Source: Desulfobacterales bacterium (GTDB lineage Bacteria; Desulfobacterota; Desulfobacteria; Desulfobacterales; JAIPEE01). Taken from it: 64,000 nucleotides of DNA. The position numbers were made by a program, and so were the translations under genes. Below, piece after piece: positions 1 through 64,000 of this stretch. The stretch is taken from positions 62,001 through 126,000 of the forward strand of contig JAIPEE010000005.1 of the NCBI GenBank assembly GCA_021737275.1. The letters run 5' to 3'. Position 1 is the first letter of the stretch; the number at the start of each line of letters is the position of its first letter. A model generated the notes under the pieces. It was not told the DNA's origin. It ran no database searches and saw only the letters and a program-made list of their open reading frames with translations.

Positions 1-106
1 ATTTCTTACCACGGTTGTTCTCAATAAGGATGTCTGAAGATGAAAGTAAAATTTGAGAAATGAATGGCATGATACGTTTAGGGTGCCTAAAGTAAGCTAA
101 AGTTAA

Positions 107-145
107 AAAGCGCCTGAAGTTAAGAAAACCTTGTTTAACTTCAGG
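107..145 (-). terminator. Rho-independent terminator after the DUF2802-type gene
   Basis: A perfect 11-bp inverted repeat (CCTGAAGTTAA at 113-123, its complement at 135-145) with an 11-nt loop lies just downstream of the stop at 158. Read on the minus strand, the stem is followed by GC and a run of five T. It probably ends the flagellar transcript. Nothing gene-like is visible in 1-106. Confidence 0.7.
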
Positions 146-157
146 GCCTGAGTTTTA

Positions 158-643
158 TCACTGCGCCAGCTCCGCAAACTTCTTTTTAAGGTTAATCACA
201 AGTTCCACTTCCCCTGTCGGCATGGACACTTTGTTGCCAATGGCTTCCGCATCAAACCCCTTTTCATAAAGCTGAATGATTTCACTCTGATAATCGTTTG
301 TATATAGCTGCTCCCCGACTTTGATCTTATCAGCCCGCTTCAGATACTCATCAGCCCTGTTTAAAAGAAGATTCAAACTGATAATTCTGCTTTCCAGCTT
401 TTCGTTGAGCTCTTTAATGAGCCGTTTCTTCTCTCTTAACTGAATATCGAATTCTTTTGCTGTTGTGTGGGTCTCTTTTAAAATCGGTTCAAGCATTGAT
501 GTAATATGTTTTACAGATACGCCTAAATTTTTTGAGTATGTAGCAGCCTGTAGTGTTCTGAAAAAATACAGTATCATTCCAATAATAATCAGATCAATAA
601 CCATCTGACAAATGACCCAGAATTCAATTGAAAAAAAATCCAT
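158..643 (-). CDS. DUF2802-type membrane-anchored coiled-coil protein
   Basis: A 161-residue protein with one N-terminal transmembrane segment (about residues 9-28). A charged stretch likely to form a coiled coil follows (about 50-105), then a small C-terminal helical domain (about 118-158) whose pattern (YEKGFDAEAIGNK, then GEVELVINLKKK) resembles DUF2802. DUF2802 proteins are commonly found at the ends of flagellar clusters in Proteobacteria, but no function is established. The C-terminal domain looks like a degenerate helix-turn-helix. It is the last gene of the minus-strand cluster, about 200 bp after the small charged protein, and is followed by a terminator. The DUF2802 assignment is from memory of the family pattern and is moderately sure. 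Confidence 0.7.
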   Translation of the reverse strand: MDFFSIEFWVICQMVIDLIIIGMILYFFRTLQAATYSKNLGVSVKHITSMLEPILKETHTTAKEFDIQLREKKRLIKELNEKLESRIISLNLLLNRADEYLKRADKIKVGEQLYTNDYQSEIIQLYEKGFDAEAIGNKVSMPTGEVELVINLKKKFAELAQ

Positions 644-750
644 TTAATTTACCTGTATAAATATTCCGACTCAAAGCCGGATTTGCTAGCCCCAAAGGGT
701 ATGGCTTACTTGTAAAAAACTATCAAATTTGCAAATGGCTCTTAATTCAT

Positions 751-820
751 TCTTAATCGTAATCATACTCGTAGTCGTAGTCGGCTTTCAAAAGGGTTAA
801 TCGTAATAAAATTAAGATCA
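751..820. repeat. GATTA-hexamer hairpin element, copy 1
   Basis: This intergenic stretch has a left arm of TAATC-type hexamers (TTAATCGTAATCATACTCG) and a right arm of the complementary type (TTAATCGTAATAAAATTAAG reads less perfectly). It is a diverged member of a family also seen near 5.1, 9.7, 10.7 and 31.3 kb. It fills most of the gap between the DUF2802-type gene and the small charged protein. Confidence 0.5.
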
Positions 821-845
821 TGAATCTCAATATGCTGTAAAAAGA

Positions 846-1157
846 TCAGGCTACCGTATTCAGCAGGCGCCCCCTGCCTTCAATTTCCTTTTTTTTTGCC
901 GCATCTTCTTTTTTCTTTCGCTCACGTTCCTGACGTTCCTGTTCCCGTTTTTTTAACTGATCAGGATCGAGTTGAGCCTGTTCGGATTCATCAGAAGCCT
1001 GGACAACCGTTTGCTTTTGTTCATCTTTGCCCTGCTGGTCCTGTGCGGCAACGGCCTGATTGAAATCATGCCCCTGATGCCTGACATTATGTGCATCGCG
1101 GGCTGCGCCACCCTGCTGAACCACAATGTTTACTTCCGATATCGGTGTTACGGACAT
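846..1157 (-). CDS. Small charged protein of the flagellar cluster, function unknown
   Basis: A 103-residue soluble protein with no signal peptide or membrane segment. The first half is rich in Gln, Ala, His and Asp. Residues about 66-92 are a dense run of Lys, Arg and Glu likely to form a helix. The protein ends in GRGRLLNTVA, where the GRLL pattern is the most conserved-looking part. The ATG at 1157 is preceded by AGGTAAGGGAA, which supports the start. It lies between the FliL-like repeat protein (74 bp upstream) and the DUF2802-type gene. I do not recognise it. Its position suggests a flagellar accessory or export-related role, but this is inference only. Confidence 0.65.
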   Translation of the reverse strand: MSVTPISEVNIVVQQGGAARDAHNVRHQGHDFNQAVAAQDQQGKDEQKQTVVQASDESEQAQLDPDQLKKREQERQERERKKKEDAAKKKEIEGRGRLLNTVA

Positions 1158-1230
1158 TTCCCTTACCTGTTAAGGTTTGATAGTTAACGGGCCTTTTTTA
1201 TAACCATAGAATAAATTCAGTTACTTTGGT

Positions 1231-3069
1231 CTATATAATATCATAATTTTCGATAAATATATTATTAATAACCTCTTTATCCAGAGAAAGATTCAATGTT
1301 TTTTGAATGGCTGACTCGAGGGTAACCTGGTTTATTTGTGACTTGTCCATCGCCCTCAGCGTATTTTGTAACAACTCATATATTATATTTCGGAAAAAAG
1401 TTGTATTCTCTTTAATTTGTTGGTGTGTTTTCGGATCCGTCACCTTAACGGCCACATCCATTATCATATATGAAACATCCGACCTTGCCGAAGGCGGCAG
1501 AATCACAAAACTGTTCATTGCAATGATGGCGGCATCTCCGGTTACAGGCTGCAGATTGTTATAAGCTGTCTCCGGCAGCACTATCTTGAACGTATTTGAA
1601 GCAACCGGCTGTTTTTCATTGAAAAAGCTTTTCACTGTAAAAAAAAGAGGGACAGATATCATCAGTAAAAGAATGGCTGCTGCTGCCGGTTTAAAATATC
1701 TGTTTCGATAAAGTGCCTGCAACTTCTTTTTATTATAAAGATTACGAAATTTTGCCAGACTGATAACGTTGCCCAATGAAAATTTTTCTTTTGGACCATA
1801 CACATCTGCAACTTCATCCGGTGCTTCCAGAATGACCGGCTCTTCAGCAAGCGCTTCGGGCGATTCCGATTCGTCTGCTGCCGCAGCAGTCTCAACAGGT
1901 GTTACATCTTCTTCTATGGCCTCGTCATCTTCTTCCAGGGCAAGCAGTGCATCCAGATCAGCCTGAGATACCAGGCTTGACGTCTCATCTTTATCCGGTT
2001 CGGGAACAGGCGCCTCTTCGTCTGTAGGTGCTGAAAAAAGGTCATCGAGATCATCCTGAGATATCATCTCGGACCCGGCTTCTTCTACAACAGACTCGCC
2101 TGCTTCAGAAGATTCTGCAAGTAATGTATCAAGATCTGACTGCGTCATTATGCCTGTATAGGGCTCTTCTTCAACCGCTTCAGGGACAGACTCTTCCAGT
2201 AAGCCATCAAGATCCGACTGGGATATTAACGCTGTACCTTCTGATTGTTTCTCCTTTAGGGAAGATGTAGCTTCATCTGCTGATGCGGCTTCTTCCAGCA
2301 AAGCATCAAGATCCGACTGGGTCAGTAAATCGGGTTCTTCGGCTGCAGATTCTGCTTTTGTTTTGGTTTCTGACTTTACTTCACCCGATTCAGGTTCCTC
2401 TTCTGTTGCTGCCTCATCAAGCAAGGCATCAAGATCCGACTGAGATAAAAAATCAGCGTTTTCTTCATCCGAAGCAGTTTCCACATTTGATTCTGAGGGG
2501 GCAGGCACCTCTTCAACCGGTTTCCCGTCAAGCAGCGCATCCGGATCAGCCTTGGATAAGGTTTCAGATGATTTTATCTTTTCAATCTCTTCGATTGCAG
2601 CAGCATTGTCAAAAAGAGCATCAAGATCATCCTGAGAAACCATATCCGAGCCTGGAGCTGATTGAGCCGGCACTTCAGCAATTGGTTCGGTTTTTTCGTC
2701 TGCAGCAGATTCATCACCGGTCGGATCATAAGGATCTATATCTTCAAACAATGCATCAAGGTCAGCCTGAGAAACCATATCTGATTCGCTGACTTCTGTA
2801 GTAACAACGGGCGCTTTTGTTATCTCTTCAATAAGCTCTTCCTGAGCAACGATATCTTCATCTGTCAGCGTATCTTCATCTGCCAGCGTATCTTCAGTCT
2901 TGCCTGAACCGCTATCAGCCTCCTCAAACATTGAATCAAGTTCCGACTGATCAATAAGATCATCGTCTGAACCGGGAATAATCCCACTGTCAGCAAGATC
3001 TTCAAACAACTCATCAAGATCTGACTGGCTGATTTGTAAGGCACTGTCTTTATCGTTGTTTTCTGCCAT
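1231..3069 (-). CDS. FliL-like membrane protein with about 12 FliM-N-type (CheY-docking-like) motifs
   Basis: A 612-residue protein. Residues 1-430 are highly acidic, probably disordered, and carry about twelve copies of a motif of the form [SDT]Qx[DE]LD[AESTG][LM][FL]. A basic segment (about 437-460) precedes one membrane helix (about 461-478). The C-terminal part (495-612) shows the FliL pattern: MNSFVILPP, a DVAVKVTDP strand, a long helix over FFRNIIYELLQNTLRAMD, and a final strand FIENYDII. The FliL of this cluster has the corresponding LDFFVVNLADPG, LRDAVLIHLSS and YFTEFVIQ. FliM here starts with ILSQDEVDSLL, and in well-studied bacteria the FliM N-terminus binds phosphorylated CheY. The inferred topology is array in the cytoplasm and FliL-like domain in the periplasm. 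The gene follows fliA by 36 bp. No family name is known to me. Coding status is very sure; function is inference. Confidence 0.85.
   Translation of the reverse strand: MAENNDKDSALQISQSDLDELFEDLADSGIIPGSDDDLIDQSELDSMFEEADSGSGKTEDTLADEDTLTDEDIVAQEELIEEITKAPVVTTEVSESDMVSQADLDALFEDIDPYDPTGDESAADEKTEPIAEVPAQSAPGSDMVSQDDLDALFDNAAAIEEIEKIKSSETLSKADPDALLDGKPVEEVPAPSESNVETASDEENADFLSQSDLDALLDEAATEEEPESGEVKSETKTKAESAAEEPDLLTQSDLDALLEEAASADEATSSLKEKQSEGTALISQSDLDGLLEESVPEAVEEEPYTGIMTQSDLDTLLAESSEAGESVVEEAGSEMISQDDLDDLFSAPTDEEAPVPEPDKDETSSLVSQADLDALLALEEDDEAIEEDVTPVETAAAADESESPEALAEEPVILEAPDEVADVYGPKEKFSLGNVISLAKFRNLYNKKKLQALYRNRYFKPAAAAILLLMISVPLFFTVKSFFNEKQPVASNTFKIVLPETAYNNLQPVTGDAAIIAMNSFVILPPSARSDVSYMIMDVAVKVTDPKTHQQIKENTTFFRNIIYELLQNTLRAMDKSQINQVTLESAIQKTLNLSLDKEVINNIFIENYDII
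1942..3030 (-). repeat. Coding repeat array: 12 SQxDLDALL-type motifs
   Basis: Motif cores fall at residues 14, 40, 75, 100, 145, 172, 209, 250, 283, 309, 337 and 368. Those at 75 (AQEELIEEI) and 172 (SKADPDALL) are degenerate; the other ten keep Q or K, an acidic residue, L, D and a final LF, LL or MF. Spacing varies from about 26 to 45 residues and the linkers do not repeat. The motif itself is therefore what selection keeps, rather than a simple tandem duplication. The DNA still shows recurring TCAAGATC and GATCCGACTG words, consistent with past duplication of single modules. Confidence 0.85.
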
Positions 3070-3105
3070 AATTTAAAGCGTCTTATTTTTTTCCGGCAAA
3101 TATGC

Positions 3106-3855
3106 TTATTCTGCAAAATAGTGTTTCAGCTTGAGTTTCAATTTAATCAACGCCATTGAATGTATTTGACAAATTCTTGATTCCGTCAGATCAAGTACGT
3201 GTCCGATCTCTTTCAGTGTCAATTCATCAAAATAATAAAGGGATATAACGACCTGTTCTTTTTCTGAAAGCCGTTTAATACCCGTGGCAATAACTCTTTT
3301 CAGTTCCTCACGGGCAATATTATCAGAAGGATCATCATGGTTGCTGAGTCTGTCTTTATAGGAGCGCCTGGCAGCCCTATCTTTATCTTCTGATTTAATA
3401 TAGTCATCCAGACTCAGCAGGGCAACACCGTGAATACTGGAAAGCATATGAAAATAAGCTTCCAGCTCAATCCCAAGTTGTTCAGCAACCTCCGTATCCT
3501 CTGCCGGCCTTCCAACACGAGCCTCAACTGCGGTTACAGCCTTTTCAATATCCTGTATTTTTTTCCGCATAGGTCGTGAATACCAGTCCAGGCTCCGTAG
3601 TTCATCCAGGATGGCGCCTCTTATGCGGTATTCGGCATATGTCTTGATGTCAACATCCCTGCCCGTATCAAACTTATCAATGGCATCAATAAGCCCGACA
3701 CAACCGGCACTGAGTAATTCTTCAAAAAGTACGCTCGACGGCAGACGCATGGAAATTCTACCGGCAATATACTTTACCAGAGGCGCATATCTAACGATCA
3801 TTTCATCGCGGGTTTTACGATCAAAACCGGGCTGTTTTTTCCCGTTAACTGTCAT
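3106..3855 (-). CDS. fliA: RNA polymerase sigma factor FliA (sigma-28)
   Basis: A 249-residue sigma factor of the FliA/WhiG type. Region 2 spans about residues 20-90 (YAPLVKYIAGRISMRLP, then ELLSAGCVGLIDAIDKFD), region 3 about 95-165, and region 4 about 190-245 with the helix-turn-helix LTLKEIGHVLDLTESRICQI. It directs transcription of late flagellar genes such as flagellin, which lie outside the window. Length fits the family (about 240). It follows flhG by 136 bp, and a sigma-70-like promoter is visible in that gap. I saw no FlgM anti-sigma gene here and no clear sigma-28 promoter upstream of any gene in the window. Confidence 0.95.
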   Translation of the reverse strand: MTVNGKKQPGFDRKTRDEMIVRYAPLVKYIAGRISMRLPSSVLFEELLSAGCVGLIDAIDKFDTGRDVDIKTYAEYRIRGAILDELRSLDWYSRPMRKKIQDIEKAVTAVEARVGRPAEDTEVAEQLGIELEAYFHMLSSIHGVALLSLDDYIKSEDKDRAARRSYKDRLSNHDDPSDNIAREELKRVIATGIKRLSEKEQVVISLYYFDELTLKEIGHVLDLTESRICQIHSMALIKLKLKLKHYFAE

Positions 3856-3925
3856 TAAATGTCTTCCATGGATATTGTAAATTGCTCTGTCCCGACCTGT
3901 AGATAATTTCTTTAAATACCTTAAA

Positions 3926-3953
3926 ATATTATATTTTTAAAAGCATCTGTCAA
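3926..3953 (-). promoter_or_regulatory. Sigma-70-like promoter for fliA
   Basis: On the minus strand TTGACA (3948-3953) is followed after 16 nt by TAATAT (3926-3931), or after 14 nt by a better TATAAT. It sits about 70 bp upstream of the fliA start, in the gap after flhG. Confidence 0.5.
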
Positions 3954-3991
3954 TTACAGAGTAGCGCTCAATTACTTCAGATAATATTTAT

Positions 3992-4906
3992 TTACTGCTG
4001 CATTTTGTAATCAACAAAACGCTTCATAAAAAACTTTATATTGCCGTCATATTCTGAACGGCGCGGCCATTTCAGAAAAGTATCGGCTATTTTTTTTATT
4101 TGTCCGCTGACAATCGAATCAGGATAAAGAGATATCACTGTCTTTCTTTGCCTTACCGACTCGCGAACACTTTCATCAAATGTAATATAACCGGCATATT
4201 CGATGACAATATCATTTAAGAAACGCTCCGTAGCCTGGCAAAGATTCTGATAAACGGACTTTGCTTCAGCAACATCCTTCACCATATTCATAAGCAGCTT
4301 AAAATGTTTTGTATCATGCCGGGTAGACATTACCTTGATCATGGCATATGCATCCGTTACAGATGTCGGCTCCGGCGTTGCAACAATAACGCAATCATCT
4401 GCCGCAATGTTAAAATACAATACATTGGTTGAAATACCGGCACCGGTATCAATCAGAAAGATATCCACCATATCACCAATTGTTTCAAATTCACTCAAAA
4501 GACTGAGTTTCTGTCCTTCGGTCAGATGCGTAAGGTTGACAAATCCTGAACCGGCCGGGATGATATGTATGCCCTTTGATGCTTCAACAATAATTTCCGA
4601 AAGCTGTTTTTCCCCGTTTAAAACGTGACCGATATTAAATGTCGGATGAATACCGAAAATGATATCAATATTGGCAAGTCCCAGATCTGCATCCAGAATT
4701 AAAACCCGTTTCCCCTGTGAAGCAAAAGCCATGGCAAGGTTGCCGACAATATTTGTTTTTCCAACCCCGCCTTTTCCACTGGAAACGGATATAACCCTGG
4801 GACCAAGGCCATTTACATTACCGGTCTGAGTTGAAGAGGGAATGTTTTTTTTAATATCTGAAGATTGTTTATCAACCATTTTTCTCAAACTGCTTGCCTG
4901 ATCCAA
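3992..4906 (-). CDS. flhG: Flagellar number regulator FlhG (FleN/YlxH), MinD-like ATPase
   Basis: A 304-residue ParA/MinD-family ATPase. The deviant Walker A is SSGKGGVGKTN at residues 42-52. LILDADLGLANIDIIFG carries the switch I/A' region and LIDTGAGIS is the Walker B. The extreme N-terminus MDQASSLRKMV matches the DQAxxLR motif by which FlhG stimulates the FlhF GTPase in other bacteria. With FlhF it sets number and placement of flagella, and in polar flagellates it also antagonises FleQ. The C-terminus should hold a membrane-targeting helix, less clear here. It follows flhF by 339 bp, an unusually large gap that contains its own promoter and two repeat hairpins. Confidence 0.95.
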   Translation of the reverse strand: MDQASSLRKMVDKQSSDIKKNIPSSTQTGNVNGLGPRVISVSSGKGGVGKTNIVGNLAMAFASQGKRVLILDADLGLANIDIIFGIHPTFNIGHVLNGEKQLSEIIVEASKGIHIIPAGSGFVNLTHLTEGQKLSLLSEFETIGDMVDIFLIDTGAGISTNVLYFNIAADDCVIVATPEPTSVTDAYAMIKVMSTRHDTKHFKLLMNMVKDVAEAKSVYQNLCQATERFLNDIVIEYAGYITFDESVRESVRQRKTVISLYPDSIVSGQIKKIADTFLKWPRRSEYDGNIKFFMKRFVDYKMQQ

Positions 4907-5023
4907 ATATAATCTCCCTAAATCATTGAACTTTATTTCATAAGCGAAATGCGCTTTTCAAAGCCGTAAAAATTGTGCCCATATGGGGCATCGTCTGCCA
5001 AATTAATCAACATTAATTTAATA

Positions 5024-5051
5024 ATTATATATATTTACACACATATGTCAA
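5024..5051 (-). promoter_or_regulatory. Sigma-70-like promoter for flhG(-fliA)
   Basis: On the minus strand a perfect TTGACA (5046-5051) is followed by a 16-nt AT-rich spacer and a perfect TATAAT (5024-5029), about 110 bp upstream of the flhG ATG. It would uncouple flhG and fliA from the sigma-54-controlled upstream operon. Confidence 0.65.
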
Positions 5052-5090
5052 CGTCTGCTTTTATTTATAAACCCCATCTGTCTTCCTCTT

Positions 5091-5214
5091 CATAATCATA
5101 AACTTAATCTTAATCTTAATCCCAAAATTTAAAAACCTGATTATGATTAAGAGTATTAATATGCATTCTCTTAATCGAAATTATTTTTAAATCCGAGTAC
5201 GATTAAGATTATGA
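5091..5214. repeat. GATTA-hexamer hairpin element, copies 2a and 2b
   Basis: Two adjacent imperfect hairpins. The first (5091-5153) has a left arm of TTAATC units, a core CCAAAATTTAAAAACC and a right arm GATTATGATTAAG. The second (about 5167-5214) runs from CTCTTAATCG to CGATTAAGATTATG. The 13-bp core word ATTTAAAAACCTG (5127-5139) recurs exactly at 31267-31279. Confidence 0.7.
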
Positions 5215-5245
5215 CAAATATATTAATGCCGGTAATGATCTTCCC

Positions 5246-6388
5246 TTAGCGCATGACCAGTTTCATAATCTCTTTTTGAGTTGCCGGCATTATATCTTCG
5301 GGAACACTCTGGCCGTTTGTAATAAAAGATACCGGCAAGTCCCGTTCAGCTATCTGGTCAAGAATAACCCCGCACTGCTGTGTTTCATCTACTTTTGTAA
5401 AAACATATGATTCCGGATTGAGTATGCTGAAGTTTTCAGCGGCATCCTTCATATCCTGGCGCTTTGTTGTTGCGCTTAAGACAAGATGAGTGCTGATCTC
5501 GGGCTTTCCGGCCATCAGTTGGTCCAGTTCATTCATCCGCGCCATATCCAAATGGCTGTGACCGGCCGTATCAATCAGGATAATTTCCCTGTTTTGCATT
5601 TTTTCAAGTGCAATTTCCAGATCCTGTTTTGAAAATGCGGGCAGACATGGAAGTCCCATAATTGATGCATAGGTTTTAAGCTGCTCAACAGCACCGATAC
5701 GATAGCTGTCTATTGAAATAATGCCGACCTTCTTTTTCTGTTTCAGACTCAGCTCTGCTGCCAGTTTGGCAATGGTTGTTGTCTTGCCGACACCTGTCGG
5801 CCCGACAAATGCTGCAATCCGGGTATCCCTTTTTTTCCCGGAAAAGGGATTTTCAACCTTGATGGATGTTAAAATGGCTCGAATTGACTTTTTTGTAATG
5901 TCGCGAGATCCGAAGCGATTTTTCGCATCAAAAGCACCGGCCTTTTTTAAAAACATCCGGATACGGTTGGACGACATCCCGTTTTGAACCAGTTTTGTAT
6001 AAAGCGTAAGGCATGCCGGGTGAATTTTAAGCAGATCGGGCATATTTTCACCCTGATTCATCAGATAAAGCATATCTTTTATGCTGATCAACTCATCCCG
6101 AACACCGGCCCACTCATTTACTTCACAGGGTTCTGTAACAGCGCCGGAAAATGTTTGCGGCTTTCCCGCCAACCTTATCGAAGACTGGTTGATATTACTT
6201 TTCAAAGGCTTTTCAGGAAAAGAATTTTTGTCTGACGCGCTTATCTCAAAAAGATCCTTCCCATATGGATCAAGAAATCCCTTTGGTATTCGTTTGGTTG
6301 AAAGAATCATTGCATCCGGTCCGAAATCCTCTTTGATCTGTGTAATAGCTTCATGAATGCTGTGTGCCTTATACTGTTTAACTGCCAT
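5246..6388 (-). CDS. flhF: Flagellar biosynthesis GTPase FlhF
   Basis: A 380-residue SRP-type GTPase. The N-terminal B domain (about 1-110) is variable and basic-to-neutral. The N domain spans about 115-185 and the G domain about 190-380, with P-loop GPTGVGKTT (196-204), IDSYRIGAVEQLKTYA, G3 DTAGHS (273-278) and a TKVDE-type G4. The family usually has DTAGRS at G3, so His replaces Arg here. FlhF recruits early flagellar components, often to the cell pole. The ATG lies inside the 3' end of flhA (11-bp overlap), so the two genes are translationally coupled. Length is normal for the family. Confidence 0.95.
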   Translation of the reverse strand: MAVKQYKAHSIHEAITQIKEDFGPDAMILSTKRIPKGFLDPYGKDLFEISASDKNSFPEKPLKSNINQSSIRLAGKPQTFSGAVTEPCEVNEWAGVRDELISIKDMLYLMNQGENMPDLLKIHPACLTLYTKLVQNGMSSNRIRMFLKKAGAFDAKNRFGSRDITKKSIRAILTSIKVENPFSGKKRDTRIAAFVGPTGVGKTTTIAKLAAELSLKQKKKVGIISIDSYRIGAVEQLKTYASIMGLPCLPAFSKQDLEIALEKMQNREIILIDTAGHSHLDMARMNELDQLMAGKPEISTHLVLSATTKRQDMKDAAENFSILNPESYVFTKVDETQQCGVILDQIAERDLPVSFITNGQSVPEDIMPATQKEIMKLVMR

Positions 6389-8477
6389 GTTTTAGTTCAA
6401 CCTTTCCGACTGATTTAACCTGAACATTAGATAATAATTCTGCATGAGAAATAACCATTGCTGCCGGTGCAAACTGCTCTACAATTTTTCTGAGGTGCCG
6501 TCTCAAAACCGGCGAACATAAGACGATCGGCTGCTGATTTGTCGTCATCTGCTTTTCTATTTCCACTTTTAAAGAATCCGCTATTGTCTCGAGGATACCA
6601 GGATCAACGGACAGATATGTCCCCTGATCGGTCTGTTTGAGCCCTTTTGTCAGGAACTCCTCAACCTCGGCAGATAGTGATATCAGCGACAGGCTGTTAT
6701 CTGCCTGAACAAACGGCCCGATAAATGTGCGGACCAGTTTATTCCTCACATATTCTGTCAGGAGTTCAGGATCTTTGCTCATTGGTGCATAATCTGCCAG
6801 TGTCTCAACAACGGTCAGCAGATCCCTGATGGAAATACGTTCCCGGAGCAAGTTTTGAAGAACCTTCTGTACGCTGCCAAGCGGCAGAAGGCTCGGAACA
6901 AGTTCCTCAACAGCCTTCGGTGTTGTCTTGGCCAGGTTATCCAGAAGGTGCTGGACCTCCTGGCGACCCAGCAGATCTGCAGCATTGGTACGAATAACTT
7001 CAGTAATGTGGGTTGCAATAACTGTAGAATTATCAACAACGGTATAACCGGCCATCTTGGCTTCATCCTCTTTCCCGGCAGGTATCCATACCGCCGGAAG
7101 ATTAAATGCCGGTTCTACCGTGGGTATTCCATCAATCTTGCGGATAACCGTACCGGGATCCATGGCCAGAAGATGGTTGATTAGCAGTTCAATTTTGGCC
7201 ATTTCAACGCCCTTGATCAGGATGCTGTATTGTGAAGGTTTAAGTTTCAGGTTGTCCCTGATGTGAATGGGCGGCACAACAATACCCATTTCTGTTGCAA
7301 ATTGTCGTCTGATTGCCCTTATCCGCCCGAGAAGCGTACCATCCTGCTCTTTATCTACGAGAGGAATCAGACCATAACCGACCTCTATTTCCATTGTGTC
7401 AAGTGCAAGCAGATGCTCAACATCTTCGGGACCCGGCAATTCGGCTGCAGTGTCTGCTTCTATGCTTGCCGCTTCTTCCTCTTCTTCGGCCTGTACGCGC
7501 AACCCCAGGACATACACACTTCCACTGAGAAGCAGTGCCAGCCCAATAAAAGGAATTGTCGGCAGTCCGGGAACAAGACCAAACAAAAATACAACACCGG
7601 ACCCAATATATATGGGTTCAGGGTTCCTGAAAAAGTGACGGCCATATGACTTGCCCATCCGTTCTGCGGCTGCCGAACGGGTAACCAGAATACCGGCCGA
7701 ACTTGAAATAATCAGCGCAGGAATTTGTGTTACCAGGCCATCACCAACCGTCAGGAGCGTATAGTTCTGGGCAGCTGTGGCCATGTTCATATCCATCTGG
7801 AAGACTCCGATTATAAATCCGCCAAGGATATTTATGATCGTTATGATAATACCGGCAACCGCATCACCTCGTACAAATTTACTGGCACCATCCATTGCGC
7901 CATGAAATCTGGCCTCATCAGCAATTTCTTCACGGCGTCTGAGCGCTTCATGCTCATCAATGATACCGGCATTCAGATCCGCATCAATAGCCATCTGCTT
8001 TCCGGGCATGCCATCAAGCGTAAATCTTGCGGCGACTTCTGCAATACGGGTGGAGCCTTTTGTAATAACAATAAAATTAATCAATACCAGAATGAGAAAT
8101 ACTATAAATCCAATAACATAGTTACCGCCAACAACAAAGCTGCCAAATGATTTAATAACGGAGCCGGCCGCGTCCACACCCTCATTTCCATAAAGAAGAA
8201 TCAACCGTGTTGATGCAACATTCAGCGATAATCGAAAAAGTGTTAATATTAAAAGCAGCGAAGGAAAAATTGAAAACTCAACAGGAGAAATGGCATACAT
8301 TGATGTTATCAAAACAATAATGGCAGTAGTTATGTTCAACGCCAGAAGAAAATCAAGCATGAAGGCGGGAATCGGCATAATCATCGCCATAAGAATACCG
8401 ATAACGCCAATAACCATTCCGATATCGGCTTTATTATTGAATATTCCGCCCGCTAAGCTTTTTTCTTCTGCAGCCAT
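6378..8477 (-). CDS. flhA: Flagellar export apparatus protein FlhA
   Basis: A 699-residue FHIPEP-family protein. The N-terminal part has about eight membrane segments (about 15-320). The conserved cytoplasmic loop between segments 4 and 5 includes RFTLDGMPGKQMAIDADLNA and the following RRREEIADEARFHGAMDGA. The C-terminal cytoplasmic domain (about 345-699) forms the nonameric ring that docks chaperone-substrate complexes. Together with FlhB, FliP, FliQ and FliR it forms the export gate, using proton motive force. It follows flhB by about 150 bp and overlaps flhF. Length and motifs are typical. Confidence 0.97.
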   Translation of the reverse strand: MAAEEKSLAGGIFNNKADIGMVIGVIGILMAMIMPIPAFMLDFLLALNITTAIIVLITSMYAISPVEFSIFPSLLLILTLFRLSLNVASTRLILLYGNEGVDAAGSVIKSFGSFVVGGNYVIGFIVFLILVLINFIVITKGSTRIAEVAARFTLDGMPGKQMAIDADLNAGIIDEHEALRRREEIADEARFHGAMDGASKFVRGDAVAGIIITIINILGGFIIGVFQMDMNMATAAQNYTLLTVGDGLVTQIPALIISSSAGILVTRSAAAERMGKSYGRHFFRNPEPIYIGSGVVFLFGLVPGLPTIPFIGLALLLSGSVYVLGLRVQAEEEEEAASIEADTAAELPGPEDVEHLLALDTMEIEVGYGLIPLVDKEQDGTLLGRIRAIRRQFATEMGIVVPPIHIRDNLKLKPSQYSILIKGVEMAKIELLINHLLAMDPGTVIRKIDGIPTVEPAFNLPAVWIPAGKEDEAKMAGYTVVDNSTVIATHITEVIRTNAADLLGRQEVQHLLDNLAKTTPKAVEELVPSLLPLGSVQKVLQNLLRERISIRDLLTVVETLADYAPMSKDPELLTEYVRNKLVRTFIGPFVQADNSLSLISLSAEVEEFLTKGLKQTDQGTYLSVDPGILETIADSLKVEIEKQMTTNQQPIVLCSPVLRRHLRKIVEQFAPAAMVISHAELLSNVQVKSVGKVELKHGS

Positions 8478-8631
8478 ATTGACTCCCTGGTCAGGTTAAA
8501 GATTTAAGTCTTTAAGCTTTTTGGTCATTTAATAATTTAAATTTCGAAATATGTTTATTTTTTGACATAAATGCCGGCGGCATGACGCTTTTCTTATCCG
8601 GAATTTTAAAAATAAAAAGTCGATCACTATG

Positions 8632-9696
8632 CTATCTTACTGTTTTTCCTTTAAGTTTGTAGACATAAGCCAGTAATTCCGCCACTGCCTGGTACAACTG
8701 CATCGGAATCTCTTCATCTACATCAACTATCTTATACAAGTTCTGCGCCAACGGCTTATCTTCGATGACAGGAATATTATGTTTTTTTGCAATTTCCTTT
8801 ATTTTTTCTGCAACTACGCCGGCACCCTTTGCAACAATAGTTGGTGCGCCCTGTGAAAGGGGGTCATATTTAATTGCGAGGGCAAGGTGGGTCGGGTTGG
8901 TTACAACAACATCTGCGTCAGGTATTTTCTGCATCATTCGTTTTCTGGCTGCCTGCAACTGAAGGGTTCGGATCCTGGATTTTACATGCGGATCACCCTC
9001 TGACTGTTTATGCTCTTCCTTGATCTCCTCCTTGGTCATCATCATATCCTTGTTGAATTTCCATTTCTGGAAGGCAAAATCCAAAATTGCAACAAGCAGC
9101 ATAATCAAAATGGCCCATATAAACATTTTGAACATGGTTTTCATCATATACAGAAAAATATAAGGAACGGATGTGGCAAACAATTTGGGCAGATTATCCA
9201 TCTCGTTTCTTAAAACAAAAAAAACAACCGTCGCAATGATGCCCAGTTTTAAAAGAGACTTAAGCAGTTCTCCAAATGCTTTAACGGATACAAGCCGTTT
9301 GAACCCTTTTATAACATTAAACTTGGAAAGTTTGGGTTCAAGAGGCTTCAGCGTAAACTTCAAACCGATCTGGGCAATATTAGATGCCAGCGCCATAACA
9401 AAAATAGCGGCCATGAAAGGGAGCACCAATTTGATAAAGTGCCATGAAACTTTTCCAAGAAGGTTTATTGAATAAAGAACACCCACTTCCGGAATTTTAT
9501 TAAAGGTAAAACTATGACGCATAAAATCTAAAATGCCAGAATACATCATAAAACCGAAAAGGTAGAGCACCAGCATAGCGATAAAAATAACACTTACTGA
9601 CGGGAGCTCTGCGCTTTTTGCAACCTGGCCTTCATCTCTGGCTTTTCTGAGCTTCCGGCTGGTCGGTTGTTCGGTTTTACTTTCCTGTTCCGCCAT
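8632..9696 (-). CDS. flhB: Flagellar export switch protein FlhB
   Basis: A 354-residue export protein with four membrane segments between about residues 30 and 210 and a cytoplasmic C-terminal domain. The autocleavage site NPTH is intact at residues 267-270 (within VVVTNPTHLALAIKYD). Cleavage there switches export from rod and hook subunits to filament subunits. The N-terminus EQPTSRKLRKARDEGQVAKS is the usual family signature. It follows fliR; the 129-bp gap holds a repeat hairpin. Confidence 0.97.
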   Translation of the reverse strand: MAEQESKTEQPTSRKLRKARDEGQVAKSAELPSVSVIFIAMLVLYLFGFMMYSGILDFMRHSFTFNKIPEVGVLYSINLLGKVSWHFIKLVLPFMAAIFVMALASNIAQIGLKFTLKPLEPKLSKFNVIKGFKRLVSVKAFGELLKSLLKLGIIATVVFFVLRNEMDNLPKLFATSVPYIFLYMMKTMFKMFIWAILIMLLVAILDFAFQKWKFNKDMMMTKEEIKEEHKQSEGDPHVKSRIRTLQLQAARKRMMQKIPDADVVVTNPTHLALAIKYDPLSQGAPTIVAKGAGVVAEKIKEIAKKHNIPVIEDKPLAQNLYKIVDVDEEIPMQLYQAVAELLAYVYKLKGKTVR

Positions 9697-9730
9697 TTAG
9701 GTTTCCGTTTTAACAGTTATATTGGGGATT

Positions 9731-9810
9731 TTCTTAATCGTACGTTTGATCATAATCTTAACCGGATTTCATATTTCATGCGATTACGATCAGGAATACG
9801 ATTAAAATTA
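9731..9810. repeat. GATTA-hexamer hairpin element, copy 3
   Basis: The gap between fliR and flhB holds TTAATCGTACG and CATAATCTTAACC on the left, and GCGATTACGATCAGG and ACGATTAAAATT on the right, around an AT-rich core. It is an imperfect hairpin of the same type as the other intergenic copies. Confidence 0.6.
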
Positions 9811-9825
9811 TTAAAAATGGTAATA

Positions 9826-10611
9826 TTACCCGCCACTCATCCACACCATCAGTGAATGTAGAAGCGGAGAAAAATTCGACACAAACTGTCTTGTTAAAAT
9901 CATAAGTGCCTGCAATGAAAGCCCAAAAAAGAGAAGGCCCACCGCAATTTTTACGGGGAAACCAACAATCAGAATGTTCATCTGAGGTAAAAACTTGGCT
10001 GTAATACCAAATGCCGCAGATGTAAAAATAAGCGCTGCAATGGCCGGTGCGCCTATCTTTATTGAAAGCGTAAACATGTCTGCCGGAAGGAGCAGCATTT
10101 TTGTAACCAGATTGTCACTAAAAGATATAAATCCAATATTTATAATATGGAAGCTGTCTGCAAGAGCAGAAATCATGGCATGATGGCCATTGAGCAGAAG
10201 AAATACGAGAAGTGCCACCCAGTAAGCAACCTGCTCCAGAATTGAAACCTGCATACCTGTCTGGGGATCAACAACATTAATCATTCTGAACCCCATCTGA
10301 AAACCTATCATCGCACCTGCCAGTTGGGCCGCACCAAAAAACAGATGAACCGTTAACCCGAGTATCATTCCAAGAATCAGTTCGGAAACCATTAAAATCA
10401 TAAACTGAACCATATTTTCAGGGAAAAGATGGGGCGATACGGAAACAACCGGAAAGAGCAGAAAAGCGATAACAAGACAAAACGCAGCCTTTGCCGTATT
10501 GGGAAAAACGGTTGTACTGAATACAGGAAACAGAAAAAGTACAATACTTACCCTGGTGAGGACAAGGAGAAAAATTTTAAACTGGTCCGGTGAAAAATTG
10601 AGTATATCCAT
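9826..10611 (-). CDS. fliR: Flagellar export gate protein FliR
   Basis: A 261-residue integral membrane protein with about six hydrophobic segments. The N-terminus (FKIFLLVLTRVSIVLFLFP) and the central GFQMGFRMINVVDPQTG region are typical of FliR. It assembles with FliP and FliQ into the helical export gate inside the MS ring. It lies downstream of fliQ after a 131-bp gap occupied by a repeat hairpin; in many genomes these genes abut, so the insertion is secondary. Confidence 0.95.
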   Translation of the reverse strand: MDILNFSPDQFKIFLLVLTRVSIVLFLFPVFSTTVFPNTAKAAFCLVIAFLLFPVVSVSPHLFPENMVQFMILMVSELILGMILGLTVHLFFGAAQLAGAMIGFQMGFRMINVVDPQTGMQVSILEQVAYWVALLVFLLLNGHHAMISALADSFHIINIGFISFSDNLVTKMLLLPADMFTLSIKIGAPAIAALIFTSAAFGITAKFLPQMNILIVGFPVKIAVGLLFFGLSLQALMILTRQFVSNFSPLLHSLMVWMSGG

Positions 10612-10650
10612 GCTTCATAAAAACTTGCAATTGTATGATACTTTTCCATT

Positions 10651-10740
10651 GTCATAATCTTAATCATACGCTTAATCTTAATCGGGTTTGTAAATTTTGG
10701 ATTATGATTACGAGTACGAGTACAATTATGATTACGAGTA
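10651..10740. repeat. GATTA-hexamer hairpin element, copy 4
   Basis: The clearest copy. The left arm is CATAATCTTAATC with CTTAATCTTAATC, the core is GGGTTTGTAAATTTTGG, and the right arm is GATTATGATTACGAG repeated twice with an intervening TACGAGTACAATT. The two 31-nt arms nearest the core match in about 24 positions when folded. The core is the reverse complement of the core in copy 2a with few changes. It fills the fliQ-fliR gap. Confidence 0.75.
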
Positions 10741-10742
10741 TT

Positions 10743-11012
10743 TCATTTAATATACATCGGTATATTCGTAAAAAGGTTATATGTAAACGTTGTCAGTTTT
10801 TCGAGAATCCAGGGTGAAAAATATAAAAGCCCCAATAGCACAGCCAGAATTTTAGGAATAAATGTCAGCGTCATTTCCTGAATAGATGTCACCGCCTGAA
10901 AGATACTGACCGCAAGGCCTACAATGAGACCAAGTCCCAGCATGGGCATGGAAACAAGCAGCACCATTATGATTCCCTCTTTGGCTAAGCTGACGACAAA
11001 TTCAGGTGTCAT
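10743..11012 (-). CDS. fliQ: Flagellar export gate protein FliQ
   Basis: An 89-residue protein with two membrane helices (about 15-40 and 50-75). The family pattern is seen in PMLGLGLIVGLAVSIFQAVTS and MTLTFIPKILAV. Four FliQ subunits pack around the FliP/FliR core of the export gate. The gap to fliP is only 3 bp, so the two are co-translated. Length is exactly as expected. Confidence 0.97.
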   Translation of the reverse strand: MTPEFVVSLAKEGIIMVLLVSMPMLGLGLIVGLAVSIFQAVTSIQEMTLTFIPKILAVLLGLLYFSPWILEKLTTFTYNLFTNIPMYIK

Positions 11013-11015
11013 TTT

Positions 11016-11810
11016 CTAAAAGACCTTAAAGCTGCTTATTATTGACCCCACCACCAGATTCCATCCATCTACCAGAACAAAAAGAATCAGCTTAAACGGC
11101 AGGGAAATCATAACCGGCGGCAGCATCATCATACCCATGGATAACAGAACACTGGCCACCACCATATCGATAATCAAAAACGGGATATACAATACAAAAC
11201 CGATTATAAAAGCGGTTTTCAGCTCACTGATAACAAAGGCCGGAATAAGTGCCAGCATGGAAATATCATCTTTTGTTTTTGGCCGCTCCGCCTTTGAAAC
11301 CTTTACAAAAAGTGCAAGATCTGCTTCCCGTGTATTATTGAGCATAAATTTTCTGACAGGCACCTGAGCCTCTTCAAATGCTTTCCGGTATGAAATTTCT
11401 TCATCCATGTAAGGCCTCAGGGCATCCTGGTAGACCGCATTCCATATCGGACTCATGATAAAAAAAGTAATAAACAGGGCAAGTCCGGCAAGTACCTGGT
11501 TTGGCGGTGTCGATTGTGTTCCGATAGCCTGTCGCAAAAAATGAAATATAATAACTATTCGTGTAAAGGATGTCGTCAATATTAAAATAGCAGGTGCGAT
11601 GGACAGGATGGTGAGAAGTGCCACAATCTGAAGCACCGTAGAGACCTCTTCCGGCCCGGTTGCATCTTCAACACCGATTTGAAATGACGGCAGCGGTATC
11701 GGTGCACTATCAGCACTTCCCGGATTAAAAAAAATAAATATAATGCCGATCAGAAGAGCTGAACGACATAAAAATCCTGCAGTAATTATTTTTGACGCAT
11801 AAATTTTCAA
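11016..11810 (-). CDS. fliP: Flagellar export gate protein FliP
   Basis: A 264-residue protein with an N-terminal signal peptide (hydrophobic about 10-30, ending near SADSAP) and about four later membrane segments. Typical motifs are FTRIVIIFHFLRQAIGTQ, PPNQVLAGLALFITFFIM and the C-terminal MGMMMLPPVMISLPFKLILF. Five copies form the core of the export gate. It is followed 3 bp later by fliQ and preceded 49 bp away by fliO. Confidence 0.97.
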   Translation of the reverse strand: MKIYASKIITAGFLCRSALLIGIIFIFFNPGSADSAPIPLPSFQIGVEDATGPEEVSTVLQIVALLTILSIAPAILILTTSFTRIVIIFHFLRQAIGTQSTPPNQVLAGLALFITFFIMSPIWNAVYQDALRPYMDEEISYRKAFEEAQVPVRKFMLNNTREADLALFVKVSKAERPKTKDDISMLALIPAFVISELKTAFIIGFVLYIPFLIIDMVVASVLLSMGMMMLPPVMISLPFKLILFVLVDGWNLVVGSIISSFKVF

Positions 11811-11859
11811 GAAAGTTCTCTTATTACCGGTTAACGCTTATGGGAGAAACAGCCGCCGA

Positions 11860-12252
11860 TTATGTATCCTTGCAGATAGTCTCAGACGGTGTTGAAGCCA
11901 TTTTTCCCTTCAGCAGATTTTTAAAAAAGCCATTTGGCACATTACTGTTTGTGATCTCAATTTCCCGGTCGGATTCAATTTTTGCCAGGCAGTTGATATT
12001 CTGGGATGTAACGCCTAACAACAGCTTTTCTCCCATCACATCAACTAACATAATTCGTTCTTTTGGTGCTACATAAGAGGTAGCAAGGATTTTTATAAGT
12101 CCCCGATCTGTCACACCACCCCGATTCAAAAATATTCTTTTCATGAAATAGAGTGTTGCAATTAGTACGCCAAGAACGACAAACAGCATTGCCATGCTTT
12201 TTAAAAGGGATATCCAGAGTTCCGGAGCCGCCACAGTTGCAGGATCAGTCAT
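11860..12252 (-). CDS. fliO: Flagellar export assembly factor FliO
   Basis: A 130-residue protein with one N-terminal membrane helix (about 12-34). The small cytoplasmic domain shows the FliO pattern ILATSYVAPKERIMLVDVMGEKLLLGVTSQ (given here only as a range, about residues 50-80). FliO helps assemble the FliP/FliQ/FliR complex. It sits in the standard position between fliN and fliP. A 156-bp gap to fliN contains a short GC palindrome but no convincing promoter or terminator. Confidence 0.9.
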   Translation of the reverse strand: MTDPATVAAPELWISLLKSMAMLFVVLGVLIATLYFMKRIFLNRGGVTDRGLIKILATSYVAPKERIMLVDVMGEKLLLGVTSQNINCLAKIESDREIEITNSNVPNGFFKNLLKGKMASTPSETICKDT

Positions 12253-12408
12253 GGGCGCTCCTTTTTCCGGCCGGCATCGGCAAGGTAAAAATTTGAAAGA
12301 GATGTCAAAAAACGAACATTAAAGTGAAATATGTCAATTTTCTTGTATTTGCAAAGGGGCATGATCCGCCCCGGGCGGGTATGTTTAATAAAATTGTAGG
12401 GTGCGATA

Positions 12409-12747
12409 TTACGCAAGACTTTTTACCCTCTCCATCGGACTGATAATATCAGTCAGTCTGACACCGAATTTTTCATTCACCACAACAACTTCACCCTTGG
12501 CCACCAGCTTTCTGTTTATATAAATTTCAAGCGGTTCGCCGGCGAGTTTGTTCAGCGTAACAATTGATCCCTGCCCAAGTTGCAGCAGATCATAAACCAG
12601 CATTTTTGTTTTACCCAGCTCCACTGAAAGCTCCAGGGGGATTTCCAGAATAAAATCAAGATCGCGTTCAGATTGTTCAGCCGCTGCTTCAAGTTCAGCT
12701 TCCTCTTTTGATACTTCTGCTTTTTCTGTATTATTATTTTCAGCCAT
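12409..12747 (-). CDS. fliN: Flagellar motor switch protein FliN
   Basis: A 112-residue protein from the ATG at 12747. An acidic N-terminal tail (about 1-35) precedes the SpoA domain (about 38-110; LEIPLELSVELGKTKM, then LNKLAGEPLEIYINRKLVAKGEVVVV). It forms the lower C-ring with FliM and is a docking site for FliH and the export ATPase. This start is chosen because GGAGAAGGG lies just upstream and because ATGGCTGA overlaps the fliM stop by 8 bp. A longer reading from 12813 would run deep into fliM. Confidence 0.95.
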   Translation of the reverse strand: MAENNNTEKAEVSKEEAELEAAAEQSERDLDFILEIPLELSVELGKTKMLVYDLLQLGQGSIVTLNKLAGEPLEIYINRKLVAKGEVVVVNEKFGVRLTDIISPMERVKSLA

Positions 12748-13732
12748 AACCCTTCTCCATATGTAATTTACTTTGCACCCTGAATGCCTGGAAACCACGC
12801 TGAACACCGGCAAAGCCCTTGAATTTTTCTACGTTTTCAATACAGGCGATAAGCGGTTTTTCAGCATCCTGATCAAGCTGTATAACATCGCCCACCTTCA
12901 AATGCATCAGGCGTTCCCCGCTAATTTCAGTTGACCCGAGCTGGGCCCCGAAAGTTACTGAGGATTCAAGAATAATCTCTTTGACCCGTTTGATCCATGT
13001 ATAGTCTTTTTCAAGCCGGTCACTCTGAAACCCTGATGAAAGCTTGCTGCGAATAGGTTCTATCATTGCATAGGGAATACAAACCGTAATAGAACCTGCA
13101 CTCTGATCCAGTTCAACTTCAAACTTGGATACCATAACCAGATCGGTCGGCAATACAATTGTTGCGAACTGTGGATTTACTTCAGACCTTACATAATGTG
13201 TCTCAATTTTTTCAACCGGTGCCCAGGCCCTTTGGATATCCTTCAGACATTCAGCCACCACCTTATCGATAATTACATTTTCAATAGCTGTAAATTCCCG
13301 ACCCTCAATCTTGGCTTGACCGGCACCGGTTCCGCCAAGAAATGTCTCAAGCAGATTAAACACCAGCCGGCTTTCAAGAACCAGCAAGGCATGGCCCCTG
13401 AATGGCTCCATACGATAAACATGCAGGCTTGTCGGAACAGGAAGGGATCGCCCGAATTCTGAAAACTTCAATGTATTTACAGATTCCGGACTGATATCCA
13501 GTGTTACCCTGAGCATATTGGAAAGGCTCTCTTTCATGCCGCCGGCAATTCGCTGGTTTATCAGTTCAAGTGTCGGCATTCGACCCCTTACAACTCTGTC
13601 CTGTGCATCAAAGTTGTAAACGGAGACCTCTTCAGGCTCCTGTTCACTTGTATCAGCCTCTGCCTCTACCTTTCCCGTGCTTAAACCGGAAAGTAAACTG
13701 TCAACTTCGTCCTGTGAAAGTATTTCATTCAT
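12740..13732 (-). CDS. fliM: Flagellar motor switch protein FliM
   Basis: A 330-residue switch protein. The N-terminal MNEILSQDEVDSLLSG carries the family's CheY-P binding motif (residues 4-14). A linker leads to the CheC-like middle domain (about 50-240, with GGTGAGQ and IENVIIDKVV) and a C-terminal SpoA domain (about 255-325). It sits in the C-ring, receives CheY-P and sets the rotation sense. It overlaps fliN by 8 bp and follows fliL by 9 bp. Its N-terminal motif closely resembles the repeat unit of the 612-residue protein at 1231-3069. Confidence 0.97.
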   Translation of the reverse strand: MNEILSQDEVDSLLSGLSTGKVEAEADTSEQEPEEVSVYNFDAQDRVVRGRMPTLELINQRIAGGMKESLSNMLRVTLDISPESVNTLKFSEFGRSLPVPTSLHVYRMEPFRGHALLVLESRLVFNLLETFLGGTGAGQAKIEGREFTAIENVIIDKVVAECLKDIQRAWAPVEKIETHYVRSEVNPQFATIVLPTDLVMVSKFEVELDQSAGSITVCIPYAMIEPIRSKLSSGFQSDRLEKDYTWIKRVKEIILESSVTFGAQLGSTEISGERLMHLKVGDVIQLDQDAEKPLIACIENVEKFKGFAGVQRGFQAFRVQSKLHMEKGYG

Positions 13733-13741
13733 AATATCAAA

Positions 13742-14239
13742 TTATTGAATAACAAACTCGGTAAAGTAAAGGTTACTAATCTTCCCGCCCCTTATTAGCT
13801 GGTTAATTCTGAGAATCAGCTCATTTTTCAGGGCAATTTTATCTTCTATCGTCTGTATCTCGTTGATACTTTTGCTGCTTAAATGAATAAGGACGGCGTC
13901 TCTCAATTGGGGCAGGCGCGCCTCAAGCTCAGCCTTGATCTCTTCACCAAAATATTCCATTTCCACCTTGGTTTTAAGGTAGCGTTTTCCACCCGGATCG
14001 GCAAGATTTACGACGAAAAAATCAAGGGGATATATCTTACCGTATTCTACCACCTCTTCTTCGGCAGATGCTTCTGCAGTATCTGTTTCAGCTTCGTTAT
14101 CACCGGACAGCATCGTCCAGCCGACAAACCCGCCGGCACCTAAGAGCACTACCACCAGAATGATGATAATCAGCTTAAGAGGAGATTTTTTAGGTTTTTC
14201 GCCTTCTGCTCCTTCTTCTTTTTTTTCTTCTTCAACCAT
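13742..14239 (-). CDS. fliL: Flagellar basal body-associated protein FliL
   Basis: A 165-residue single-pass membrane protein. An acidic and Lys-rich cytoplasmic tail (1-22) precedes a membrane helix (about 23-45), an acidic linker, and the periplasmic FliL domain (about 70-165: YPLDFFVVNLADPGGKRYLK, then LRDAVLIHLSSKSINEI and YFTEFVIQ). FliL surrounds or stabilises stator units. It lies between motB and fliM in the motA operon. A second protein in the window, at 1231-3069, carries a diverged copy of this domain. Confidence 0.95.
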   Translation of the reverse strand: MVEEEKKEEGAEGEKPKKSPLKLIIIILVVVLLGAGGFVGWTMLSGDNEAETDTAEASAEEEVVEYGKIYPLDFFVVNLADPGGKRYLKTKVEMEYFGEEIKAELEARLPQLRDAVLIHLSSKSINEIQTIEDKIALKNELILRINQLIRGGKISNLYFTEFVIQ

Positions 14240-14263
14240 TTGTACTCCTGTTGTCTTATAAAA

Positions 14264-14998
14264 TTAATGAGGCCGTTTTAAAACAAACTCTACTCTTCTG
14301 TTTTTTGACCTGTTCCCTTCGGTATCATTCGGAAACCTTGGTAACATATCGCCATAGCCGCCGGCTGCCAGTCGCCCGGGATCAATCCCAAGGCTATCGG
14401 TAAAGTAGTAAAGGACGCTGAGCGCACGGTATACTGAAAGATCCCAGTTGGACCCGAAAGGTCCGCCGCGTATGGGAACATTATCAGTATGGCCCATAAT
14501 CAGAATATCATTGGATGCATATTTAATTAACATTCCCAGTGCATCAAGCGTATGCAGCCGGTCGGGGGTGATAGATGCATTTCCCGGCTGAAACAGATTA
14601 TCTGCTTCAAGTGATATGACAACCCCCCGCTCATCATCGGTTACGTCAATAATATATTTTAAATTTTCCAGCTCATCCTGCCACTCAAGGCTTTCAATAC
14701 TTTTTAAAAAATCAATCGCCTCTTCCAGCCTCTGGTTACTGGAGATCATCACCGATCTTGAAAAAGTCTCACTTGCAAAAATATCAGCAAACTTGCCGGA
14801 AATATCCCTGTATTCAAGGGGACCGCTTGTCGGCTGTTTCTGTTTAAAGACTTTTTTATACTCCTTTGTATCCATTGATTTCATGGTCAAAAGCAATACG
14901 AAAAATGTCAGCAGCAACATAACCAAATCACCGAATGTCACCATCCATGCATTGGGATCGGGTCCAAAATCTTCTTCGCCGCCTTTGTCTTTAGCCAT
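14264..14998 (-). CDS. motB: Stator protein MotB (PomB-like), canonical ion-binding Asp
   Basis: A 244-residue stator subunit. The single membrane helix (about 18-40) has WMVTFGDLVMLLLTFFVLLL with the ion-binding Asp at residue 24. A plug/linker region follows (about 41-120), then the OmpA-like peptidoglycan-binding domain (about 125-243; IMGHTDNVPIRG, RALSVLYYF, NRSKNRRVEFV). The TFGD...FFVLL pattern is closer to PomB than to E. coli MotB, but H+ or Na+ use cannot be decided by eye. It is the third gene after motA and the second MotB-like gene. Confidence 0.93.
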   Translation of the reverse strand: MAKDKGGEEDFGPDPNAWMVTFGDLVMLLLTFFVLLLTMKSMDTKEYKKVFKQKQPTSGPLEYRDISGKFADIFASETFSRSVMISSNQRLEEAIDFLKSIESLEWQDELENLKYIIDVTDDERGVVISLEADNLFQPGNASITPDRLHTLDALGMLIKYASNDILIMGHTDNVPIRGGPFGSNWDLSVYRALSVLYYFTDSLGIDPGRLAAGGYGDMLPRFPNDTEGNRSKNRRVEFVLKRPH

Positions 14999-15043
14999 AA
15001 ATAAATCCGATTAAAAAAATTTGTCTGTACCGTTCAAAAGTGC

Positions 15044-15880
15044 TTACTCAAAAACCCTGAAGAAAAAGTTCTTAAAGGTAAAACCGCCTTCAGGCTTGCC
15101 CATAGACGGTTCAAGGTAGAACACAATATCAATTCTTTTATTATATGCCCGTGTTTCCTGCGTACTGTTGCTGTATTCAGGATGATATTTACCCCAACCA
15201 TATGCAGTCAAGCGATCTGCCGGTACATTATTTTTTGTTGTCAAATATTTTAATACATTTAATGCACGTATTGATGAAATCTCACGGTTCGTCATATATC
15301 GGTTCTCCGGCGGCATATTATCCGTATGACCGACAATCTCAACCGGAAGATCATTATTCAAAATCGTTTTACTCACTCTATCCAGCAATTCATCTGCTCC
15401 GGATTTTATTTCGGTATTTTCCCCTTCAAACAATTCACTGGCCGGAATACTGAATATCTTTTTTGTCTTTTCAACAATAATAGCGTAATCAACCGGCTTG
15501 ACAACCGTACCGGGCCTGTCAAAAAGGACTTCGGACGAGACTCTCAGTACGGTACCCCGCTGACTCGTCTTTATATAAAGATCCTTTGCGCCGGAAGTTT
15601 CCTCCTGGTAAAGATCTGTAAAATCAACCATTGAGGTCATCGCCTGTATGGTTGAAAGATCCAGGTTAACGCCATCTCCCTCGAGATTTGAAAATCCGCC
15701 GGAGAGGATCCCGAAGCTTTCCAGAAGAGATCCGAGAGCGGAAAGTTTTCTCTCCTCATCAACAACCGCAATGGCATTCAGCAGAATAAAAAACGCAAGA
15801 ATGATGATGAATAACGAAACAACCAGCATCGCATTCAGATCTACATCCCGTTCTGCGCCACCTCTCTTTTTTTTGCCCAC
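15044..15880 (-). CDS. MotB-like OmpA protein lacking the ion-binding Asp
   Basis: A 278-residue protein with the MotB layout: a short basic cytoplasmic tail, one membrane helix (about 16-38), a linker, and an OmpA-like domain (about 150-265; VEIVGHTDNMPPENR, RALNVLKYL, RAYNKRIDIVF). Aligning the helix on the shared FF pair places Ser22 (codon TCG) where MotB has its essential Asp. The segment reads LNAMLVVSLFIIILAFFILL, and acidic residues occur only before the helix (D12, D14) and after it. It probably cannot conduct ions alone. It may pair with MotB in a mixed stator or act as a peptidoglycan anchor. It sits directly between motA and motB. Confidence 0.85.
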   Translation of the reverse strand: MGKKKRGGAERDVDLNAMLVVSLFIIILAFFILLNAIAVVDEERKLSALGSLLESFGILSGGFSNLEGDGVNLDLSTIQAMTSMVDFTDLYQEETSGAKDLYIKTSQRGTVLRVSSEVLFDRPGTVVKPVDYAIIVEKTKKIFSIPASELFEGENTEIKSGADELLDRVSKTILNNDLPVEIVGHTDNMPPENRYMTNREISSIRALNVLKYLTTKNNVPADRLTAYGWGKYHPEYSNSTQETRAYNKRIDIVFYLEPSMGKPEGGFTFKNFFFRVFE

Positions 15881-15968
15881 TGCCGGTTTCCTGTATTAGC
15901 GTTAAAAACCTGAAAAATTATAAACTCTTTTACATTATATTTTTAGCATCCATACCTGATAACCCATA

Positions 15969-16730
15969 TTAGTCGGATGCCGGACGCTGTTTTGGTGCAA
16001 CAAAAGAGACCAGCTTCTGTTCAAGGATCCTGGGGTTTTCCCCCTTTGTAAGAGATAAAACGCCCTCGATAATCATCTCCTTGACCAGGGTCTCTTCTTT
16101 ACTCCTGGTTTTGAGTTTTCCCGCAATAGGCATACAAATCATATTGGCCATTACAGATCCATAAAATGTTGTCAGCAATGCAACCGCCATAGCAGGGCCG
16201 ATGGAACTGGGATCATCCATGGATTGAAGCATCTGCACGAGGCCGATCAGGGTGCCAATCATACCCAGTGCAGGCGCAAATGTAGCCAGCGTCGTAAAAA
16301 TATCTGCCCCGAGCTTGTGGCGTTCGCTCAAATAGGTTACTTCCGTATCCATAATATCCTGTATGGCCTGGGGTTCAAGACCGTCAACAGCAAGCTGGAT
16401 ACCTTTCTGAAGAAATGTGTCATCAATTTCCTTTGCATCGGACTCAAGTGCCAGAATACCCTCACGACGTGCCTTGGAACCAAATTCCACGAACTGTTTG
16501 ATGATATCATCAACAGAAAGGGCTTTGGCAAAGAGCACATTCATACCGACACCAACGGTACCGAGGACCTCCTTAAGAGGATAATTGATCATCGTTACCC
16601 CGAGCGTACCACCGACAACAATGGCCAGTGAGGGAATATTGACAAATAACATGATGCTGCCGCCCATCAGGATAGCAGCGAGAACAAGACCGAATGCAGC
16701 GATAGTACCGACTAATGTTGCAATATCCAT
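15969..16730 (-). CDS. motA: Stator protein MotA (PomA-like)
   Basis: A 253-residue protein with four membrane helices (about 5-25, 30-50, 150-172, 182-205) and a cytoplasmic loop containing the conserved RREGILALE segment that contacts FliG. The third helix region FAPALGMIGTLIGLVQML is typical. Five MotA surround two MotB subunits in the stator. It is first in its operon, about 100 bp downstream of a near-perfect sigma-54 promoter. The short family form (about 250 residues) fits PomA and delta-proteobacterial MotA. Confidence 0.95.
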   Translation of the reverse strand: MDIATLVGTIAAFGLVLAAILMGGSIMLFVNIPSLAIVVGGTLGVTMINYPLKEVLGTVGVGMNVLFAKALSVDDIIKQFVEFGSKARREGILALESDAKEIDDTFLQKGIQLAVDGLEPQAIQDIMDTEVTYLSERHKLGADIFTTLATFAPALGMIGTLIGLVQMLQSMDDPSSIGPAMAVALLTTFYGSVMANMICMPIAGKLKTRSKEETLVKEMIIEGVLSLTKGENPRILEQKLVSFVAPKQRPASD

Positions 16731-16827
16731 ATAAGATCTCTTGTAGTGAAAAGGTTAGACTTAATTCCTGTTAATACTCAAGGCCACATCAAATTGATTA
16801 AACTGCTAACCTGTTCCTATAGCATAG

Positions 16828-16843
16828 AGCAACCTCTGTGCCA
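16828..16843 (-). promoter_or_regulatory. Sigma-54 promoter of the motA operon
   Basis: On the minus strand the sequence TGGCACAGAGGTTGCT matches the -24/-12 consensus TGGCAC-N5-TTGCW, with GG and GC exactly 10 nt apart. It lies about 98 bp upstream of motA. Initiation is expected near 16817. Confidence 0.85.
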
Positions 16844-17013
16844 AGAGATAAAATAACGCTACAAAGCAATAATAATATTGATAATATTTGTGGTTTGGGT
16901 GAATAATTTCAGGCGGAAAAGGTGGAAAAGGTCAATAAAACCCGTCATTGGAGGAAAGAATGTGTCAATTATTTGGCATACATTAAACAAAGGACTTTCG
17001 CAAAGCCTCTAAA

Positions 17014-17113
17014 GTAGAATGGGCAAAACGAAGTGTGCCCATCAAAAGAGATGGTTACTTTTATACAAAATCAAATTTAAAAAGATGGGCTCGCTTTGCT
17101 TTGCCAATCCTAC
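17014..17113. repeat. REPIN-like inverted REP pair
   Basis: Two 30-nt units in inverse orientation flank 40 nt of spacer. The left unit (17014-17043) starts GTAGAATGGGCAAAACG and ends TGTGCCCATC. The right unit (17084-17113), read in reverse complement, starts GTAGGATTGGCAAAGC and ends CGAGCCCATC. They agree at 24 of 30 positions, and each contains its own inner palindrome of the GGGCA/TGCCC kind. Such doublets resemble REP/REPIN elements mobilised by RAYT transposases. No transposase gene lies in the window. Confidence 0.65.
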
Positions 17114-17154
17114 AAAAATTGAAAAGAAATGCGATTATGATTAAGACTTTTTAC

Positions 17155-17186
17155 AAAAACAGGGATATGAAAAACTCATATCCCTG
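17155..17186 (-). terminator. Rho-independent terminator of fliK-flgD-flgE
   Basis: A perfect 11-bp stem (CAGGGATATGA at 17160-17170 with its complement at 17176-17186) and a 5-nt loop. On the minus strand it is followed by TTTTTG. It lies about 100 bp after the flgE stop. Confidence 0.8.
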
Positions 17187-17288
17187 CCAAACCACATCAC
17201 ATCAGACTATTTTCTATAAATGCCCGCGCAGTATGAGCACAATAGCGTCAGACACTTTCGTTTATTTTAAACTTTAGCCACTTTCTTT

Positions 17289-19343
17289 TTAACGTTTCAT
17301 ATTAATAACGTCAGCCAGCATCTGGTCAACAACCGTAATGGTTTTCGAGTTAGCCTGGAAACCACGCTGGGTGGTAATCATTCTTACAAACTCGGCGGCA
17401 ACATCCACATTGGACTGTTCCAGGGAGTTGGGTGAAATCGTACCGGTACCACCCTCGCCCGGGATATTGGTTGTCGGTTGGCCACTGTCCAGTGTTTCAG
17501 CAAAGAGGCTGCCACCCAGTTTTTTCAAACCGTTGTTATTTACAAATTTAGCTAGAGCTACGCGATAAAGCGGTGTAAGCTGACCATTGGAGTAGTTACC
17601 GGTAATTATACCGTCTGTACTTACATCCACGCTCTGGAGATCACCAGGTCCGAAACCGTCGGATGACTGGAAGATGGTACTGGAAGATCTGGCAAACTGA
17701 GTAGTGGTTAGTGTTTCAGGAACAAACTGTGTACCATCCCAGCGACTTCCTAAATTTAACTCAATGGGTAGAACAGTTGTGCCGCCATCGACACCTTGAA
17801 AATCGACCAAAAATTCAAAGTAGCCATTATTAGAAATATCAGAGTTAGTTAACTGGTTCCAGGATGTGGAACCTTCGATATCAAAATCAATCTCTGCCGC
17901 ATCACCATTATTAATAGCATCTGTAAAGTCATACTGAAACTCAGCAATACCATCTCCATCAAGATCAACACCTATGGATGTATTATCAGCGGCAGCAATC
18001 AGAGCAACATTGTCATATACACCATCATCTATTCCCCCTGCTCCTGCCGGAGTCAGCGACCAGCCACCATCCGAGATAGCCCCTGTGCCACCGTCATTGG
18101 TCAGAGTAAGGCCGGCAAAGTCCCGTGTCAAGCCAGTATAATCATTAACCGTTAATGTTGAATTATCTATTGCAGCACCATCGTAAGTTGAGTTAACTAT
18201 TCGCTGATTTTGAACATTTATGGCTGTTGGGTCATTAATATCAAACTCGAAAGTATAACCTGCACTTATAGAATCTGTCAGAGTAACCGTCATGTCTGTC
18301 TCAGTATCTCCATTCAGATCAATATCAATACTATTCAAACCACTACCCGTTATTGCTGCTGCTGCGTATGAACCATCAGGGGGATTAGTAAGAGCCCAGG
18401 TGGTACCGTTATATGCTAATTCAAATCCATACCCATTTTCAGTAACGGCATCCATATTAGTAACATCAAAATTAGTATTATATACACCTGCACTTCCATT
18501 AATATTTCCAACAACTCCGGTAAAAAGGCTCATATCTAGATCATTAACATTACCACTGTCATTAAATGAAACCGTACCACGTGCAAGTAGGCCAGCACCG
18601 GATGTATCAGCTACAGTTGTCCTTAAATCCTCTTCCGGGGCTGTCGTAATCATATATTCCCAGTTTGATCCTTCCAGCCGGTCATAATAGATTGTAATAT
18701 CATGTAGTCCACCTACAGAGTCATAAACCCTTACCGTAGTCTGGTACTCATAGTTTGCTGACTCAATGGGCGTTGTCTCGGTTCCGTCCCAGACATTTGT
18801 TACCCATTGTGTTGTGCTCAACACATCTGCATCAAGATTGGAAACGACAGTCAATCTGGACGTTGCTTCCGGATCAGAACTGAAAGAGACCAGTTCAATG
18901 TTTCCTACAGCGCCGACATTGTCGCCCGTTTCACCGTCAAGGGCCCACCCCTGTGTAATCAACCCTTCAGGATTGGTAAGGAAACCGTCTTCATCAAACC
19001 GGAAGTTACCGGCACGGGTGTAGAAAATATTTTCCACATTGTTCGGGTCTGACACCATAAAGAAACCCTCACCGCCAATGGCAAGATCAGTCGTATTTCC
19101 GGTGGTTTCAAATGAACCCTGACCAAATTCAAAGGAGATATCACCCAAAGCCGTACCACGGCCAACCTGTCCGGTTCCGGACTGGGTCGCAATGGACTGG
19201 CTCAGCAGATCCTGGAAAGTAAAACTGCTGGCCTTAAAACCGACGGTGTTAACATTGGCAATGTTGTCGCCGATAACCTGCATTGCATTACCCAGGTTGG
19301 TCAGACCGCTAATACCTGAAAATAATGAACTTGAAAGTGACAT
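17289..19343 (-). CDS. flgE: Flagellar hook protein FlgE, long form
   Basis: A 684-residue hook subunit; E. coli FlgE is about 400. The N-terminal D0/D1 region (LFSGISGLTNLGNAMQVIGD, then NVNTVGFKASSFTFQDLL) and the C-terminal helix (NVDVAAEFVRMITTQRGFQ, then VVDQMLADVIN) are canonical. The extra length lies in the surface-exposed middle. Two related segments are seen there, about residues 306-369 and 424-489, each containing a WxLT start, a DxDxxGD loop (DIDLNGDTETD, GVDLDGDGIAEF) and an F[ED]FDI end. The loops resemble Ca2+-binding DxDxDG loops. It is last in fliK-flgD-flgE, before a strong terminator. Confidence 0.95.
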   Translation of the reverse strand: MSLSSSLFSGISGLTNLGNAMQVIGDNIANVNTVGFKASSFTFQDLLSQSIATQSGTGQVGRGTALGDISFEFGQGSFETTGNTTDLAIGGEGFFMVSDPNNVENIFYTRAGNFRFDEDGFLTNPEGLITQGWALDGETGDNVGAVGNIELVSFSSDPEATSRLTVVSNLDADVLSTTQWVTNVWDGTETTPIESANYEYQTTVRVYDSVGGLHDITIYYDRLEGSNWEYMITTAPEEDLRTTVADTSGAGLLARGTVSFNDSGNVNDLDMSLFTGVVGNINGSAGVYNTNFDVTNMDAVTENGYGFELAYNGTTWALTNPPDGSYAAAAITGSGLNSIDIDLNGDTETDMTVTLTDSISAGYTFEFDINDPTAINVQNQRIVNSTYDGAAIDNSTLTVNDYTGLTRDFAGLTLTNDGGTGAISDGGWSLTPAGAGGIDDGVYDNVALIAAADNTSIGVDLDGDGIAEFQYDFTDAINNGDAAEIDFDIEGSTSWNQLTNSDISNNGYFEFLVDFQGVDGGTTVLPIELNLGSRWDGTQFVPETLTTTQFARSSSTIFQSSDGFGPGDLQSVDVSTDGIITGNYSNGQLTPLYRVALAKFVNNNGLKKLGGSLFAETLDSGQPTTNIPGEGGTGTISPNSLEQSNVDVAAEFVRMITTQRGFQANSKTITVVDQMLADVINMKR

Positions 19344-19410
19344 AATATGACTCCTTTTTTATTATTGATGGATACGGTGTGGTTTCCCACCAAATATCTT
19401 TTTTTACTTT

Positions 19411-20106
19411 TTATGCGTCTTCATCTTCTTCCGGCATACGGACTTCAGTTACTGTAGAAGGGTCAACCAGCTTTCCGTCTACAATCAGATATGATTTTCC
19501 GCCATTTACAGTTACACCGGATACGGTTCCCGCAAGCGCTGTGTCGACCGGTACGTACCAGCCCTTGTCATTGGCAGCACTGGCGTCGAAATAGTATGAA
19601 CCGTCACCGACCTGTTCACCGGACATGTTCCGGCCGTTCCAGTTTATCGAATGGCTACCGGCATCAAGTGTTCCGGGATAGATATGGGCAACCGTATTGC
19701 CGAAAGAGTCATAAACATTTACTGTAACCTCGGCCGGTTCATCTATTGTTAAAAATCCGCCGGATGCAATACCGTTTTTAACGGAAAAGACACTATCGCT
19801 GCTGAAAATCTCCTTACCGATATAATCGATAAGGTTCTCTTCATTACCACCACCCAGCGTCGTATTAATGGCATCGAGTTTGTCATTGATGTTGAACATC
19901 TGCTCAAGACTGGAAAACTGTGCAAGCTGGGCTGTAAAGTCAGTACCATCCATGGGGTTAAGCGGATCCTGGTTTTGAAGCTGGGCAACGAGCATGGTTA
20001 AAAATGCATCCCGGCCAAAAGGATCCTCTTCTGCAACCTTTTCAACATATCCGCCGCTAATTTTATCAAGACTCGGGTTGTATGTACTTACACTATTTAC
20101 TGACAT
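19411..20106 (-). CDS. flgD: Hook cap / hook assembly scaffold FlgD
   Basis: A 231-residue protein. The N-terminal conserved region (about 25-80) reads DAFLTMLVAQLQNQDPLNP then TDFTAQLAQFSSLEQM, the family signature. The C-terminal part (about 100-220) holds the FLG-type beta domains (TVNVYDSFGNTVAHIYPG, then HSINWNGRNMSGEQVGDG). FlgD caps the growing hook and is later lost. It lies 30 bp after fliK and 67 bp before flgE, as usual. Confidence 0.95.
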   Translation of the reverse strand: MSVNSVSTYNPSLDKISGGYVEKVAEEDPFGRDAFLTMLVAQLQNQDPLNPMDGTDFTAQLAQFSSLEQMFNINDKLDAINTTLGGGNEENLIDYIGKEIFSSDSVFSVKNGIASGGFLTIDEPAEVTVNVYDSFGNTVAHIYPGTLDAGSHSINWNGRNMSGEQVGDGSYYFDASAANDKGWYVPVDTALAGTVSGVTVNGGKSYLIVDGKLVDPSTVTEVRMPEEDEDA

Positions 20107-20136
20107 GGCTTTATCCTCTTTATTCCTGTTATTGCG

Positions 20137-22032
20137 TTAAGCGACAAGATGGACCCGTCCGTCATCTGTCTCTGTCTCTTCAGAAACTTCTGCGATCTGA
20201 TTTGCATCCTGTCCATGCATGGCAAGACCATTTCGTTTACGACCTTTACCGCTTTCCTGACCGTTTTCCCTGGCATTAGCCATGGTTTGATTAAAATCCT
20301 GAGAAATCTGAACATCCACCTTTTCAAGACGGATGCCCTGCTCTGCAAATGTATGTTTCAGATCAACCGTATGAGAAAGGATAATCTCTTTTGCGGTCTG
20401 ATTCTCTGCAAAAATATGAACCTTGAGGGTACCGCCGCTGTTATCCACATTCATCTGAATACGGCCAAGGTGTGGCGGATTAAGCTTAAGACTTATTTCA
20501 CTTTCCCCTTTCTGCATGGAAAGGAAAAGCTGTCTGCTGACCTGATTCATTACATAGTTCGGAAGCGGCCGTGGTGGTGCCTTTGGTTCGGAAACGCTTT
20601 CGGATCTTGCAAATACTTTTGAATGGCTTTCAAAAGAGATAACTTCCGATTCAATACGGCCCGCCTCACCTGACCTTAAGTTTTTCTCTTCTCCGTTTTG
20701 GGTACGCTGTCCGCTCATGGCTTTCAGCATTGCCATTTCTCTGGAAGTACCGAATGTGCCGGCATTCGGGTTTTTCGATCCTGCATTTTCACCAAAGGCG
20801 TTTTTTGCTTCGCCGTTTACAAACCGGCTGTTCAGTTTTACCATCAGAAGCCTGTCTGAGTTTTTGCCTTCAGGTCCGGAACTGTTTTCAGAAAAAGCTT
20901 CCAGGTTTACCGGTTGGGTCTGTTTTGAATTGTTCAGCTGCTGCAAACGGGCAAAAAGTTCACCAACCTTGAACCCGCCGCGATCTTTCTGCTCAAGTGA
21001 TTCAATAAGATTGGCGATCTGCTTTTCATCATATCCGGCATCTACCAGAAACTGCTGCAGCAGCACTTTGGCATTACCATCCGTCACCTTGCCATCCTGA
21101 GAAATACCTTCAGCCATAAGCTGGGCCTTGATCTGGTTTAAAAATGCCTGATGTTTTTCAGATCCGGTGTTTTCAACATTGAAGCCCTCTATAAGATTAT
21201 CAAAGGCATTGGAAAGTTTAAGCCCTGAAGTAAAGTCGGTCGCTTTGCCCGCTTTAAGCTCATCCAGAGCAGCAATCAGTGTTTCAAGTGTAACAGGCCC
21301 TTTGTCATCTGATTTATCTGCCAGGCCCATCCGGTTCATCATCTGGAGGGCATGTTTCAAACCGGCTTCATCCATTGAATTAATCAGATATTCAGGTGAT
21401 GCCGAAGCAACATTTTTTAAACCATCAATAAGCCGGGTAAGGCTGATGCCCTGGTCCTCAATTGTAGAATTAGAAACAATCTTGCTGATCTCTTCCGGCG
21501 GCAGGCCAAGCTGAGATAAAAGTGATTCAACAAATGGAATATTTGAGATAGGAATCAGATCTTCTTCTGAATGTAGTGTTTGGCCCTTGAGCTCTGATAT
21601 TTTTGAAAAAAGATCCGACATACGGATTTTTCCATCTTTTGCACCGGCTTTCAGATCTTCAAGAAGCTCTTCAACACCGGCCTTTCCAAAACCGGATTTG
21701 ACCAGAAACTTGCCTAATTTATCCAGGGACTGTTTATCTGTGGAGAGATTTTCAAGCGGCTCACCGTTACCCAGCAACCGTTTCTTTAAATGTTCAAGCG
21801 CATCGGAGCCATTTTTAAGATTTAACCGCTCAGCGCCCTTTTCACGTTGAATATTTATCTTCTGTCCGTTATTCATGCCCGGCAACTCTTTTCCCAACCC
21901 GGTGGCATTTACTGCCTGGGTGAGAAAATGCCGGAATGTGCCTTTCTGGTTTCCCTGACCCGGGGAGATATTCATTCCTGAGACAGCAGGGAGGTTCAGC
22001 ATATTGTCTAATTGAATAAATTGGACATTCAT
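20137..22032 (-). CDS. fliK: Flagellar hook-length control protein FliK
   Basis: A 631-residue secreted molecular ruler. The long N-terminal and middle region (1-490) is low in conservation and rich in Leu, Lys, Glu and Gly, as in other FliK proteins. The C-terminal switch domain (about 500-590) has the Flg_hook pattern: SEISLKLNPPHLGRIQMNV, then a region near TLKVHIFAENQTAKEIIL and LKHTFAEQGIRLEKVDV. It measures hook length and triggers FlhB substrate switching. It is first in the operon, about 70 bp downstream of the predicted sigma-54 start. Length is above the E. coli value (about 405). Confidence 0.9.
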   Translation of the reverse strand: MNVQFIQLDNMLNLPAVSGMNISPGQGNQKGTFRHFLTQAVNATGLGKELPGMNNGQKINIQREKGAERLNLKNGSDALEHLKKRLLGNGEPLENLSTDKQSLDKLGKFLVKSGFGKAGVEELLEDLKAGAKDGKIRMSDLFSKISELKGQTLHSEEDLIPISNIPFVESLLSQLGLPPEEISKIVSNSTIEDQGISLTRLIDGLKNVASASPEYLINSMDEAGLKHALQMMNRMGLADKSDDKGPVTLETLIAALDELKAGKATDFTSGLKLSNAFDNLIEGFNVENTGSEKHQAFLNQIKAQLMAEGISQDGKVTDGNAKVLLQQFLVDAGYDEKQIANLIESLEQKDRGGFKVGELFARLQQLNNSKQTQPVNLEAFSENSSGPEGKNSDRLLMVKLNSRFVNGEAKNAFGENAGSKNPNAGTFGTSREMAMLKAMSGQRTQNGEEKNLRSGEAGRIESEVISFESHSKVFARSESVSEPKAPPRPLPNYVMNQVSRQLFLSMQKGESEISLKLNPPHLGRIQMNVDNSGGTLKVHIFAENQTAKEIILSHTVDLKHTFAEQGIRLEKVDVQISQDFNQTMANARENGQESGKGRKRNGLAMHGQDANQIAEVSEETETDDGRVHLVA

Positions 22033-22111
22033 TAACGGCTCTTTTGCTCTTTTTTAGATATTAAGTGCATTTTTCCGCATATAAAAAATATATTGCGTTG
22101 TAATGACTTTG

Positions 22112-22127
22112 AGCAATGAACGTGCCG
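22112..22127 (-). promoter_or_regulatory. Sigma-54 promoter of fliK-flgD-flgE
   Basis: On the minus strand CGGCACGTTCATTGCT matches the consensus closely (GGCACG-N4-TTGCT), with GG and GC 10 nt apart. It is about 80 bp upstream of fliK. Confidence 0.8.
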
Positions 22128-22403
22128 GCTTTTATTTTATATTATTTTATTTAATTATATCAGCATGTTAATTTTAAATAAACAACTAAAGAGTGATAGT
22201 TTACAGGTGGAAATAAAATGAAATTTTTGCCTTAAACGGGAATCAGGGTGGAAAATATTTCCTGATTTGAACGGGTAGGTTATTTTCGGCAGGATGATTT
22301 AAAAACTTTAGGATTATTTTAATTAAAACATATCGACCTCAATATATCATCCTTGCAGGACTGAAAATGGTATTTTGTTCCCCGCCGGAAAGAACAAAAG
22401 GAA

Positions 22404-22427
22404 TAAAAAAATCCCGCTTTCGCGGGA
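22404..22427 (-). terminator. Rho-independent terminator after the motE-like gene
   Basis: On the minus strand the stem TCCCGC/GCGGGA with a GAAA tetraloop is followed directly by seven T. It lies about 115 bp after the stop at 22541 and ends the flgB-to-motE transcript. Confidence 0.8.
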
Positions 22428-22466
22428 ATATTTTCCTGGCTGCAAAAAACACGGTTTTTATTTTCT

Positions 22467-22535
22467 CTTCACTCTTTTACACCTGACACTTCACTTATCT
22501 TTTCCCTCGGTACTCATCGCTCTGCACTCAGTACT
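22467..22535. repeat. Degenerate ACTC-type simple repeat
   Basis: Words such as CTTCACTCTT, ACACCTGACACTTCACTT and GGTACTCATCGCTC then TGCACTCAGTAC recur with no exact period. It lies between the motE-like stop and its terminator. Confidence 0.4.
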
Positions 22536-22540
22536 TTTCT

Positions 22541-23203
22541 TTATTTCCCGTTAATCCTTGCAAGCTCTTCACTAATATTGGCGGCTTTGTTTCTTTCTAC
22601 ATATGAAAGAATAGCACCGATCTCTTCACCCTTCATCCGGACAAAGAGTTTTAAAATGACATCCATATCCAGTTTATCAATGAGTTCAGCCGCTGTTTTG
22701 GGCTTCATACTGGTATAGACTTTAACCAGGTGTTTGATCTTGGCCTCTTCCGTTTCACGCCTGAGTCTTTCGGCTTCTGTTGCCTGAAGCGCTTTGGTTT
22801 TAAGGCCCTCATCAATTCCAATTTGAATGGATGCCAGCTCATCTATCTGTTTACTGATCTCTTTTTTGAGCATCTCAAGCTGCTCTCTCTCTTTTGCAAG
22901 CTCAGCTTCTTCTTTTTTAAGACGTCTTTTTTCATCTTCAATTCTGTTAATAACCCGCTGCAGATCTTCAGGTGTAACAATATCCTGCTCATCAAAAGGA
23001 GCCTCTTTAATCTGTTCCCCTTCTTCACCTTGTTTTTTATTAGTATTTTCAGTAGTTATTTCCTCAGCAACAGCAACCGCATCATTCATCAAAAAGCCGA
23101 AAACATTTACATCACCCGTCAAATAAAGAATCGCAATAATAATTTTGGTGGATAACACCCCAATCAGCAAAATTTTCAGAATTGAGCTCTTTTTTAAACT
23201 CAT
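22541..23203 (-). CDS. MotE-like flagellar protein with MgtE N-terminal fold
   Basis: A 220-residue protein with one N-terminal membrane helix (about 9-28). An acidic linker leads to a long coiled coil (about 75-155, rich in Lys and Glu), then a small helical domain (about 160-215; VKVYTSMKPKTAAELIDKLD then VILKLFVRMKGEEIGAIL). That last pattern is the MgtE N-terminal superhelix, also related to FliG repeats. Proteins of this layout follow fliJ in many flagellar clusters and are called MotE after the rhizobial protein, a periplasmic chaperone for MotC. Whether this one is periplasmic or cytoplasmic is unclear. It overlaps fliJ by 4 bp. Confidence 0.8.
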   Translation of the reverse strand: MSLKKSSILKILLIGVLSTKIIIAILYLTGDVNVFGFLMNDAVAVAEEITTENTNKKQGEEGEQIKEAPFDEQDIVTPEDLQRVINRIEDEKRRLKKEEAELAKEREQLEMLKKEISKQIDELASIQIGIDEGLKTKALQATEAERLRRETEEAKIKHLVKVYTSMKPKTAAELIDKLDMDVILKLFVRMKGEEIGAILSYVERNKAANISEELARINGK

Positions 23204-23649
23204 GAAATTAATTTCCTCGCTTCACGCAGTATAATTGTATCGTCTGATTCCTTTTGGAGAAATTTGAGCATTTCATCATAATACTCTTCTTTTTTTCGCT
23301 CCTTAAGCTTATCCAGTACTTTTCTGTCTATCGAGCGTTTTACCAGGTCTTTTTGTTTTTTGATAAGTTTATGCTCCAGCCTTTCACGATTTTCCTTTTC
23401 TGAAGCCAGACTTGAGGTGACACCTTTTAAGTAGTCTGAGTATGCTTTTAACCGGGTTGCAGAAACACCTTCATCCATTTCATCAACCAGCGCATGGGCC
23501 TTTTTTTCCAGTTCACGTTCATGGGCATTTATCCGGCTTTCAGATTCAAGAATCTCCACCCGCACTTTAGCAACCTCAAGTTTTGCCTTTTTTTCGAAAA
23601 AAGTCCTCAGCCGCAAAACAGGCTCTATTTTAAACTGGAATCGTTTCAT
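23200..23649 (-). CDS. fliJ: Flagellar export chaperone/stalk FliJ
   Basis: A 149-residue, almost wholly helical and highly charged protein forming an antiparallel coiled coil. The N-terminus FQFKIEPVLRLRTFFEKKAK is the typical FliJ signature. FliJ sits in the centre of the FliI hexamer like the gamma subunit of F-ATPase and connects to FlhA. It lies 4 bp after fliI and overlaps the motE-like gene by 4 bp. Confidence 0.9.
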   Translation of the reverse strand: MKRFQFKIEPVLRLRTFFEKKAKLEVAKVRVEILESESRINAHERELEKKAHALVDEMDEGVSATRLKAYSDYLKGVTSSLASEKENRERLEHKLIKKQKDLVKRSIDRKVLDKLKERKKEEYYDEMLKFLQKESDDTIILREARKLIS

Positions 23650-23653
23650 CTGA

Positions 23654-24973
23654 TTATTTAAAAATATCCTTCAACAGGTTAAGTCCCATATTATAGGGTA
23701 CGCTTTTTTCTATGGCCTGACGCAACAGTTCATTAATTTTCGGCATTACCTTTATTGCGCCATCAACCTTTGGGTCGGAACCGCTGACATAAGCACCGAT
23801 GGTAATCATATCTTCTGCATCTGCATATGTCGCCATGGCATCAATCGTCTTTTCACGAAGAGCGATGTGTTCCGGTTTGGTTACATCACGCATAACCCTG
23901 CTGATACTCTGCAGCACATCAACCGAGGGATAGTGTCCCTTATTTGCCAGTTTTCTTGAAAGTACAATATGCCCGTCGACAATTGAGCGAACGGTATCAG
24001 CCACCGGATCATTGAGGTCATCACCTTCCACAAGCACGGTATATATCCCGGTGATACTGCCCTTGCCCTGCACATAACCGGCTCTTTCCAGTAAAACAGG
24101 TATCTGTGCAAAAAATGATGGCGTATATCCACGGCTGGTCGGCGGTTCACCTGCAGCAAGGCCCACATCCCTTGAAGACATCGCAAAACGGGTAATGGAA
24201 TCCATAATCAGTAAAACGTTTTTACCCTGATCCCTGAAATATTCAGCCAGTGCGGTTGAGAGATAGGCGCCACGCATTCTGACCAGTGGCGGAGAATCTG
24301 AAGTTGCCGCAACAACCAGTGCTTTTTTCATACCTTCCGGACCAAGATTATGCATGACAAATTCAGCCACCTCGCGGCCACGCTCGCCAATGAGCCCGAT
24401 TACAGTAACATCTGCCGTTGTATGCCGTGCCATCATACCCATCAAAACACTTTTTCCCACACCGGAACCGGACATAATGGCTACCCGCTGGCCACGGCCC
24501 AGGGTTACCATCGTATTGATGCTTGAAATACCGACATCAACCATCTCACGAATAGGTTTTCTCTGCATGGGGTTAATCGGTACGCCATAAAGCGGATACT
24601 GGGCTGATGGTTTTATCGGACCCTTTTCATCAAGTGGTCGCCCCATACCATCAATCACCCTGCCCAGGAACGCATCGCCCACAGCCACCTGCGGGCTGCT
24701 ATCCACCAGTATAATTCGACTGCCCGGCCTTATGCCGCGTGTATCCCCAAACGGCATCAGCAAAACCGTATCATCATGAAACCCGACCGCTTCTGCCATG
24801 ATGTTTTCACCACGATCATTTTCAATAACACAGTGGCTGCCCACACTCATACTAAGCCCTTTACCCTCAGCAATGAGACCGGTCACCTTTACGATTTTGC
24901 CTTCCAGGGTAACCGGAGAGCAATTGTCCAGCGCATCAAAATAATGATCCCATTTTATATCCGGATTAACCAT
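23654..24973 (-). CDS. fliI: Flagellum-specific ATPase FliI
   Basis: A 439-residue ATPase of the F1-beta type. The Walker A is GSGVGKS at residues 169-175, Walker B is in VLLIMDSITRFAM, and ERGREVAEF marks the catalytic Glu region. The family motifs YGVPINPMQRKPI and the C-terminal region DAEDMITIGAYVSGSDPKVD are present. It energises export by unfolding or releasing substrates with FliH and FliJ. It lies 17 bp downstream of fliH. Length is normal. Confidence 0.97.
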   Translation of the reverse strand: MVNPDIKWDHYFDALDNCSPVTLEGKIVKVTGLIAEGKGLSMSVGSHCVIENDRGENIMAEAVGFHDDTVLLMPFGDTRGIRPGSRIILVDSSPQVAVGDAFLGRVIDGMGRPLDEKGPIKPSAQYPLYGVPINPMQRKPIREMVDVGISSINTMVTLGRGQRVAIMSGSGVGKSVLMGMMARHTTADVTVIGLIGERGREVAEFVMHNLGPEGMKKALVVAATSDSPPLVRMRGAYLSTALAEYFRDQGKNVLLIMDSITRFAMSSRDVGLAAGEPPTSRGYTPSFFAQIPVLLERAGYVQGKGSITGIYTVLVEGDDLNDPVADTVRSIVDGHIVLSRKLANKGHYPSVDVLQSISRVMRDVTKPEHIALREKTIDAMATYADAEDMITIGAYVSGSDPKVDGAIKVMPKINELLRQAIEKSVPYNMGLNLLKDIFK

Positions 24974-24990
24974 AGTATTTTATAGTTTAA

Positions 24991-25707
24991 TTACTTTCCT
25001 CCATGTGCCTCAATAATACTCTGTTTCACAAGCTCCAGTCGTGACGCCAGGCTGGAATCTATTTTGCCTGAAGATGTTTCAACTTTACACCCGCCGCGGC
25101 CAACAGCGGGGTCTGATATTACTGAAACCTGTTTCAGGGTTTTTACTTTTTCAAAAAAATCACTTTTCACTGTTTCAATATATTTAAAATCTTCCGGATT
25201 AACACGGATGGTAGCCTCTGATGGCTGTGGAATCATGGTAAAAGCATTTAAAATAGCATCTTTAACCATCTCGTCATCAACCGCTGCCTTTCCGCAAACA
25301 ACCTTTTCAGCAACTTTCAGAACAAGATTTATAATCTCATTTTCATATTTCTTGACTAACTCTGCCCAAAGGCCTTCAATCTGATCCAGAACAGTCTGCA
25401 TGTTGTTAACAACCTGTTGAGCTTTCTTTTTACCTTCCTGTTCACCCTGGGCAAGGCCCTTGTCGTAAGCCTTTTTCCGTTCAGCTTCCCTTGCCTCGGC
25501 CTCCTTTTCTTCAGGAGATTTCAGTTGGGCATTAATCCCTGTGGGCTCAATATATCCTGAAAAAGATTCCCCGGGTTCAGTTTCATGTTCATAAAAAGCT
25601 GAAAAAACATTGTCCGTATCCGCTTGTGCCGGTACCTTTTTTTTGCTTTTGACCGCAGGTGCATTGCCAAAGTCCGTTGGTTGCCACTGTTCGCCCTGGT
25701 CAGACAA
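24991..25707 (-). CDS. fliH: Flagellar export ATPase regulator FliH, TTG start
   Basis: A 238-residue protein from the TTG at 25707. This start is preceded by AAGGAGG with a 6-nt gap and overlaps the fliG stop (CTTGTCTGA), a typical coupled junction. A longer reading from 25755 would overlap fliG by 56 bp without a better ribosome site. The N-terminal half is variable. A charged helix (EKEAEAREAERKKAYDKGLA, then a GEQEGKKKAQQ) and the C-terminal domain (about 130-235; VLKVAEKVVCGKA, IRVNPEDFKYI, VGRGGCKVETSSG) match FliH. It binds FliI and FliN and controls the ATPase. Confidence 0.9.
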   Translation of the reverse strand: MSDQGEQWQPTDFGNAPAVKSKKKVPAQADTDNVFSAFYEHETEPGESFSGYIEPTGINAQLKSPEEKEAEAREAERKKAYDKGLAQGEQEGKKKAQQVVNNMQTVLDQIEGLWAELVKKYENEIINLVLKVAEKVVCGKAAVDDEMVKDAILNAFTMIPQPSEATIRVNPEDFKYIETVKSDFFEKVKTLKQVSVISDPAVGRGGCKVETSSGKIDSSLASRLELVKQSIIEAHGGK

Positions 25708-26719
25708 GGGTATCCTCCTTACCGCCGCCCAAAACAATTGTACCCTCGGCTTCAAGCTCTTTTGCCGCCTGTATGAATAACTGCTGTGATGCCTCTACTT
25801 CAGAAAGCTTTACAGGTCCCATAACCTCGAGATCCTCAAGAATCATTTCAGCAGCCCTGGATGAAAGGTTGCCAAGAATCTTCTGCTTCATTTCTTCAGT
25901 TGCCGTCTTAAGAGACAATACAACCTGCTGACTTTCAACGCGTTTGAGTATCTCTCGCATACCACGATCATCAACCTTGAGCAGATCTTCAAATACAAAC
26001 ATCATCCCACGAACATCATTGGCCAGATCGCCACTTTCCTCATCAAGAAACTCAAGAATCTGCTCTTCACTGGCCCTGTCTATTCCACCGATAATTTTCA
26101 CCAGTTTTTCAAGACCGCCGAGATCCATCCCGCCGGCAGCACCCATACCCATAATTTCTTCGCGCAGAGTCTTATCAATATCCCGCACAAGATCATCGGG
26201 TACTTTCCCAAGACTTCCAATTCTTAAGGCAATATCGCCCTTCTTCTCTTCCGGCAAGGTCGCCAGAACATCGGAAGCAACATCAACCGGAAGATTAGCT
26301 AATATTAATGCAACGGTCTGGGGGTGTTCCGCCTGAACAAGAGATCCGAGAGTGCCGGTATCAACATTTCGTGCCCAGGCAAATGGTTTTTCACGGTTTT
26401 TTTCCTCAATATGCTTCATCACAGACTCAGCCTGCTCTTTTTTAAGCACCTTGCCGACAATTTTTTTAATAAAGGAACCGCCCTTTACAACGATCTTGGA
26501 CTCGTCCTGAAATTCTGATGTAAACTCTTCCATAACCACTTTCAGCACATCTGCCGGAATCTGATCGATATCCACCATCTGCATAGCAATCTTCTGGATT
26601 TCGGTTTCACTCATTTTACTGAATATCTGGGATGAGTAATCCTCGCCCATGGCAAGAAGAAAGATTGCAGCCTTCTGGGCACCACTCAAACCGGTCGGAT
26701 CAAGTTTGTTTTTAGCCAT
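25700..26719 (-). CDS. fliG: Flagellar motor switch protein FliG
   Basis: A 339-residue protein with the three FliG domains: N-terminal (about 5-105, binds FliF), middle (about 115-195, with the EHPQ motif at 131-134, binds FliM) and C-terminal (about 200-335), whose charged helix contacts MotA. The C-terminal charged segment reads VFEDLLKVDDRGMREILKRV. It transmits torque from the stator to the MS ring. It lies 6 bp after fliF and overlaps fliH by a few bases. Confidence 0.97.
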   Translation of the reverse strand: MAKNKLDPTGLSGAQKAAIFLLAMGEDYSSQIFSKMSETEIQKIAMQMVDIDQIPADVLKVVMEEFTSEFQDESKIVVKGGSFIKKIVGKVLKKEQAESVMKHIEEKNREKPFAWARNVDTGTLGSLVQAEHPQTVALILANLPVDVASDVLATLPEEKKGDIALRIGSLGKVPDDLVRDIDKTLREEIMGMGAAGGMDLGGLEKLVKIIGGIDRASEEQILEFLDEESGDLANDVRGMMFVFEDLLKVDDRGMREILKRVESQQVVLSLKTATEEMKQKILGNLSSRAAEMILEDLEVMGPVKLSEVEASQQLFIQAAKELEAEGTIVLGGGKEDTLV

Positions 26720-26725
26720 ATTTAT

Positions 26726-28306
26726 TTATTCCTCATTCAGCCAACCCTTCACAAGGTTAGCGGACTTATCAATATCCTGCTTTGCCAGATTTGAGGCCCT
26801 GTCTTTGGGAAGCATCTCGGTTGATTCAGGAATGGTTTCCCGCTGGGTCTGCTCAACCACCATTTTCCGCTCTTCCTCTGCTGCAATAAGCGCCGGCTCA
26901 ACAACGGCTGTTTTAACCTCTTTAATGGTCTTGATAAGCGGCCTTACCACAAACATGAATATAAGCATAACCAGCAACAGATTCAACGCTATGTTTTTAT
27001 ACTGTTTGGCATAAAGGATCCAGTCAATTCCACTTGCTTCAGGCATCTCCATTTCTGCCGGTGTTGAAAACCGGAAAGATTCCACAGTAACCTGGTCGGC
27101 CCGATCAACATCATAACCCATTGCATTTTGTACAATTGTTTTAAACTGATCCAGTTCTGCCGGTGTCCGTTCTACATAGGTGCGTATTATTTTTCCCCCC
27201 GCATCAGTTTCTTCCGTATATTTACCATCCAGAACAGCCGCCACCGAAAGTCGGGTGATGGCACCGACCGGGCGTGATGTATGTCTTACGGTCTTGTTGA
27301 TTTCATAGTTTGTTGTCTCATCCTGACGGCTTTCCTTTTCTGAAGGGCTTGTACCCTCACCGCTCGCAGCGGCCTGCGGATTTACCGTTGACACCTCGCC
27401 TTCTCCGGCACCCCCCCTTTGGGAAAGCTCAACAATTTTCTGACTGCTCCGGGCAACCTGCGCATCCGGATCAAAAATTTCCTCGCTGATTTCAACCTTG
27501 TTAAAATCCATATCAGCCGTAACACGAACAATAGCCTTACCCTCCCCGACAATTTTCTCAAGCATTGTCTGGACTTGTTTGGCAAGTGTCTGTTCATAGT
27601 TGATTTTATAATCAAACTGCGTATTGGCCTGGGAGCCGACCTTTTCCTCATCTCCGCCCCCACGGGAAAGAACCATACCCGTTGTATCTACCACTGTAAT
27701 TCTTTCTGCCGTCAACCCCTCAATAGAGGAAGCCACCAGGTGTACGACGGCATCCGTTTTTTCTTTTGACAATTTGGAGCGAAGTTTCAGTAACACCGAT
27801 GCGGAAGGCGGCCTGGAATCTTCTACAAAAACAGACTCCTTTTCCATTACGATCATGACCCGGGCATCTTCTATTTCACGAAACTGTTTAATTGTTCGGG
27901 ACAGTTCCCCCTGGAGGGCACGCTGGTAATTCATTTTCTGGACAAATTCGGTTGTACCGAAATCCGTTTCATCAAAAATTTCAAACCCTACGGCAGCACC
28001 CTTAGGCACCCCCTCTTTTGCCATATCCAGCCTGACATCATAGACCCTGTCTGAAGGAACCATAACAATACTGCCGTTGCCGGTTAACTGGTAAGGGATA
28101 CGCTGTGCTTTCAGTTTTTGAACAACTTCAGCAGCATCTTCGGGGGTGAGATTTGTATAGGCCGGTTGAAAATCAACCTTGTTTGCCCAGAAAAATATGG
28201 CAACAAATCCTGCGACGACCAGCATAAGGACGCCTGCCATACTGAATTTTCTGGATGCCGGTAATGCCTTGTAAATATTAGCTGTCTGCTCTAATACCGG
28301 ATTCAT
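26726..28306 (-). CDS. fliF: Flagellar MS-ring protein FliF
   Basis: A 526-residue protein with two membrane segments (about 22-42 and 425-448). The periplasmic ring-building YscJ/FliF domain spans about 45-220 (YTNLTPEDAAEVVQKL, GAAVGFEIFDETDFGTTEFV, YQRALQGELSRTI). The second domain (about 250-400) contains a variable Gln/Ser/Glu-rich insertion near 300-330. The cytoplasmic C-terminus (about 450-526) ends in LVKGWLNEE, the FliG-binding tail. Length is typical. It lies 6 bp upstream of fliG. Confidence 0.97.
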   Translation of the reverse strand: MNPVLEQTANIYKALPASRKFSMAGVLMLVVAGFVAIFFWANKVDFQPAYTNLTPEDAAEVVQKLKAQRIPYQLTGNGSIVMVPSDRVYDVRLDMAKEGVPKGAAVGFEIFDETDFGTTEFVQKMNYQRALQGELSRTIKQFREIEDARVMIVMEKESVFVEDSRPPSASVLLKLRSKLSKEKTDAVVHLVASSIEGLTAERITVVDTTGMVLSRGGGDEEKVGSQANTQFDYKINYEQTLAKQVQTMLEKIVGEGKAIVRVTADMDFNKVEISEEIFDPDAQVARSSQKIVELSQRGGAGEGEVSTVNPQAAASGEGTSPSEKESRQDETTNYEINKTVRHTSRPVGAITRLSVAAVLDGKYTEETDAGGKIIRTYVERTPAELDQFKTIVQNAMGYDVDRADQVTVESFRFSTPAEMEMPEASGIDWILYAKQYKNIALNLLLVMLIFMFVVRPLIKTIKEVKTAVVEPALIAAEEERKMVVEQTQRETIPESTEMLPKDRASNLAKQDIDKSANLVKGWLNEE

Positions 28307-28419
28307 ATTTTTTTGTTCAGCTCCTGTTCAATATGATTTTTAACTCATAATCCTGTTTAATATAAGCTTATGATTTATGGCCCATAAAAGACAACCCGAA
28401 ACTTTATAATTTCTATGCG

Positions 28420-28710
28420 TTAGAACGGCATACGGATAATCTCTTTATATGCATCCATCACCTTGTTTCTGACCTGAAGCAGAACTCTCATGGAAATATC
28501 AGCTTCGGAAAGAGCCACCATGCCCTCATGTATCCCCAACTCACCTTTAACAACTTGTTCAGTAGCAACTTCTGCGTCAGTTTGAAGCTTATTGACCTGC
28601 CCGATGGCATTTTTCATCGCCTCACCAAACCCCTCACCCTTTTTGGGCGCCTTACTGTTCGGCATGAGGTTTTCCGTAAAAATTTTACTGCTTTGATTAA
28701 TTGTATTCAT
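28420..28710 (-). CDS. fliE: Flagellar hook-basal body protein FliE
   Basis: A 96-residue helical protein that links the MS ring to the proximal rod. The conserved C-terminal half shows VKGELGIHEGMVALSEADIS then LLQVRNKVMDAYKEIIRMPF, a clear FliE match. It lies between flgC and fliF, the usual place. The 113-bp gap to fliF shows no convincing promoter. Confidence 0.95.
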   Translation of the reverse strand: MNTINQSSKIFTENLMPNSKAPKKGEGFGEAMKNAIGQVNKLQTDAEVATEQVVKGELGIHEGMVALSEADISMRVLLQVRNKVMDAYKEIIRMPF

Positions 28711-28750
28711 CCGGCAATTCCTTTTATATATTTATTAGCGTCGGCCTGTT

Positions 28751-29179
28751 TTATTTACCAATTTCAAGCGCTTTAAGAATCATACTCTTGGTATTCGACA
28801 TCGCGGTTACATTTGCATCATACGCCCTTCTGGCAACGATCATATCTGCAATTTCCGTCAGGTAACTAATATCCGGCATCTTCACATAGCCGGCCTCATC
28901 GGCATCCGGATGGTTGGGCATATAGACAAGCCTGACTGAATCCGATTCAACAACTTCCGCCACATCGACACCACTGTGCTTTGAACTGGCCTTGTTCATT
29001 ACATCTTTAAAGCTGCTCATGGGTTTTTCTTCATAAACAACCATTTTTCGTTTATAAGGTCCGCCCTCTTCTGTTCGGGTCGTCTCCGTATTGGCCAGGT
29101 TTTCGGCAATAATATTTATTTTCTGGCGATGGGCACTAAGCCCTGTCGAACTGATCCGCATGGCCTGCATTAAATCCAT
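28751..29179 (-). CDS. flgC: Proximal rod protein FlgC
   Basis: A 142-residue rod protein. The N-terminal helix MRISSTGLSAHRQKINIIAE with NLANTETTRT and the C-terminal ADMIVARRAYDANVTAM then MILKALEIGK are standard rod/hook family ends. Its ATG overlaps the flgB stop (TAATG), so the two are translationally coupled. Length is normal. Confidence 0.97.
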   Translation of the reverse strand: MDLMQAMRISSTGLSAHRQKINIIAENLANTETTRTEEGGPYKRKMVVYEEKPMSSFKDVMNKASSKHSGVDVAEVVESDSVRLVYMPNHPDADEAGYVKMPDISYLTEIADMIVARRAYDANVTAMSNTKSMILKALEIGK

Positions 29180-29580
29180 TATCGGCCTCCTTCAGTGATG
29201 GCATGTTTTACAAGAGCGATTTTCCTGAGCATCATCTCTGAACTGGTTTGAAACCTGATGTTATTTTCAACGAGGTTCGTCATCTCCTGATCAATATCAA
29301 CTTTTGTATCCTTGCCGGCTGCATCTTTTCTGATACTGCCCTCCATGGCAAAGGTATTGCCAACCTTATAGTGTCTGTCATGGGTGTGTGCAAGCGATCC
29401 CGGTTCGTTATCCATGGCCACATTTAGTGCCTTGCGAAAATCGATGTCCCTGGGTTTATAACCCACGGTATCTACATTCGCTACATTTGTTGTAATCAGG
29501 CTGTGCCGTTTTGCAGAAATATTCAGTGACTCTTTCAGAACCTTAAAAGCCCTGTTTCCTGACATGATTGAATCTTCCAT
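29179..29580 (-). CDS. flgB: Proximal rod protein FlgB
   Basis: A 133-residue rod protein with the family N-terminus (LNISAKRHSLITTNVANVDT then VGYKPRDIDFRKAL) and C-terminus (VENNIRFQTSSEMMLRKIAL). The ATG at 29580 has AAAGGAC about 7 nt upstream; a second in-frame ATG five codons later is less well placed. It is first in the long flgB-flgC-fliE-fliF-fliG-fliH-fliI-fliJ-motE operon and lies about 44 bp downstream of a sigma-54 promoter. Confidence 0.95.
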   Translation of the reverse strand: MEDSIMSGNRAFKVLKESLNISAKRHSLITTNVANVDTVGYKPRDIDFRKALNVAMDNEPGSLAHTHDRHYKVGNTFAMEGSIRKDAAGKDTKVDIDQEMTNLVENNIRFQTSSEMMLRKIALVKHAITEGGR

Positions 29581-29623
29581 ATGTAATGTCCTTTGTTATA
29601 AATTTTATTTCTGAAACATTATA

Positions 29624-29639
29624 AGCAAATTACATGCCT
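29624..29639 (-). promoter_or_regulatory. Sigma-54 promoter of the flgB-fliF operon
   Basis: On the minus strand AGGCATGTAATTTGCT has GG and GC 10 nt apart and a full TTGCT -12 box; the -24 box differs at the first T and at position 6. Initiation is expected near 29613, about 33 bp before the flgB ATG. Confidence 0.7.
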
Positions 29640-29707
29640 GATCAGGTATAGTTATACAGGAATTATTTTTTTGAAGTGGTCAAAATAGATTAAAACGGGG
29701 GAAACGA

Positions 29708-31072
29708 TTAAACGGTTTTCATGTTTTCTTTATATTCATTTAATTTGTTTCTAAGCGTTCGTACACTGATACCCAACGCCTTGGCCGCATGGGTACGATT
29801 GCCCTTTGTACGATCAAGGGTATGAAAGATTATCTTTTTTTCCGCCTCCTTAAGCGGCACATCCATAAGATCATCAGATGCACCCGCCTGTGCGCCTGAT
29901 ACTGTCCCCGGAGAATATAATACACTATCAAGATGAAGATCACATTCTGAGATGGATACACCTGTGGCAAGCAGCACTGCCCGTTCAATTATATTTTCAA
30001 GCTCCCTTACATTACCCTTATAATTCAGGGTAGAAAGCCTTTCCAAGGCACCTTTTGTCAAATTTTTGACGTTTCTCCCGTCAATCTCATTATATTTATC
30101 AATAAAAAAATGAGTCAGCAATGGTATATCATCCAGGCGTTCCCTTAAAGGCGGAACCTGAATGGGAATAACATGCAGGCGATAGAAAAGATCTTCCCTG
30201 AAATGGCCCAGTTCAATGGCTTCCCGAATATCTCTATTTGTCGTTGCAACCACCCTGACATCTACCTGAATGGGGCGCACCCCGCCAACCCGATCGATTT
30301 CAGATTCCTGAAGTACACGAAGCAGTTTTGCCTGGAGGTGAATTTGCATTTCTGTAATCTCATCAAGAAGAATGGTACCGCCGGCAGCCAGTTCAAACCG
30401 TCCGGGTTTTCTGGCAACCGCACCGGTAAACGCTCCTTTTTCATGACCAAAAAGCTCACTTTCAAGAAGGGATTCAGGTAATGCACCACAGTTGATTGCC
30501 ACAAAAGGGCCATTTTTCCGACTGCTGTTTTCGTGAATAAACCGGGCAAACAACTCTTTTCCGGTTCCGCTCTCACCCTGAATCAGCACGGATGCTTTAC
30601 TGTCTGCAACATGTCTGGCCAGATCCAGAAGGCGCGTCATGTTTTGATTTTCCGTAACAATTTTAACGGATGCTTTTCGGGATGATCTGCCAAATACTTC
30701 CTGTTCATCCTCGAAAACAGTTTTAACGATATGCAGTAACTGGGATTGATCAACCGGTTTTATGATAAAATCCAGGGCGCCCTCTTTCATCGCCTCCACT
30801 GCATTTTCAACCGAGATATGCGCTGACAGGAAAAGGGATTCGATATCCTCGCACTCTGATTTTGCGGTCTTAAGAATTTCAAACGCGCTGATACCGGTTA
30901 TCTCAAAGCTGATAATAATCAAACGAAATGGAGAGGTTTTGATCTTTTTAACAGCATCGACACCATCAATGGCAGTGGTAACATGATATCCCCAGTTTTC
31001 CAGGGCACCACTCAACGTTTCTCTGTCTGTATGGTTGTCCTCAACAAGAAGTATGTGGTTATTCTTCATCAT
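29708..31072 (-). CDS. FlrC/FlgR-like sigma-54 activator with degenerate receiver
   Basis: A 454-residue regulator: receiver-like domain (about 5-118), AAA+ domain (about 145-370) with Walker A GESGTGKE and intact GAFTGA loop, and a Fis-type helix-turn-helix (about 405-450; GNRTHAAKALGISVRTLRNK). In the receiver the acidic pair (VEDN) and the Lys (IIKP) remain. The phospho-acceptor Asp is replaced by Ser55 (codon AGC, within LIIISFEITG). No histidine kinase gene lies nearby. It sits directly upstream of the sigma-54-dependent flgB operon, so it likely activates class III flagellar genes, perhaps without phosphorylation. It could equally be called an FleQ-type protein. Confidence 0.9.
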   Translation of the reverse strand: MMKNNHILLVEDNHTDRETLSGALENWGYHVTTAIDGVDAVKKIKTSPFRLIIISFEITGISAFEILKTAKSECEDIESLFLSAHISVENAVEAMKEGALDFIIKPVDQSQLLHIVKTVFEDEQEVFGRSSRKASVKIVTENQNMTRLLDLARHVADSKASVLIQGESGTGKELFARFIHENSSRKNGPFVAINCGALPESLLESELFGHEKGAFTGAVARKPGRFELAAGGTILLDEITEMQIHLQAKLLRVLQESEIDRVGGVRPIQVDVRVVATTNRDIREAIELGHFREDLFYRLHVIPIQVPPLRERLDDIPLLTHFFIDKYNEIDGRNVKNLTKGALERLSTLNYKGNVRELENIIERAVLLATGVSISECDLHLDSVLYSPGTVSGAQAGASDDLMDVPLKEAEKKIIFHTLDRTKGNRTHAAKALGISVRTLRNKLNEYKENMKTV

Positions 31073-31150
31073 TAACAGCTATTTATCCATTTGAGCTATA
31101 TGGAACCCTGTTATTCCGAAATTATAGTCATCCAGTGGTCAATGACCTTC

Positions 31151-31167
31151 GGCAAAACGGTGTCCCG
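31151..31167 (-). promoter_or_regulatory. Possible weak sigma-54 promoter for the FlrC-like gene
   Basis: On the minus strand CGGGACACCGTTTTGCC has GG and GC 10 nt apart and a TTGC -12 box, but the -24 box reads GGAC rather than GGCA. It is about 80 bp upstream of the gene start. Confidence 0.3.
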
Positions 31168-31250
31168 CCAAAAAAAACACGCATGTGCTTTCGTTGGTGA
31201 AATTCTGATCTGATTCAAAGCGCCGAATTATCAAACAACCAATAATATAT

Positions 31251-31295
31251 TCTTAATCTTAATCAGATTTAAAAACCTGCAATGATGATTAAGAA
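31251..31295. repeat. GATTA-hexamer hairpin element, copy 5
   Basis: The left arm is ATTCTTAATCTTAATC and the right arm GATGATTAAGAAT, around a core sharing the exact 13-mer ATTTAAAAACCTG with the copy at 5127. It lies in the 280-bp gap between the TPR gene and the FlrC-like gene, which otherwise shows only a weak promoter candidate. Confidence 0.7.
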
Positions 31296-31352
31296 TCAGT
31301 TTCAGAAAAAAATTCCGCCTTCGATGGGTGGAATTAAAAAAATAAGGTTATC

Positions 31353-33845
31353 TTACGAGTTTTTCAGCTTTTTTTCAATCTCTATTCCATAAAGTTTTTG
31401 TTGAGCCAACTTTCCCCAGAACAGATCATCCGTACCCGCCATTGATTTATAAATCTCTTCAGCCTTATCTATTGCAGATCCTTTATGGTACGACTCCGCC
31501 AATCTGAAACGAATATCAAGGTGCGGTTTTGATTTCACAGCATATTTCAAAGCTATTAAAAATGTATCCGCCGCTTTGTCATACAGGTGTTGATCATAAT
31601 AGAGATTACCAAGATCAAAATATGCAAGGGATATGCTGCTCCGGTTATCTTCACGGGAAAGCGACATTACATTAATCGCCTCAAGGGTTAACGATACCGC
31701 AAGTTTTGGCTTTCTGAGGCCCTTATATGCAGCCGCTTCTCCCATCAGAATTGCTGACAATTCAGTATCATCTGTTGTCATATTACGCCTTGCCTTCTGA
31801 TACCTTGCAATGGATATACTGTATTCCCCTCTTTTAAGTAAAATATCGCCGGTCCTGAACAGCGCAATCTTAATATTTTCCCCTTCGGGATAATTCCGGA
31901 TATATTCGTCAAAATAGTTCAGTGCATCATCAGACTCACCGATTTCATAAAGTGAGGTTGCATAGCCATAAAGCAGTTCAGGTGGCTTTTTCTTTTTTCC
32001 ATATGTCGCATATGCATTTTCAAAAAGTTTTTCAGCCATAAAATAGAGATTGCTGTCCAGATATGCCTGCCCGGCCAGAAGCGAAACTTCCGCACCACCG
32101 TATCGGCTAAGCAGCGCTCTGTCCTTTTCATAAAGCGTCATCAAACCGATGTTATCATCTTTTTCAAGCATATCTCTAAAAAGCGGTACATATGAGGCTT
32201 CAATAACCTGCCCGATCTCCCTTGAAAATGCCCTGGGATTTTTCTTGAGCAGATCTCTGATGGTAATGACACTTTTTTCATATTTTCCATCCTTGTTCCA
32301 TAAATCTGCGAGCCGGATCAGTGCCAGTTTGGCAACCGGATTGTCAGAGTGATTATTTACAAGCAGTTTATAGATCATCTCTTTTTCCTGCTTGTCATCG
32401 CTCATGCCGCCGAGCCTGACATAGCTGATGACATATCCGTCTGAACCGGGATAGCGTTTTATAACAAGTTCATATATTTTTTTGGCTTTATCGGGTTGTT
32501 TTTCGTCTTTATAGGTATCCCCGATCCGTGATAAAATTATATGATTATTCTCAATATCAGGAAAAAGATTCAGCAGTGATGTCAGCTCGATTCTTGCAAT
32601 TTCATATCTGGCTGTCTGGTAATAGGCATTTCCCAGATAAAAAAGCATATCCGGCGATTCATATACCATTTCAGGAAATTCGGCTCTGAGCCTATTCAGC
32701 AGACGGATTGTTTCTGAAAAGTTATTATCATTATAATACGCCTTTCCAAGCTCAAGAATTGCGACATTCACATACCGGCTGTCGGAATATCTCTCAACAA
32801 CTTTTTGATAATAGCCAATTGCATCTTTCTGCTTCTTTTTTATCTGTGCCAATCGCCCCTGGTAAATCAGCACCTCAGGCATACCTCGAAAATTTTCATA
32901 TTTTTTCAGGATAATATTAAAATACCCTATTGCTTCCGTATAGTTTTTAAGTTCCATATTTATGGCACCTAATGTTGCCATGGCGTATGGAATATATTTT
33001 GAATCGGGATATGTGTTCAGCAGGTTCTGATACTGGGCAATTGCCTTCAGCATAAGCGCAGCATCATTGGGATCACTCATTTTAAAAAAGCACAGTGCCC
33101 TCAAAAATTCAGCAATGGATTTACACTGACCGCCGGTATCTGCACCGATAAACATGCCAAGCGCATGGTACCCTTTTTTCCAATCCTTAATGGTACAATA
33201 GTAGACCGCATCCTGGAGAGAGAGCTGTTTGAAACATGGCTCAGTCTGAATTTCTATCAGGATATCATCGATATCACCTGTAAATTTTCTTTTGATAATT
33301 TTTTTTTGAGACTTCATCGGTGGCAGACCTGCAACAACAGATCGTGCCAGCGCCGCCATTTTCACTTCCGGCGCTTCCGGTATTATTATCTCTTCCAAAA
33401 TCGGTATGGGGACGGCAGCATTATCCTCCACAGATTCCTGTTTTACAGGCCTTTCCGCCAACCTGACAAAAAGAACCTTTCCACCTTCCATCCAGGACGA
33501 TTCAATTTCATGTGCTTCATTAGCGGTTGTGATAAACAAGCCGACGACATTATCAGGAAGACGCTTTACCTCAAGTCCTTTAACCTTGCCCTTCTGATCC
33601 ACACGTGCAAGAACCGCGTCCGGTAGAAGCACATTATTAAAAGCGATAAGGATTTCACCGGGTTCCAGCTGTACAATTTTATGGGGTACTTTTCCGGACA
33701 AAAAGATTTGTACATCATAGGGCAGGTCGTGAACAATATCCTGCACAGAAGCACCGGTCTCAACTTTTACCGCACCTGTCAAAAAATAAACGCTAAAAAG
33801 CATCATCAACAAAATTAAAATTGTCTGCACACGACATGTTATCAT
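31353..33845 (-). CDS. Secreted TPR-repeat protein under sigma-54 control
   Basis: An 830-residue protein with an N-terminal signal peptide or anchor (about 8-26). A beta-rich segment (about 45-150; DVQIFLSGKVPHKIVQLEPG, then VLFVRLAER) is reminiscent of AMIN-type domains. The rest (about 210-830) is a long series of tetratricopeptide-like repeats, for example SDPNDAALMLKAIAQYQNLL and IGYYQKVVERYSDSRYVNVA. It should be periplasmic or envelope-bound and act as a protein-binding scaffold. It has its own strong sigma-54 promoter and lies between the two flagellar activators, so a role in motility or surface assembly is likely. No specific family name is recognised. Confidence 0.85.
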   Translation of the reverse strand: MITCRVQTILILLMMLFSVYFLTGAVKVETGASVQDIVHDLPYDVQIFLSGKVPHKIVQLEPGEILIAFNNVLLPDAVLARVDQKGKVKGLEVKRLPDNVVGLFITTANEAHEIESSWMEGGKVLFVRLAERPVKQESVEDNAAVPIPILEEIIIPEAPEVKMAALARSVVAGLPPMKSQKKIIKRKFTGDIDDILIEIQTEPCFKQLSLQDAVYYCTIKDWKKGYHALGMFIGADTGGQCKSIAEFLRALCFFKMSDPNDAALMLKAIAQYQNLLNTYPDSKYIPYAMATLGAINMELKNYTEAIGYFNIILKKYENFRGMPEVLIYQGRLAQIKKKQKDAIGYYQKVVERYSDSRYVNVAILELGKAYYNDNNFSETIRLLNRLRAEFPEMVYESPDMLFYLGNAYYQTARYEIARIELTSLLNLFPDIENNHIILSRIGDTYKDEKQPDKAKKIYELVIKRYPGSDGYVISYVRLGGMSDDKQEKEMIYKLLVNNHSDNPVAKLALIRLADLWNKDGKYEKSVITIRDLLKKNPRAFSREIGQVIEASYVPLFRDMLEKDDNIGLMTLYEKDRALLSRYGGAEVSLLAGQAYLDSNLYFMAEKLFENAYATYGKKKKPPELLYGYATSLYEIGESDDALNYFDEYIRNYPEGENIKIALFRTGDILLKRGEYSISIARYQKARRNMTTDDTELSAILMGEAAAYKGLRKPKLAVSLTLEAINVMSLSREDNRSSISLAYFDLGNLYYDQHLYDKAADTFLIALKYAVKSKPHLDIRFRLAESYHKGSAIDKAEEIYKSMAGTDDLFWGKLAQQKLYGIEIEKKLKNS

Positions 33846-33952
33846 AATTTTTTATTTATTTAAATCAGTATGTTATAAATAAATTCCATACAACTCGGTT
33901 GTTTTAAATAACATGGATCTCTTTATAAAAACTTAATATCACAAGCTACATT

Positions 33953-33968
33953 AGCAAACAACGTGCCA
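33953..33968 (-). promoter_or_regulatory. Sigma-54 promoter of the TPR protein gene
   Basis: On the minus strand TGGCACGTTGTTTGCT is a perfect match to TGGCACG-N4-TTGCT. It lies 108 bp upstream of the ATG at 33845. Initiation is expected near 33942. Confidence 0.85.
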
Positions 33969-34046
33969 TATATAATAAACAGATCAATCAATGAATTGAA
34001 CGTCAGGATTTTGACTTTCAAGGTGGAATTAAGGGCATTTCTAAAA

Positions 34047-35435
34047 TTATCGGAACAAAATATCTTCTAAATGTTCCTCTTCGGAAGATGGCGCTTCAAT
34101 GTTCAGTTTTTTTATTTTCTCTACAAGTGTCGTACGATTCATCTTTAATAGTGTGGAAGCCTTGGCTTTCACCCAGTTTGTCTGATTAAGTGCCTGAATA
34201 ATCAAATTTTTCTGAAACTGCTCAATAAGATCACTGAAACTTTGTCCATCTTCAAAAGAAATCGTTGCTGACGGTTGACCGGAAATGACTCCCCCCCGAA
34301 TTCTTTCCGGGAGATCAGACACCTCAACAACACTCTCTTCAACCAGAACAGCCACTCTTTCCATCAGATTTTCAAGTTCCCTGATATTACCGGGCCATTC
34401 ATACCTGACAAGTTTATTTATGGACTCATCTGAAAAAGATTTCTGGGGTTCGCCAATACGATCGCTCAACCTTTTCTGAAAAAAATCAACAAGCAGGGGG
34501 ATATCTGATCGTCTTTCTCTGAGTGGCGGTACATGAATGGGAATAACATTTAACCGATAATAAAGATCTTCCCTGAAGCTACCTTCCTTTATGGCATTTC
34601 GCAGATTTTTATTTGTTGCTGCAAGGATACGAACATCAACATTCAAAGAGCGGGTTCCGCCAACACGCTCAAAGTTTTGCTCCTGCAAAACTCTGAGCAG
34701 CTTTACCTGCAAATCGGAACTCATATCACCAATTTCATCCAGAAAAATGGTGCCACCATCGGCCAGTTCAAAACGGCCAATCCGGGTTCGGTGTGCGCCG
34801 GTAAAAGCACCTTTTTCATGGCCAAAAAGTTCGCTTTCCAGCAGTTCTCCGGGAATAGCGCCGCAGTTTATAACAATCATCGGCTTGTTGTGCCTGCCAC
34901 TGCTGGCATGGATAGCACGGGCAATAAGCTCTTTACCGGTACCGCTTTCCCCTGTAATCAAAACAGTCGTATCGGTCACAGAAACCCTGCCGACAGTTTT
35001 AAAAACCTGCTTGATGCCGGAACTCTCTCCGACAATATTGGAAACATTCAGCCGGCTGTTTTGACGGGTTTTGTCTTTGTCTGAAACCTCAACCGCCTGT
35101 TTCAGTGCTGCAATAATGTCATCAGGATTGTCTTCATCTGAAATATAATCAAAAGCGCCCTGTTTCATGGCTGTTACAGAATCCCTGACAGAAGATTTAT
35201 CGGAATAGGCAATATATCTGGTTTCCAGATTATTTTCCAGAAGATATCCCAGGATTGCGGACGCATCACCATTAGATGAGCTGAAATCTGAAATAATAAC
35301 ATCAATCGTCTCATTTCCCATTTTTTCAATTGCCGCGGATATATCGGAAACAGCTTGGACGTGACATTCCATCTCTCTTTCGATCAGGCCGGAAAGAGAT
35401 TTTACAACATCAGGGTCTTCATGAAAAATAAGCAT
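34047..35435 (-). CDS. FleQ/FlrA-like sigma-54 activator
   Basis: A 462-residue regulator from the ATG at 35435 (GGTGAC upstream); a GTG five codons earlier is the alternative. A receiver-like domain (about 1-115) keeps an acidic pair and an Asp at the usual place (VIISDFSSSN, residue 50). The conserved Lys is replaced by Asp (about residue 100, in YISDEDNP), and the MP motif is lost. The AAA+ domain (about 130-365) has GESGTGKE and GAFTGA. A Fis-type helix-turn-helix follows (about 415-455; NWVKAKASTLLKMNRTTLVE). It probably heads the flagellar hierarchy, like FleQ, which also binds c-di-GMP and FleN/FlhG in Pseudomonas. PilZ and HD-GYP neighbours fit that picture. Confidence 0.9.
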   Translation of the reverse strand: MLIFHEDPDVVKSLSGLIEREMECHVQAVSDISAAIEKMGNETIDVIISDFSSSNGDASAILGYLLENNLETRYIAYSDKSSVRDSVTAMKQGAFDYISDEDNPDDIIAALKQAVEVSDKDKTRQNSRLNVSNIVGESSGIKQVFKTVGRVSVTDTTVLITGESGTGKELIARAIHASSGRHNKPMIVINCGAIPGELLESELFGHEKGAFTGAHRTRIGRFELADGGTIFLDEIGDMSSDLQVKLLRVLQEQNFERVGGTRSLNVDVRILAATNKNLRNAIKEGSFREDLYYRLNVIPIHVPPLRERRSDIPLLVDFFQKRLSDRIGEPQKSFSDESINKLVRYEWPGNIRELENLMERVAVLVEESVVEVSDLPERIRGGVISGQPSATISFEDGQSFSDLIEQFQKNLIIQALNQTNWVKAKASTLLKMNRTTLVEKIKKLNIEAPSSEEEHLEDILFR

Positions 35436-35502
35436 TGTAAGCAATGTCACCTATAAAGATTCTCCGCTGTAAACAGCAGGATTTTGTTACAGCTTAAAAA
35501 TG

Positions 35503-35533
35503 AAAAAAATCCCCGGAGTGTCACCCAGGGAAT
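35503..35533 (-). terminator. Rho-independent terminator after cheY
   Basis: On the minus strand ATTCCCTGG pairs with CCGGGGAT (one bulged T, one G-T pair) around an 8-nt loop, followed by six T. It lies about 90 bp after the cheY stop and separates cheY from the FleQ-like gene. Confidence 0.65.
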
Positions 35534-35550
35534 CTTTTAGTACAAATGTC

Positions 35551-35582
35551 TGCACTTACCCGGCACATCTGCCGGTAGTGCA
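35551..35582 (-). other. Hairpin in the cheY 3' region
   Basis: TGCACT pairs with AGTGCA outside and CCGGCA with TGCCGG inside, with two bulged bases and a CATC loop. No T run follows, so it may be an mRNA 3' stabiliser upstream of the terminator at 35503-35533. Confidence 0.4.
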
Positions 35583-35621
35583 AACCGGCAAATGCGACTC
35601 TTTGCTTTAAAATAAACCGGA

Positions 35622-36002
35622 TCAATTAAAAATTTTCTCAAGTTTTTCTGTGATTGCTTCTGCAGTAAACGGTTTAACAACATAATTGGAAACACCGGCC
35701 TGAACAGCCTCAATAACATTCTGTTTCTGGGCTTCCGCTGTAACCATCAAAAACGGCAGGCCTTTAAGGTCTTCATCTGAACGAACTTTTTTCAGGAGAT
35801 CAAGGCCGGTCATCTTGGGCATGTTCCAGTCAGAAATAATCATGTCAAACTGACCTTTTTTCAGCTCTTCATATGCCGTTGTTCCATCATCGGCTTCAGT
35901 TATATTTGAAAAACCGATCTGTTTTAAAATATTTTTCATGATTCGACGCATTGTGGCAAAGTCGTCTACAATCAATATTTTCATGGACATATCCATAGCC
36001 AT
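35622..36002 (-). CDS. cheY: Chemotaxis response regulator CheY
   Basis: A 126-residue single-domain receiver with all catalytic residues: acidic pair D13/D14 (LIVDDF), phospho-acceptor D58 (ISDWNMP), Thr in LMVTAEA and Lys in YVVKPF. DWNMP is the typical CheY phosphorylation motif. The ATG at 36002 is preceded by GGGAGGATACAGT. It follows cheX by about 105 bp. CheY-P would bind the FliM N-terminus and, by inference, the similar motifs of the protein at 1231-3069. No cheA or receptor genes are in the window. Confidence 0.95.
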   Translation of the reverse strand: MAMDMSMKILIVDDFATMRRIMKNILKQIGFSNITEADDGTTAYEELKKGQFDMIISDWNMPKMTGLDLLKKVRSDEDLKGLPFLMVTAEAQKQNVIEAVQAGVSNYVVKPFTAEAITEKLEKIFN

Positions 36003-36107
36003 ACTGTATCCTCCCGTAAATAGGTTGTACCTTTGTTCATCATTATTTCATTTTATCAGGCTGACATCCTAAATCGCCTGCTGATGTTCACCATCCCGGT
36101 CCCGTTA

Positions 36108-36578
36108 TCAGGACTGTTTTTCGAGACAGACTTCAATAAGAAAATTACCCTCCTCAATGGAAAAGGGAATTGCAATCTGTGGTCCTTTGGTTATATGGGC
36201 AATACAGTGGTTTTTTCCGGTAATAACAGATGGAATAGCCGCCTCAAAAACTTTGCCGATACTTTCAAGCTCTCTCCTGGCCTGTCCGGAAATCATGTTT
36301 GTCAATTCTCCAACGGCATCTGCCACTTCGCTGTCAAGCTCTTTCATCTCCTCACCAAACATATTGGATACAATTTTGAGGATACTACCCTCTTCAAATG
36401 TTACATAAATTGTGCCATTGGCTTCACCTGTAACACCGATAACGCCTGTGACATCACCTCTTGCGACATTATCTTTTTTTAAAAAAGGTTTGCCTGCTTT
36501 TGTTGATTTTACAAAGGCCATGGTTTCGAGCACATTCATTGTAGCCTTTATAAAAGGGTTTATCATTTCAGCATCCAT
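36108..36578 (-). CDS. cheX: CheX-type CheY-P phosphatase
   Basis: A 156-residue protein from the ATG at 36578, chosen because GGAGG stands 7 nt upstream; a longer reading to 36614 lacks such a site. It contains the CheC/CheX active-site pattern ExxN in AVGELTNMISGQARREL, plus the fold signature (NPFIKATMNVLETMAFV, GTIYVTFEEGSILKIV). CheX dimers dephosphorylate CheY-P. Only one ExxN motif is seen, which fits CheX rather than CheC. The gene lies immediately upstream of cheY, so signal and quencher are made together. Confidence 0.9.
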   Translation of the reverse strand: MDAEMINPFIKATMNVLETMAFVKSTKAGKPFLKKDNVARGDVTGVIGVTGEANGTIYVTFEEGSILKIVSNMFGEEMKELDSEVADAVGELTNMISGQARRELESIGKVFEAAIPSVITGKNHCIAHITKGPQIAIPFSIEEGNFLIEVCLEKQS

Positions 36579-36651
36579 TACAAGTCCTCCATCGTAAAGC
36601 AGGTTCAGCACCATTTATCCGCAGGAACCCGGAATCGTTATTATCTAAAAA

Positions 36652-37005
36652 TTAGTAAACACTGTCACAATCTTCTGTGTTATATCTTACAATATTTTTC
36701 AGGTGGCTATAGCTGTCCAGATCCATTGAATGGAACGTAATTGCAATTCCGGACTCATCAGACCGAACCACACTGCCTTTCATTTCAAGTGCAATCCGCT
36801 TTGTTACACCTGAAAGCAAAACTTCAATATCACACTTTGTTCCCTCAACAAGATCTTCATCCATTAAAATAAGAATACCGTTTATACTAAGATCCTTTGA
36901 GCTTCCCTTAACATTATATTCTGAGTCTTCTGTTTTAATAACAACATCCGTATCAAAACAAACTCTTACTTTCTGTCTTCTATTATCACTTGTTAAACCA
37001 GACAT
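36652..37005 (-). CDS. PilZ-domain protein (c-di-GMP receptor), short
   Basis: A 117-residue single PilZ domain from the ATG at 37005 (TTGGAGGTACCGAAT just upstream). Both c-di-GMP-binding motifs are seen: RRQKVR near the N-terminus and DLSINGI (D/NxSxxG). It presumably binds c-di-GMP and acts on a partner protein, perhaps at the motor as YcgR does, but no second domain is present. It lies between the larger PilZ gene and cheX. Confidence 0.88.
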   Translation of the reverse strand: MSGLTSDNRRQKVRVCFDTDVVIKTEDSEYNVKGSSKDLSINGILILMDEDLVEGTKCDIEVLLSGVTKRIALEMKGSVVRSDESGIAITFHSMDLDSYSHLKNIVRYNTEDCDSVY

Positions 37006-37133
37006 ATTCGGTACCTCCAAACCGGTTCAGGATCATTACCGGATTTCTTGAAGGATTAAATAGTTTTTATGATTTTGAAACAGATACATAGTCATCTTGT
37101 TTATGAAAGCACCGTCAATTTTGCAAGATTAAT

Positions 37134-37700
37134 TTATTCGCTGGCCCTGGCAAATCGAATTGCCTTTCGCTGCTGGCTAAAGGAGTAGGCAATAAGCCAT
37201 TCCCGCTCTTCCTCGGTTAAATCAATAAACCTGACACCCAAATCAAAGGCCGGTTTACCAATATCTTCACAAGGAACAATACGAACGACTTCACCGTAAA
37301 GGTTTAACTTTCCCATTAATATGCCTGGTATTTTTAAAGCGATTGAGAGGAACCGGCCCTCTTCAACCTTCTCACTGACAATAAGGCCCATACCGGAACC
37401 ACTGACATCCAATGCCTGGATAACATTCAGATAAACACCATCAGTCTCTTTTTTCTCAAGTAAATTAATGATTTTATCCAGCTTGTTGTCAATCTCCATC
37501 AAAAATTCCATTTGATGGGAACTGAACAGGCCTGATGTCTGTCGTCCTTCAAAATCTTCCTCAACAAAGGGGCTGAGCAAGATAGACTTTGTGCCGCGCA
37601 GATGATCAATCTCTTCCCGATCAACAACCTTCACCTTGACCTGAGCCGGACTTAAAGCCCTGACAAACTTTCTTTTTTCATCTCCGGTTTTATCAGCCAT
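37134..37700 (-). CDS. PilZ-domain protein with coiled linker
   Basis: A 188-residue protein. An RKFVR motif lies at the N-terminus (about residue 10), then a helical segment (about 60-85; QMEFLMEIDNKLDKIINLLE), and then the PilZ barrel (about 92-170) with DVSGSGMGL as the second c-di-GMP motif. The separation of the R-motif from the barrel by a helix is unusual for a simple PilZ protein and looks like a distinct flagellar subfamily. It stands downstream of the HD-GYP gene across a 230-bp gap in which I see no clear promoter. Confidence 0.85.
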   Translation of the reverse strand: MADKTGDEKRKFVRALSPAQVKVKVVDREEIDHLRGTKSILLSPFVEEDFEGRQTSGLFSSHQMEFLMEIDNKLDKIINLLEKKETDGVYLNVIQALDVSGSGMGLIVSEKVEEGRFLSIALKIPGILMGKLNLYGEVVRIVPCEDIGKPAFDLGVRFIDLTEEEREWLIAYSFSQQRKAIRFARASE

Positions 37701-37930
37701 AATAATATATTCAACGCTATCCGGTAAAAAGTTATATATCTGGTCCCATCAAATACAACATATATTCAGCCGGTATAAAACAACATTGGGACCTGCTGCA
37801 TCATCAATCATAAAAATAGATTTGAAAATTATGCATTGGGCATATTGAGCGTAATCATTTAAATTCCATACAACAACTCATATGTAAAAGCAAACTGCAA
37901 AACGGCTATACTGCCGGACGGCAACAGAGA

Positions 37931-39484
37931 TTACACCCCGGAATTATCGAATATTATTTCACCATTATCAAAAAGTGCCAAAAATGCATCAACAGCATCA
38001 GGGTCAAACTGGGTACCCTTTCCATTATTTATATTCTTTAATATCAAATGCTTATCTAATCTTTTGCGGTAAGCGCGGTCTGAGTCCATCGCATCAAAGG
38101 CATCCGCCACAGAAAGTATCCGTGCCAGAAGAGGAATTTCTTCTCCCTTAAGGCCTTTCGGATAACCATTTCCACCATATTGTTCATGGTGACAACGTAT
38201 TATCTTCTTTTCCCGATTCCATAATCCAAGTTTTCCGATAATACTCGCACCGATTTCGGGATGGGTTTTGATTATGGCAAATTCATCATCTGTGAGTGAT
38301 TCGGGCTTTAATAAAATATCATCCGGTATCCCGATTTTGCCGATATCATGAAGATAACCGGCAAAATTAAGTACATCCAGATCCTCTTTACTGCACCCCA
38401 TCTTTTTACCAAGTTGTATCGCAACCTCCGTTACCCGCTTTGAGTGCTGTTTGGTATAGGTATCCTTGGCTTCAATGGCTGAGACAAACGCATAAAGGGT
38501 GGAAAACAAGTTTTCATAGATATTTTCATAAAGGGCCAGATTTTCAATGGCAAAGGCCGCCTTATTTGTCATAAAAGAGAGATAGTAGAGATCTTTTTCT
38601 GTAAACCGCCGTTTCCCATATTTAACGGATGCGGTCAATACACCGAATACCTTCTCCCGGATTTTCAGCGGTACGATCATATAGGAACGTTCGCTTGAGG
38701 GCAGTCTTCCGGTACCATTGTTGCTGGAAACCAATAGCGGCACCACATCAGAAGCAACTTCCAAAACAAGTTTTTGAAGTGCTTCAAGACGCTCTGAAGA
38801 ACGGCCGGATTTTTGACTGAGCTGATCGTGATATTCACCGGAAAAAGAGTGAACCACTTCAAAAGGGTCTTTGACCGCATCATTTATAATGTAAAAAATG
38901 GCTTCATCTGCATGTGCAAGTTCTACTGAAAGATCAACCACCCGTTTGAATACATCAACACTGTTTGATACAGACGAAAAGTCACCCATAATTTTGTTCA
39001 GAATATTGAGTTCATCCACTTTATAAAGCAGCTCATTGTTCAGTTTTTCCAGTTTTTCCTTGGCCTCAACATCTTTTTTAAGAAACAGGTTCTCTACAAA
39101 AAGATTTCTTTCACGCAGTACACGGGTGAGACAAATCTCCATCTGGTTTAAATTGACAGGCTTTATAAGAAAATCAACAACACCATTTTTAAGGGTCCGC
39201 AGTGTATTATCAAGGGAGGGAAATCCTGTCATAATAATAACAGGAAGCGTATTGTCATAAACCCTGAGATATTCTGCCAGCTCAAGGCCATCCATTTCCG
39301 GCATGTTAATATCAGTAAAACAGCAGTCGATTCTGTTCTGTTTGATAACTTCAATTGCCTCTTTGCCGTGAGAGGCAGTCAGGACATTGAAGCCTTTAAG
39401 CTCAAAATACTCGCTGACGATGTCCAGAATACTCTCCTCATCATCAACAACAAGTATTTTACCTACGTTATCTTCAAGATTCAT
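37931..39484 (-). CDS. REC-GAF-HD-GYP response regulator (c-di-GMP phosphodiesterase)
   Basis: A 517-residue protein from the ATG at 39484. The receiver (about 8-125) has D58 in FTDINMP and Lys in LIKPV. A linker coil leads to a GAF-like domain (about 175-320), then an HD-GYP domain (about 330-505) with YLHDIGKIGIPD, the HHEQYGGNGYPKGLKG motif and ARILSVADAFDAM. HD-GYP proteins hydrolyse c-di-GMP. It is the first gene of the minus-strand motility cluster, upstream of two PilZ receptors, so it likely controls their ligand. No partner kinase is visible. Confidence 0.93.
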   Translation of the reverse strand: MNLEDNVGKILVVDDEESILDIVSEYFELKGFNVLTASHGKEAIEVIKQNRIDCCFTDINMPEMDGLELAEYLRVYDNTLPVIIMTGFPSLDNTLRTLKNGVVDFLIKPVNLNQMEICLTRVLRERNLFVENLFLKKDVEAKEKLEKLNNELLYKVDELNILNKIMGDFSSVSNSVDVFKRVVDLSVELAHADEAIFYIINDAVKDPFEVVHSFSGEYHDQLSQKSGRSSERLEALQKLVLEVASDVVPLLVSSNNGTGRLPSSERSYMIVPLKIREKVFGVLTASVKYGKRRFTEKDLYYLSFMTNKAAFAIENLALYENIYENLFSTLYAFVSAIEAKDTYTKQHSKRVTEVAIQLGKKMGCSKEDLDVLNFAGYLHDIGKIGIPDDILLKPESLTDDEFAIIKTHPEIGASIIGKLGLWNREKKIIRCHHEQYGGNGYPKGLKGEEIPLLARILSVADAFDAMDSDRAYRKRLDKHLILKNINNGKGTQFDPDAVDAFLALFDNGEIIFDNSGV

Positions 39485-39683
39485 GTATAAACATTCCAAA
39501 AAAAAGTGATTCTTAAACAATTATCACAGGTAAAAAATTATATTATCACATTTTATATAAAAAATATACCATATTGTATTTTCGATATTAAATCATCCGA
39601 TAATGTACGGTATACTTAACAATGACGGAAACTTAACATAAATAAGTCTTGAAGTTTTCACAAACGTTTTCTATCATAGTCTA

Positions 39684-40907
39684 ATGCCCGTATTTGAATA
39701 CAAAGCGTTCGATATTAATGGGAAAACAGTGCCCGGCATCATTGAGGCCGACAACCCGGTTACCGCCCGGCAGAAGCTCCGTACACAAAAAATTTATCCG
39801 GTATCGGTAAATGAAGCATATGGGTCCCGCACCAAAAAAAATTTGCGGACATATGTATCACGGCCATTTTCACGGGTCAGGCCTGATGATATTACAATTA
39901 TGACAAGACAGCTGTCCACCCTTGTGGGGGCCGGTTTTCCGCTGGTTTCTGCTTTTGATGCGTTAATTCCTCAGACCGGTTCCGATCAGTTAAAAAAGAG
40001 TCTTGCCAAAATAAAGGATTCCATTGTTGAAGGAAAGAGTTTTGCCAATGCTCTCTCCCTGTATCCCGGACTTTTCCCGTCATTTTATATAAATATGGTT
40101 CAGGCCGGTGAAACGTCCGGTACCCTTGAGATTGTTCTGGATCACCTGGCCGTCATTACCGAAAAACAGCAGGATCTCAAAAACAGAATCAAAGCCGCAC
40201 TGACCTATCCGATATTTATGGCACTGTTATGTTCCGGCGTTCTTTTTTTTCTGCTAACCTATATTGTACCCACGATTGTTGGAATTTTTACCGATATGGA
40301 CCAGGTGCTGCCCGCACCAACCCTTCTGCTGGTCGGATTTAGCAGTTTCATAAAGTCTTACTGGTGGGCACTTCTTGTCTTTTTAGGAATCCTGTTAACA
40401 GCGATCGGTTATTTTAAGAAGACAGAAACAGGACAACGTTTTATCCACAAAAGCATGTTCACACTGCCTTTCCTGGGACCGCTTATCCGGAAACTTGCCG
40501 TAGCAAGGTTTTCAAGAACATTGGGATCTCTGCTTGAAAATGGTGTCTCCATGCTGACCGCTATGGATATTGTAAAAAATATCGTAGGTAATGTGCTGAT
40601 TTCCAATGCGGTTGAAAAGGCCTCCGGGGAGGTCGGCAAAGGTCAGGGACTTGGCGTTTCCCTGGATGAAGATAAAGTGTTCCCCGATCTTTCCATTCAG
40701 ATGATACAGGTTGGAGAGCAAAGTGGTGAACTTGAACCCATGCTTTATAAAATTGCTGATGTTTATGAAAAAGAGGCGGCGGCATCCATCTTAAAAATGA
40801 CTTCCATGCTCGAACCTGTTATGATCCTTGTCATGGGCGGCATCGTGCTTTTCATAGTACTTTCTGTCTGTCTGCCCATATTAAACATGAACCGGATGTT
40901 GATGTAA
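39684..40907 (+). CDS. Type II secretion / type IV pilus inner-membrane platform protein (GspF/PilC)
   Basis: A 407-residue protein with the two T2SF domains (about 70-195 and 272-395) and three membrane helices (about 170-190, 220-242, 375-400). The N-terminus PVFEYKAFDINGKTVPGIIE and the FARTL-like repeats (MTRQLSTLVGAGFPLVSAFD; FSRTLGSLLENGVSMLTAMD) are family signatures. Length and pattern fit GspF. It is the first plus-strand gene, divergent from the HD-GYP gene, and has no gspE, gspG or pil neighbour, which is unusual. It may be an orphan or part of a scattered system. Confidence 0.92.
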   Translation: MPVFEYKAFDINGKTVPGIIEADNPVTARQKLRTQKIYPVSVNEAYGSRTKKNLRTYVSRPFSRVRPDDITIMTRQLSTLVGAGFPLVSAFDALIPQTGSDQLKKSLAKIKDSIVEGKSFANALSLYPGLFPSFYINMVQAGETSGTLEIVLDHLAVITEKQQDLKNRIKAALTYPIFMALLCSGVLFFLLTYIVPTIVGIFTDMDQVLPAPTLLLVGFSSFIKSYWWALLVFLGILLTAIGYFKKTETGQRFIHKSMFTLPFLGPLIRKLAVARFSRTLGSLLENGVSMLTAMDIVKNIVGNVLISNAVEKASGEVGKGQGLGVSLDEDKVFPDLSIQMIQVGEQSGELEPMLYKIADVYEKEAAASILKMTSMLEPVMILVMGGIVLFIVLSVCLPILNMNRMLM

Positions 40908-40929
40908 TAATAATTTTACCGAACTGACT

Positions 40930-41793
40930 ATGAAAATAAAATCAATGACTGAAAAGTTTTACACAACGCTACTGGTATTTTCATTTCTGGCTATCATAAT
41001 CTCGCCTTTACTCATTAAAGATATGGCCATCGCCATAGAAGAGACACCAAAAGAACTACCTTTCAAACCTGCTGAAAAACAGCAGGCACCACCATTCAAA
41101 CCGGGAGAAAAATTGACGTTCCGCCTCAGGTGGGGCTTTATTATTGCCGGTGAAGCATCACTTATGGTTCTGCCAAATAAAAAGATTAACGATATTGAAG
41201 CGTATCATTTTGCGCTTACCGCAAAAACAAATCCATTTGCAGATGTTTTCTATAAGGTAAGAGATCGTATTGATGCCTATGCTGACCTGAACATGACCCA
41301 CTCGCTGCTCTATGAGAAAGAACAACGGGAAGGCTCATCCGAAAGAGATATCACTGTTACATTTGACTGGGATAACAGAACAGCCCAATACACTAACAGA
41401 GAGGATGTCCGGAAACCGATCAAAATAAAAACAGGTACTTTTGATCCGTTTTCCATCTTTTACTATGCCCGATTTCAGGAAATTAATGAAAGTATTATCA
41501 TCACCCGTTCAGTCACGGACGGAAAGAAAAAAGTTATCGGCCAGGCAACCGTTGTCAAAAGAGAAACCATCAACGTGCCTGCCGGGACCTTTGACACTTA
41601 TCTCATCATACCTGAACTAAAAGACATTGGCGGTGTTTTTGAAAAAAGCCCTGATGCGACTATCAAGATCTGGCTTACAGCCGATGAAAGAAAAATTCCG
41701 GTAAAACTTGCCAGTAAAGTTATTGTGGGTAGTTTTGTGGGCGAGCTGGTTTCTTCTGAACAGATGCCGATTGAAACGGAAAAAACAGAGTAA
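40930..41793 (+). CDS. DUF3108 periplasmic protein
   Basis: A 287-residue protein with an N-terminal signal or anchor (about 13-36), a Pro/Lys-rich linker and a beta-rich domain (about 55-280). The domain begins FKPGEKLTFRLRWGFIIAGE and contains VRDRIDAYADLNMTHSLLYE, RDITVTFDWDN and INVPAGTFDTYLI, the DUF3108 pattern. The function of the family is not established; it is an envelope beta-barrel-like fold. It lies 22 bp after the gspF-like gene and is probably co-transcribed. Confidence 0.85.
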   Translation: MKIKSMTEKFYTTLLVFSFLAIIISPLLIKDMAIAIEETPKELPFKPAEKQQAPPFKPGEKLTFRLRWGFIIAGEASLMVLPNKKINDIEAYHFALTAKTNPFADVFYKVRDRIDAYADLNMTHSLLYEKEQREGSSERDITVTFDWDNRTAQYTNREDVRKPIKIKTGTFDPFSIFYYARFQEINESIIITRSVTDGKKKVIGQATVVKRETINVPAGTFDTYLIIPELKDIGGVFEKSPDATIKIWLTADERKIPVKLASKVIVGSFVGELVSSEQMPIETEKTE

Positions 41794-41954
41794 AATATTT
41801 TTCCCACACCCGCTCCCGTCACTCGCTTCAGGCACATAGAACGGAAATTCTCCCATTTAATCATATAATAATATTATTTCGAAATATCTTCGATAATTAT
41901 AACAATAATTTTTGAAAAAACCGGAAGATTAGCCCGGCAAACTTCAAAGGGATC

Positions 41955-41990
41955 TTAGGAATATTAGGAATATTAGGAATATTAGGAATC
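41955..41990. repeat. 9-bp tandem repeat, four copies
   Basis: Three exact copies of TTAGGAATA and a fourth TTAGGAATC follow one another, with a partial unit after. Such a short tract may vary in copy number between strains. Confidence 0.85.
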
Positions 41991-42058
41991 ATTAGCTAAG
42001 GGCATCCCTAAGTTGCCTGGAGGTTGGAAATAAGGTTGGATTTTTATATTTTAAAATT

Positions 42059-42090
42059 AAAAAAGGGATTTAGAATTTCTCCTAAACCCC
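42059..42090 (-). terminator. Rho-independent terminator of the tRNA-Val/tRNA-Asp unit
   Basis: On the minus strand GGGGTTTAG pairs with CTAAATCCC (one G-T pair) around an 8-nt loop, followed by six T. It starts about 10 bp after the tRNA-Asp 3' end. Confidence 0.8.
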
Positions 42091-42099
42091 TTATATTCG

Positions 42100-42178
42100 T
42101 GGCGGGAGCGACGAGACTTGAACTCGCGACCTCCGGCTTGACAGGCCGGCGTTCTAACCAAAACTGAACTACGCCCCC
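42100..42178 (-). tRNA. tRNA-Asp (GTC)
   Basis: A full cloverleaf reads on the minus strand from GGGGGCG to CGCTCCC with the anticodon loop CTGTCAA (GTC). The D-loop is slightly long, and the 3' CCA is encoded (42100-42102). The T-arm shows GTTCAAG. It follows tRNA-Val by 21 bp. Confidence 0.93.
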
Positions 42179-42199
42179 TAATGTACCGACGAGAAAGTT

Positions 42200-42275
42200 T
42201 GGTAGGCGGAACAGGGCTTGAACCTGTGACCCTCGGCTTGTAAGGCCGATGCTCTCCCAACTGAGCTACCCGCCC
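42200..42275 (-). tRNA. tRNA-Val (TAC)
   Basis: The cloverleaf runs from GGGCGGG to TCCGCCT with discriminator A and encoded CCA. The anticodon loop is CTTACAA (TAC), the D-arm GCTCAGTTGGGAGAGC and the T-arm GGTTCAAGC. It is first in a two-tRNA unit. Confidence 0.95.
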
Positions 42276-42311
42276 GCGTCGGTTGTCTTCATTTGTCGTG
42301 AAGATTGGCTT

Positions 42312-42340
42312 TACTAACAGGTAAAGCGTTCTGTTGTCAA
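42312..42340 (-). promoter_or_regulatory. Sigma-70 promoter of the tRNA unit
   Basis: On the minus strand TTGACA (42335-42340), a 17-nt spacer and TTAGTA (42312-42317) lie 37 bp upstream of tRNA-Val. Confidence 0.65.
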
Positions 42341-42399
42341 GCAAAAATACTTAAAAATATATATTTTTTAATGGTCTCAAAAAGCCTTTATTATTAACT

Positions 42400-44838
42400 T
42401 TAAACCAGCGGCACCTGTGGATGTTCTGCATTGCCGGACATTACCCCTATATGCGGCATATCATCTCTTTTAAACAGCGTGTCGCCCTCTTCCATGATAA
42501 GTGCATGGGCAAGAACCTCATCAATATGCTCTACTGGGATGATCTCAACCTGCTTCAGGATAACGGATGGTATATCTCTCAGATCCTTTTCGTTATCTTT
42601 GGGGATAATGATCTTTTTGATACCGCCCCGATGAGCAGCAAGCGCCTTCTCCTTCAGACCGCCAATTGGCAGAACCCGCCCGCGCAGGGTAATTTCACCG
42701 GTCATGGCAACATCTCGATGAACAGGTCTTTTGGTCAGGGTTGAAACCAGCGATGTACACATGGCAACACCTGCTGATGGGCCATCTTTTGGAATGGCAC
42801 CTTCCGGAACATGAATATGGATATCAAATTTCCTGTAAAACTTCTGATCAATCATCAGGGAATCAGAACGAGACCTTACATAGCTCAATGCCGCCTGAGC
42901 AGATTCTTTCATAACATCACCCAGTTTCCCGGTGACAGTGAGCGCCCCCTTACCCGGCATCAGTAGCGTTTCGATGCAAAGCAGCTCACCACCAACCTGG
43001 GTCCAGGCAAGACCGGTTACCATACCAATCTTGTCTTCATCTTCAAGCTGGCTCTGTCTGAATCTGGGGGGACCCAGATATTTCTGAACTGATGTTGTTG
43101 AAATGTCAGCCCCTTTTTTCTCTTTATCCTTCACAATCTCTTTTGCGATCTTTCGACAAACAGCTGAAATTTCACGCTCAAGGTTACGCACACCGGCCTC
43201 ACGCGTATAACGCTGGATAACCATTAACAGTGCATTTTTTGAAAAGTTTACCTTATACCCTTCAAGACCATTTTGTTTGATCTGTTTTGGTACAAGAAAA
43301 TCTGTTGCGATTCTGTATTTCTCATATTCCGTATAACCGGACAGCCGAATAATTTCCATCCTGTCCTGAAGTGGCAGGGGGATTTCAGGCAATGTGTTTG
43401 CCGTTGTGATAAACAGAATATCCGACAGATCATAGTCCACATCAAGGTAATGATCATTAAAGCTGTAATTCTGTTCCGGGTCCAGAACCTCCAGAAGGGC
43501 TGCTGATGGATCACCCCTGAAATCCATGCTCATCTTATCGACTTCATCGAGACAGAATACAGGATTGTTTACACCTGCCTTTTTGAGTGATTGGATAACT
43601 TTTCCAGGCATCGCACCGATATAGGTTCTTCTGTGCCCCCTGATTTCAGCTTCATCACGGACTCCGCCAAGAGAAAGTCGGATGAACTCTCTACCGGTTG
43701 CCCGTGCAACAGACTTTGCAAGGGAAGTCTTACCGACACCCGGAGGACCCACAAGACATAAGATCGGACCCCGAACCTTTTTGACCAGCGCTTGTACTGC
43801 AAGATATTCAACAATACGTTCCTTGGGCTTTTTAAGGCCGTAATGGTCTTCATCCAAAATATTTTCAGCCTGATCAAGATCATCATGGATATCACTGTTT
43901 TCGAACCAGGGCAGGCAAAGCATCCAGTCAATATAGTTTCTGACGACAGTTGCTTCAGCAGACATGGGCGACATCATTTTAAGCTTCTTGAGCTCCTGTA
44001 TCGCCTTTTCTGTGGCCTCCTTGGACATCTTTTTGTTTTCGATGCGCTGTTCAAGTTCCTGAATCTCGTCGACACCGCTATCTTCGGACCCCATCTCTTT
44101 TTTAATGGCCTGGATCTGCTCATTGAGATAGTAGTTCCGCTGGGTCTTCTCCATCTGCTCCTTGACGCGACCCTTTATCCGCTGGTCCATCTTGAAAATA
44201 TCCATTTCAACCTTAATCAGGCTGAGGAGCATGGAGAGACGATCTTCCACCTTTATGGTTTCCAGAAGTTTCTGTTTGTCTTCCAGTTTGAAGGAAAAAT
44301 GCGTTGCAACCGTATCGGCCAGAAGCGATGCATTCGAAATGGAAGAAACGTTTCTGGTCAGATCTTTTGAAATGCTCTTATTCAGGGTGGCATACTCTTC
44401 AAAGCTTTGAACAATAGCCCTTGTCAGGGCCTCACACTCTACGGTGGAGACAGGCGGTTCAACAACAGCATCAACTTCCACCTGAAAAAAATCACCACTC
44501 TGCAGATAGCGGCTAATGGTAGCACGCTGCTTCCCTTCGACCAGCGCCTTTACCGTACCGTCAGGAAGCCTGAGTAACTGGAGTACGGTACCGATGGTAC
44601 CCATTTCATTGATATCATCTTTCTCAGGTATATCAACCGATGCATTTTTCTGGGCGGAAAGAAAAATATTCTTGTCCTTGTTCATGGCCTCGGACAGGGC
44701 ATTAACGGATTTGGCTCGCCCTACAAAAAGTGGCGCAACCATTTCAGGAAAAACAACTATGTCTCGTAATGGTAATAGTGGGAGTATCAAATCAGATCCT
44801 TTTGCGCTGTTACTATCTTTTTGGGAAATATCATTCAT
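42400..44838 (-). CDS. lon: ATP-dependent protease Lon
   Basis: An 812-residue LonA protease: N-terminal substrate domain (about 18-210), coiled helical domain (about 220-310), AAA+ domain (Walker A GPPGVGKTSLAKS, then GGVRDEAEIRGHRRTYIGA), and a C-terminal protease domain with the Ser-Lys dyad S688 (PKDGPSAGVAM) and K731 (GGLKEKALAAHRGG). It degrades misfolded and regulatory proteins in the cytoplasm. It is last in tig-clpP-clpX-lon, 45 bp after clpX. Length is normal. Confidence 0.97.
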   Translation of the reverse strand: MNDISQKDSNSAKGSDLILPLLPLRDIVVFPEMVAPLFVGRAKSVNALSEAMNKDKNIFLSAQKNASVDIPEKDDINEMGTIGTVLQLLRLPDGTVKALVEGKQRATISRYLQSGDFFQVEVDAVVEPPVSTVECEALTRAIVQSFEEYATLNKSISKDLTRNVSSISNASLLADTVATHFSFKLEDKQKLLETIKVEDRLSMLLSLIKVEMDIFKMDQRIKGRVKEQMEKTQRNYYLNEQIQAIKKEMGSEDSGVDEIQELEQRIENKKMSKEATEKAIQELKKLKMMSPMSAEATVVRNYIDWMLCLPWFENSDIHDDLDQAENILDEDHYGLKKPKERIVEYLAVQALVKKVRGPILCLVGPPGVGKTSLAKSVARATGREFIRLSLGGVRDEAEIRGHRRTYIGAMPGKVIQSLKKAGVNNPVFCLDEVDKMSMDFRGDPSAALLEVLDPEQNYSFNDHYLDVDYDLSDILFITTANTLPEIPLPLQDRMEIIRLSGYTEYEKYRIATDFLVPKQIKQNGLEGYKVNFSKNALLMVIQRYTREAGVRNLEREISAVCRKIAKEIVKDKEKKGADISTTSVQKYLGPPRFRQSQLEDEDKIGMVTGLAWTQVGGELLCIETLLMPGKGALTVTGKLGDVMKESAQAALSYVRSRSDSLMIDQKFYRKFDIHIHVPEGAIPKDGPSAGVAMCTSLVSTLTKRPVHRDVAMTGEITLRGRVLPIGGLKEKALAAHRGGIKKIIIPKDNEKDLRDIPSVILKQVEIIPVEHIDEVLAHALIMEEGDTLFKRDDMPHIGVMSGNAEHPQVPLV

Positions 44839-44883
44839 TATAAAACTTATTGTCTTTAATACATTGAAAACCGGATACCATCG

Positions 44884-46131
44884 TCAGGATGCCTGTTTTT
44901 TCTTCTGCTCATACAAGAGAATAGGCTCTTCCTTATTGAGGATAAAATCCTCACCGATGACACACTCTTTAACATTATCTATGGAAGGGATATCATACAT
45001 GATGTCCAGCATACAGTTTTCAAGAATAGCTCGAAGCCCGCGAGCCCCTGTTTTACGCTTTATAGCCTCTTTGGCAACAGCAGAAAGAGCGCTGTCGGTA
45101 AACCGCAAATTAACACCTTCCATCTCGAACAGTTTTTTATACTGTTTCAGGAGTGCATTTTTTGGCTCCTGTAAAATCCGGATCAGTGTAGGTTCAGTCA
45201 ACTCATCAAGAGTTGCAATAACCGGCAACCGGCCAAGAAATTCCGGAATCAGGCCATATTTAATCATGTCCTGAGGTTGAACTTTTTTCAGGACTTCGCC
45301 AAGATTATCCTCTTCCTTGTTCCTGATTTTTGCACCAAAGCCTATTGTTTTGGAATTGGTTCGATTATTGATAATATTTTCAAGGCCGTTGAAAGTTCCA
45401 CCGCAGATAAAAAGAATATTGGAGGTATCCACCTTTACAAAATCCTGCTGGGGATGCTTGCGCCCCCCCTTGGGTGGAACACTGGCGGTTGTCCCTTCGA
45501 TAATTTTCAGAAGCGCCTGCTGAACGCCTTCACCGGAAACATCACGCGTGATGGAAGGGTTATCAGACTTGGAGGCAATCTTGTCAATTTCATCAATATA
45601 AACAATGCCGCGTTTGGCTTTTTCAACATCGTAATTGGCGTTCTGTAGAAGTGACAGAATAATATTTTCAACATCTTCACCGACGTAACCGGCCTCTGTA
45701 AGGCTGGTTGCATCTGCAATTGTAAAGGGTACATTCAGGAAACGGGCAAGTGTATGGGCAAGCAGCGTCTTACCCGAACCGGTGGGACCGATCAGGAGAA
45801 TGTTACTTTTCTGCAGTTCGACATCTCCGGATTTAATGGAGCTGTCGAGGCGCTTGTAGTGATTATAAACGGCGACAGACAAGATTTTTTTGGCCCTGTC
45901 CTGTTCAATCACATAATCATCGAGCATCGCCTTGGTCTCTTTAGGCGCGAGAAGATTCTGCATCTCCTGATCTTCCTTCTCGATCTCCTCTTCGATGATT
46001 TCACTGCATAAATGAATACATTCATCGCAGATATACACCGCAGGTCCTGCAATCAGCTTCTTAACCTCTTTCTGACTTTTACCGCAGAAGGAACAAAAAA
46101 GATTATCCCCTGAATCTTCTTTTTTGGCCAT
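44884..46131 (-). CDS. clpX: Clp protease ATP-binding subunit ClpX
   Basis: A 415-residue AAA+ unfoldase. The N-terminal zinc-binding domain ([11 protein letters not shown], then CDECI; about 13-42) binds substrates and adaptors. The AAA+ domain has [16 protein letters not shown], the pore loop [13 protein letters not shown] and IDEIDKIA. ClpP-binding IGF loop residues are visible in [10 protein letters not shown]. It feeds unfolded substrates to ClpP. It begins 2 bp after clpP. Confidence 0.97.
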
Positions 46132-46133
46132 TA

Positions 46134-46748
46134 TTATGCCTCCGTCTTGTTTAATTGATCCAGATCATCCCGCTTACTGATGACATGATCTATTATACCA
46201 TATTCCTTTGCTTCTGTCCCGGACATAAAAAAATCTCTGTCTGTGTCCGTTTGAACCTGTTTCATTTTTTTACCGGTATGATAAACAAGAATTTCATTGA
46301 GCGTATCCTTCATACGAAGAATTTCCTGGGCCTGAATGGCAATATCCGATGCCTGGCCCTGAAACCCGCCCATGGGCTGATGAATCATAATCCTTGAGTT
46401 GGGCAGGGTATATCTTTTCGTATTTGCACCGGCAGCCAGCAGTACCGCGCCCATGCTCGCTGCCTGACCGATACAGACAGTTGTAATGTCAGGCTTGATA
46501 TATTGCATTGTGTCATAAATTGCCAATCCGGCTGTAACAGATCCACCAGGAGAGTTGATATAAAAATTGATATCCTTTTCAGCATCTTCCGACTCCAGAA
46601 AAAGGAGTTGAGCGATAAGAAGATTTGCAACCTCATCATTAATTGCGGTACCCAGAAAAATAATCCTGTCTTTCAGAAGCCGGGAATAAATATCATAGGC
46701 CCGCTCCCCTCTGCTGCTCTGCTCAACGACCATTGGAATTAACGGCAC
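46134..46748 (-). CDS. clpP: Clp protease proteolytic subunit ClpP, GTG start
   Basis: A 204-residue serine protease with the triad S98 ([15 protein letters not shown]), H123 (MIHQPMGG) and D172 ([10 protein letters not shown]). Fourteen subunits form the barrel capped by ClpX. The start is a GTG at 46748 with GGAGG 6 nt upstream; the next in-frame ATG would trim the conserved VPMVVE start. It follows tig by about 110 bp, where a terminator-like hairpin lies. Confidence 0.96.
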
Positions 46749-46784
46749 AAATAGCCTCCTTTTTTATACTATTAATACTTATTT

Positions 46785-46806
46785 CGGAAAAAACCGGCAC
46801 CGGTTT
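46785..46806 (-). terminator. Terminator-like hairpin between tig and clpP
   Basis: On the minus strand AAACCGG and CCGGTTT form a short stem-loop followed by a T run (TTTTTTCC). It may partly end tig transcription before clpP. Confidence 0.55.
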
Positions 46807-46856
46807 GAGAAAAAAATACTCTGATTGATTATCAGCCGGAATCAGCCTTCTCCGGT

Positions 46857-48179
46857 TTATTCGTTTTTGTCTTCTTCCGATTTTTCTTCGGCCTTTACCT
46901 CTTCAATATCGGCACTTTCAAGAATCATTTTAAGCGCCTGTCTTTCAAGAAGAGACTGTTTAAGGTGCTCAAGTTTATTTTTATCCTGTTTATAATGCTT
47001 TTTGATCTCTTCAAGAGGGTAATTCATTTTATCGGCCAGGTCTTTCATACCGATCTCAAGCTCTTCATCTGAAACTTCAAGTTTTTCCTGCTCAATCAGC
47101 TTGGAAAGCAGCACCTGACGTTTGACCTGATTTTCTGCTGTTTCACGGTATTTTTCTCCGATACTTTCGCGTGTAAGGCCCAGATCTTCCATGGACATAT
47201 TTCTGTATGCAAAAGATCGTTCAGCTTCAGCCATAATATTATCAAGCTCATACTCGATCATTGCATCCGGAACTTCAAAATCTTTTTCAAGCAGCAGTTT
47301 GAAAATCTGTTCATGAACTTCCTGCTCAGTCCTTTTTTCATAACCCTCTTCAAGATTTTTGGTGATCTCTTTTTTAAGATCTTCAATATTTTCAAACTTA
47401 CCAAAATTCTTGGCAAATTCATCATTGATCTCGGGGAGCACTTCCTCGCGGATTTCATTCAGTTTAACCTTGAAGTTAATTTCAGTATCGGCGAGACTTT
47501 TATTGAAATAATCTTCAGGAAATTTAACGATAATTTCTTTTTCTTCTTCCTTTTTCATACCGATGATGCCGTCATCAAGCTCTTTTGAAACACGGCCTTC
47601 ACCAATTTTCATGGAAAAGTTTTCAGTTTTGGATGTCTCTTCAAACGCTTCTCCGTCTTTATAACCTTCATAATCAACCAGAACATAATCGCCATCTTCA
47701 ACAGCACGATCTTCTTTAACGGGTTCCTGTTTGGCCAGATTTTTCTGGAGCATCTTAAGCTGAGCGTCCTCTTCTTTAGATGTAACCTTATAAACGGTCT
47801 TTTTCAACTTAAGACCTTTAAAATCGACATCTTCAAGCTCCGGTGCGACCTCTATTGTTGCAGAAAATTTATAAGGCGCATTAGCCTCCAGCTCAGGAGG
47901 TTCAATACCCGGCCGGCCAATAAGCTTCAGCTCTTTTTCCTGAATTGCTGCAAAAAAAGATTCCTGAATTACCTTTGATATTACATCACCTTCAACATCA
48001 TTTTTGTAAATACGCTCAAGGACGGAACGGGGTGCTTTGCCGGGCCTGAAACCCTTAACTGTTGCGGTCTTTTTAAGCTTTTTGTAAGCCTTGTCAATTT
48101 CGAGCGTAATATTCTCTTCCGGCACTTCGATGTGCAGGAGCTTCTTAACGGCACTAAGATCTTCAATAGTAACTTGCAT
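46857..48179 (-). CDS. tig: Trigger factor (ribosome-associated chaperone)
   Basis: A 440-residue protein: ribosome-binding N-domain (about 1-115, with GFRPGKAPRSVLERIY carrying the FRxGxxP signature), FKBP-type prolyl isomerase domain (about 150-240; DRAVEDGDYVLVDYEG) and C-terminal chaperone arms (about 250-430). The tail (about 420-440) is acidic. It binds nascent chains at the exit tunnel. AGAGGATT precedes the ATG. It lies downstream of tRNA-Leu. Confidence 0.95.
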   Translation of the reverse strand: MQVTIEDLSAVKKLLHIEVPEENITLEIDKAYKKLKKTATVKGFRPGKAPRSVLERIYKNDVEGDVISKVIQESFFAAIQEKELKLIGRPGIEPPELEANAPYKFSATIEVAPELEDVDFKGLKLKKTVYKVTSKEEDAQLKMLQKNLAKQEPVKEDRAVEDGDYVLVDYEGYKDGEAFEETSKTENFSMKIGEGRVSKELDDGIIGMKKEEEKEIIVKFPEDYFNKSLADTEINFKVKLNEIREEVLPEINDEFAKNFGKFENIEDLKKEITKNLEEGYEKRTEQEVHEQIFKLLLEKDFEVPDAMIEYELDNIMAEAERSFAYRNMSMEDLGLTRESIGEKYRETAENQVKRQVLLSKLIEQEKLEVSDEELEIGMKDLADKMNYPLEEIKKHYKQDKNKLEHLKQSLLERQALKMILESADIEEVKAEEKSEEDKNE

Positions 48180-48238
48180 AATAATCCTCTCTATACATAA
48201 AATTCTTCCGTGGATTTAATATTTTGAAGTCCCCTGAA

Positions 48239-48324
48239 TGGTGCGAGAGGAGAGACTCGAACTCTCACACTTTAGCAGTGCTGGATCCTAAGTCCAGTGC
48301 GTCTACCAATTCCGCCACTCTCGC
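48239..48324 (-). tRNA. tRNA-Leu (TAG)
   Basis: A class II tRNA on the minus strand from GCGAGAG to CTCTCGC with discriminator A and encoded CCA. The anticodon loop is TTAGGAT (TAG), with a variable arm ACTGCTAAAGTG and T-arm GAGTTCGAGTC. It lies 60 bp upstream of tig in the same direction. Confidence 0.95.
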
Positions 48325-48453
48325 AGGTGCCAATAAACAATGCCCATGGGGTAAATGGCCGAATTACCATCTCCTGTGGGCACTGAGAGCTATTTTCGAC
48401 TTCGGTACAACTGTCGTACAATATTTTTAATCCCGGCAATAATTTAAATTGCC

Positions 48454-48481
48454 TTGACAATAATGCCAGATAATTTAAATT
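48454..48481 (+). promoter_or_regulatory. Possible sigma-70 promoter for the amidase gene
   Basis: TTGACA (48454-48459), a 16-nt spacer and TAAATT (48476-48481) lie about 70 bp upstream of the amidase start, in the divergent gap with tRNA-Leu. Confidence 0.45.
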
Positions 48482-48552
48482 TCAGCTTAAATATGAATAA
48501 AAATAATATCAAACCCGCTAAGTGTCAAGCAAAATTGGGAGAAACATGAATT

Positions 48553-49305
48553 ATGTCAGCATTTTGTAAACACTGCCAATTAAACACTAAAACTTTACTC
48601 GGGTTCCTCCTGCCGGTATTTTTTTTTTCAATGGTATGGCCTGTTAACGCCGCCAATCTGTTTAACGAACAAATATCGGTAATTGTAATTGATCCGGGCC
48701 ACGGTGGAAATGATACCGGTGTTAAAGGTACAGATAATTCCAGGGAAAAAAATATCACCCTGGCAATGGCTCATCTGTTAAAAGATAGACTTTCCGGTAA
48801 TTTCAAAACGATCCTGACACGGAAAGATGATTATGCCCTTGATATTTATGATCGGGCTGCTGTAGCAAATACCAACAAAGCATCAATTTTTATCAGCCTT
48901 CACGTTGGCGGAAGTTTCCAGCACAAGAACAGCGGTATATCGATCTATTATTTTCAGAACCCCTCTTCTGACGAAATTTCTTTAGATCATAAACGCTCAG
49001 GCCTGTTATTAGAAGACCGAACAGTCCGCGCCTGGAAGAGTGTTCAGCTTTCTCACATTATAGAAAGTAAAAAACTGGCACAAACAATATATACATCATT
49101 ATCTGAACAACAGCATCTTGGTGTTAAAAAAAGCCAGGACGTTAACCTTTCCGTACTGGCCGGCGCTGATATGCCGGCTGTTATTATCGAAATCGGATAT
49201 CTGACAAATCCCTCAGATGAAAGCAAGCTAAATGATTTCAGCATATTAAAAGACCTATCGCATAAGCTCAGCATAGGAATAGAAAAATATTTGACAAAAA
49301 ATTAA
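48553..49305 (+). CDS. N-acetylmuramoyl-L-alanine amidase (AmiC-type, Amidase_3)
   Basis: A 250-residue exported enzyme: signal peptide (about 12-34, ending near VNAAN) and a single Amidase_3 domain (about 40-248). Zinc ligands are seen in IDPGHGGNDTG (His), in SREKNITLAMA (Glu) and in FISLHVGG (His); the catalytic Glu is in VIIEIGYLTNPSDE. It cleaves the peptide stem from muramic acid in peptidoglycan. It lacks the N-terminal AMIN domain of AmiC, so targeting must differ. It sits between divergent tRNA-Leu and co-directional tRNA-Pro. Confidence 0.93.
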   Translation: MSAFCKHCQLNTKTLLGFLLPVFFFSMVWPVNAANLFNEQISVIVIDPGHGGNDTGVKGTDNSREKNITLAMAHLLKDRLSGNFKTILTRKDDYALDIYDRAAVANTNKASIFISLHVGGSFQHKNSGISIYYFQNPSSDEISLDHKRSGLLLEDRTVRAWKSVQLSHIIESKKLAQTIYTSLSEQQHLGVKKSQDVNLSVLAGADMPAVIIEIGYLTNPSDESKLNDFSILKDLSHKLSIGIEKYLTKN

Positions 49306-49363
49306 ATATTTTCATTAATCATCTTGAATCATTATAAATTTCATGTTAGATCATCCACCCAGT

Positions 49364-49440
49364 CGGGGCGTAGCGCAGCCTGGTAGCGCGCCTGCTTTGG
49401 GAGCAGGATGTCGGGAGTTCAAATCTCTCCGCCCCGACCA
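49364..49440 (+). tRNA. tRNA-Pro (TGG)
   Basis: The cloverleaf runs from CGGGGCG to CGCCCCG with encoded ACCA. The anticodon loop is TTTGGGA (TGG), with D-arm GCGCAGCCTGGTAGCGC and T-arm GAGTTCAAATC. Confidence 0.95.
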
Positions 49441-49454
49441 GCTTTATAGATAAT

Positions 49455-49490
49455 AAGCAGATTATCCTTACGATAATCTGCTTTTCTTAT
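49455..49490 (+). terminator. Rho-independent terminator of tRNA-Pro
   Basis: A perfect 12-bp stem (AAGCAGATTATC and its complement at 49472-49483) with loop CTTAC is followed by TTCTTATG and then a long T tract from 49493. Confidence 0.85.
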
Positions 49491-49551
49491 GATTTTTTTT
49501 TAACAGGGAAGAATCAATGATCGCTGCCTTACTGTTATAAATCTGCCCTTC

Positions 49552-50295
49552 TTAACACATCATTCTTGCGAGGAAAGCCGGTTTATCATCTGCTGTTTTT
49601 TTGGCAACAAGGTTTAATATCATGGTTTTTGAAACAGAATTTTCAATATAAATATTGAGCTCATCTCCTTCAAAAACTTCAGCTATATATGCAATCTGGA
49701 ATGTCTTGACTTTCCGGTCTATCTTTTTTTCTGCATGCAATGCATCAAATATCCATTTAACATACTCCGTATTATTTACATGCCCGTTAACATCAAGAGC
49801 GCTATAAGGAACTGTTATTTTTTGGATCCATTTTAGATCACTCGCCGGTTTGAGCCGTTTTATCCCCTCATCAAGAGCCCGATCCCCATTTTTCAGCAGG
49901 CCCAAATCCAGTTCAAGCAGATTCAGAGGGCGTCCGGTATCTTTTCCGATAACCATCCACTCAGAAGCTGCTCTGAGGAATTCGATACCCTGAGCATCAT
50001 AACCTAAAAAATTTCTGGTGGCCTTCAATCGATTAAATCCGCTGGGCCATGTCCGGATAGTAAATTGTGTATTCCAGTCAGGCAAATCCGTTATCTGAAT
50101 TTTAATATTTGTTAATACCCAGTAGCATGCTTTATTACTCAGATCATCAAAACCAAATCCAAGAGACTGGGCATGTTTTGCAGCAGCATCCTGAAGGTAC
50201 TGCATCATGGCATAAATATGAATTTTCCCATCCGGCATACACTCATGCGCTCTTACAGTGCCGATTTCTTTCCAAATTTTATTTTCATCATTCAT
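49552..50295 (-). CDS. Acyl-ACP thioesterase (FatA/FatB-like)
   Basis: A 247-residue double hot-dog protein from the ATG at 50295, overlapping the upstream gene's stop (ATGAATGA); a GTG three codons earlier is possible. The first hot-dog (about 5-135) has the segment YLQDAAAKHAQSLGFGFDD. The second (about 155-245) holds DVNGHVNNTEYVKWIFD, containing the Asp/Asn-His-Asn catalytic region. It hydrolyses acyl-ACP to free fatty acid. It is co-transcribed with the YkgJ-type gene. Confidence 0.88.
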   Translation of the reverse strand: MNDENKIWKEIGTVRAHECMPDGKIHIYAMMQYLQDAAAKHAQSLGFGFDDLSNKACYWVLTNIKIQITDLPDWNTQFTIRTWPSGFNRLKATRNFLGYDAQGIEFLRAASEWMVIGKDTGRPLNLLELDLGLLKNGDRALDEGIKRLKPASDLKWIQKITVPYSALDVNGHVNNTEYVKWIFDALHAEKKIDRKVKTFQIAYIAEVFEGDELNIYIENSVSKTMILNLVAKKTADDKPAFLARMMC

Positions 50296-50719
50296 TTGTT
50301 TCACTCAATTCCGTTTCCAGCAAATCTAAAAGATCTTCTTTTATAAAGAGCCTTCCCTGACCGATTCCGGGACATTCACGAGTTGTTTTGATCCATCTGT
50401 CTTTTGATCGCATATTGTTAAACCAGAAGGGATAGGTTTTACATTGGGTGGGGCGAACAGGATAAATCGTACACCCATTCTCATAAAAAAGGCACCGGCC
50501 ATCAGGATGTTCCCTGATACTAAAACTGCCCCGAAAGGGGTACAGATATCTTTCGATAAACGCCCAAACTTCAATTTTAAGAAAAGCGGATATGGCTGAA
50601 ACTTCTTCTGCGGATACAAGAACGCTGCCCGGCTCTCCTGTACAGCATGTACCACATTGTCGGCATTCAAATCGTATACCCGTATCGAAAAAATAAGGTC
50701 TGTTCTGAAATTGTTCCAT
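50288..50719 (-). CDS. YkgJ-type cysteine cluster protein
   Basis: A 143-residue protein from the ATG at 50719; a TTG nine codons earlier is less likely. Cysteines are arranged as FECRQCGTCC near the N-terminus, then GRCLFYENGCTIYPVRPTQC and KTYPFW, the YkgJ/CxxCxxCC pattern. It probably binds zinc or an iron-sulfur cluster. The family's biochemical role is not settled. It precedes and overlaps the thioesterase by 8 bp. Confidence 0.88.
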   Translation of the reverse strand: MEQFQNRPYFFDTGIRFECRQCGTCCTGEPGSVLVSAEEVSAISAFLKIEVWAFIERYLYPFRGSFSIREHPDGRCLFYENGCTIYPVRPTQCKTYPFWFNNMRSKDRWIKTTRECPGIGQGRLFIKEDLLDLLETELSETNE

Positions 50720-50824
50720 AATTTCCCGCTTTATTAATTGTCTCAAAACAATCTATTAGCCCTTTTAGTTCTTGTCAAATACTGCTATATTTTAAAGAAT
50801 ATAAAAATAATAAATGGAGATAAC

Positions 50825-51439
50825 ATGCCAAAAAAAATAAACCGAAAACCGGATAAAGAAGGTTCAGATAAAACCATAAAGCTTGAAATGCTACTCCTTG
50901 TATCCTGCATTACTCTTTTCATTGGGTTTCTGGGCGGCGTTGTATTCAGCGCCTATAAAACGACAAAAAGTCCCGCCATAAAGCAGGTATCGCAAATGAG
51001 CGGCGGATTTTCAGAACAGGAAAATGCCGTTTCCATGCTTGAAGCCGTAACGGAAAAAAGTCCTGAAAATGCTGACAGCTGGATAAACCTGGGAAATGCC
51101 TGTTTTGATTCCGGCCTTTACACCAAAGCCATTGATGCCTACAATAAAGCACTGGCACTTTCCCCCGGGAATGCGGATGTTTTGACGGACCTTGGCGTTA
51201 TGTACAGAAGAAGCGGCCAACCGGAAAAGGCCGTAGAATCTTTTGGAAAAGCTATTGAGATAAACCCGAAACATGAGATTGCCCGTTTTAACCAGGGTAT
51301 TGTCTATATTCATGATTTAAAGGATCAGAATGCCGCAATAAAAGCATGGGAAGGCTTGCTCAAGATAAACCCTTTGGCTATGGCACCCAATGGTCAATCT
51401 GTTGATGAACTGATCAAACACTACAAAGAACACGAATAG
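50825..51439 (+). CDS. Membrane-anchored TPR protein
   Basis: A 204-residue protein from the ATG at 50825 (GGAGAT upstream). A basic N-terminus (1-20), one membrane helix (about 22-45) and three TPR units (about 80-185; ADSWINLGNACFDSGLYTKA, ADVLTDLGVMYRRSGQPEKA, EIARFNQGIVYIHDLKDQNA). The domain probably faces the periplasm and binds partner proteins. It resembles CcmH/NrfG-like or NlpI-like TPR proteins, but no specific match is claimed. It is divergent from the YkgJ-type gene. Confidence 0.85.
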   Translation: MPKKINRKPDKEGSDKTIKLEMLLLVSCITLFIGFLGGVVFSAYKTTKSPAIKQVSQMSGGFSEQENAVSMLEAVTEKSPENADSWINLGNACFDSGLYTKAIDAYNKALALSPGNADVLTDLGVMYRRSGQPEKAVESFGKAIEINPKHEIARFNQGIVYIHDLKDQNAAIKAWEGLLKINPLAMAPNGQSVDELIKHYKEHE

Positions 51440-51609
51440 CAAAACAGTCATAAGGTCATCTTTAAAAATTGCCCTTTGATAGCAATTACCGCCTTATATG
51501 AAAATTTGAATCCTCGAAATAGATTATCTATTCCGCCGGTTAAAATTTTTACATGCCTTGTAAGCATACCAGATATCTAAGACAGTTGCCGGCCACCGGG
51601 GTTAATTGT

Positions 51610-52581
51610 TTAAAGATGATCTGAAGATTTTAAACCGGCAATTACTGTTGCCATATCCGTCGGTAAAGCGGCTTCGAAGATCATTTTTTCACCACTTTTC
51701 GGATGAATAAACTGAATTCTGAAAGCATGAAGCATTTGCCGCTTGGCTGATTTCAATAAATCAACAATCGGTTTTGACCCGGTTAAACCTCTTCCGGCTT
51801 TCCTGCCGGCATAAACCGGATCACCCACAACAGGGTGGTGAATGGCGGCACAATGGACACGAATTTGATGCGTCCGACCTGTCTTGATATTGAGATTTAA
51901 TAGTGTAGCACCATCAAATCGTTCTTTCACAGTCCATAATGTTTCTGCACTGCGGCCCCGTTTGCTGTTGGTTGACATTTTTTTCCTGTCCGTCGGGTGA
52001 CGGCCGACAGAAAAATCAATTCGCCCTGACTTTGCTTTAACCCGGCCGTAAACCAATGCAAGATACTCTTTTTTAGTTTCCCGTGATTTAAACTGAACTG
52101 ACAGATGGTTATGCGCCATATCATTTTTGGCAACCACCATCACACCGGACGTATCCTTATCCAGCCGGTGAACAATACCTGGCCTGATTTTACCACCGAT
52201 TCCTTCAATATCCGGACAGTGATAGAGCAAACCATTAACCAGTGTACCACTGTAATGACCGGGTGCAGGGTGAACAACCAGCCCTGATTGTTTATTCACA
52301 ACGATAACATCTGAATCCTCATAAAGGATATTAACATCAATGGGTTCGGGTTTGTAATCAACGGTTTCAGGAGGTGGGATTTTACCGGTTATTATTTCAC
52401 CGGATTTTACACGGTAAGCCGGCTTTTTCTTGTCGCCATTTAACAGAAAATGCCCTTCGCGTATCCGGGCAGCCGCAAAAGATCTGGAGCACTCAGGTAC
52501 ATGTGCTGATATTACTGCATCGAAACGTTTTCCGTCATCAGATTGTTCAATTAGAAATGTCAACGCACTGTTATCGTGCAT
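51610..52581 (-). CDS. rluD: 23S rRNA pseudouridine synthase RluD
   Basis: A 323-residue enzyme: N-terminal S4 RNA-binding domain (about 14-75) and a PseudoU synthase domain (about 85-310). The catalytic Asp is D141 in GIVHRLDKDTSG. Other signatures are VVNKQSGLVVHPAPGH and TGRTHQIRVHCAAIHHPVVG. RluD modifies helix 69 of 23S rRNA; the closely related RluC or RluA type cannot be fully excluded. It begins 4 bp after the carD stop. Confidence 0.9.
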   Translation of the reverse strand: MHDNSALTFLIEQSDDGKRFDAVISAHVPECSRSFAAARIREGHFLLNGDKKKPAYRVKSGEIITGKIPPPETVDYKPEPIDVNILYEDSDVIVVNKQSGLVVHPAPGHYSGTLVNGLLYHCPDIEGIGGKIRPGIVHRLDKDTSGVMVVAKNDMAHNHLSVQFKSRETKKEYLALVYGRVKAKSGRIDFSVGRHPTDRKKMSTNSKRGRSAETLWTVKERFDGATLLNLNIKTGRTHQIRVHCAAIHHPVVGDPVYAGRKAGRGLTGSKPIVDLLKSAKRQMLHAFRIQFIHPKSGEKMIFEAALPTDMATVIAGLKSSDHL

Positions 52582-52585
52582 AGTA

Positions 52586-53167
52586 TCAGGATGCTGAGTC
52601 AGGTTCCTCTTTCTCAGATTCCTCTTTTTGGGTAGGAAACAGATCTTCTATCTCTTTAATAACTGCTTTTTCATCCGTATCTTTAGCAGTTGACAGCTCT
52701 TTTACAAGCAGTCCCTGAGAAGTGTCATATAGTTTACGTTCTCCAAAAGAGAGGTCTTTAGTGAGTTTTAAAACATGCAGATCCCTGAAAACCTCAGCAA
52801 CATCGTAAAGAGAACCGGTCTTGATCTTTTCCATGTAATCCCGATAACGCCTGTTCCATGTCTGATTTTCTACAGCAGCATCCTGCTTCTGTTTCATGAC
52901 CTCATATATTTTAGGTATATCCTTCACACTTATGATATCTCTAAGGCCAACCTGATCCACATTCCATGTCGGAATCATTATGACCATGCTGTTTTCAAGC
53001 ACCTTCAGCATATAAAAATCATGTGTTTCACCGTTCACAACCCTGGTTTCAATCGCTTCTATCCGACCCACACCATGTGCCGGGTATACAGCCAGATCAC
53101 CTGCTATAAATTCACGAACCGGTTGAGGCATTTCAGTTTTAGCATTATCCATATTTTCACTACTCAT
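52586..53167 (-). CDS. CarD-family RNA polymerase-binding regulator
   Basis: A 193-residue protein. The N-terminal Tudor-like domain (about 20-80; FIAGDLAVYPAHGVGRIEAI) contacts the RNA polymerase beta subunit. The helical C-terminal domain (about 85-165; WNRRYRDYMEKIKTGSLYDV, then AEVFRDLHVLKL) binds DNA upstream of -10. CarD/CdnL proteins stabilise open complexes at rRNA and other promoters. The C-terminal 20 residues are acidic. It precedes rluD. Confidence 0.92.
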   Translation of the reverse strand: MSSENMDNAKTEMPQPVREFIAGDLAVYPAHGVGRIEAIETRVVNGETHDFYMLKVLENSMVIMIPTWNVDQVGLRDIISVKDIPKIYEVMKQKQDAAVENQTWNRRYRDYMEKIKTGSLYDVAEVFRDLHVLKLTKDLSFGERKLYDTSQGLLVKELSTAKDTDEKAVIKEIEDLFPTQKEESEKEEPDSAS

Positions 53168-53238
53168 TAAAGCACCGGGCTCTTTTGTTTTTTATTTATA
53201 AGAAGTATTATATATCATCTCATACATGAACAATCAAT

Positions 53239-53275
53239 AAAAAAAGGGGATTGGTAACAATTGTTACCAATCCCC
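53239..53275 (-). terminator. Rho-independent terminator of the pth-hppA operon
   Basis: A perfect 30-bp palindrome (GGGGATTGGTAACAA and its complement, 53246-53275) is followed on the minus strand by seven T. It lies about 30 bp after the hppA stop. Confidence 0.9.
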
Positions 53276-53303
53276 ACTAAAAAAACCCAAAGGATTTATG
53301 ATC

Positions 53304-55322
53304 TTACAGCAACGGCACCAGAAGCAGTGCAACTACGTTCAGAATCTTGATCATCGGGTTAACGGCCGGACCGGCAGTATCCTTGTAAGGATCGCCTACC
53401 GTATCACCTGTAACGGCAGCTTTATGAGCATCACTGCCCTTGCCGCCCAGATGGCCGTCTTCGATGTATTTTTTGGCATTATCCCATGCAGCACCACCGG
53501 TTGTCATTGAAATGGCAACAAAAACACCGGTAATAATACTACCAATCAGGAGCCCGCCCAATGCTATTGGTCCAAGGGTAAATCCGACAATGATCGGCGC
53601 AATAACAGGAAGAATGGCCGGAATCATCATCTCGGAAAGTGCAAACTTGGTAACAATATCAACACAAGCAGCATAATCCGGTTTTGCAGTACCTTCCATG
53701 ATACCTGGAATTTCACGGAACTGACGTCTTACTTCATTAACAACGGCGTGTCCGGCTTTTCCAACAGCTGTCATTGCCATTGACGCAAAAAGGTATGGAA
53801 GCAGACCGCCGATAAACAGGCCGATCAAAACGTTAACATCACTAAGTCTAAAAATAAGATCCCTGCCAAGATGCTCAAATTCCTGTGTATATGCTGAAAA
53901 AAGAACAAGTGCCGCCAGAGCAGCAGAACCGATAGCATAGCCCTTTGTAACAGCCTTTGTTGTATTACCAACAGCATCAAGCGGATCAGTTACTGCGCGA
54001 ACAGACTCATCCATCTCAGCCATTTCTGCAATACCACCGGCATTATCTGTAATCGGACCATATGCATCAATCGCGATAACCATACCGGTCATTGAAAGCA
54101 TAGATACGGCTGCAGTTGCAATTCCATAAAGACCGGCAAAAGCGTCAGCAGCATAAATAGCGGCACAAATTGCGAGAACCGGAAGTGCAGTAGACTGCAT
54201 ACTTACAGCAAGACCCTGGATAATATTTGTTCCATGACCTGTTGTAGAAGCTTCGGCAATATCTTTAACCGGTTTACGGATACCCGTGTAATATTCAGTA
54301 ATAAAAACGATTACTACGGTCAGGATAAGACCAACAAGGGCAGAAGCATAGATTGAACCTACAGTAAGGCCTTCAATACCACCCATCATTTTTGCAGTTG
54401 CAGGATAGAATGCAACACCTGCAATTATCGCAGCACCAAACATACCTTTGTAGAGTGCACCCATGATATAATCGCTGCCTTCTTTAAGTCTTACAAAGAA
54501 AACGGCAATGGCTGATGCACCAATGGAAATAGCGCCCAGTACCAGTGGGAAAATAATAACATTATTGTTATTCGGGAAAAGAAGCGTTGCAAGAACCATT
54601 GCAGCAACTGTTGTTACGGCATATGTTTCAAAAAGGTCAGCAGCCATACCGGCACAGTCACCAACATTGTCACCAACGTTATCAGCGATTGTTGCGGGGT
54701 TTCTCGGATCATCTTCCGGAATACCGGCTTCAACTTTACCAACAAGGTCTGCACCAACATCAGCACCTTTTGTAAAGATACCGCCGCCAAGACGGGCAAA
54801 AATAGAAATCAGACTTCCACCAAAACCAAGTGCAACAAGTGCAACAGATATTTTTTTAGGATCGATATCCTGTGCTGACATCAGGGTATAAAGACCTGCA
54901 ACTGCGGTAAGCGCCAGAGAAGCAACGATCATACCTGTAACAGAACCGCCCTTGAATGCCATAGTAAGACCGGCATTCAAACCTTTTTTAGAGGCTTCTG
55001 CAGTCCTGACATTGGCAATTACGGAAACGCGCATGCCAATGTAACCGGCCAAAAATGATGCAACAGCACCAAGAACAAAACCCAGTGTGGCATAAAAGCC
55101 ATAACCGGGCACAAAAAGAAGAATGATGGCAATAACAACACCAACAATTGCCATACTTCTCATCTGACGGCTAAGATATGCAATAGCGCCGGCTTTAATC
55201 GCGTCAGCGATCTCTGTCATTCTCTCATTACCAGCCGGTGCTTTCTTTACGATGCCGGCCATAACTATAGAAAAAAGTACGCCTGCGATACCTGTAAGCG
55301 TACAAATCAATGGAATATTCAT
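53304..55322 (-). CDS. hppA: Membrane-bound H+-pumping pyrophosphatase
   Basis: A 672-residue protein from the ATG at 55322, chosen because GGAGG is 5 nt upstream (an in-frame ATG at 55334 is its neighbour). About 16 membrane helices. Catalytic motifs are [40 protein letters not shown] and [12 protein letters not shown]. The segment [16 protein letters not shown] has Lys where K+-dependent enzymes have Ala, and Thr three residues on, the pattern of K+-independent H+-pumping enzymes. It couples pyrophosphate hydrolysis to ion export. It lies 33 bp after pth. Confidence 0.95.
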
Positions 55323-55354
55323 GCTTTCCTCCATATTAGTAATAAATTAAAAGT

Positions 55355-55939
55355 TTAGATTCTCTTGTTATTAAAACTGTTCATACCTTCTTTAGTTCCC
55401 TTGCCAAGAACCAGAGTGACCGCCTCAACTGTCTGCTCGATTATATGCTCAAGGACATTCAGCTCATCACCTTCAAATTTACCCAACACATGATCTGAAA
55501 CACCTGCCCCGAAACCTGACCGCCCGACACCGATACGAAACCGTATAAAATTCCCGCCGCCGAGCGACTCAATCAGCGATCGCACACCATTATGTCCGCC
55601 ATGTCCTCCTTTCGATTTTATTTTTAATATCCTAAGTTCAAGGTCTATATCGTCATGAATGACCAATATATCCCCTTGTTTAATTTTAAAAAAATTTGCA
55701 AACTGCTGCACCGGCTGCCCGCTCAGATTCATATAAGACATCGGTTTTACAAGAATAATATCAGTATCCCCGATACGGCCCCTGCCAAAGTGGGCATCGA
55801 ACTTTTTCTTGTTTAATTCGATATCGTACTGTTTTGCCAGTGCATCTACCACCATGAAACCCACATTGTGGCGGGTTCGGGCATATTTCCGACCAGGGTT
55901 TCCCAAACCGGCAATCAGCTTAGTTTTATCAGGCGGCAT
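55355..55939 (-). CDS. pth: Peptidyl-tRNA hydrolase
   Basis: A 194-residue enzyme with the family start LIAGLGNPGRKYARTRHNVG (catalytic His in RHNVGF), KPMSYMNLSGQPV, the catalytic Asp in VIHDDIDL and GGHGGHNGVRSL. It frees tRNA from drop-off peptidyl-tRNA. It follows rplY by about 80 bp, in the common prs-rplY-pth order. Length is normal. Confidence 0.96.
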   Translation of the reverse strand: MPPDKTKLIAGLGNPGRKYARTRHNVGFMVVDALAKQYDIELNKKKFDAHFGRGRIGDTDIILVKPMSYMNLSGQPVQQFANFFKIKQGDILVIHDDIDLELRILKIKSKGGHGGHNGVRSLIESLGGGNFIRFRIGVGRSGFGAGVSDHVLGKFEGDELNVLEHIIEQTVEAVTLVLGKGTKEGMNSFNNKRI

Positions 55940-56019
55940 ACAGTCCGATCCCTAAATATGGTTTTTCAAACTGCCTGCCGCAAATCACTTTGCCGGCTAA
56001 CCGGAGCCCTCTGTTATGA

Positions 56020-56688
56020 TCAGGACTCGCCTTCTTCGCCCTCAGTTTCTCCGGCAACACCTTCACCTTCTTCACCTTCTTCGCCTTCTTCGCCCTCTTC
56101 GAGCTCTTCCTCAACTTCCTCTTCTTCAGCCTTCGGTACAACAACCGTCACAACAGTAAAATTAACATCTGTCGGGATTTCAACACCTTCAGTGAGCTGT
56201 AGATCCTCAACATGAACGGAATCTCCAACATCAAGATTCGTGATGTCAATTTCAAATGATTCAGGAATATCAAATGGCAGACAAAGCACTTCCAGTTCAC
56301 GTCGGATTACTGAAAGATTTCCACCATTTTCAACACCTACGGACGTGCCAACAGTCACGACCGGTACACGGGCAGTAACCTTTCTGTTTTTATCGATTTC
56401 ATAAAAATCAATGTGAACAAAATCTCTTGAAAGCGGATGTTGCTGCAATTCCTTGATCATGGCTGTTTTAACAACCTTGCCGTCACTTGAAGTAACATTA
56501 AAAATTGCATGGGTACTTTTAACGGTCCGCAGTGCAAATTCAACATCACTGACATTAACCGTCAGCATAATAGGCTCAGTATCCGGTCCATAAAGTATTG
56601 CCGGAACTTTTCCTTCTCTTCTAAGTGCCCGTGCAGGGCTATTTCCAACCGTTGTTCTAACTTCTGCATTTAAATCTATTATTTTCAA
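56020..56688 (-). CDS. rplY: 50S ribosomal protein L25 (CTC form)
   Basis: A 222-residue long-form L25: the 5S rRNA-binding domain (about 3-92; RTTVGNSPARALRREGKVP, then AILYGPD) and a C-terminal TL5 domain (about 100-180; FDIPESFEIDITNLDVGDSV). Residues about 186-222 are an extreme acidic tail of Glu and Gly repeats (EEGEEGEEGE type), so the DNA there is a GAAGGCGAAG-like simple repeat. It lies between prs and pth. Confidence 0.93.
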   Translation of the reverse strand: MKIIDLNAEVRTTVGNSPARALRREGKVPAILYGPDTEPIMLTVNVSDVEFALRTVKSTHAIFNVTSSDGKVVKTAMIKELQQHPLSRDFVHIDFYEIDKNRKVTARVPVVTVGTSVGVENGGNLSVIRRELEVLCLPFDIPESFEIDITNLDVGDSVHVEDLQLTEGVEIPTDVNFTVVTVVVPKAEEEEVEEELEEGEEGEEGEEGEGVAGETEGEEGES

Positions 56689-56718
56689 AATATCCCCCTG
56701 GAAAACTTATTTTCTTAA

Positions 56719-57657
56719 TTATACAAAAAGCGAATGAACAGAATCACCTTTATGGCTGCGAATAATCGCTTCACCAACCAGATCGGCAATACTGAGAACT
56801 TTTATTTTATCACAAGCTGAAGCATTCGGGCTCAGCGGTATAGTATCTGTAACGACAAAGCTGGACAGTGGAGACTCTTTAATACGATCAACTGCCGGCC
56901 CTGAAAGAACAGGGTGTGTACAGCATGCGTTAACAGCCTTTGCCCCGTTATCCATTATGGCGCTGGCCGCTTCCGTAAGCGTGCCGGCGGTATCCGCCAT
57001 ATCATCAAGAATAATCGCTTCCTTTCCTTTTACATCACCAATAACAGCCATGGCCTTTGCCTGATTTGGTGCATCCCTTCGTTTATCAACAATGGCAAGA
57101 TCCGCATCAAGCCGTTTTGCAAATGCCCGTGCTCTTTCAACACCACCGGCATCCGGAGAAACAATAACAAGATCATTATTAAAATTTTCCCTGATATAAT
57201 CAATAATGACTGGAGCGGCATAGAGGTTATCTACGGGAAGGTTGAAAAAGCCCTGAATCTGGCCGGCATGCAGATCCATGGTAATAACCCTGTTGGCGCC
57301 GGCTTTTTCAAGCAGGTCGGCAACAAGTTTGGCACTGATAGGAACCCGGGGTGCAACTTTCTTATCCTGACGCGCATAACCAAAATATGGAAGAACCGCT
57401 GTTATCCGGCTGGCTGAAGAGCGTTTGAATGCATCAATCATAAGAAGAAGTTCAACAAGATTGTCATTAACCGGCGCACAGGTGGATTGAATCAGAAAAA
57501 CATCCTTGGAACGGACATTTTCGTCAATTTCAATCTGGATTTCACCATCACTAAAAGTTTTGACCTTAGCGCCGCCCAGGTCAAGATCAAGATACGAACA
57601 GATCTTTTGGGCCAGTACCGGGTTTGAATTACCACAAAAAATACTTGGTGATGCCAT
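56719..57657 (-). CDS. prs: Ribose-phosphate pyrophosphokinase
   Basis: A 312-residue PRPP synthetase with [15 protein letters not shown] at the N-terminus, the ATP-site [35 protein letters not shown], the flexible-loop [10 protein letters not shown] region and the PRPP-binding loop [11 protein letters not shown]. It makes PRPP for nucleotide, His and Trp synthesis. It follows tRNA-Gln by 37 bp, with rplY 30 bp downstream. Confidence 0.97.
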
Positions 57658-57694
57658 TATTAATTACCATTTCCCAATAAAATTTAAAAAATTC

Positions 57695-57769
57695 TGGCAG
57701 GGGCGGGAGGATTCGAACCTCCGAATGCAGGACCCAAAACCCTGTGTCTTACCGCTTGACGACGCCCCT
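57695..57769 (-). tRNA. tRNA-Gln (TTG)
   Basis: The cloverleaf on the minus strand runs from AGGGGCG to CGCCCCT with discriminator G and encoded CCA. The anticodon loop is TTTTGGG (TTG); the T-arm is GGTTCGAATCC. It sits between ispE and prs in the same direction and is probably cut from their common transcript. Confidence 0.93.
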
Positions 57770-57803
57770 AATCAATATAAAACGCAGCTGTAATTCAATA
57801 AAA

Positions 57804-58643
57804 TCAAACGACAATCTGCGTCATGTAAACCTGCCAGCTCTTTTCAGTTGTCAGGCTTTTTTTTGCCGAACATGCTTTTTCTTCATCAGAAAACACGCCA
57901 AATACGGACGTACCGCTTCCGCTCATCAACGCACCGTCAGCACCATGTCTGACCAAAGCTGTCCGGGCAGCAAAAACTTCCGGAACCATTGATACTGTTA
58001 CGTCTTCAAGGTCATTATGCAGATGGCGTTCAGCATCAAAACTAACACTCTTAAATTGTAGTGATTTATTATCTTTTTTTTCTTTTGTCAATGCCAAATT
58101 ATACCTGCTGTAAACCGCTGCCGTTGATACACTTTTTCCAGGAAAGATAATCAGAAGCGTTTTGGGTACCAGCTTTTCATAGAATTCAAGCTGTTCACCG
58201 ACTCCGGTTGCGATGGCCGGCTTCTGAAAAATAAAAAAGGGTACATCTGAACCGATAGACAGTGCCATCTTTTTCAGATCACCTTTTGAAAAAGGTCCAC
58301 CAAAGTGCCGGTTCAACCCAAGCAGAACCGTTGCAGCATTGCTGCTGCCCCCCCCGAGACCGGCACCAACAGGAATGGATTTATCAATTGTAATATTCAC
58401 ACCTTCTTTTTGGCCCAGCACTTCAAAAAAAAGGGCGGCCGCTTTCCATGCCAGGTTGGTGCTACCATCCGGCACATCAGGTGAATTACAGATTACCCGG
58501 ATCTCATCCCCGCCAAAACGCATGGTGACTTTATCGTGCAGTCCGATACAGGTCATGAGCGTATACAGATCATGGTAGCCGTCGGGTCTTTTCCCGCAAA
58601 TGTATAAAAAAAGATTAATTTTTGCAGGAGAAATAAGCTCCAT
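57804..58643 (-). CDS. ispE: 4-diphosphocytidyl-2-C-methyl-D-erythritol kinase
   Basis: A 279-residue GHMP kinase of the MEP isoprenoid pathway. The start SPAKINLFLYICGKRPDGYH is typical, and the phosphate loop is PVGAGLGGGSSNAATVLLG. The conserved DVPFF (GSDVPFFIF) and the C-terminal ALMSGSGTSVFGVF glycine motif are present. It phosphorylates CDP-ME in the cytoplasm. It precedes tRNA-Gln and prs, a common order in this phylum. Confidence 0.95.
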   Translation of the reverse strand: MELISPAKINLFLYICGKRPDGYHDLYTLMTCIGLHDKVTMRFGGDEIRVICNSPDVPDGSTNLAWKAAALFFEVLGQKEGVNITIDKSIPVGAGLGGGSSNAATVLLGLNRHFGGPFSKGDLKKMALSIGSDVPFFIFQKPAIATGVGEQLEFYEKLVPKTLLIIFPGKSVSTAAVYSRYNLALTKEKKDNKSLQFKSVSFDAERHLHNDLEDVTVSMVPEVFAARTALVRHGADGALMSGSGTSVFGVFSDEEKACSAKKSLTTEKSWQVYMTQIVV

Positions 58644-58694
58644 GATCCTTAAATCCAGCTACCCCTGATCTGACAGAAAAATACAGATCGGATA

Positions 58695-60152
58695 TTATTT
58701 TGTAAGTTTTATGACAATAAATCCGGAATTTGCCCGGCGGATAAACATATTGATCGATTCACCGTCTTTAACTTTATCAATCGCCTCCTGATAGGTCTCA
58801 ACATTGGTGACATTTTCATGATTTATCTCTTTAATAATATCTCCGGTCATTATACCGGCTTTGGCGCCTTTACTGTCCGGTTGAACCTCCCTGACAATCA
58901 CCCCTTCTGATTCAGGAATTTTATACTGTTGTGCCATTTCCGGTGTTAACGCTGACACCCGGATACCAAGCTCATCTTTTTCAGTATCATTCCGACCCTT
59001 TGAAACAATCTGCCCGTCATCACGCTTGGCAATTTTAACCTTATATGTTTTCAATTTCCCATTGCGGACTATATCAATATCAATTTTTTCACCGACACCG
59101 ATACCGGCAATAAGAGACGTCAGCTCCCTCGTATCCGAAACTTTTTTTCCATCAATAGAAACAATGATATCTTTTGCCTGAATACCGGCTTTATCCGCCG
59201 GGTCGCCCGGGAAAACTTCTGTGACAAGAACACCCTTTTTATCTTCCACACCATAATATTCAGCCAGTTCATCGGTCAGATTCTGGATGGCAACGCCCAG
59301 CCATCCACGGGTCACTTCACCATTATCCTTAAGCTGTTCAATAATGTTGCTTGCCATATTTATGGGAATGGCAAAACCAATACCCTGGCCACTTGCAACA
59401 ATGGCCGTATTAATACCGATAACCTCGCCTTTCATATTGATCAGAGGCCCGCCGCTGTTCCCCGGATTAATGGAGGCATCCGTCTGGATAAAATCATCAT
59501 ACGGACCAGAGCCGATAACACGCCCTTTGGCGCTGACAATTCCGGCTGTTACGGTTTGCTCCAGACCAAACGGGCTGCCAATGGCAACAACCCACTCCCC
59601 GACTTTGAGTTTGTCCGAATTACCAATTTTTGCTACAGGCAGATTATCCGGAGATTTTATTTTAATCAGGGCAAGGTCCGTATTGGGATCACGGCCGACG
59701 ATTTCAGCATCATATTCATTTTCATCTTTAAAGATCACCTTGATCTCATCAGCACCCTCAATGACATGGTTATTCGTTACAATATACCCTTCCTTATCAA
59801 TAACAAATCCGGAACCGAGGCTGCGCTGCTTAAAATCCTTTTCCTGATTCTGACCAAAGAATTTTTCAAAAAAATCCGGCATAGGACCATTCTGATCAAA
59901 AGGAGATCCCTCACCACCGCCGAATTGTCTGAAGACTCTTCCGCCGCCCTTTATAATTTTTACAGTCCGGATATTTACAACAACCGGACCCACCATCTCT
60001 GCAAGCCCACTGAAGTTTTCAGGAATCATACGGGCATTTTCAGTTGCTGCAATGCTGCTTGCGGGTATGCAAAAAAATGAAATCAAAAACAGGCATACGG
60101 TAAGAAGAGAAATCATATATGCGTTTACCGATTTATATCTATTCTGTATCAT
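58695..60152 (-). CDS. Periplasmic serine protease DegP/HtrA (Do-like)
   Basis: A 485-residue protein from the ATG at 60152 (AAAGGAGCACC upstream). A signal peptide (about 12-36) is followed by the trypsin-like domain with H129 (VTNNHVIEG), D159 (NTDLALIK) and S233 (INPGNSGGPL), then two PDZ domains (about 285-370 and 395-480). It degrades or refolds misfolded envelope proteins. The loop before the catalytic His is rich in Gly, Phe and Asn. Length and domain order fit DegP/DegQ/MucD. It is preceded by the DUF1844 gene. Confidence 0.94.
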   Translation of the reverse strand: MIQNRYKSVNAYMISLLTVCLFLISFFCIPASSIAATENARMIPENFSGLAEMVGPVVVNIRTVKIIKGGGRVFRQFGGGEGSPFDQNGPMPDFFEKFFGQNQEKDFKQRSLGSGFVIDKEGYIVTNNHVIEGADEIKVIFKDENEYDAEIVGRDPNTDLALIKIKSPDNLPVAKIGNSDKLKVGEWVVAIGSPFGLEQTVTAGIVSAKGRVIGSGPYDDFIQTDASINPGNSGGPLINMKGEVIGINTAIVASGQGIGFAIPINMASNIIEQLKDNGEVTRGWLGVAIQNLTDELAEYYGVEDKKGVLVTEVFPGDPADKAGIQAKDIIVSIDGKKVSDTRELTSLIAGIGVGEKIDIDIVRNGKLKTYKVKIAKRDDGQIVSKGRNDTEKDELGIRVSALTPEMAQQYKIPESEGVIVREVQPDSKGAKAGIMTGDIIKEINHENVTNVETYQEAIDKVKDGESINMFIRRANSGFIVIKLTK

Positions 60153-60352
60153 AATGGTGCTCCTTTCAAAGTACATATGGGTCAAAATCGACAGATACAA
60201 GTCGCCCTAAAAAGCCTGTAAGATCAGTTTCAAAAAACTTACCGGTATTACGGCGTCATATAATCAATGACGGTTAAAAATTTAATTAAAATTTCAGTCT
60301 TATGCCAAAATCGGACAAAAGGAGTATTTTGAAACCGGTTATCCGTAATTTA

Positions 60353-60721
60353 TTATTTTCTTTCCTTTACATAGATAATTCTCAGATCATAAAGCATGTT
60401 TTTCAATATCTGTGCCTCTTCATCTGTCAGGTTTCCTTTTGTCTTTTCCTCAAGCATATTCATTATTTCTATGGTCTGTTTGGCCAGCGGCAGATTCTTG
60501 CTTTTTTCACCTGTTTCGGGATCTGCCAGTGCACCAAGATGAAGCAGCGCCGAGGCATTTAAAGACATAATAAAAGTGGCAAAATTTATCGCGGGAAACG
60601 GAAATGTTTCACCACTATCACTACCCGCAGATATCTTTTCTTCAGGGTTCCCGGTATTTTTTTGTTCATCGTCGGAAACTGTTTCCGTATCCTTGATAAT
60701 AAAATCTTTTTTTTCAGACAT
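60353..60721 (-). CDS. DUF1844 protein
   Basis: A 122-residue soluble protein. The N-terminal 45 residues are charged and likely disordered. The C-terminal domain (about 47-118) has the DUF1844 pattern: FPAINFATFIMSLNASALLH then LGALADPETGEKSKNLPLAK and LTDEEAQILKNMLYDLRI. Its function is unknown; the family is widespread in delta-proteobacteria and planctomycetes. The ATG has AAGGAGAGG just upstream. It lies between serA and degP. Confidence 0.88.
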   Translation of the reverse strand: MSEKKDFIIKDTETVSDDEQKNTGNPEEKISAGSDSGETFPFPAINFATFIMSLNASALLHLGALADPETGEKSKNLPLAKQTIEIMNMLEEKTKGNLTDEEAQILKNMLYDLRIIYVKERK

Positions 60722-60800
60722 GGCACCTCTCCTTTTCAGGTGAAAGTGTTGGTTTGGGGTAACGTTTCAATCAACTTTTATTATATAAAACTATAAGCTT

Positions 60801-60834
60801 ATGGCAGTCGGTTCCTGAAGGCACTGACTGCCAT
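60801..60834 (-). terminator. Possible terminator of serA
   Basis: A 9-bp perfect inverted repeat (ATGGCAGTC, complement at 60826-60834) with a 16-nt loop lies 15 bp after the serA stop. The following T content is weak (AGTTTTA), so it may be only a stabilising hairpin. Confidence 0.4.
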
Positions 60835-60848
60835 TATATATAAATTTT

Positions 60849-62429
60849 TTAAAATTCCAGCGGTGTAACCGTATTTACAAGCGGTAACGCTCTTAACTCT
60901 TCGAGAATATTTTCTGCCAACGGTGTATCTATCTGGATAAAGATAATATTTCTTTCGCCGTCTTCTTCCTGGCCAACCTGCATGCGTCCGATATTGACAC
61001 CATGTTTGCCAAGTACTGTTCCGATAGACCCAATCGAACCCGGTTTATCCACATTGTGAATCAGCGCCAGATGTCCCTTGGGAATCAGTTCAAGGCGGAA
61101 TTTATCGATCTGGACAATCCTGGGATCCTGTTTGCCGAATATTGTTCCGGATACACGAATAGTCTTTTCATCCGATACAGTTCTGATGGTAATAAGGTTT
61201 GAATAATCTTCCGATTCAGCAATTACAGTTTCAGTAACTTTAATACCCCTCTCCTTGGCAATAGCCTGGGCATTGACAAAGTTGACATCATCCTTAACAA
61301 TTGGTGTCAGAAGCCCTTTTAATGCAGCTGTTGTTACCGGAGAAAGATCGAGATCCTGAAAATCTCCGGCATATTCAATAATAACTTCTTTAACAGGACC
61401 GGTGGGCATCTGGGCCAGAAGGCATCCGATATTATCACCAAGAGACAGATAAGGACCAAGTTTCTCCAGCAGCTCTCCGGTTACAGAAGGCGCATTCACT
61501 GCATTTCTAACCGTATCATTTTTCAGAAAATCAATAATCTGGTCTGCTACTGCAACAGCAACATTAGTCTGAGCCTCTTTGGTTGAAGCGCCTAGATGAG
61601 GGGTACAAATAAGTTTGTCCTGTTCCAGAAGTGGATTATCTATCGGCGGTTCTATGTCAAAAACATCAAGCGCTGCCCCGGCAACCTTTCCGGATTTCAA
61701 TGCTTCCAGAAGATCCGCTTCATCAATGATGCCGCCGCGGGCACAGTTAATCAGCATAACGCCGTCCTTCATTTTGGAAATTTTCTCTTTATTGATAAAG
61801 CCAATGGTATCCTTTAGCTTAGGCACATGAACAGTAATATAGTCTGACTGTGCAAGAAGTTCATCAAGGGTTGCACTTTCAAAACCGGTCTTTTCAATCT
61901 GCTCCGGTGTTACATAGGGATCAGAAATAATAACCTTCATCTTAAGGCCGCGGGCACGGTCGGCTACTATTGAACCAATTTTACCGAAACCGATAATACC
62001 CAGTGTCTTATTGAAAATTTCGCGCCCCTGGAGTTTTTTCTTATCCCAAAGACCCGCCTTTAGCGTAGCAGTACCCTGGGGAATGTTACGGGATAGCGAC
62101 ATCATCATGGATATGGTGTGTTCAGCGGTTGTTACCACATTTCCACCGGGTGTATTCATGACAACAATACCACGTTTTGTTGCAGCAGGAATATCAACAT
62201 TATCAAGGCCGATACCGGCACGGCCGACAACCTTAAGTTTTGTTGCAGCCTCAAGCAGGTCTTCCGTAACCTTGGTAGCGCTCCGAATAACCAGCCCGTC
62301 ATATTCACCGATTATGGCTTTAAGTTCTTCCGGGGGTAATCCGGTATTCACATCAACATCAATTCCCTCTTCTTCCTGAAACATCTGAATCCCGATTTCA
62401 CCTAGATTGTCACTGACCAGAACCTTCAT
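60849..62429 (-). CDS. serA: D-3-phosphoglycerate dehydrogenase
   Basis: A 526-residue long-form SerA. The substrate and NAD domains (about 1-315) have VVGRAGIGLDNVDIPAAT, the Rossmann GFGKIGSIVADRARG, NCARGGIIDEADL (Arg) and PHLGASTKEAQ (His). An intervening ASB domain (about 320-450) and a C-terminal ACT domain (about 455-525; HLALIHNVDKPGSIGSIGTV) follow. It starts serine synthesis from 3-phosphoglycerate, with likely serine feedback through ACT. GGAG precedes the ATG. Confidence 0.96.
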   Translation of the reverse strand: MKVLVSDNLGEIGIQMFQEEEGIDVDVNTGLPPEELKAIIGEYDGLVIRSATKVTEDLLEAATKLKVVGRAGIGLDNVDIPAATKRGIVVMNTPGGNVVTTAEHTISMMMSLSRNIPQGTATLKAGLWDKKKLQGREIFNKTLGIIGFGKIGSIVADRARGLKMKVIISDPYVTPEQIEKTGFESATLDELLAQSDYITVHVPKLKDTIGFINKEKISKMKDGVMLINCARGGIIDEADLLEALKSGKVAGAALDVFDIEPPIDNPLLEQDKLICTPHLGASTKEAQTNVAVAVADQIIDFLKNDTVRNAVNAPSVTGELLEKLGPYLSLGDNIGCLLAQMPTGPVKEVIIEYAGDFQDLDLSPVTTAALKGLLTPIVKDDVNFVNAQAIAKERGIKVTETVIAESEDYSNLITIRTVSDEKTIRVSGTIFGKQDPRIVQIDKFRLELIPKGHLALIHNVDKPGSIGSIGTVLGKHGVNIGRMQVGQEEDGERNIIFIQIDTPLAENILEELRALPLVNTVTPLEF

Positions 62430-62526
62430 TATTTTTCTCCTAAAACATATGTTAGTGTATTACAATATTCGCACGGTGCGGCCTGACGCTACGGATATTG
62501 TCATATTAATTATTAAAAATTAGACT

Positions 62527-62554
62527 AAGATACGAATTTAGCTGTATTTGTCAA
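62527..62554 (-). promoter_or_regulatory. Sigma-70-like promoter for serA
   Basis: On the minus strand TTGACA (62549-62554), a 16-nt spacer and TATCTT (62527-62532) lie about 100 bp upstream of serA. The leader contains a small CGCAC/GTGCG hairpin; no known riboswitch was recognised. Confidence 0.55.
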
Positions 62555-62672
62555 GGACAAAGGTCTTTACCTTGCTGCATATCCGAACGACAGGATCCAT
62601 ATAATTCATTTGTTTTGATGAGATTATGGTGTATTGGGTAGTTTCACAAAAATTTTAACCGATTTTTTAACG

Positions 62673-63398
62673 ATGACTAAACCGACTGACAAAATCTTTA
62701 AACTTAAATGGCCCCCATTATATAAAGGAACGCTGATCAAGAGATATAAACGTTTTCTTGCAGATGTAAAACTTGATAATGGCGAAATCATTACAGCGCA
62801 CTGCGCCAATTCCGGTAGAATGATTGAATGCAGCACACCGGGTATGCCGGTTTATCTATCGCACCATGATAATCCGAAACGGAAACTGAAATTCACCTGG
62901 GAACTCATCCGGATGCCGGAATCGATTGTAGGCGTTAACACGCTTGTGCCTAACCGGCTGGCATTTGGCAGTATCATAGCGGAGAATATTCCCGAGCTTT
63001 CAGGATATGAGAATGTCCAGCGCGAAAAGAAAATAGGGACAGGGTCACGGCTTGATCTCTTCCTGAGTAACGGCAATGGCATAAACTGTTATGTTGAGAT
63101 AAAAAACTGCACACTTGTCCAAGAAAAAATCGCCTGTTTCCCTGATGCAGTAACGACAAGAGGCCTGAAACACCTTGTTGAGCTTCAAACGCTTGTCAGG
63201 CAGGGCCACAGGGCTGTAATGCTATATGTCATTCAGAGAATGGATGCCAAAATGTTCAAACCGGCTGACCATATTGATCCGGCGTATGGGAGGGGGCTGC
63301 GCAAAGCGCTCTCTCATGGTGTTGAGATGATTGTTTATGATACCCGGATAACGCTCAAAGGAATTTCTCTCCGGAATAAGATCCCCTCCTGTTTTTAG
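62673..63398 (+). CDS. sfsA: SfsA-type DNA-binding/nuclease-like protein
   Basis: A 241-residue protein from the ATG at 62673; an upstream in-frame TTG at 62634 would add 13 residues. The pattern FLADVKLDNGEIITAHCANS, GRMIECSTPGMPVYLS and VEIKNCTL (Asp/Glu-x-Lys nuclease-like core), plus PDAVTTRGLKHLVEL, is SfsA. The family was named for sugar fermentation stimulation in E. coli; the true role is unclear. It is convergent with the AsmA-like gene and divergent from serA. Confidence 0.92.
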   Translation: MTKPTDKIFKLKWPPLYKGTLIKRYKRFLADVKLDNGEIITAHCANSGRMIECSTPGMPVYLSHHDNPKRKLKFTWELIRMPESIVGVNTLVPNRLAFGSIIAENIPELSGYENVQREKKIGTGSRLDLFLSNGNGINCYVEIKNCTLVQEKIACFPDAVTTRGLKHLVELQTLVRQGHRAVMLYVIQRMDAKMFKPADHIDPAYGRGLRKALSHGVEMIVYDTRITLKGISLRNKIPSCF

Positions 63399-63466
63399 AC
63401 GTAAAATCCAGTTAAATGTTTATAAATATTCAATAATACTATAGTTAAAAAGTTGTCGGAATCACA

Positions 63467-64000
63467 TCACTGAAATAACCCCTTAAGTATCTCATCACCT
63501 TTTTTTTCTAACTCTTTTCCAGTCTTTTCAAAACTTTTTTCACCTGAAAGTGTTTTCCCCAGTTCCTTTTTTAAATCATCAGAATCCGGAATATCCACAC
63601 CGAGATTCTGCTTCAGTATCCCCTTTAAATCCGGGGTGAACTTCGGTTCTGTAAATGTTCCGGTAATCAGCACCGGCACCGTAATACCAGAGTGATCCGT
63701 CTTATCGCCCTGACCTTTTATTGTACCTACAAATTTGGGTTCAACCCGCATATCCAGAGTTTCTTTAACAAGATGCGCATCACCTGATACCAGGACACGG
63801 ATAAACGGAGAAACCATCGTCGTATTTTTGGAATTAAACAGACCTTTTGTAATTGTAAACGGCACATTCAACTTGCCAAAATCGGTTCGAGGCTTTTCTC
63901 CTCCAGGTTCACCCGCCCCGAATGTGGCTTTCAGGTTCCGTACCATCCCGGCCAGATCAATGCCTTTAACCGCACCATCCTTAAAAGTAAGCTTTCCTTC
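63467..64000 (-). CDS. AsmA-family protein, C-terminal part (cut by the window edge)
   Basis: The reading frame is open through the right edge, so the start is outside the window and the Met at 63946 is internal. The visible 177 residues include GKLTFKDGAVKGIDLAGMVR and FGKLNVPFTITKGLFNSKNT then VSGDAHLVKETLDMRVEPK, the typical C-terminal AsmA repeat. The tail (about the last 45 residues) is charged and helical. AsmA-like proteins are inner-membrane anchored and may carry lipid between membranes. Confidence 0.8.
   Translation of the reverse strand, partial: EGKLTFKDGAVKGIDLAGMVRNLKATFGAGEPGGEKPRTDFGKLNVPFTITKGLFNSKNTTMVSPFIRVLVSGDAHLVKETLDMRVEPKFVGTIKGQGDKTDHSGITVPVLITGTFTEPKFTPDLKGILKQNLGVDIPDSDDLKKELGKTLSGEKSFEKTGKELEKKGDEILKGLFQ

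Follow-up and report, generated by a model that had tools for sequence, protein, structure and literature searches.

The window, our name for the whole 64,000-nucleotide stretch of Desulfobacterales DNA analyzed here, contains at 1231 to 3069 an intact reading frame for a protein of 612 residues within a flagellar operon. Because a separate, ordinary fliL lies at 13742 to 14239, near fliM and motB, we regarded this gene as a second fliL and named it fliL2. The relevant features are as follows:

158..643, reverse strand: FipA-like membrane protein (DUF6115/DUF2802; in Pfam, DUF6115 above cut-off and DUF2802 below cut-off)
846..1157, reverse strand: hyp103, a small charged protein conserved after fliL2 and before the FipA-like gene, recurring in homologous loci
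1231..3069, reverse strand: fliL2, FliL paralogue with an N-terminal motif array
1237..1530, reverse strand: predicted periplasmic FliL-like domain of FliL2, about residues 514 to 611 (PF03748 in homologues, HMM matches, fold match)
1633..1689, reverse strand: predicted single transmembrane (TM) helix of FliL2, residues 461 to 479
1702..3069, reverse strand: predicted cytoplasmic acidic tail of FliL2 carrying the array, about residues 1 to 456
3106..3855, reverse strand: fliA sigma factor gene, immediately upstream of fliL2 (Pfam)
3992..4906, reverse strand: flhG, MinD-type ATPase, two genes upstream of fliL2 (matches FleN and FlhG structures)
5246..6388, reverse strand: flhF, operon neighbour, named by its place between flhA and flhG, its SRP-GTPase-like sequence and the conserved gene order
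12740..13732, reverse strand: fliM (PF02154), with the N-terminal motif SQDEVDSLL at about 13691-13717
13742..14239, reverse strand: canonical fliL, beside fliM and motB (PF03748, E 8e-24)
35622..36002, reverse strand: cheY, proposed partner (best PDB matches are CheY, 6e-51; FliM-contact residues largely kept)
36108..36614, reverse strand: cheX-type phosphatase gene, beside cheY (PF13690)

The stator genes of the window (14264-16730, reverse strand) comprise one MotA-type and two MotB-type genes (14264-14998 and 15044-15880), and the product of the latter MotB-type gene has only a weak plug-domain match. In homologous loci, the FipA-like gene is followed by a conserved gene whose product, of about 95 residues, looks like part of FlhB (L018, 12955-13230, forward strand, with equivalents in other loci).

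The initial annotation described a FliL-like protein fixed in the membrane, and both attributes were borne out. Full-length FliL2 had no Pfam match at an E value of 0.01, and its C-terminal domain had none in NCBIfam; against PF03748 the window protein alone reached 8e-4 (20.3 bits, under the 24.6 cut-off). PF03748 was matched in 12 of 14 homologous FliL2 C-domains (best 3.9e-8), and an alignment of 14 homologues detected FliL among PDB sequences at 1.2e-9 and 7.8e-8. By hhalign, the C-domain alignment matched the canonical FliL of the window at an E value of 4e-11. When an AlphaFold2 model (pLDDT 84) was used for a fold search of the PDB, the top 11 matches were FliL only (TM score 0.65 to 0.79 on the target), followed by stomatin SPFH domains. 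The hydropathy maximum and a helix in the model both placed a single TM helix at residues 461 to 479. The tail that precedes it is strongly acidic (136 D/E, 24 K/R), and a basic stretch just before the helix would, by the positive-inside rule, put the array in the cytoplasm. The cytoplasmic placement in the initial annotation is thus supported, while its description of the array as one half of the protein is not, the tail making up the N-terminal 75% or so of FliL2.

Sequence and model together indicate that FliL2 is a FliL paralogue and not an ordinary FliL. Both proteins combine a single TM helix with a C-terminal, SPFH/stomatin-like periplasmic domain, but the cytoplasmic stretch of FliL2 is about 455 residues long and bears the motif array, whereas that of ordinary FliL is short. 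In addition, fliL2 is a second copy besides the canonical gene and follows fliA instead of lying in fliLMN or motAB. The proposed position next to the stator draws its support from FliL homology, which places FliL2 probably in the stator or basal-body zone; gene position lends it none, as fliL2 belongs to the fliA locus, with some 11 kb between it and either the stator genes or the canonical fliL.

Twelve motifs of the SQxDLDxL[LF] type are distributed along the acidic tail:

3004..3030, reverse strand: motif 1, SQSDLDELF, residues 14-22, pattern match
2926..2952, reverse strand: motif 2, DQSELDSMF, residues 40-48, pattern match
2821..2847, reverse strand: motif 3, degenerate, AQEELIEEI, residues 75-83, relaxed pattern
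2746..2772, reverse strand: motif 4, SQADLDALF, residues 100-108, pattern match
2611..2637, reverse strand: motif 5, SQDDLDALF, residues 145-153, pattern match
2530..2556, reverse strand: motif 6, degenerate, SKADPDALL, residues 172-180, relaxed pattern
2419..2445, reverse strand: motif 7, SQSDLDALL, residues 209-217, pattern match
2296..2322, reverse strand: motif 8, TQSDLDALL, residues 250-258, pattern match
2197..2223, reverse strand: motif 9, SQSDLDGLL, residues 283-291, pattern match
2119..2145, reverse strand: motif 10, TQSDLDTLL, residues 309-317, pattern match
2035..2061, reverse strand: motif 11, SQDDLDDLF, residues 337-345, pattern match
1942..1968, reverse strand: motif 12, SQADLDALL, residues 368-376, pattern match

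The strict pattern yielded ten of these and the relaxed pattern added the two degenerate ones, in agreement with the count of twelve and the multivalency first proposed. The linkers differ from one another and are acidic, also as described, and the motif spacing is irregular (26 to 64 residues). In 2,000 composition-preserving shuffles of FliL2, the strict pattern matched 0.009 times on average and never more than once, ruling out chance or composition as the origin of the array. Recent tandem duplication was likewise rejected as the whole cause: the linkers differ, and TRF found no tandem array of the motif unit in the window DNA, only an 18-bp, 2.4-copy patch at 2853-2896. All genome-wide statements here come from pattern and profile searches. 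A degenerate form of the motif pattern gave 24 sites in the genome, compared with 8 in a reversed control; nine of the 24 fell in FliL2, one in FliM and the others in unrelated or noncoding contexts. A single-sequence AlphaFold2 prediction of full-length FliL2 (mean pLDDT 41) formed short helices over about 8 of the 12 motifs, which is suggestive only.

FliM of the same cluster starts MNEILSQDEVDSLL, confirming the motif SQDEVDSLL at its N terminus, and no motif of the FliM-N type is present in the FliN of the window. When the repeats, and nothing else, were turned into a profile and compared with all PDB sequences, the top match was FliM residues 3 to 20 at an E value of 0.016, a modest figure for which the profile length of only 19 columns accounts; there were four matches in total, and the other three were unrelated. 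The FliM-N residues that contact CheY are L6, Q8, I11, D12 and L14, together with L15 in the Vibrio cholerae model and position 16 (PMC3774744). Among 224 unique repeats, Q8 was Q in 222 and L14 was L in 217; L6 was represented by I, V or L, I11 by I or L, D12 by D or E, and L15 mostly by L, M or F. Position 16 was free and the noncontact positions A9 and A13 varied, while S7 and E10 were also conserved despite their absence from the contact list in PMC3774744. The counted sites were defined by the motif pattern, which introduces some ascertainment bias into these conservation figures, but these preferences also appeared under a looser Q.....L selection, so the search pattern alone does not account for them. 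Judged by sequence, then, the resemblance of the repeats to FliM holds at the CheY-contacting positions, and the designation of the motif as FliM-N type is sustained.

The predicted partner surface is also largely kept. CheY of the window, by its sequence a canonical CheY, retains A90, K92, Y106, V108, K119 and K122, with the conservative changes I95V and A99V as well as K91Q. Of 15 genomes tested, 14 had a close CheY orthologue (E value of at most 3.1e-50). The single exception, G033, also lacks FliM and FlhA, and the lack of FlhA makes its missing CheY uninformative about the partner of the array. Outgroup families, and also a single member of the order, have the gene order fliA-cheY-fliL2, and at four loci of one family a single nucleotide separates the cheY stop codon from the fliL2 start. 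Adjacency and array do not coincide: the cheY-adjacent fliL2 genes have no motif, and the array-bearing fliL2 genes have no adjacent cheY. The conservation of contact residues, the proximity of cheY to fliL2 in relatives and the cheX-type phosphatase gene next to cheY in the window cluster favor CheY-P as a plausible partner, and docking of CheY in some form, whether as a buffer or reservoir near the motor or as a sink or brake, is likely.

Arguments against a CheY array are that it would give CheY no avidity and that this part of FliM is also a binding site for FlhG. FlhG interacts with the FliM N terminus in polar flagellates and with the FliY N terminus in Bacillus (PMC11236974, PMC12327844, PMC12826062). 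The array might accordingly dock FlhG, alone or carrying FliM/FliN, at the flagellar site and so control flagellar number and C-ring assembly in a HubP-like manner, in a lineage equipped with FlhF, FlhG and a FipA-like protein. This is the main rival to CheY docking, which the initial annotation does not name; it is unlikely, but has several observations behind it. The fliL2 operon includes flhG and encodes a FipA-like protein, and nearly all array loci with intact flanks have the order flhF-flhG-fliA-fliL2-...-DUF2802/FipA-like; the DUF2802 proteins include FipA, a binding partner of FlhF (PMC11620751). Moreover, with two sites in its ATP-bound dimer, FlhG could gain avidity from a multivalent tail. 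Against this, the repeats match the published FliM-CheY contacts and related fliL2 genes adjoin cheY. In Geobacillus FlhG, K177, R207 and F215 are needed for FliY-N binding. The numbering relied on an offset of 8 in the PDB chain that is consistent with all three residues, and on this numbering the R207 position is S, T or N in 29 of 29 array genomes. Array-free members of the order have mostly lost R207 as well.

If CheY is the partner, the array could instead serve as a CheY-P sink or brake that outcompetes FliM for CheY-P, or hands it to CheX, and so reduces reversals. This reading, which we consider rather improbable, shares the docking evidence of the reservoir reading, and docking sites per cell could far outnumber FliM sites. 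In the window genome, cheX adjoins cheY and a CheZ search gave no match, making another way of limiting CheY-P conceivable. However, cheX is not encoded with fliL2, and a FliL anchor would be superfluous for a soluble sink. Four of 15 genomes had CheZ matches, and every one of the four carries an array; the array is therefore no simple stand-in for CheZ, and the presence of CheZ showed no pattern as a predictor of the array among these genomes.

FliL2 is apparently a widespread flagellar protein of the Desulfobacterales without earlier description. Searches of relatives, the phylum and the order yielded 68 FliL2 proteins, of which 34 contained at least two strict motifs, with up to 16 in one frame. 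Homologues with 2 to 16 motifs occupy the same locus in many Desulfobacterales families, including those from Desulfobacter latus AcRS2, D. vibrioformis DSM 8776, a D. postgatei metagenome-assembled genome and Desulfospira joergensenii DSM 10085, and the locus order flhA-flhF-flhG-fliA-fliL2-(hyp103)-DUF6115/DUF2802 is nearly fixed. A contig profile scan with the C-domain of the window FliL2 gave no match; the Desulfobacteraceae alignment as query did. The repeat-only profile had two or more matches in at least 36 of 117 genomes of the class. Apart from one genome (G471), multi-match frames among the matches listed were FliL2 or its contig-edge or frameshifted pieces. In genome G008, which has 26 repeat-profile matches, two contig ends each carry part of fliL2.

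A tree of the FliL-like domain (106 columns, with many forks unresolved) requires the array to have been gained or lost at least five times; families f41, f39, f3 and f23 form a clade, mostly without arrays, that is nested inside the order. Copy number varies even among close kin (7, 13 and 16 in family f26; 2 to 9 in f35). Across ten close pairs, not all of them independent, pooled motif positions had a dN of 0.06 at a dS of 0.57, compared with 0.24 at 0.70 for linkers and 0.15 at 0.61 for the C-domain; motif positions were picked from a single member of every pair, and some ascertainment bias applies here as well. The motif is under purifying selection, which is stronger than that on the linkers or the C-domain. 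Fast copy-number change, diverged linkers and a constrained motif would fit a multivalent tail in which the units matter and their spacing does not. Neutral repeat expansion without function is accordingly very improbable: copy number fluctuates, and some relatives have recent-looking repeat copies, some adjacent repeats being near identical in L229 and L020, but the motif residues are kept while linkers diverge in many families, and a broken gene was met only once. In that case (G498, single contig; L189, 2358-4600, reverse strand), an apparent frameshift has put the array and the FliL domain into separate reading frames.

Several other short elements were seen in these genomes. Outgroup FliL2 tails adjacent to cheY contain a different conserved short peptide, about SDDELWDxxxxxDDVSLFDE, which may be another docking element, at the following loci:

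L087, 10855-11814, forward strand: outgroup FliL2 with SDDELWD-type peptide
L088, 9386-10348, forward strand: outgroup FliL2 with SDDELWD-type peptide
L090, 9505-10824, reverse strand: outgroup FliL2 with SDDELWD-type peptide
L091, 15329-16513, forward strand: outgroup FliL2 with SDDELWD-type peptide

A FliN-like protein of other Desulfobacterota has a single motif of the FliM-N type, for example SQEELDKLL:

L087, 1707-2258, forward strand: FliN-like protein with a single motif
L088, 16-597, forward strand: FliN-like protein with a single motif
L091, 4872-5705, forward strand: FliN-like protein with a single motif
L099, 11239-11682, reverse strand: FliN-like protein with a single motif
L103, 10739-11185, forward strand: FliN-like protein with a single motif

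In the array-free genome G038, FliM (L119) reads SQSEVNSLL, with N in place of the D that pairs with K119 of CheY, and FliL2 of the same genome (L028, 9353-10510, forward strand) has a long linker after the TM helix.

Finally, the array may engage some other partner, for instance a receiver-domain protein other than CheY or part of the C-ring, or may act as an assembly or spacing element, the resemblance to a CheY ligand being incidental. Each genome has 44 to 297 first-look receiver-domain candidates, and FliL2 tails of relatives outside the array-bearing clade are acidic but unrelated. Nevertheless, the FliM match holds at the contact positions and came from a search of all PDB sequences, and we judge this explanation to be improbable.

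We therefore favor, by a little over an even chance, a membrane-anchored array at the motor that docks CheY, or CheY-P, as a buffer or local reservoir. The periplasmic SPFH-like domain and the TM helix would anchor FliL2 in the inner membrane, probably in the stator or basal-body zone, while the long, acidic and largely unstructured tail would present many copies of the FliM N-terminal peptide to the cytoplasm. On phosphorylated CheY, each repeat would form a short helix against the alpha4-beta5-alpha5 face, in the manner of FliM-N, and the array would keep CheY-P at the membrane near the C-ring, buffering the switch; its net effect may be to feed the C-ring or to compete with it. Because CheY is monomeric and offers a single docking face, the array would raise local capacity and not affinity. 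A C-ring contains a few tens of FliM. In other bacteria, FliL forms decameric rings round the stators (PMC9195833), and if FliL2 enters rings of this type, each could hold on the order of a hundred docking peptides. Stator recruitment promotes CheY-P binding in Escherichia coli (PMC8440544), and a store of CheY-P at the motor could couple stator occupancy to switching. More tentatively, and with the chances somewhat against it, the CheY-P reservoir would be built into the stator ring itself, with lineages tuning the CheY-P held beside the C-ring through the number of docking peptides.

All modules of FliL2 are known; their combination appears to be new. The motif is the same segment of about 11 residues as the N-terminal EIDAL segment of FliM, with the CheY-contacting residues conserved. 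FliM has one N-terminal copy, whereas up to about 16 occur in FliL2, a membrane protein in which Pfam (E value of 0.01) detected neither the CheC-like middle domain nor SPOA. FliY and FliN proteins with an N-terminal EIDAL segment are C-ring proteins with a single docking motif, in contrast to the multiple motifs of FliL2, and FliY-N binds FlhG (PMC6946799, PMC12327844). The C-terminal helix of CheZ uses the same face of CheY as FliM-N does (PMC3774744), but FliL2 differs from CheZ in having no match to its phosphatase domain (PF04344) in Pfam. HubP/FimV proteins are alike in outline only, as large membrane proteins with acidic cytoplasmic repeats and genes near those for FlhF, FlhG and FipA-like proteins. 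They have a periplasmic LysM domain and the opposite domain order, Pfam found no LysM or FimV domain in FliL2, and no link to them was seen at the sequence level. In searches of the open-licence literature, neither a FliL with repeated FliM-type motifs nor any multivalent CheY-docking protein came to light.

Motor control by CheY-P is thought to start on the rotor, where each FliM supplies a single docking peptide. If our reading is correct, an array on a FliL paralogue shifts the handling of CheY-P (or of FlhG) to the membrane and stator side, and we know of no such stator-side layer of chemotactic control in other bacteria. With 0 to about 16 copies, the Desulfobacterales would offer a natural series for testing local binding capacity against switching or flagellar number.

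What the first reader, a model, noticed from the sequence alone, without database searches (positions are those of the whole stretch)
15044..15880. MotB paralogue with Ser in place of the ion-binding Asp
Aligned on the shared FF of the membrane helix, Ser22 (TCG) takes the place of Asp24 in the neighbouring canonical MotB. The OmpA-like domain is intact. The operon thus encodes MotA, an apparently non-conducting MotB-like protein and a normal MotB in a row. A mixed stator or a dedicated peptidoglycan anchor is possible.
Basis: partly seen in the sequence, partly recalled or inferred. Interest (0 to 1): 0.7.

Follow-up and report, generated by a model that had tools for sequence, protein, structure and literature searches.

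The report
Stator subunit missing its ion-binding residue
Many sulphate-reducing bacteria and their relatives carry, between the usual flagellar motor genes motA and motB, an old second motB whose ion-binding aspartate has been replaced by a small neutral residue while its membrane helix stays strictly conserved, which suggests a motor unit with one working and one silent ion site.

Summary
Window 15047-15880(-) encodes a MotB-type protein (membrane helix, plug helix, OmpA-like domain) with Ser22 (TCG) at the ion-binding Asp; motB 14267-14998 keeps Asp24. In 112 distinct MotA-MotB'-MotB(-FliL-FliM) operons from this phylum, the first MotB has Ser 70, Gly 27, Ala 10, Thr 2, Asn 1, Asp 2; the second has Asp in 112 of 112. 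With that site masked, all 93 first copies in a tree form one side of a branch (SH-aLRT 98): one ancient duplication, kept in order ever since. The MotB' membrane helix is almost as constrained as MotB's (pN/pS 0.13 versus 0.09; rest of the protein about 0.36), whereas the peptidoglycan-binding Arg varies in the window's subtype. One natural hybrid carries a MotB-like, Asp-bearing helix on a MotB' periplasmic domain. Best reading: MotB' sits in the MotA ring, most likely as a MotB/MotB' heterodimer with one ion site. The turnstile model (10 ions per turn) would then predict about 5 ions and 72-degree steps. A pure peptidoglycan anchor is less likely. No complex was modelled or measured. Nine literature searches of a partial library found no such MotB; tandem motB with near-identical helices is known in Aquifex.

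The parts
15047..15880 (-). MotB' (Asp-less MotB paralogue), GTG start, 278 aa, AGGA upstream of the start
   Evidence: orthologues
15815..15817 (-). Ser22 codon TCG at the position of the MotB ion-binding Asp
   Evidence: alignments
15764..15838 (-). MotB' membrane helix, residues 15-39
   Evidence: AlphaFold2 helix 15-39; conservation; pN/pS 0.131 over 35 close pairs
15716..15757 (-). MotB' plug-type helix, residues 42-55
   Evidence: AlphaFold2 (lower confidence); MotB_plug hits in relatives
15140..15433 (-). OmpA-like peptidoglycan-binding domain, residues 150-247
   Evidence: PF00691 E 4.9e-16; GHTD and SxxRA present
15047..15088 (-). aromatic C-terminal tail (F.FK.F.F), residues 265-278, conserved in window-type MotB', absent from MotB
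   Evidence: 43 of 46 MotB', 0 of 46 MotB in type I operons; F272 and F274 31 of 31
14267..14998 (-). canonical MotB with Asp24
14927..14929 (-). Asp24 codon GAT of MotB
15969..16730 (-). MotA, PomA-like (best NCBIfam model PomA, below its cut-off)
13742..14239 (-). FliL
   Evidence: PF03748
12740..13732 (-). FliM
   Evidence: PF02154

Best explanation
MotB' is an old, specialised second B subunit of the flagellar stator that has lost its ion site but kept its place in the MotA ring. Most likely one MotB' and one MotB form the two-helix axle inside one MotA pentamer (MotA5:MotB:MotB'). MotB carries the only ion-binding Asp; the small neutral residue of MotB' behaves like a permanently neutral (protonated-like) site that can pass the MotA interface, while its plug and periplasmic domain take part in gating and anchoring. 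If so, the motor makes about five ion transits per MotA turn instead of ten. Shown here: the residue, its conservation, the duplication, the operon, the selection on the helix. Inferred: presence in the MotA ring, heterodimer rather than homodimer, ion number.
For: 110 of 112 distinct operons have a neutral, always small residue (S 70, G 27, A 10, T 2, N 1) at the site in the first MotB and D in 112 of 112 second MotB. First and second copies form two sides of one branch with the site masked, 93 against 93 rows, SH-aLRT 98, so the pair has been kept together through the divergence of the sampled families. MotB' membrane helix pN/pS 0.131 against 0.090 in MotB and 0.363 in the rest of MotB'; mean pairwise identity 0.69 in the helix against 0.40 in the OmpA domain. 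The plug stretch of MotB' is conserved (pN/pS 0.253) and recognised by Pfam in most relatives. Own genome: five MotA/ExbB-family genes, one of them in the flagellar operon. L235: first copy has a membrane segment 74% identical to its own MotB (22-42% to five related MotB') but a periplasmic part 60-63% identical to three MotB' of its family against 33% to its own MotB, so a MotB helix can replace a MotB' helix, as expected if both occupy equivalent places. Wherever a fetched motB' is not followed by a motB, it lies at a contig end.
Against: No complex was modelled or measured; the structure tool takes single chains only. Nothing here separates a heterodimer from two kinds of homodimeric axle. 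Loss of the MotB Asp abolishes motility and mutants are reported as dominant in E. coli (recalled, no call), so a one-site axle may not turn in the standard stator; in some turnstile models a permanently neutral site could hinder rotation. 2 of 112 first copies and 11 tandem pairs outside the operon have Asp, so two-site tandem pairs also exist. Loci were picked by similarity to MotB' profiles, so the tally is not an unbiased census.
Confidence: 0.5

Rival explanations
1. MotB' forms its own MotA5:MotB'2 units that cannot conduct. They act as idle or braking stators, or hold stator places and MotA in reserve, and so tune torque.
For: MotB' keeps helix, plug and OmpA domain, everything except the ion site. 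It is encoded directly after motA.
Against: Such units would compete with working ones for MotA, which makes fixation over dozens of families harder to explain. Not excluded by any search.
Confidence: 0.2
2. MotB' is an accessory peptidoglycan anchor or scaffold near the stator, not inside the MotA ring (a functional analogue of MotY or MotE/MotK).
For: OmpA domain intact in the window and peptidoglycan residues kept in all 28 type II MotB'; conserved extra aromatic tail in the window's subtype. MotE and MotK are known accessory periplasmic proteins binding MotB2 in Cereibacter (PMC10954123, passages read).
Against: Binding Arg only 20 of 46 in the window's subtype; G008 has lost GHTD. Membrane helix nearly as constrained as that of MotB, and, apart from the few Asp cases, always small at the Asp site. 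The helix swap in L235.
Confidence: 0.17
3. MotB' conducts by another route, for example through Ser22 with Na+ or a residue outside the helix core, and is an ordinary second MotB.
For: MotA is PomA-like, so Na+ coupling is conceivable; tandem MotB with Asp in both copies exists in related families.
Against: 110 of 113 have no charged residue in the core; Gly and Ala, which cannot bind an ion by side chain, occupy the site in 37 of 112.
Confidence: 0.05
4. The paralogue is a decaying duplicate with no function.
For: The ion site is lost and, in the window's subtype, part of the peptidoglycan site is relaxed.
Against: Open reading frames across 37 families; helix pN/pS 0.131; invariant order.
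Confidence: 0.02

Closest known systems
MotB / PomB flagellar stator B subunit (MotA5:MotB2)
   Same: Single membrane helix with FF motif, plug, OmpA-like domain; encoded next to motA and fliL.
   Different: No ion-binding Asp; extra aromatic C-terminal tail in the window's subtype; always accompanied by a second, canonical MotB.
Aquifex aeolicus motA/motB1/motB2 operon (PMC4525482, passages read)
   Same: One motA followed by two motB genes in an operon.
   Different: In Aquifex the two membrane regions are 97% identical, differing at one residue, and both MotB work as chimeras in E. coli. Here the first helix differs strongly and lacks Asp.
AglRQS gliding motor of Myxococcus (PMC9389320, passages read)
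   Same: One A-type subunit with two different B-type subunits; heterodimer or homodimers undecided.
   Different: Both AglQ and AglS have the conserved aspartate; not a flagellar operon.
MotE/MotK (Cereibacter) accessory stator proteins (PMC10954123, passages read)
   Same: Accessory proteins acting with MotB.
   Different: Periplasmic proteins, MotK with an AMIN-like domain; not MotB paralogues.
DVU_2228 periplasmic domain, Desulfovibrio vulgaris, PDB 3KHN
   Same: MotB-like OmpA domain, among the closest solved folds (27-28% id).
   Different: Only the periplasmic part is solved; a fragment of it did not assign it to first or second copies.

Membership tests
MotB family (as a homologue) | one N-terminal membrane helix followed by a plug helix | tested here: met
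   AlphaFold2 helices 15-39 and 42-55; MotB_plug in 21 of 31 and 22 of 24 relatives, not in the window protein itself
MotB family (as a homologue) | OmpA-like domain with peptidoglycan residues | tested here: met
   PF00691; GHTD and SxxRA in the window; partly relaxed among relatives
MotB family (as a homologue) | gene adjacent to motA in a flagellar operon | tested here: met
functional ion-carrying MotB | ion-binding Asp in the membrane helix | tested here: not met
   Ser22; 110 of 112 relatives neutral
functional ion-carrying MotB | assembly with MotA as 5:2 complex | not testable with these tools
   single-chain prediction only
Aquifex-type tandem MotB | two motB after one motA | tested here: met
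Aquifex-type tandem MotB | near-identical membrane regions in both copies (feature read in PMC4525482) | tested here: not met
   SLFIIILAFF against DLVMLLLTFF
AglQ/AglS-like paired B subunits | Asp in both B subunits (read in PMC9389320) | tested here: not met
MotY-type peptidoglycan anchors | exported periplasmic protein without MotB membrane helix (recalled) | tested here: not met
   MotB-type helix present and conserved

The most novel reading that the evidence does not exclude
The flagellar stator of a large part of this phylum is an obligate heteromer, MotA5:MotB:MotB', with one active and one permanently neutral ion site: a natural half-loaded 5:2 rotary motor that moves about five ions per turn in 72-degree steps, comparable to heterodimeric ABC transporters with one dead ATP site. 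In at least one lineage (L235) the silent helix has been exchanged for an Asp-bearing one.
Probability: 0.4. Interest if true: 0.88.

Novelty: new variant of a known kind. Interest (0 to 1): 0.74.

Why it matters
The 5:2 rotary model treats the two MotB chains as equal and predicts 10 ions and 36-degree steps per turn (PMC9389320, passages read). A clade that has kept one dead and one live MotB since an ancient duplication offers a natural test of whether both sites are needed, what the ion number per turn is, and whether stator asymmetry is functional. It also warns surveys that take the gene directly after motA as the B subunit (PMC12505986 did so by proximity): here that gene is the Asp-less one.

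Tried and rejected
Asp12/Asp14 as the ion site: rejected. Misalignment by the FF anchor: rejected by three MAFFT modes and, for the 57 of 112 that the canonical profile covered, by that profile. A dN/dS over distant pairs was saturated and gave ratios of 0.4 to 1.0; replaced by 35 close pairs, which are not independent and use uncorrected proportions. A first tree with long branches needed two changes of the MotB' label; with long rows removed and rows thinned MotB' was one side at support 89, and with phylum-wide rows and the site masked at 98; L148 and seven loci (L015, L019, L061, L066, L079, L105, L106: long-branched or copies of such) were barred from that last tree. Placing PDB 3KHN among first or second copies: inconclusive. 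How the D/non-D states changed (4 changes on the tree) cannot be polarised: one loss with later re-arming by gene conversion, or several losses.

Rows dropped before counts: duplicates of the same gene; first copies without a readable site (L059, L103, L144, L192, L246); single motB' at contig ends (L050, L056, L088, L095, L123, L145, L183/L191/L245); L148 (MotA-MotB-MotB, both Asp, no FliL in the fetched stretch) taken out when going from 113 to 112.

Full report
What is there. The window holds a flagellar cluster on the minus strand. motA (15969-16730), the gene in question (15047-15880, GTG start, 278 aa), motB (14267-14998), fliL (13742-14239) and fliM (12740-13732) follow each other with gaps of 88, 45, 24 and 9 nt. 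Codon 22 of the gene in question is TCG (Ser); codon 24 of motB is GAT (Asp). Aligned on the FF of the membrane helix these two positions coincide. The window lies in a 4.26-Mb genome of 104 contigs; named relatives are mostly Desulfobacterales MAGs and the cultured Desulfatibacillum alkenivorans DSM 16219.

Is it a MotB. Pfam finds OmpA in the protein but not MotB_plug. Among aligned relatives, 21 of 31 of the window's type and 22 of 24 of a second type do match MotB_plug. AlphaFold2 from a 31-row alignment gives a membrane helix 15-39, a plug-type helix 42-55 and an OmpA fold (mean pLDDT 74.7; residues 21-30 average 94; parts of the linker under 50). Foldseek's best matches in the PDB are MotS and MotB periplasmic domains. 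I call it MotB'.

Is the neutral residue conserved. Searches looked for relatives in genome contigs (23 loci), in 389 genomes of the class and in 395 of the phylum; further stretches were fetched. After removing copies, one search lists 124 distinct tandem MotB pairs: 113 next to motA or fliL and 11 with neither in the fetched stretch. In the 113 the first MotB has S 70, G 27, A 10, D 3, T 2, N 1; the second has D in 113 of 113. One of the three D cases, L148, has no fliL in its stretch and two near-identical Asp-bearing helices; without it three MAFFT modes give S 70, G 27, A 10, T 2, N 1, D 2 of 112. In 110 of 113 first copies the 19-residue core has no charged residue at all. These loci were found with MotB' profiles, so the numbers describe the family and are not a census of all tandem motB genes. 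Asp-less first copies come from 37 numbered families and 63 genera.

History. A tree of 186 rows with the site masked puts 93 first copies on one side of a branch and 93 second copies on the other (SH-aLRT 98, quick search). Smaller trees gave weaker support (89) or, with long branches kept, two changes of the label. The simplest reading is one old tandem duplication kept in the same order since. The 11 pairs without motA nearby, all D,D, fall inside this pattern, and some of their first copies carry the same kind of aromatic tail as the window protein (L229, L231, L232). The tree needs 4 changes between Asp and non-Asp; their direction is open. L235 is instructive: its first copy has Asp in a membrane segment 74% identical to its own MotB, while its periplasmic part is 60-63% identical to three MotB' of the same family and 33% to its own MotB. 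A genome labelled with the same genus has Ala at the site (L177/L256).

What selection protects. In 35 close (not independent) pairs the membrane helix of MotB' has pN/pS 0.131, that of MotB 0.090; the rest of the proteins 0.363 and 0.353; the plug stretch 0.253 and 0.382. In window-type MotB' the helix has mean pairwise identity 0.69, the OmpA domain 0.40. Where Asp is absent, the residue at the site is always small. A lipid-facing anchor helix would not need this; a helix packed in the MotA ring would. The peptidoglycan-binding Arg is kept in 20 of 46 window-type MotB' but 43 of 46 of their MotB; in type II it is kept in 28 of 28 of both, and in the remaining 38 operons in 37 MotB' and 38 MotB. 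So the part that a dedicated anchor would need is the part that is relaxed in the window's subtype, although the window protein itself keeps it.

Mechanism. The 5:2 model has two MotB sites used in turn, 10 ions and 36-degree steps per turn, with an upper torque limit set by 10 ions (PMC9389320, passages read). One MotA gene in the flagellar operon and two B subunits, one silent, suggest a mixed axle. Such an axle would carry one ion site and, if it turns, would use about 5 ions per turn. This is inference. The evidence does not separate a mixed axle from MotA5:MotB'2 units, and dominance of Asp mutants in E. coli (recalled) counts against a naive version.

What is known. Aquifex has motA-motB1-motB2, with near-identical membrane regions (PMC4525482, passages read). 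AglRQS has two B subunits, both with Asp, and it is not known whether they form heterodimers (PMC9389320). A 2025 survey of MotAB evolution does not contain the strings 'desulfo', 'tandem' or 'aspart' in its text and took B subunits by proximity to MotA (PMC12505986, passages and term counts). Nine searches of the open PMC library, of which I saw listings, showed no report of a conserved Asp-less MotB in a stator operon. The library lacks most subscription papers, so this is weak evidence of novelty.

Verdict. It is a new variant of a known kind, a stator B subunit without its ion site. The mixed stator is the favoured explanation (0.5); the fully heteromeric one-site motor is the most novel reading not excluded (0.4).

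Noticed in passing
window 15047-15088; L229, L231, L232: Aromatic C-terminal tail (F.FK.F.F) in window-type MotB' and in some Asp-bearing first copies, absent from every MotB counted (0 of 46, 0 of 28, 0 of 38). Its partner is unknown.
   Followed up: partly
L235 (G492), first motB: Natural hybrid: MotB-like membrane segment with Asp on a MotB' periplasmic domain, probably gene conversion between the tandem copies.
   Followed up: partly
L217-L221, L228-L232, L250: Tandem motB pairs with Asp in both copies and no motA recognised in the fetched 5-10 kb.
   Followed up: no
own genome G000:C43:178271-179723 (L002, L156): A second, divergent MotA-like and MotB-like pair outside the flagellar operon (MotB-like helix WSDLMMTMFIFF).
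   Followed up: no
L066/L019 (G008): A MotB' whose OmpA domain has lost the GHTD motif altogether while the membrane helix keeps SLFIIVLAFF.
   Followed up: partly
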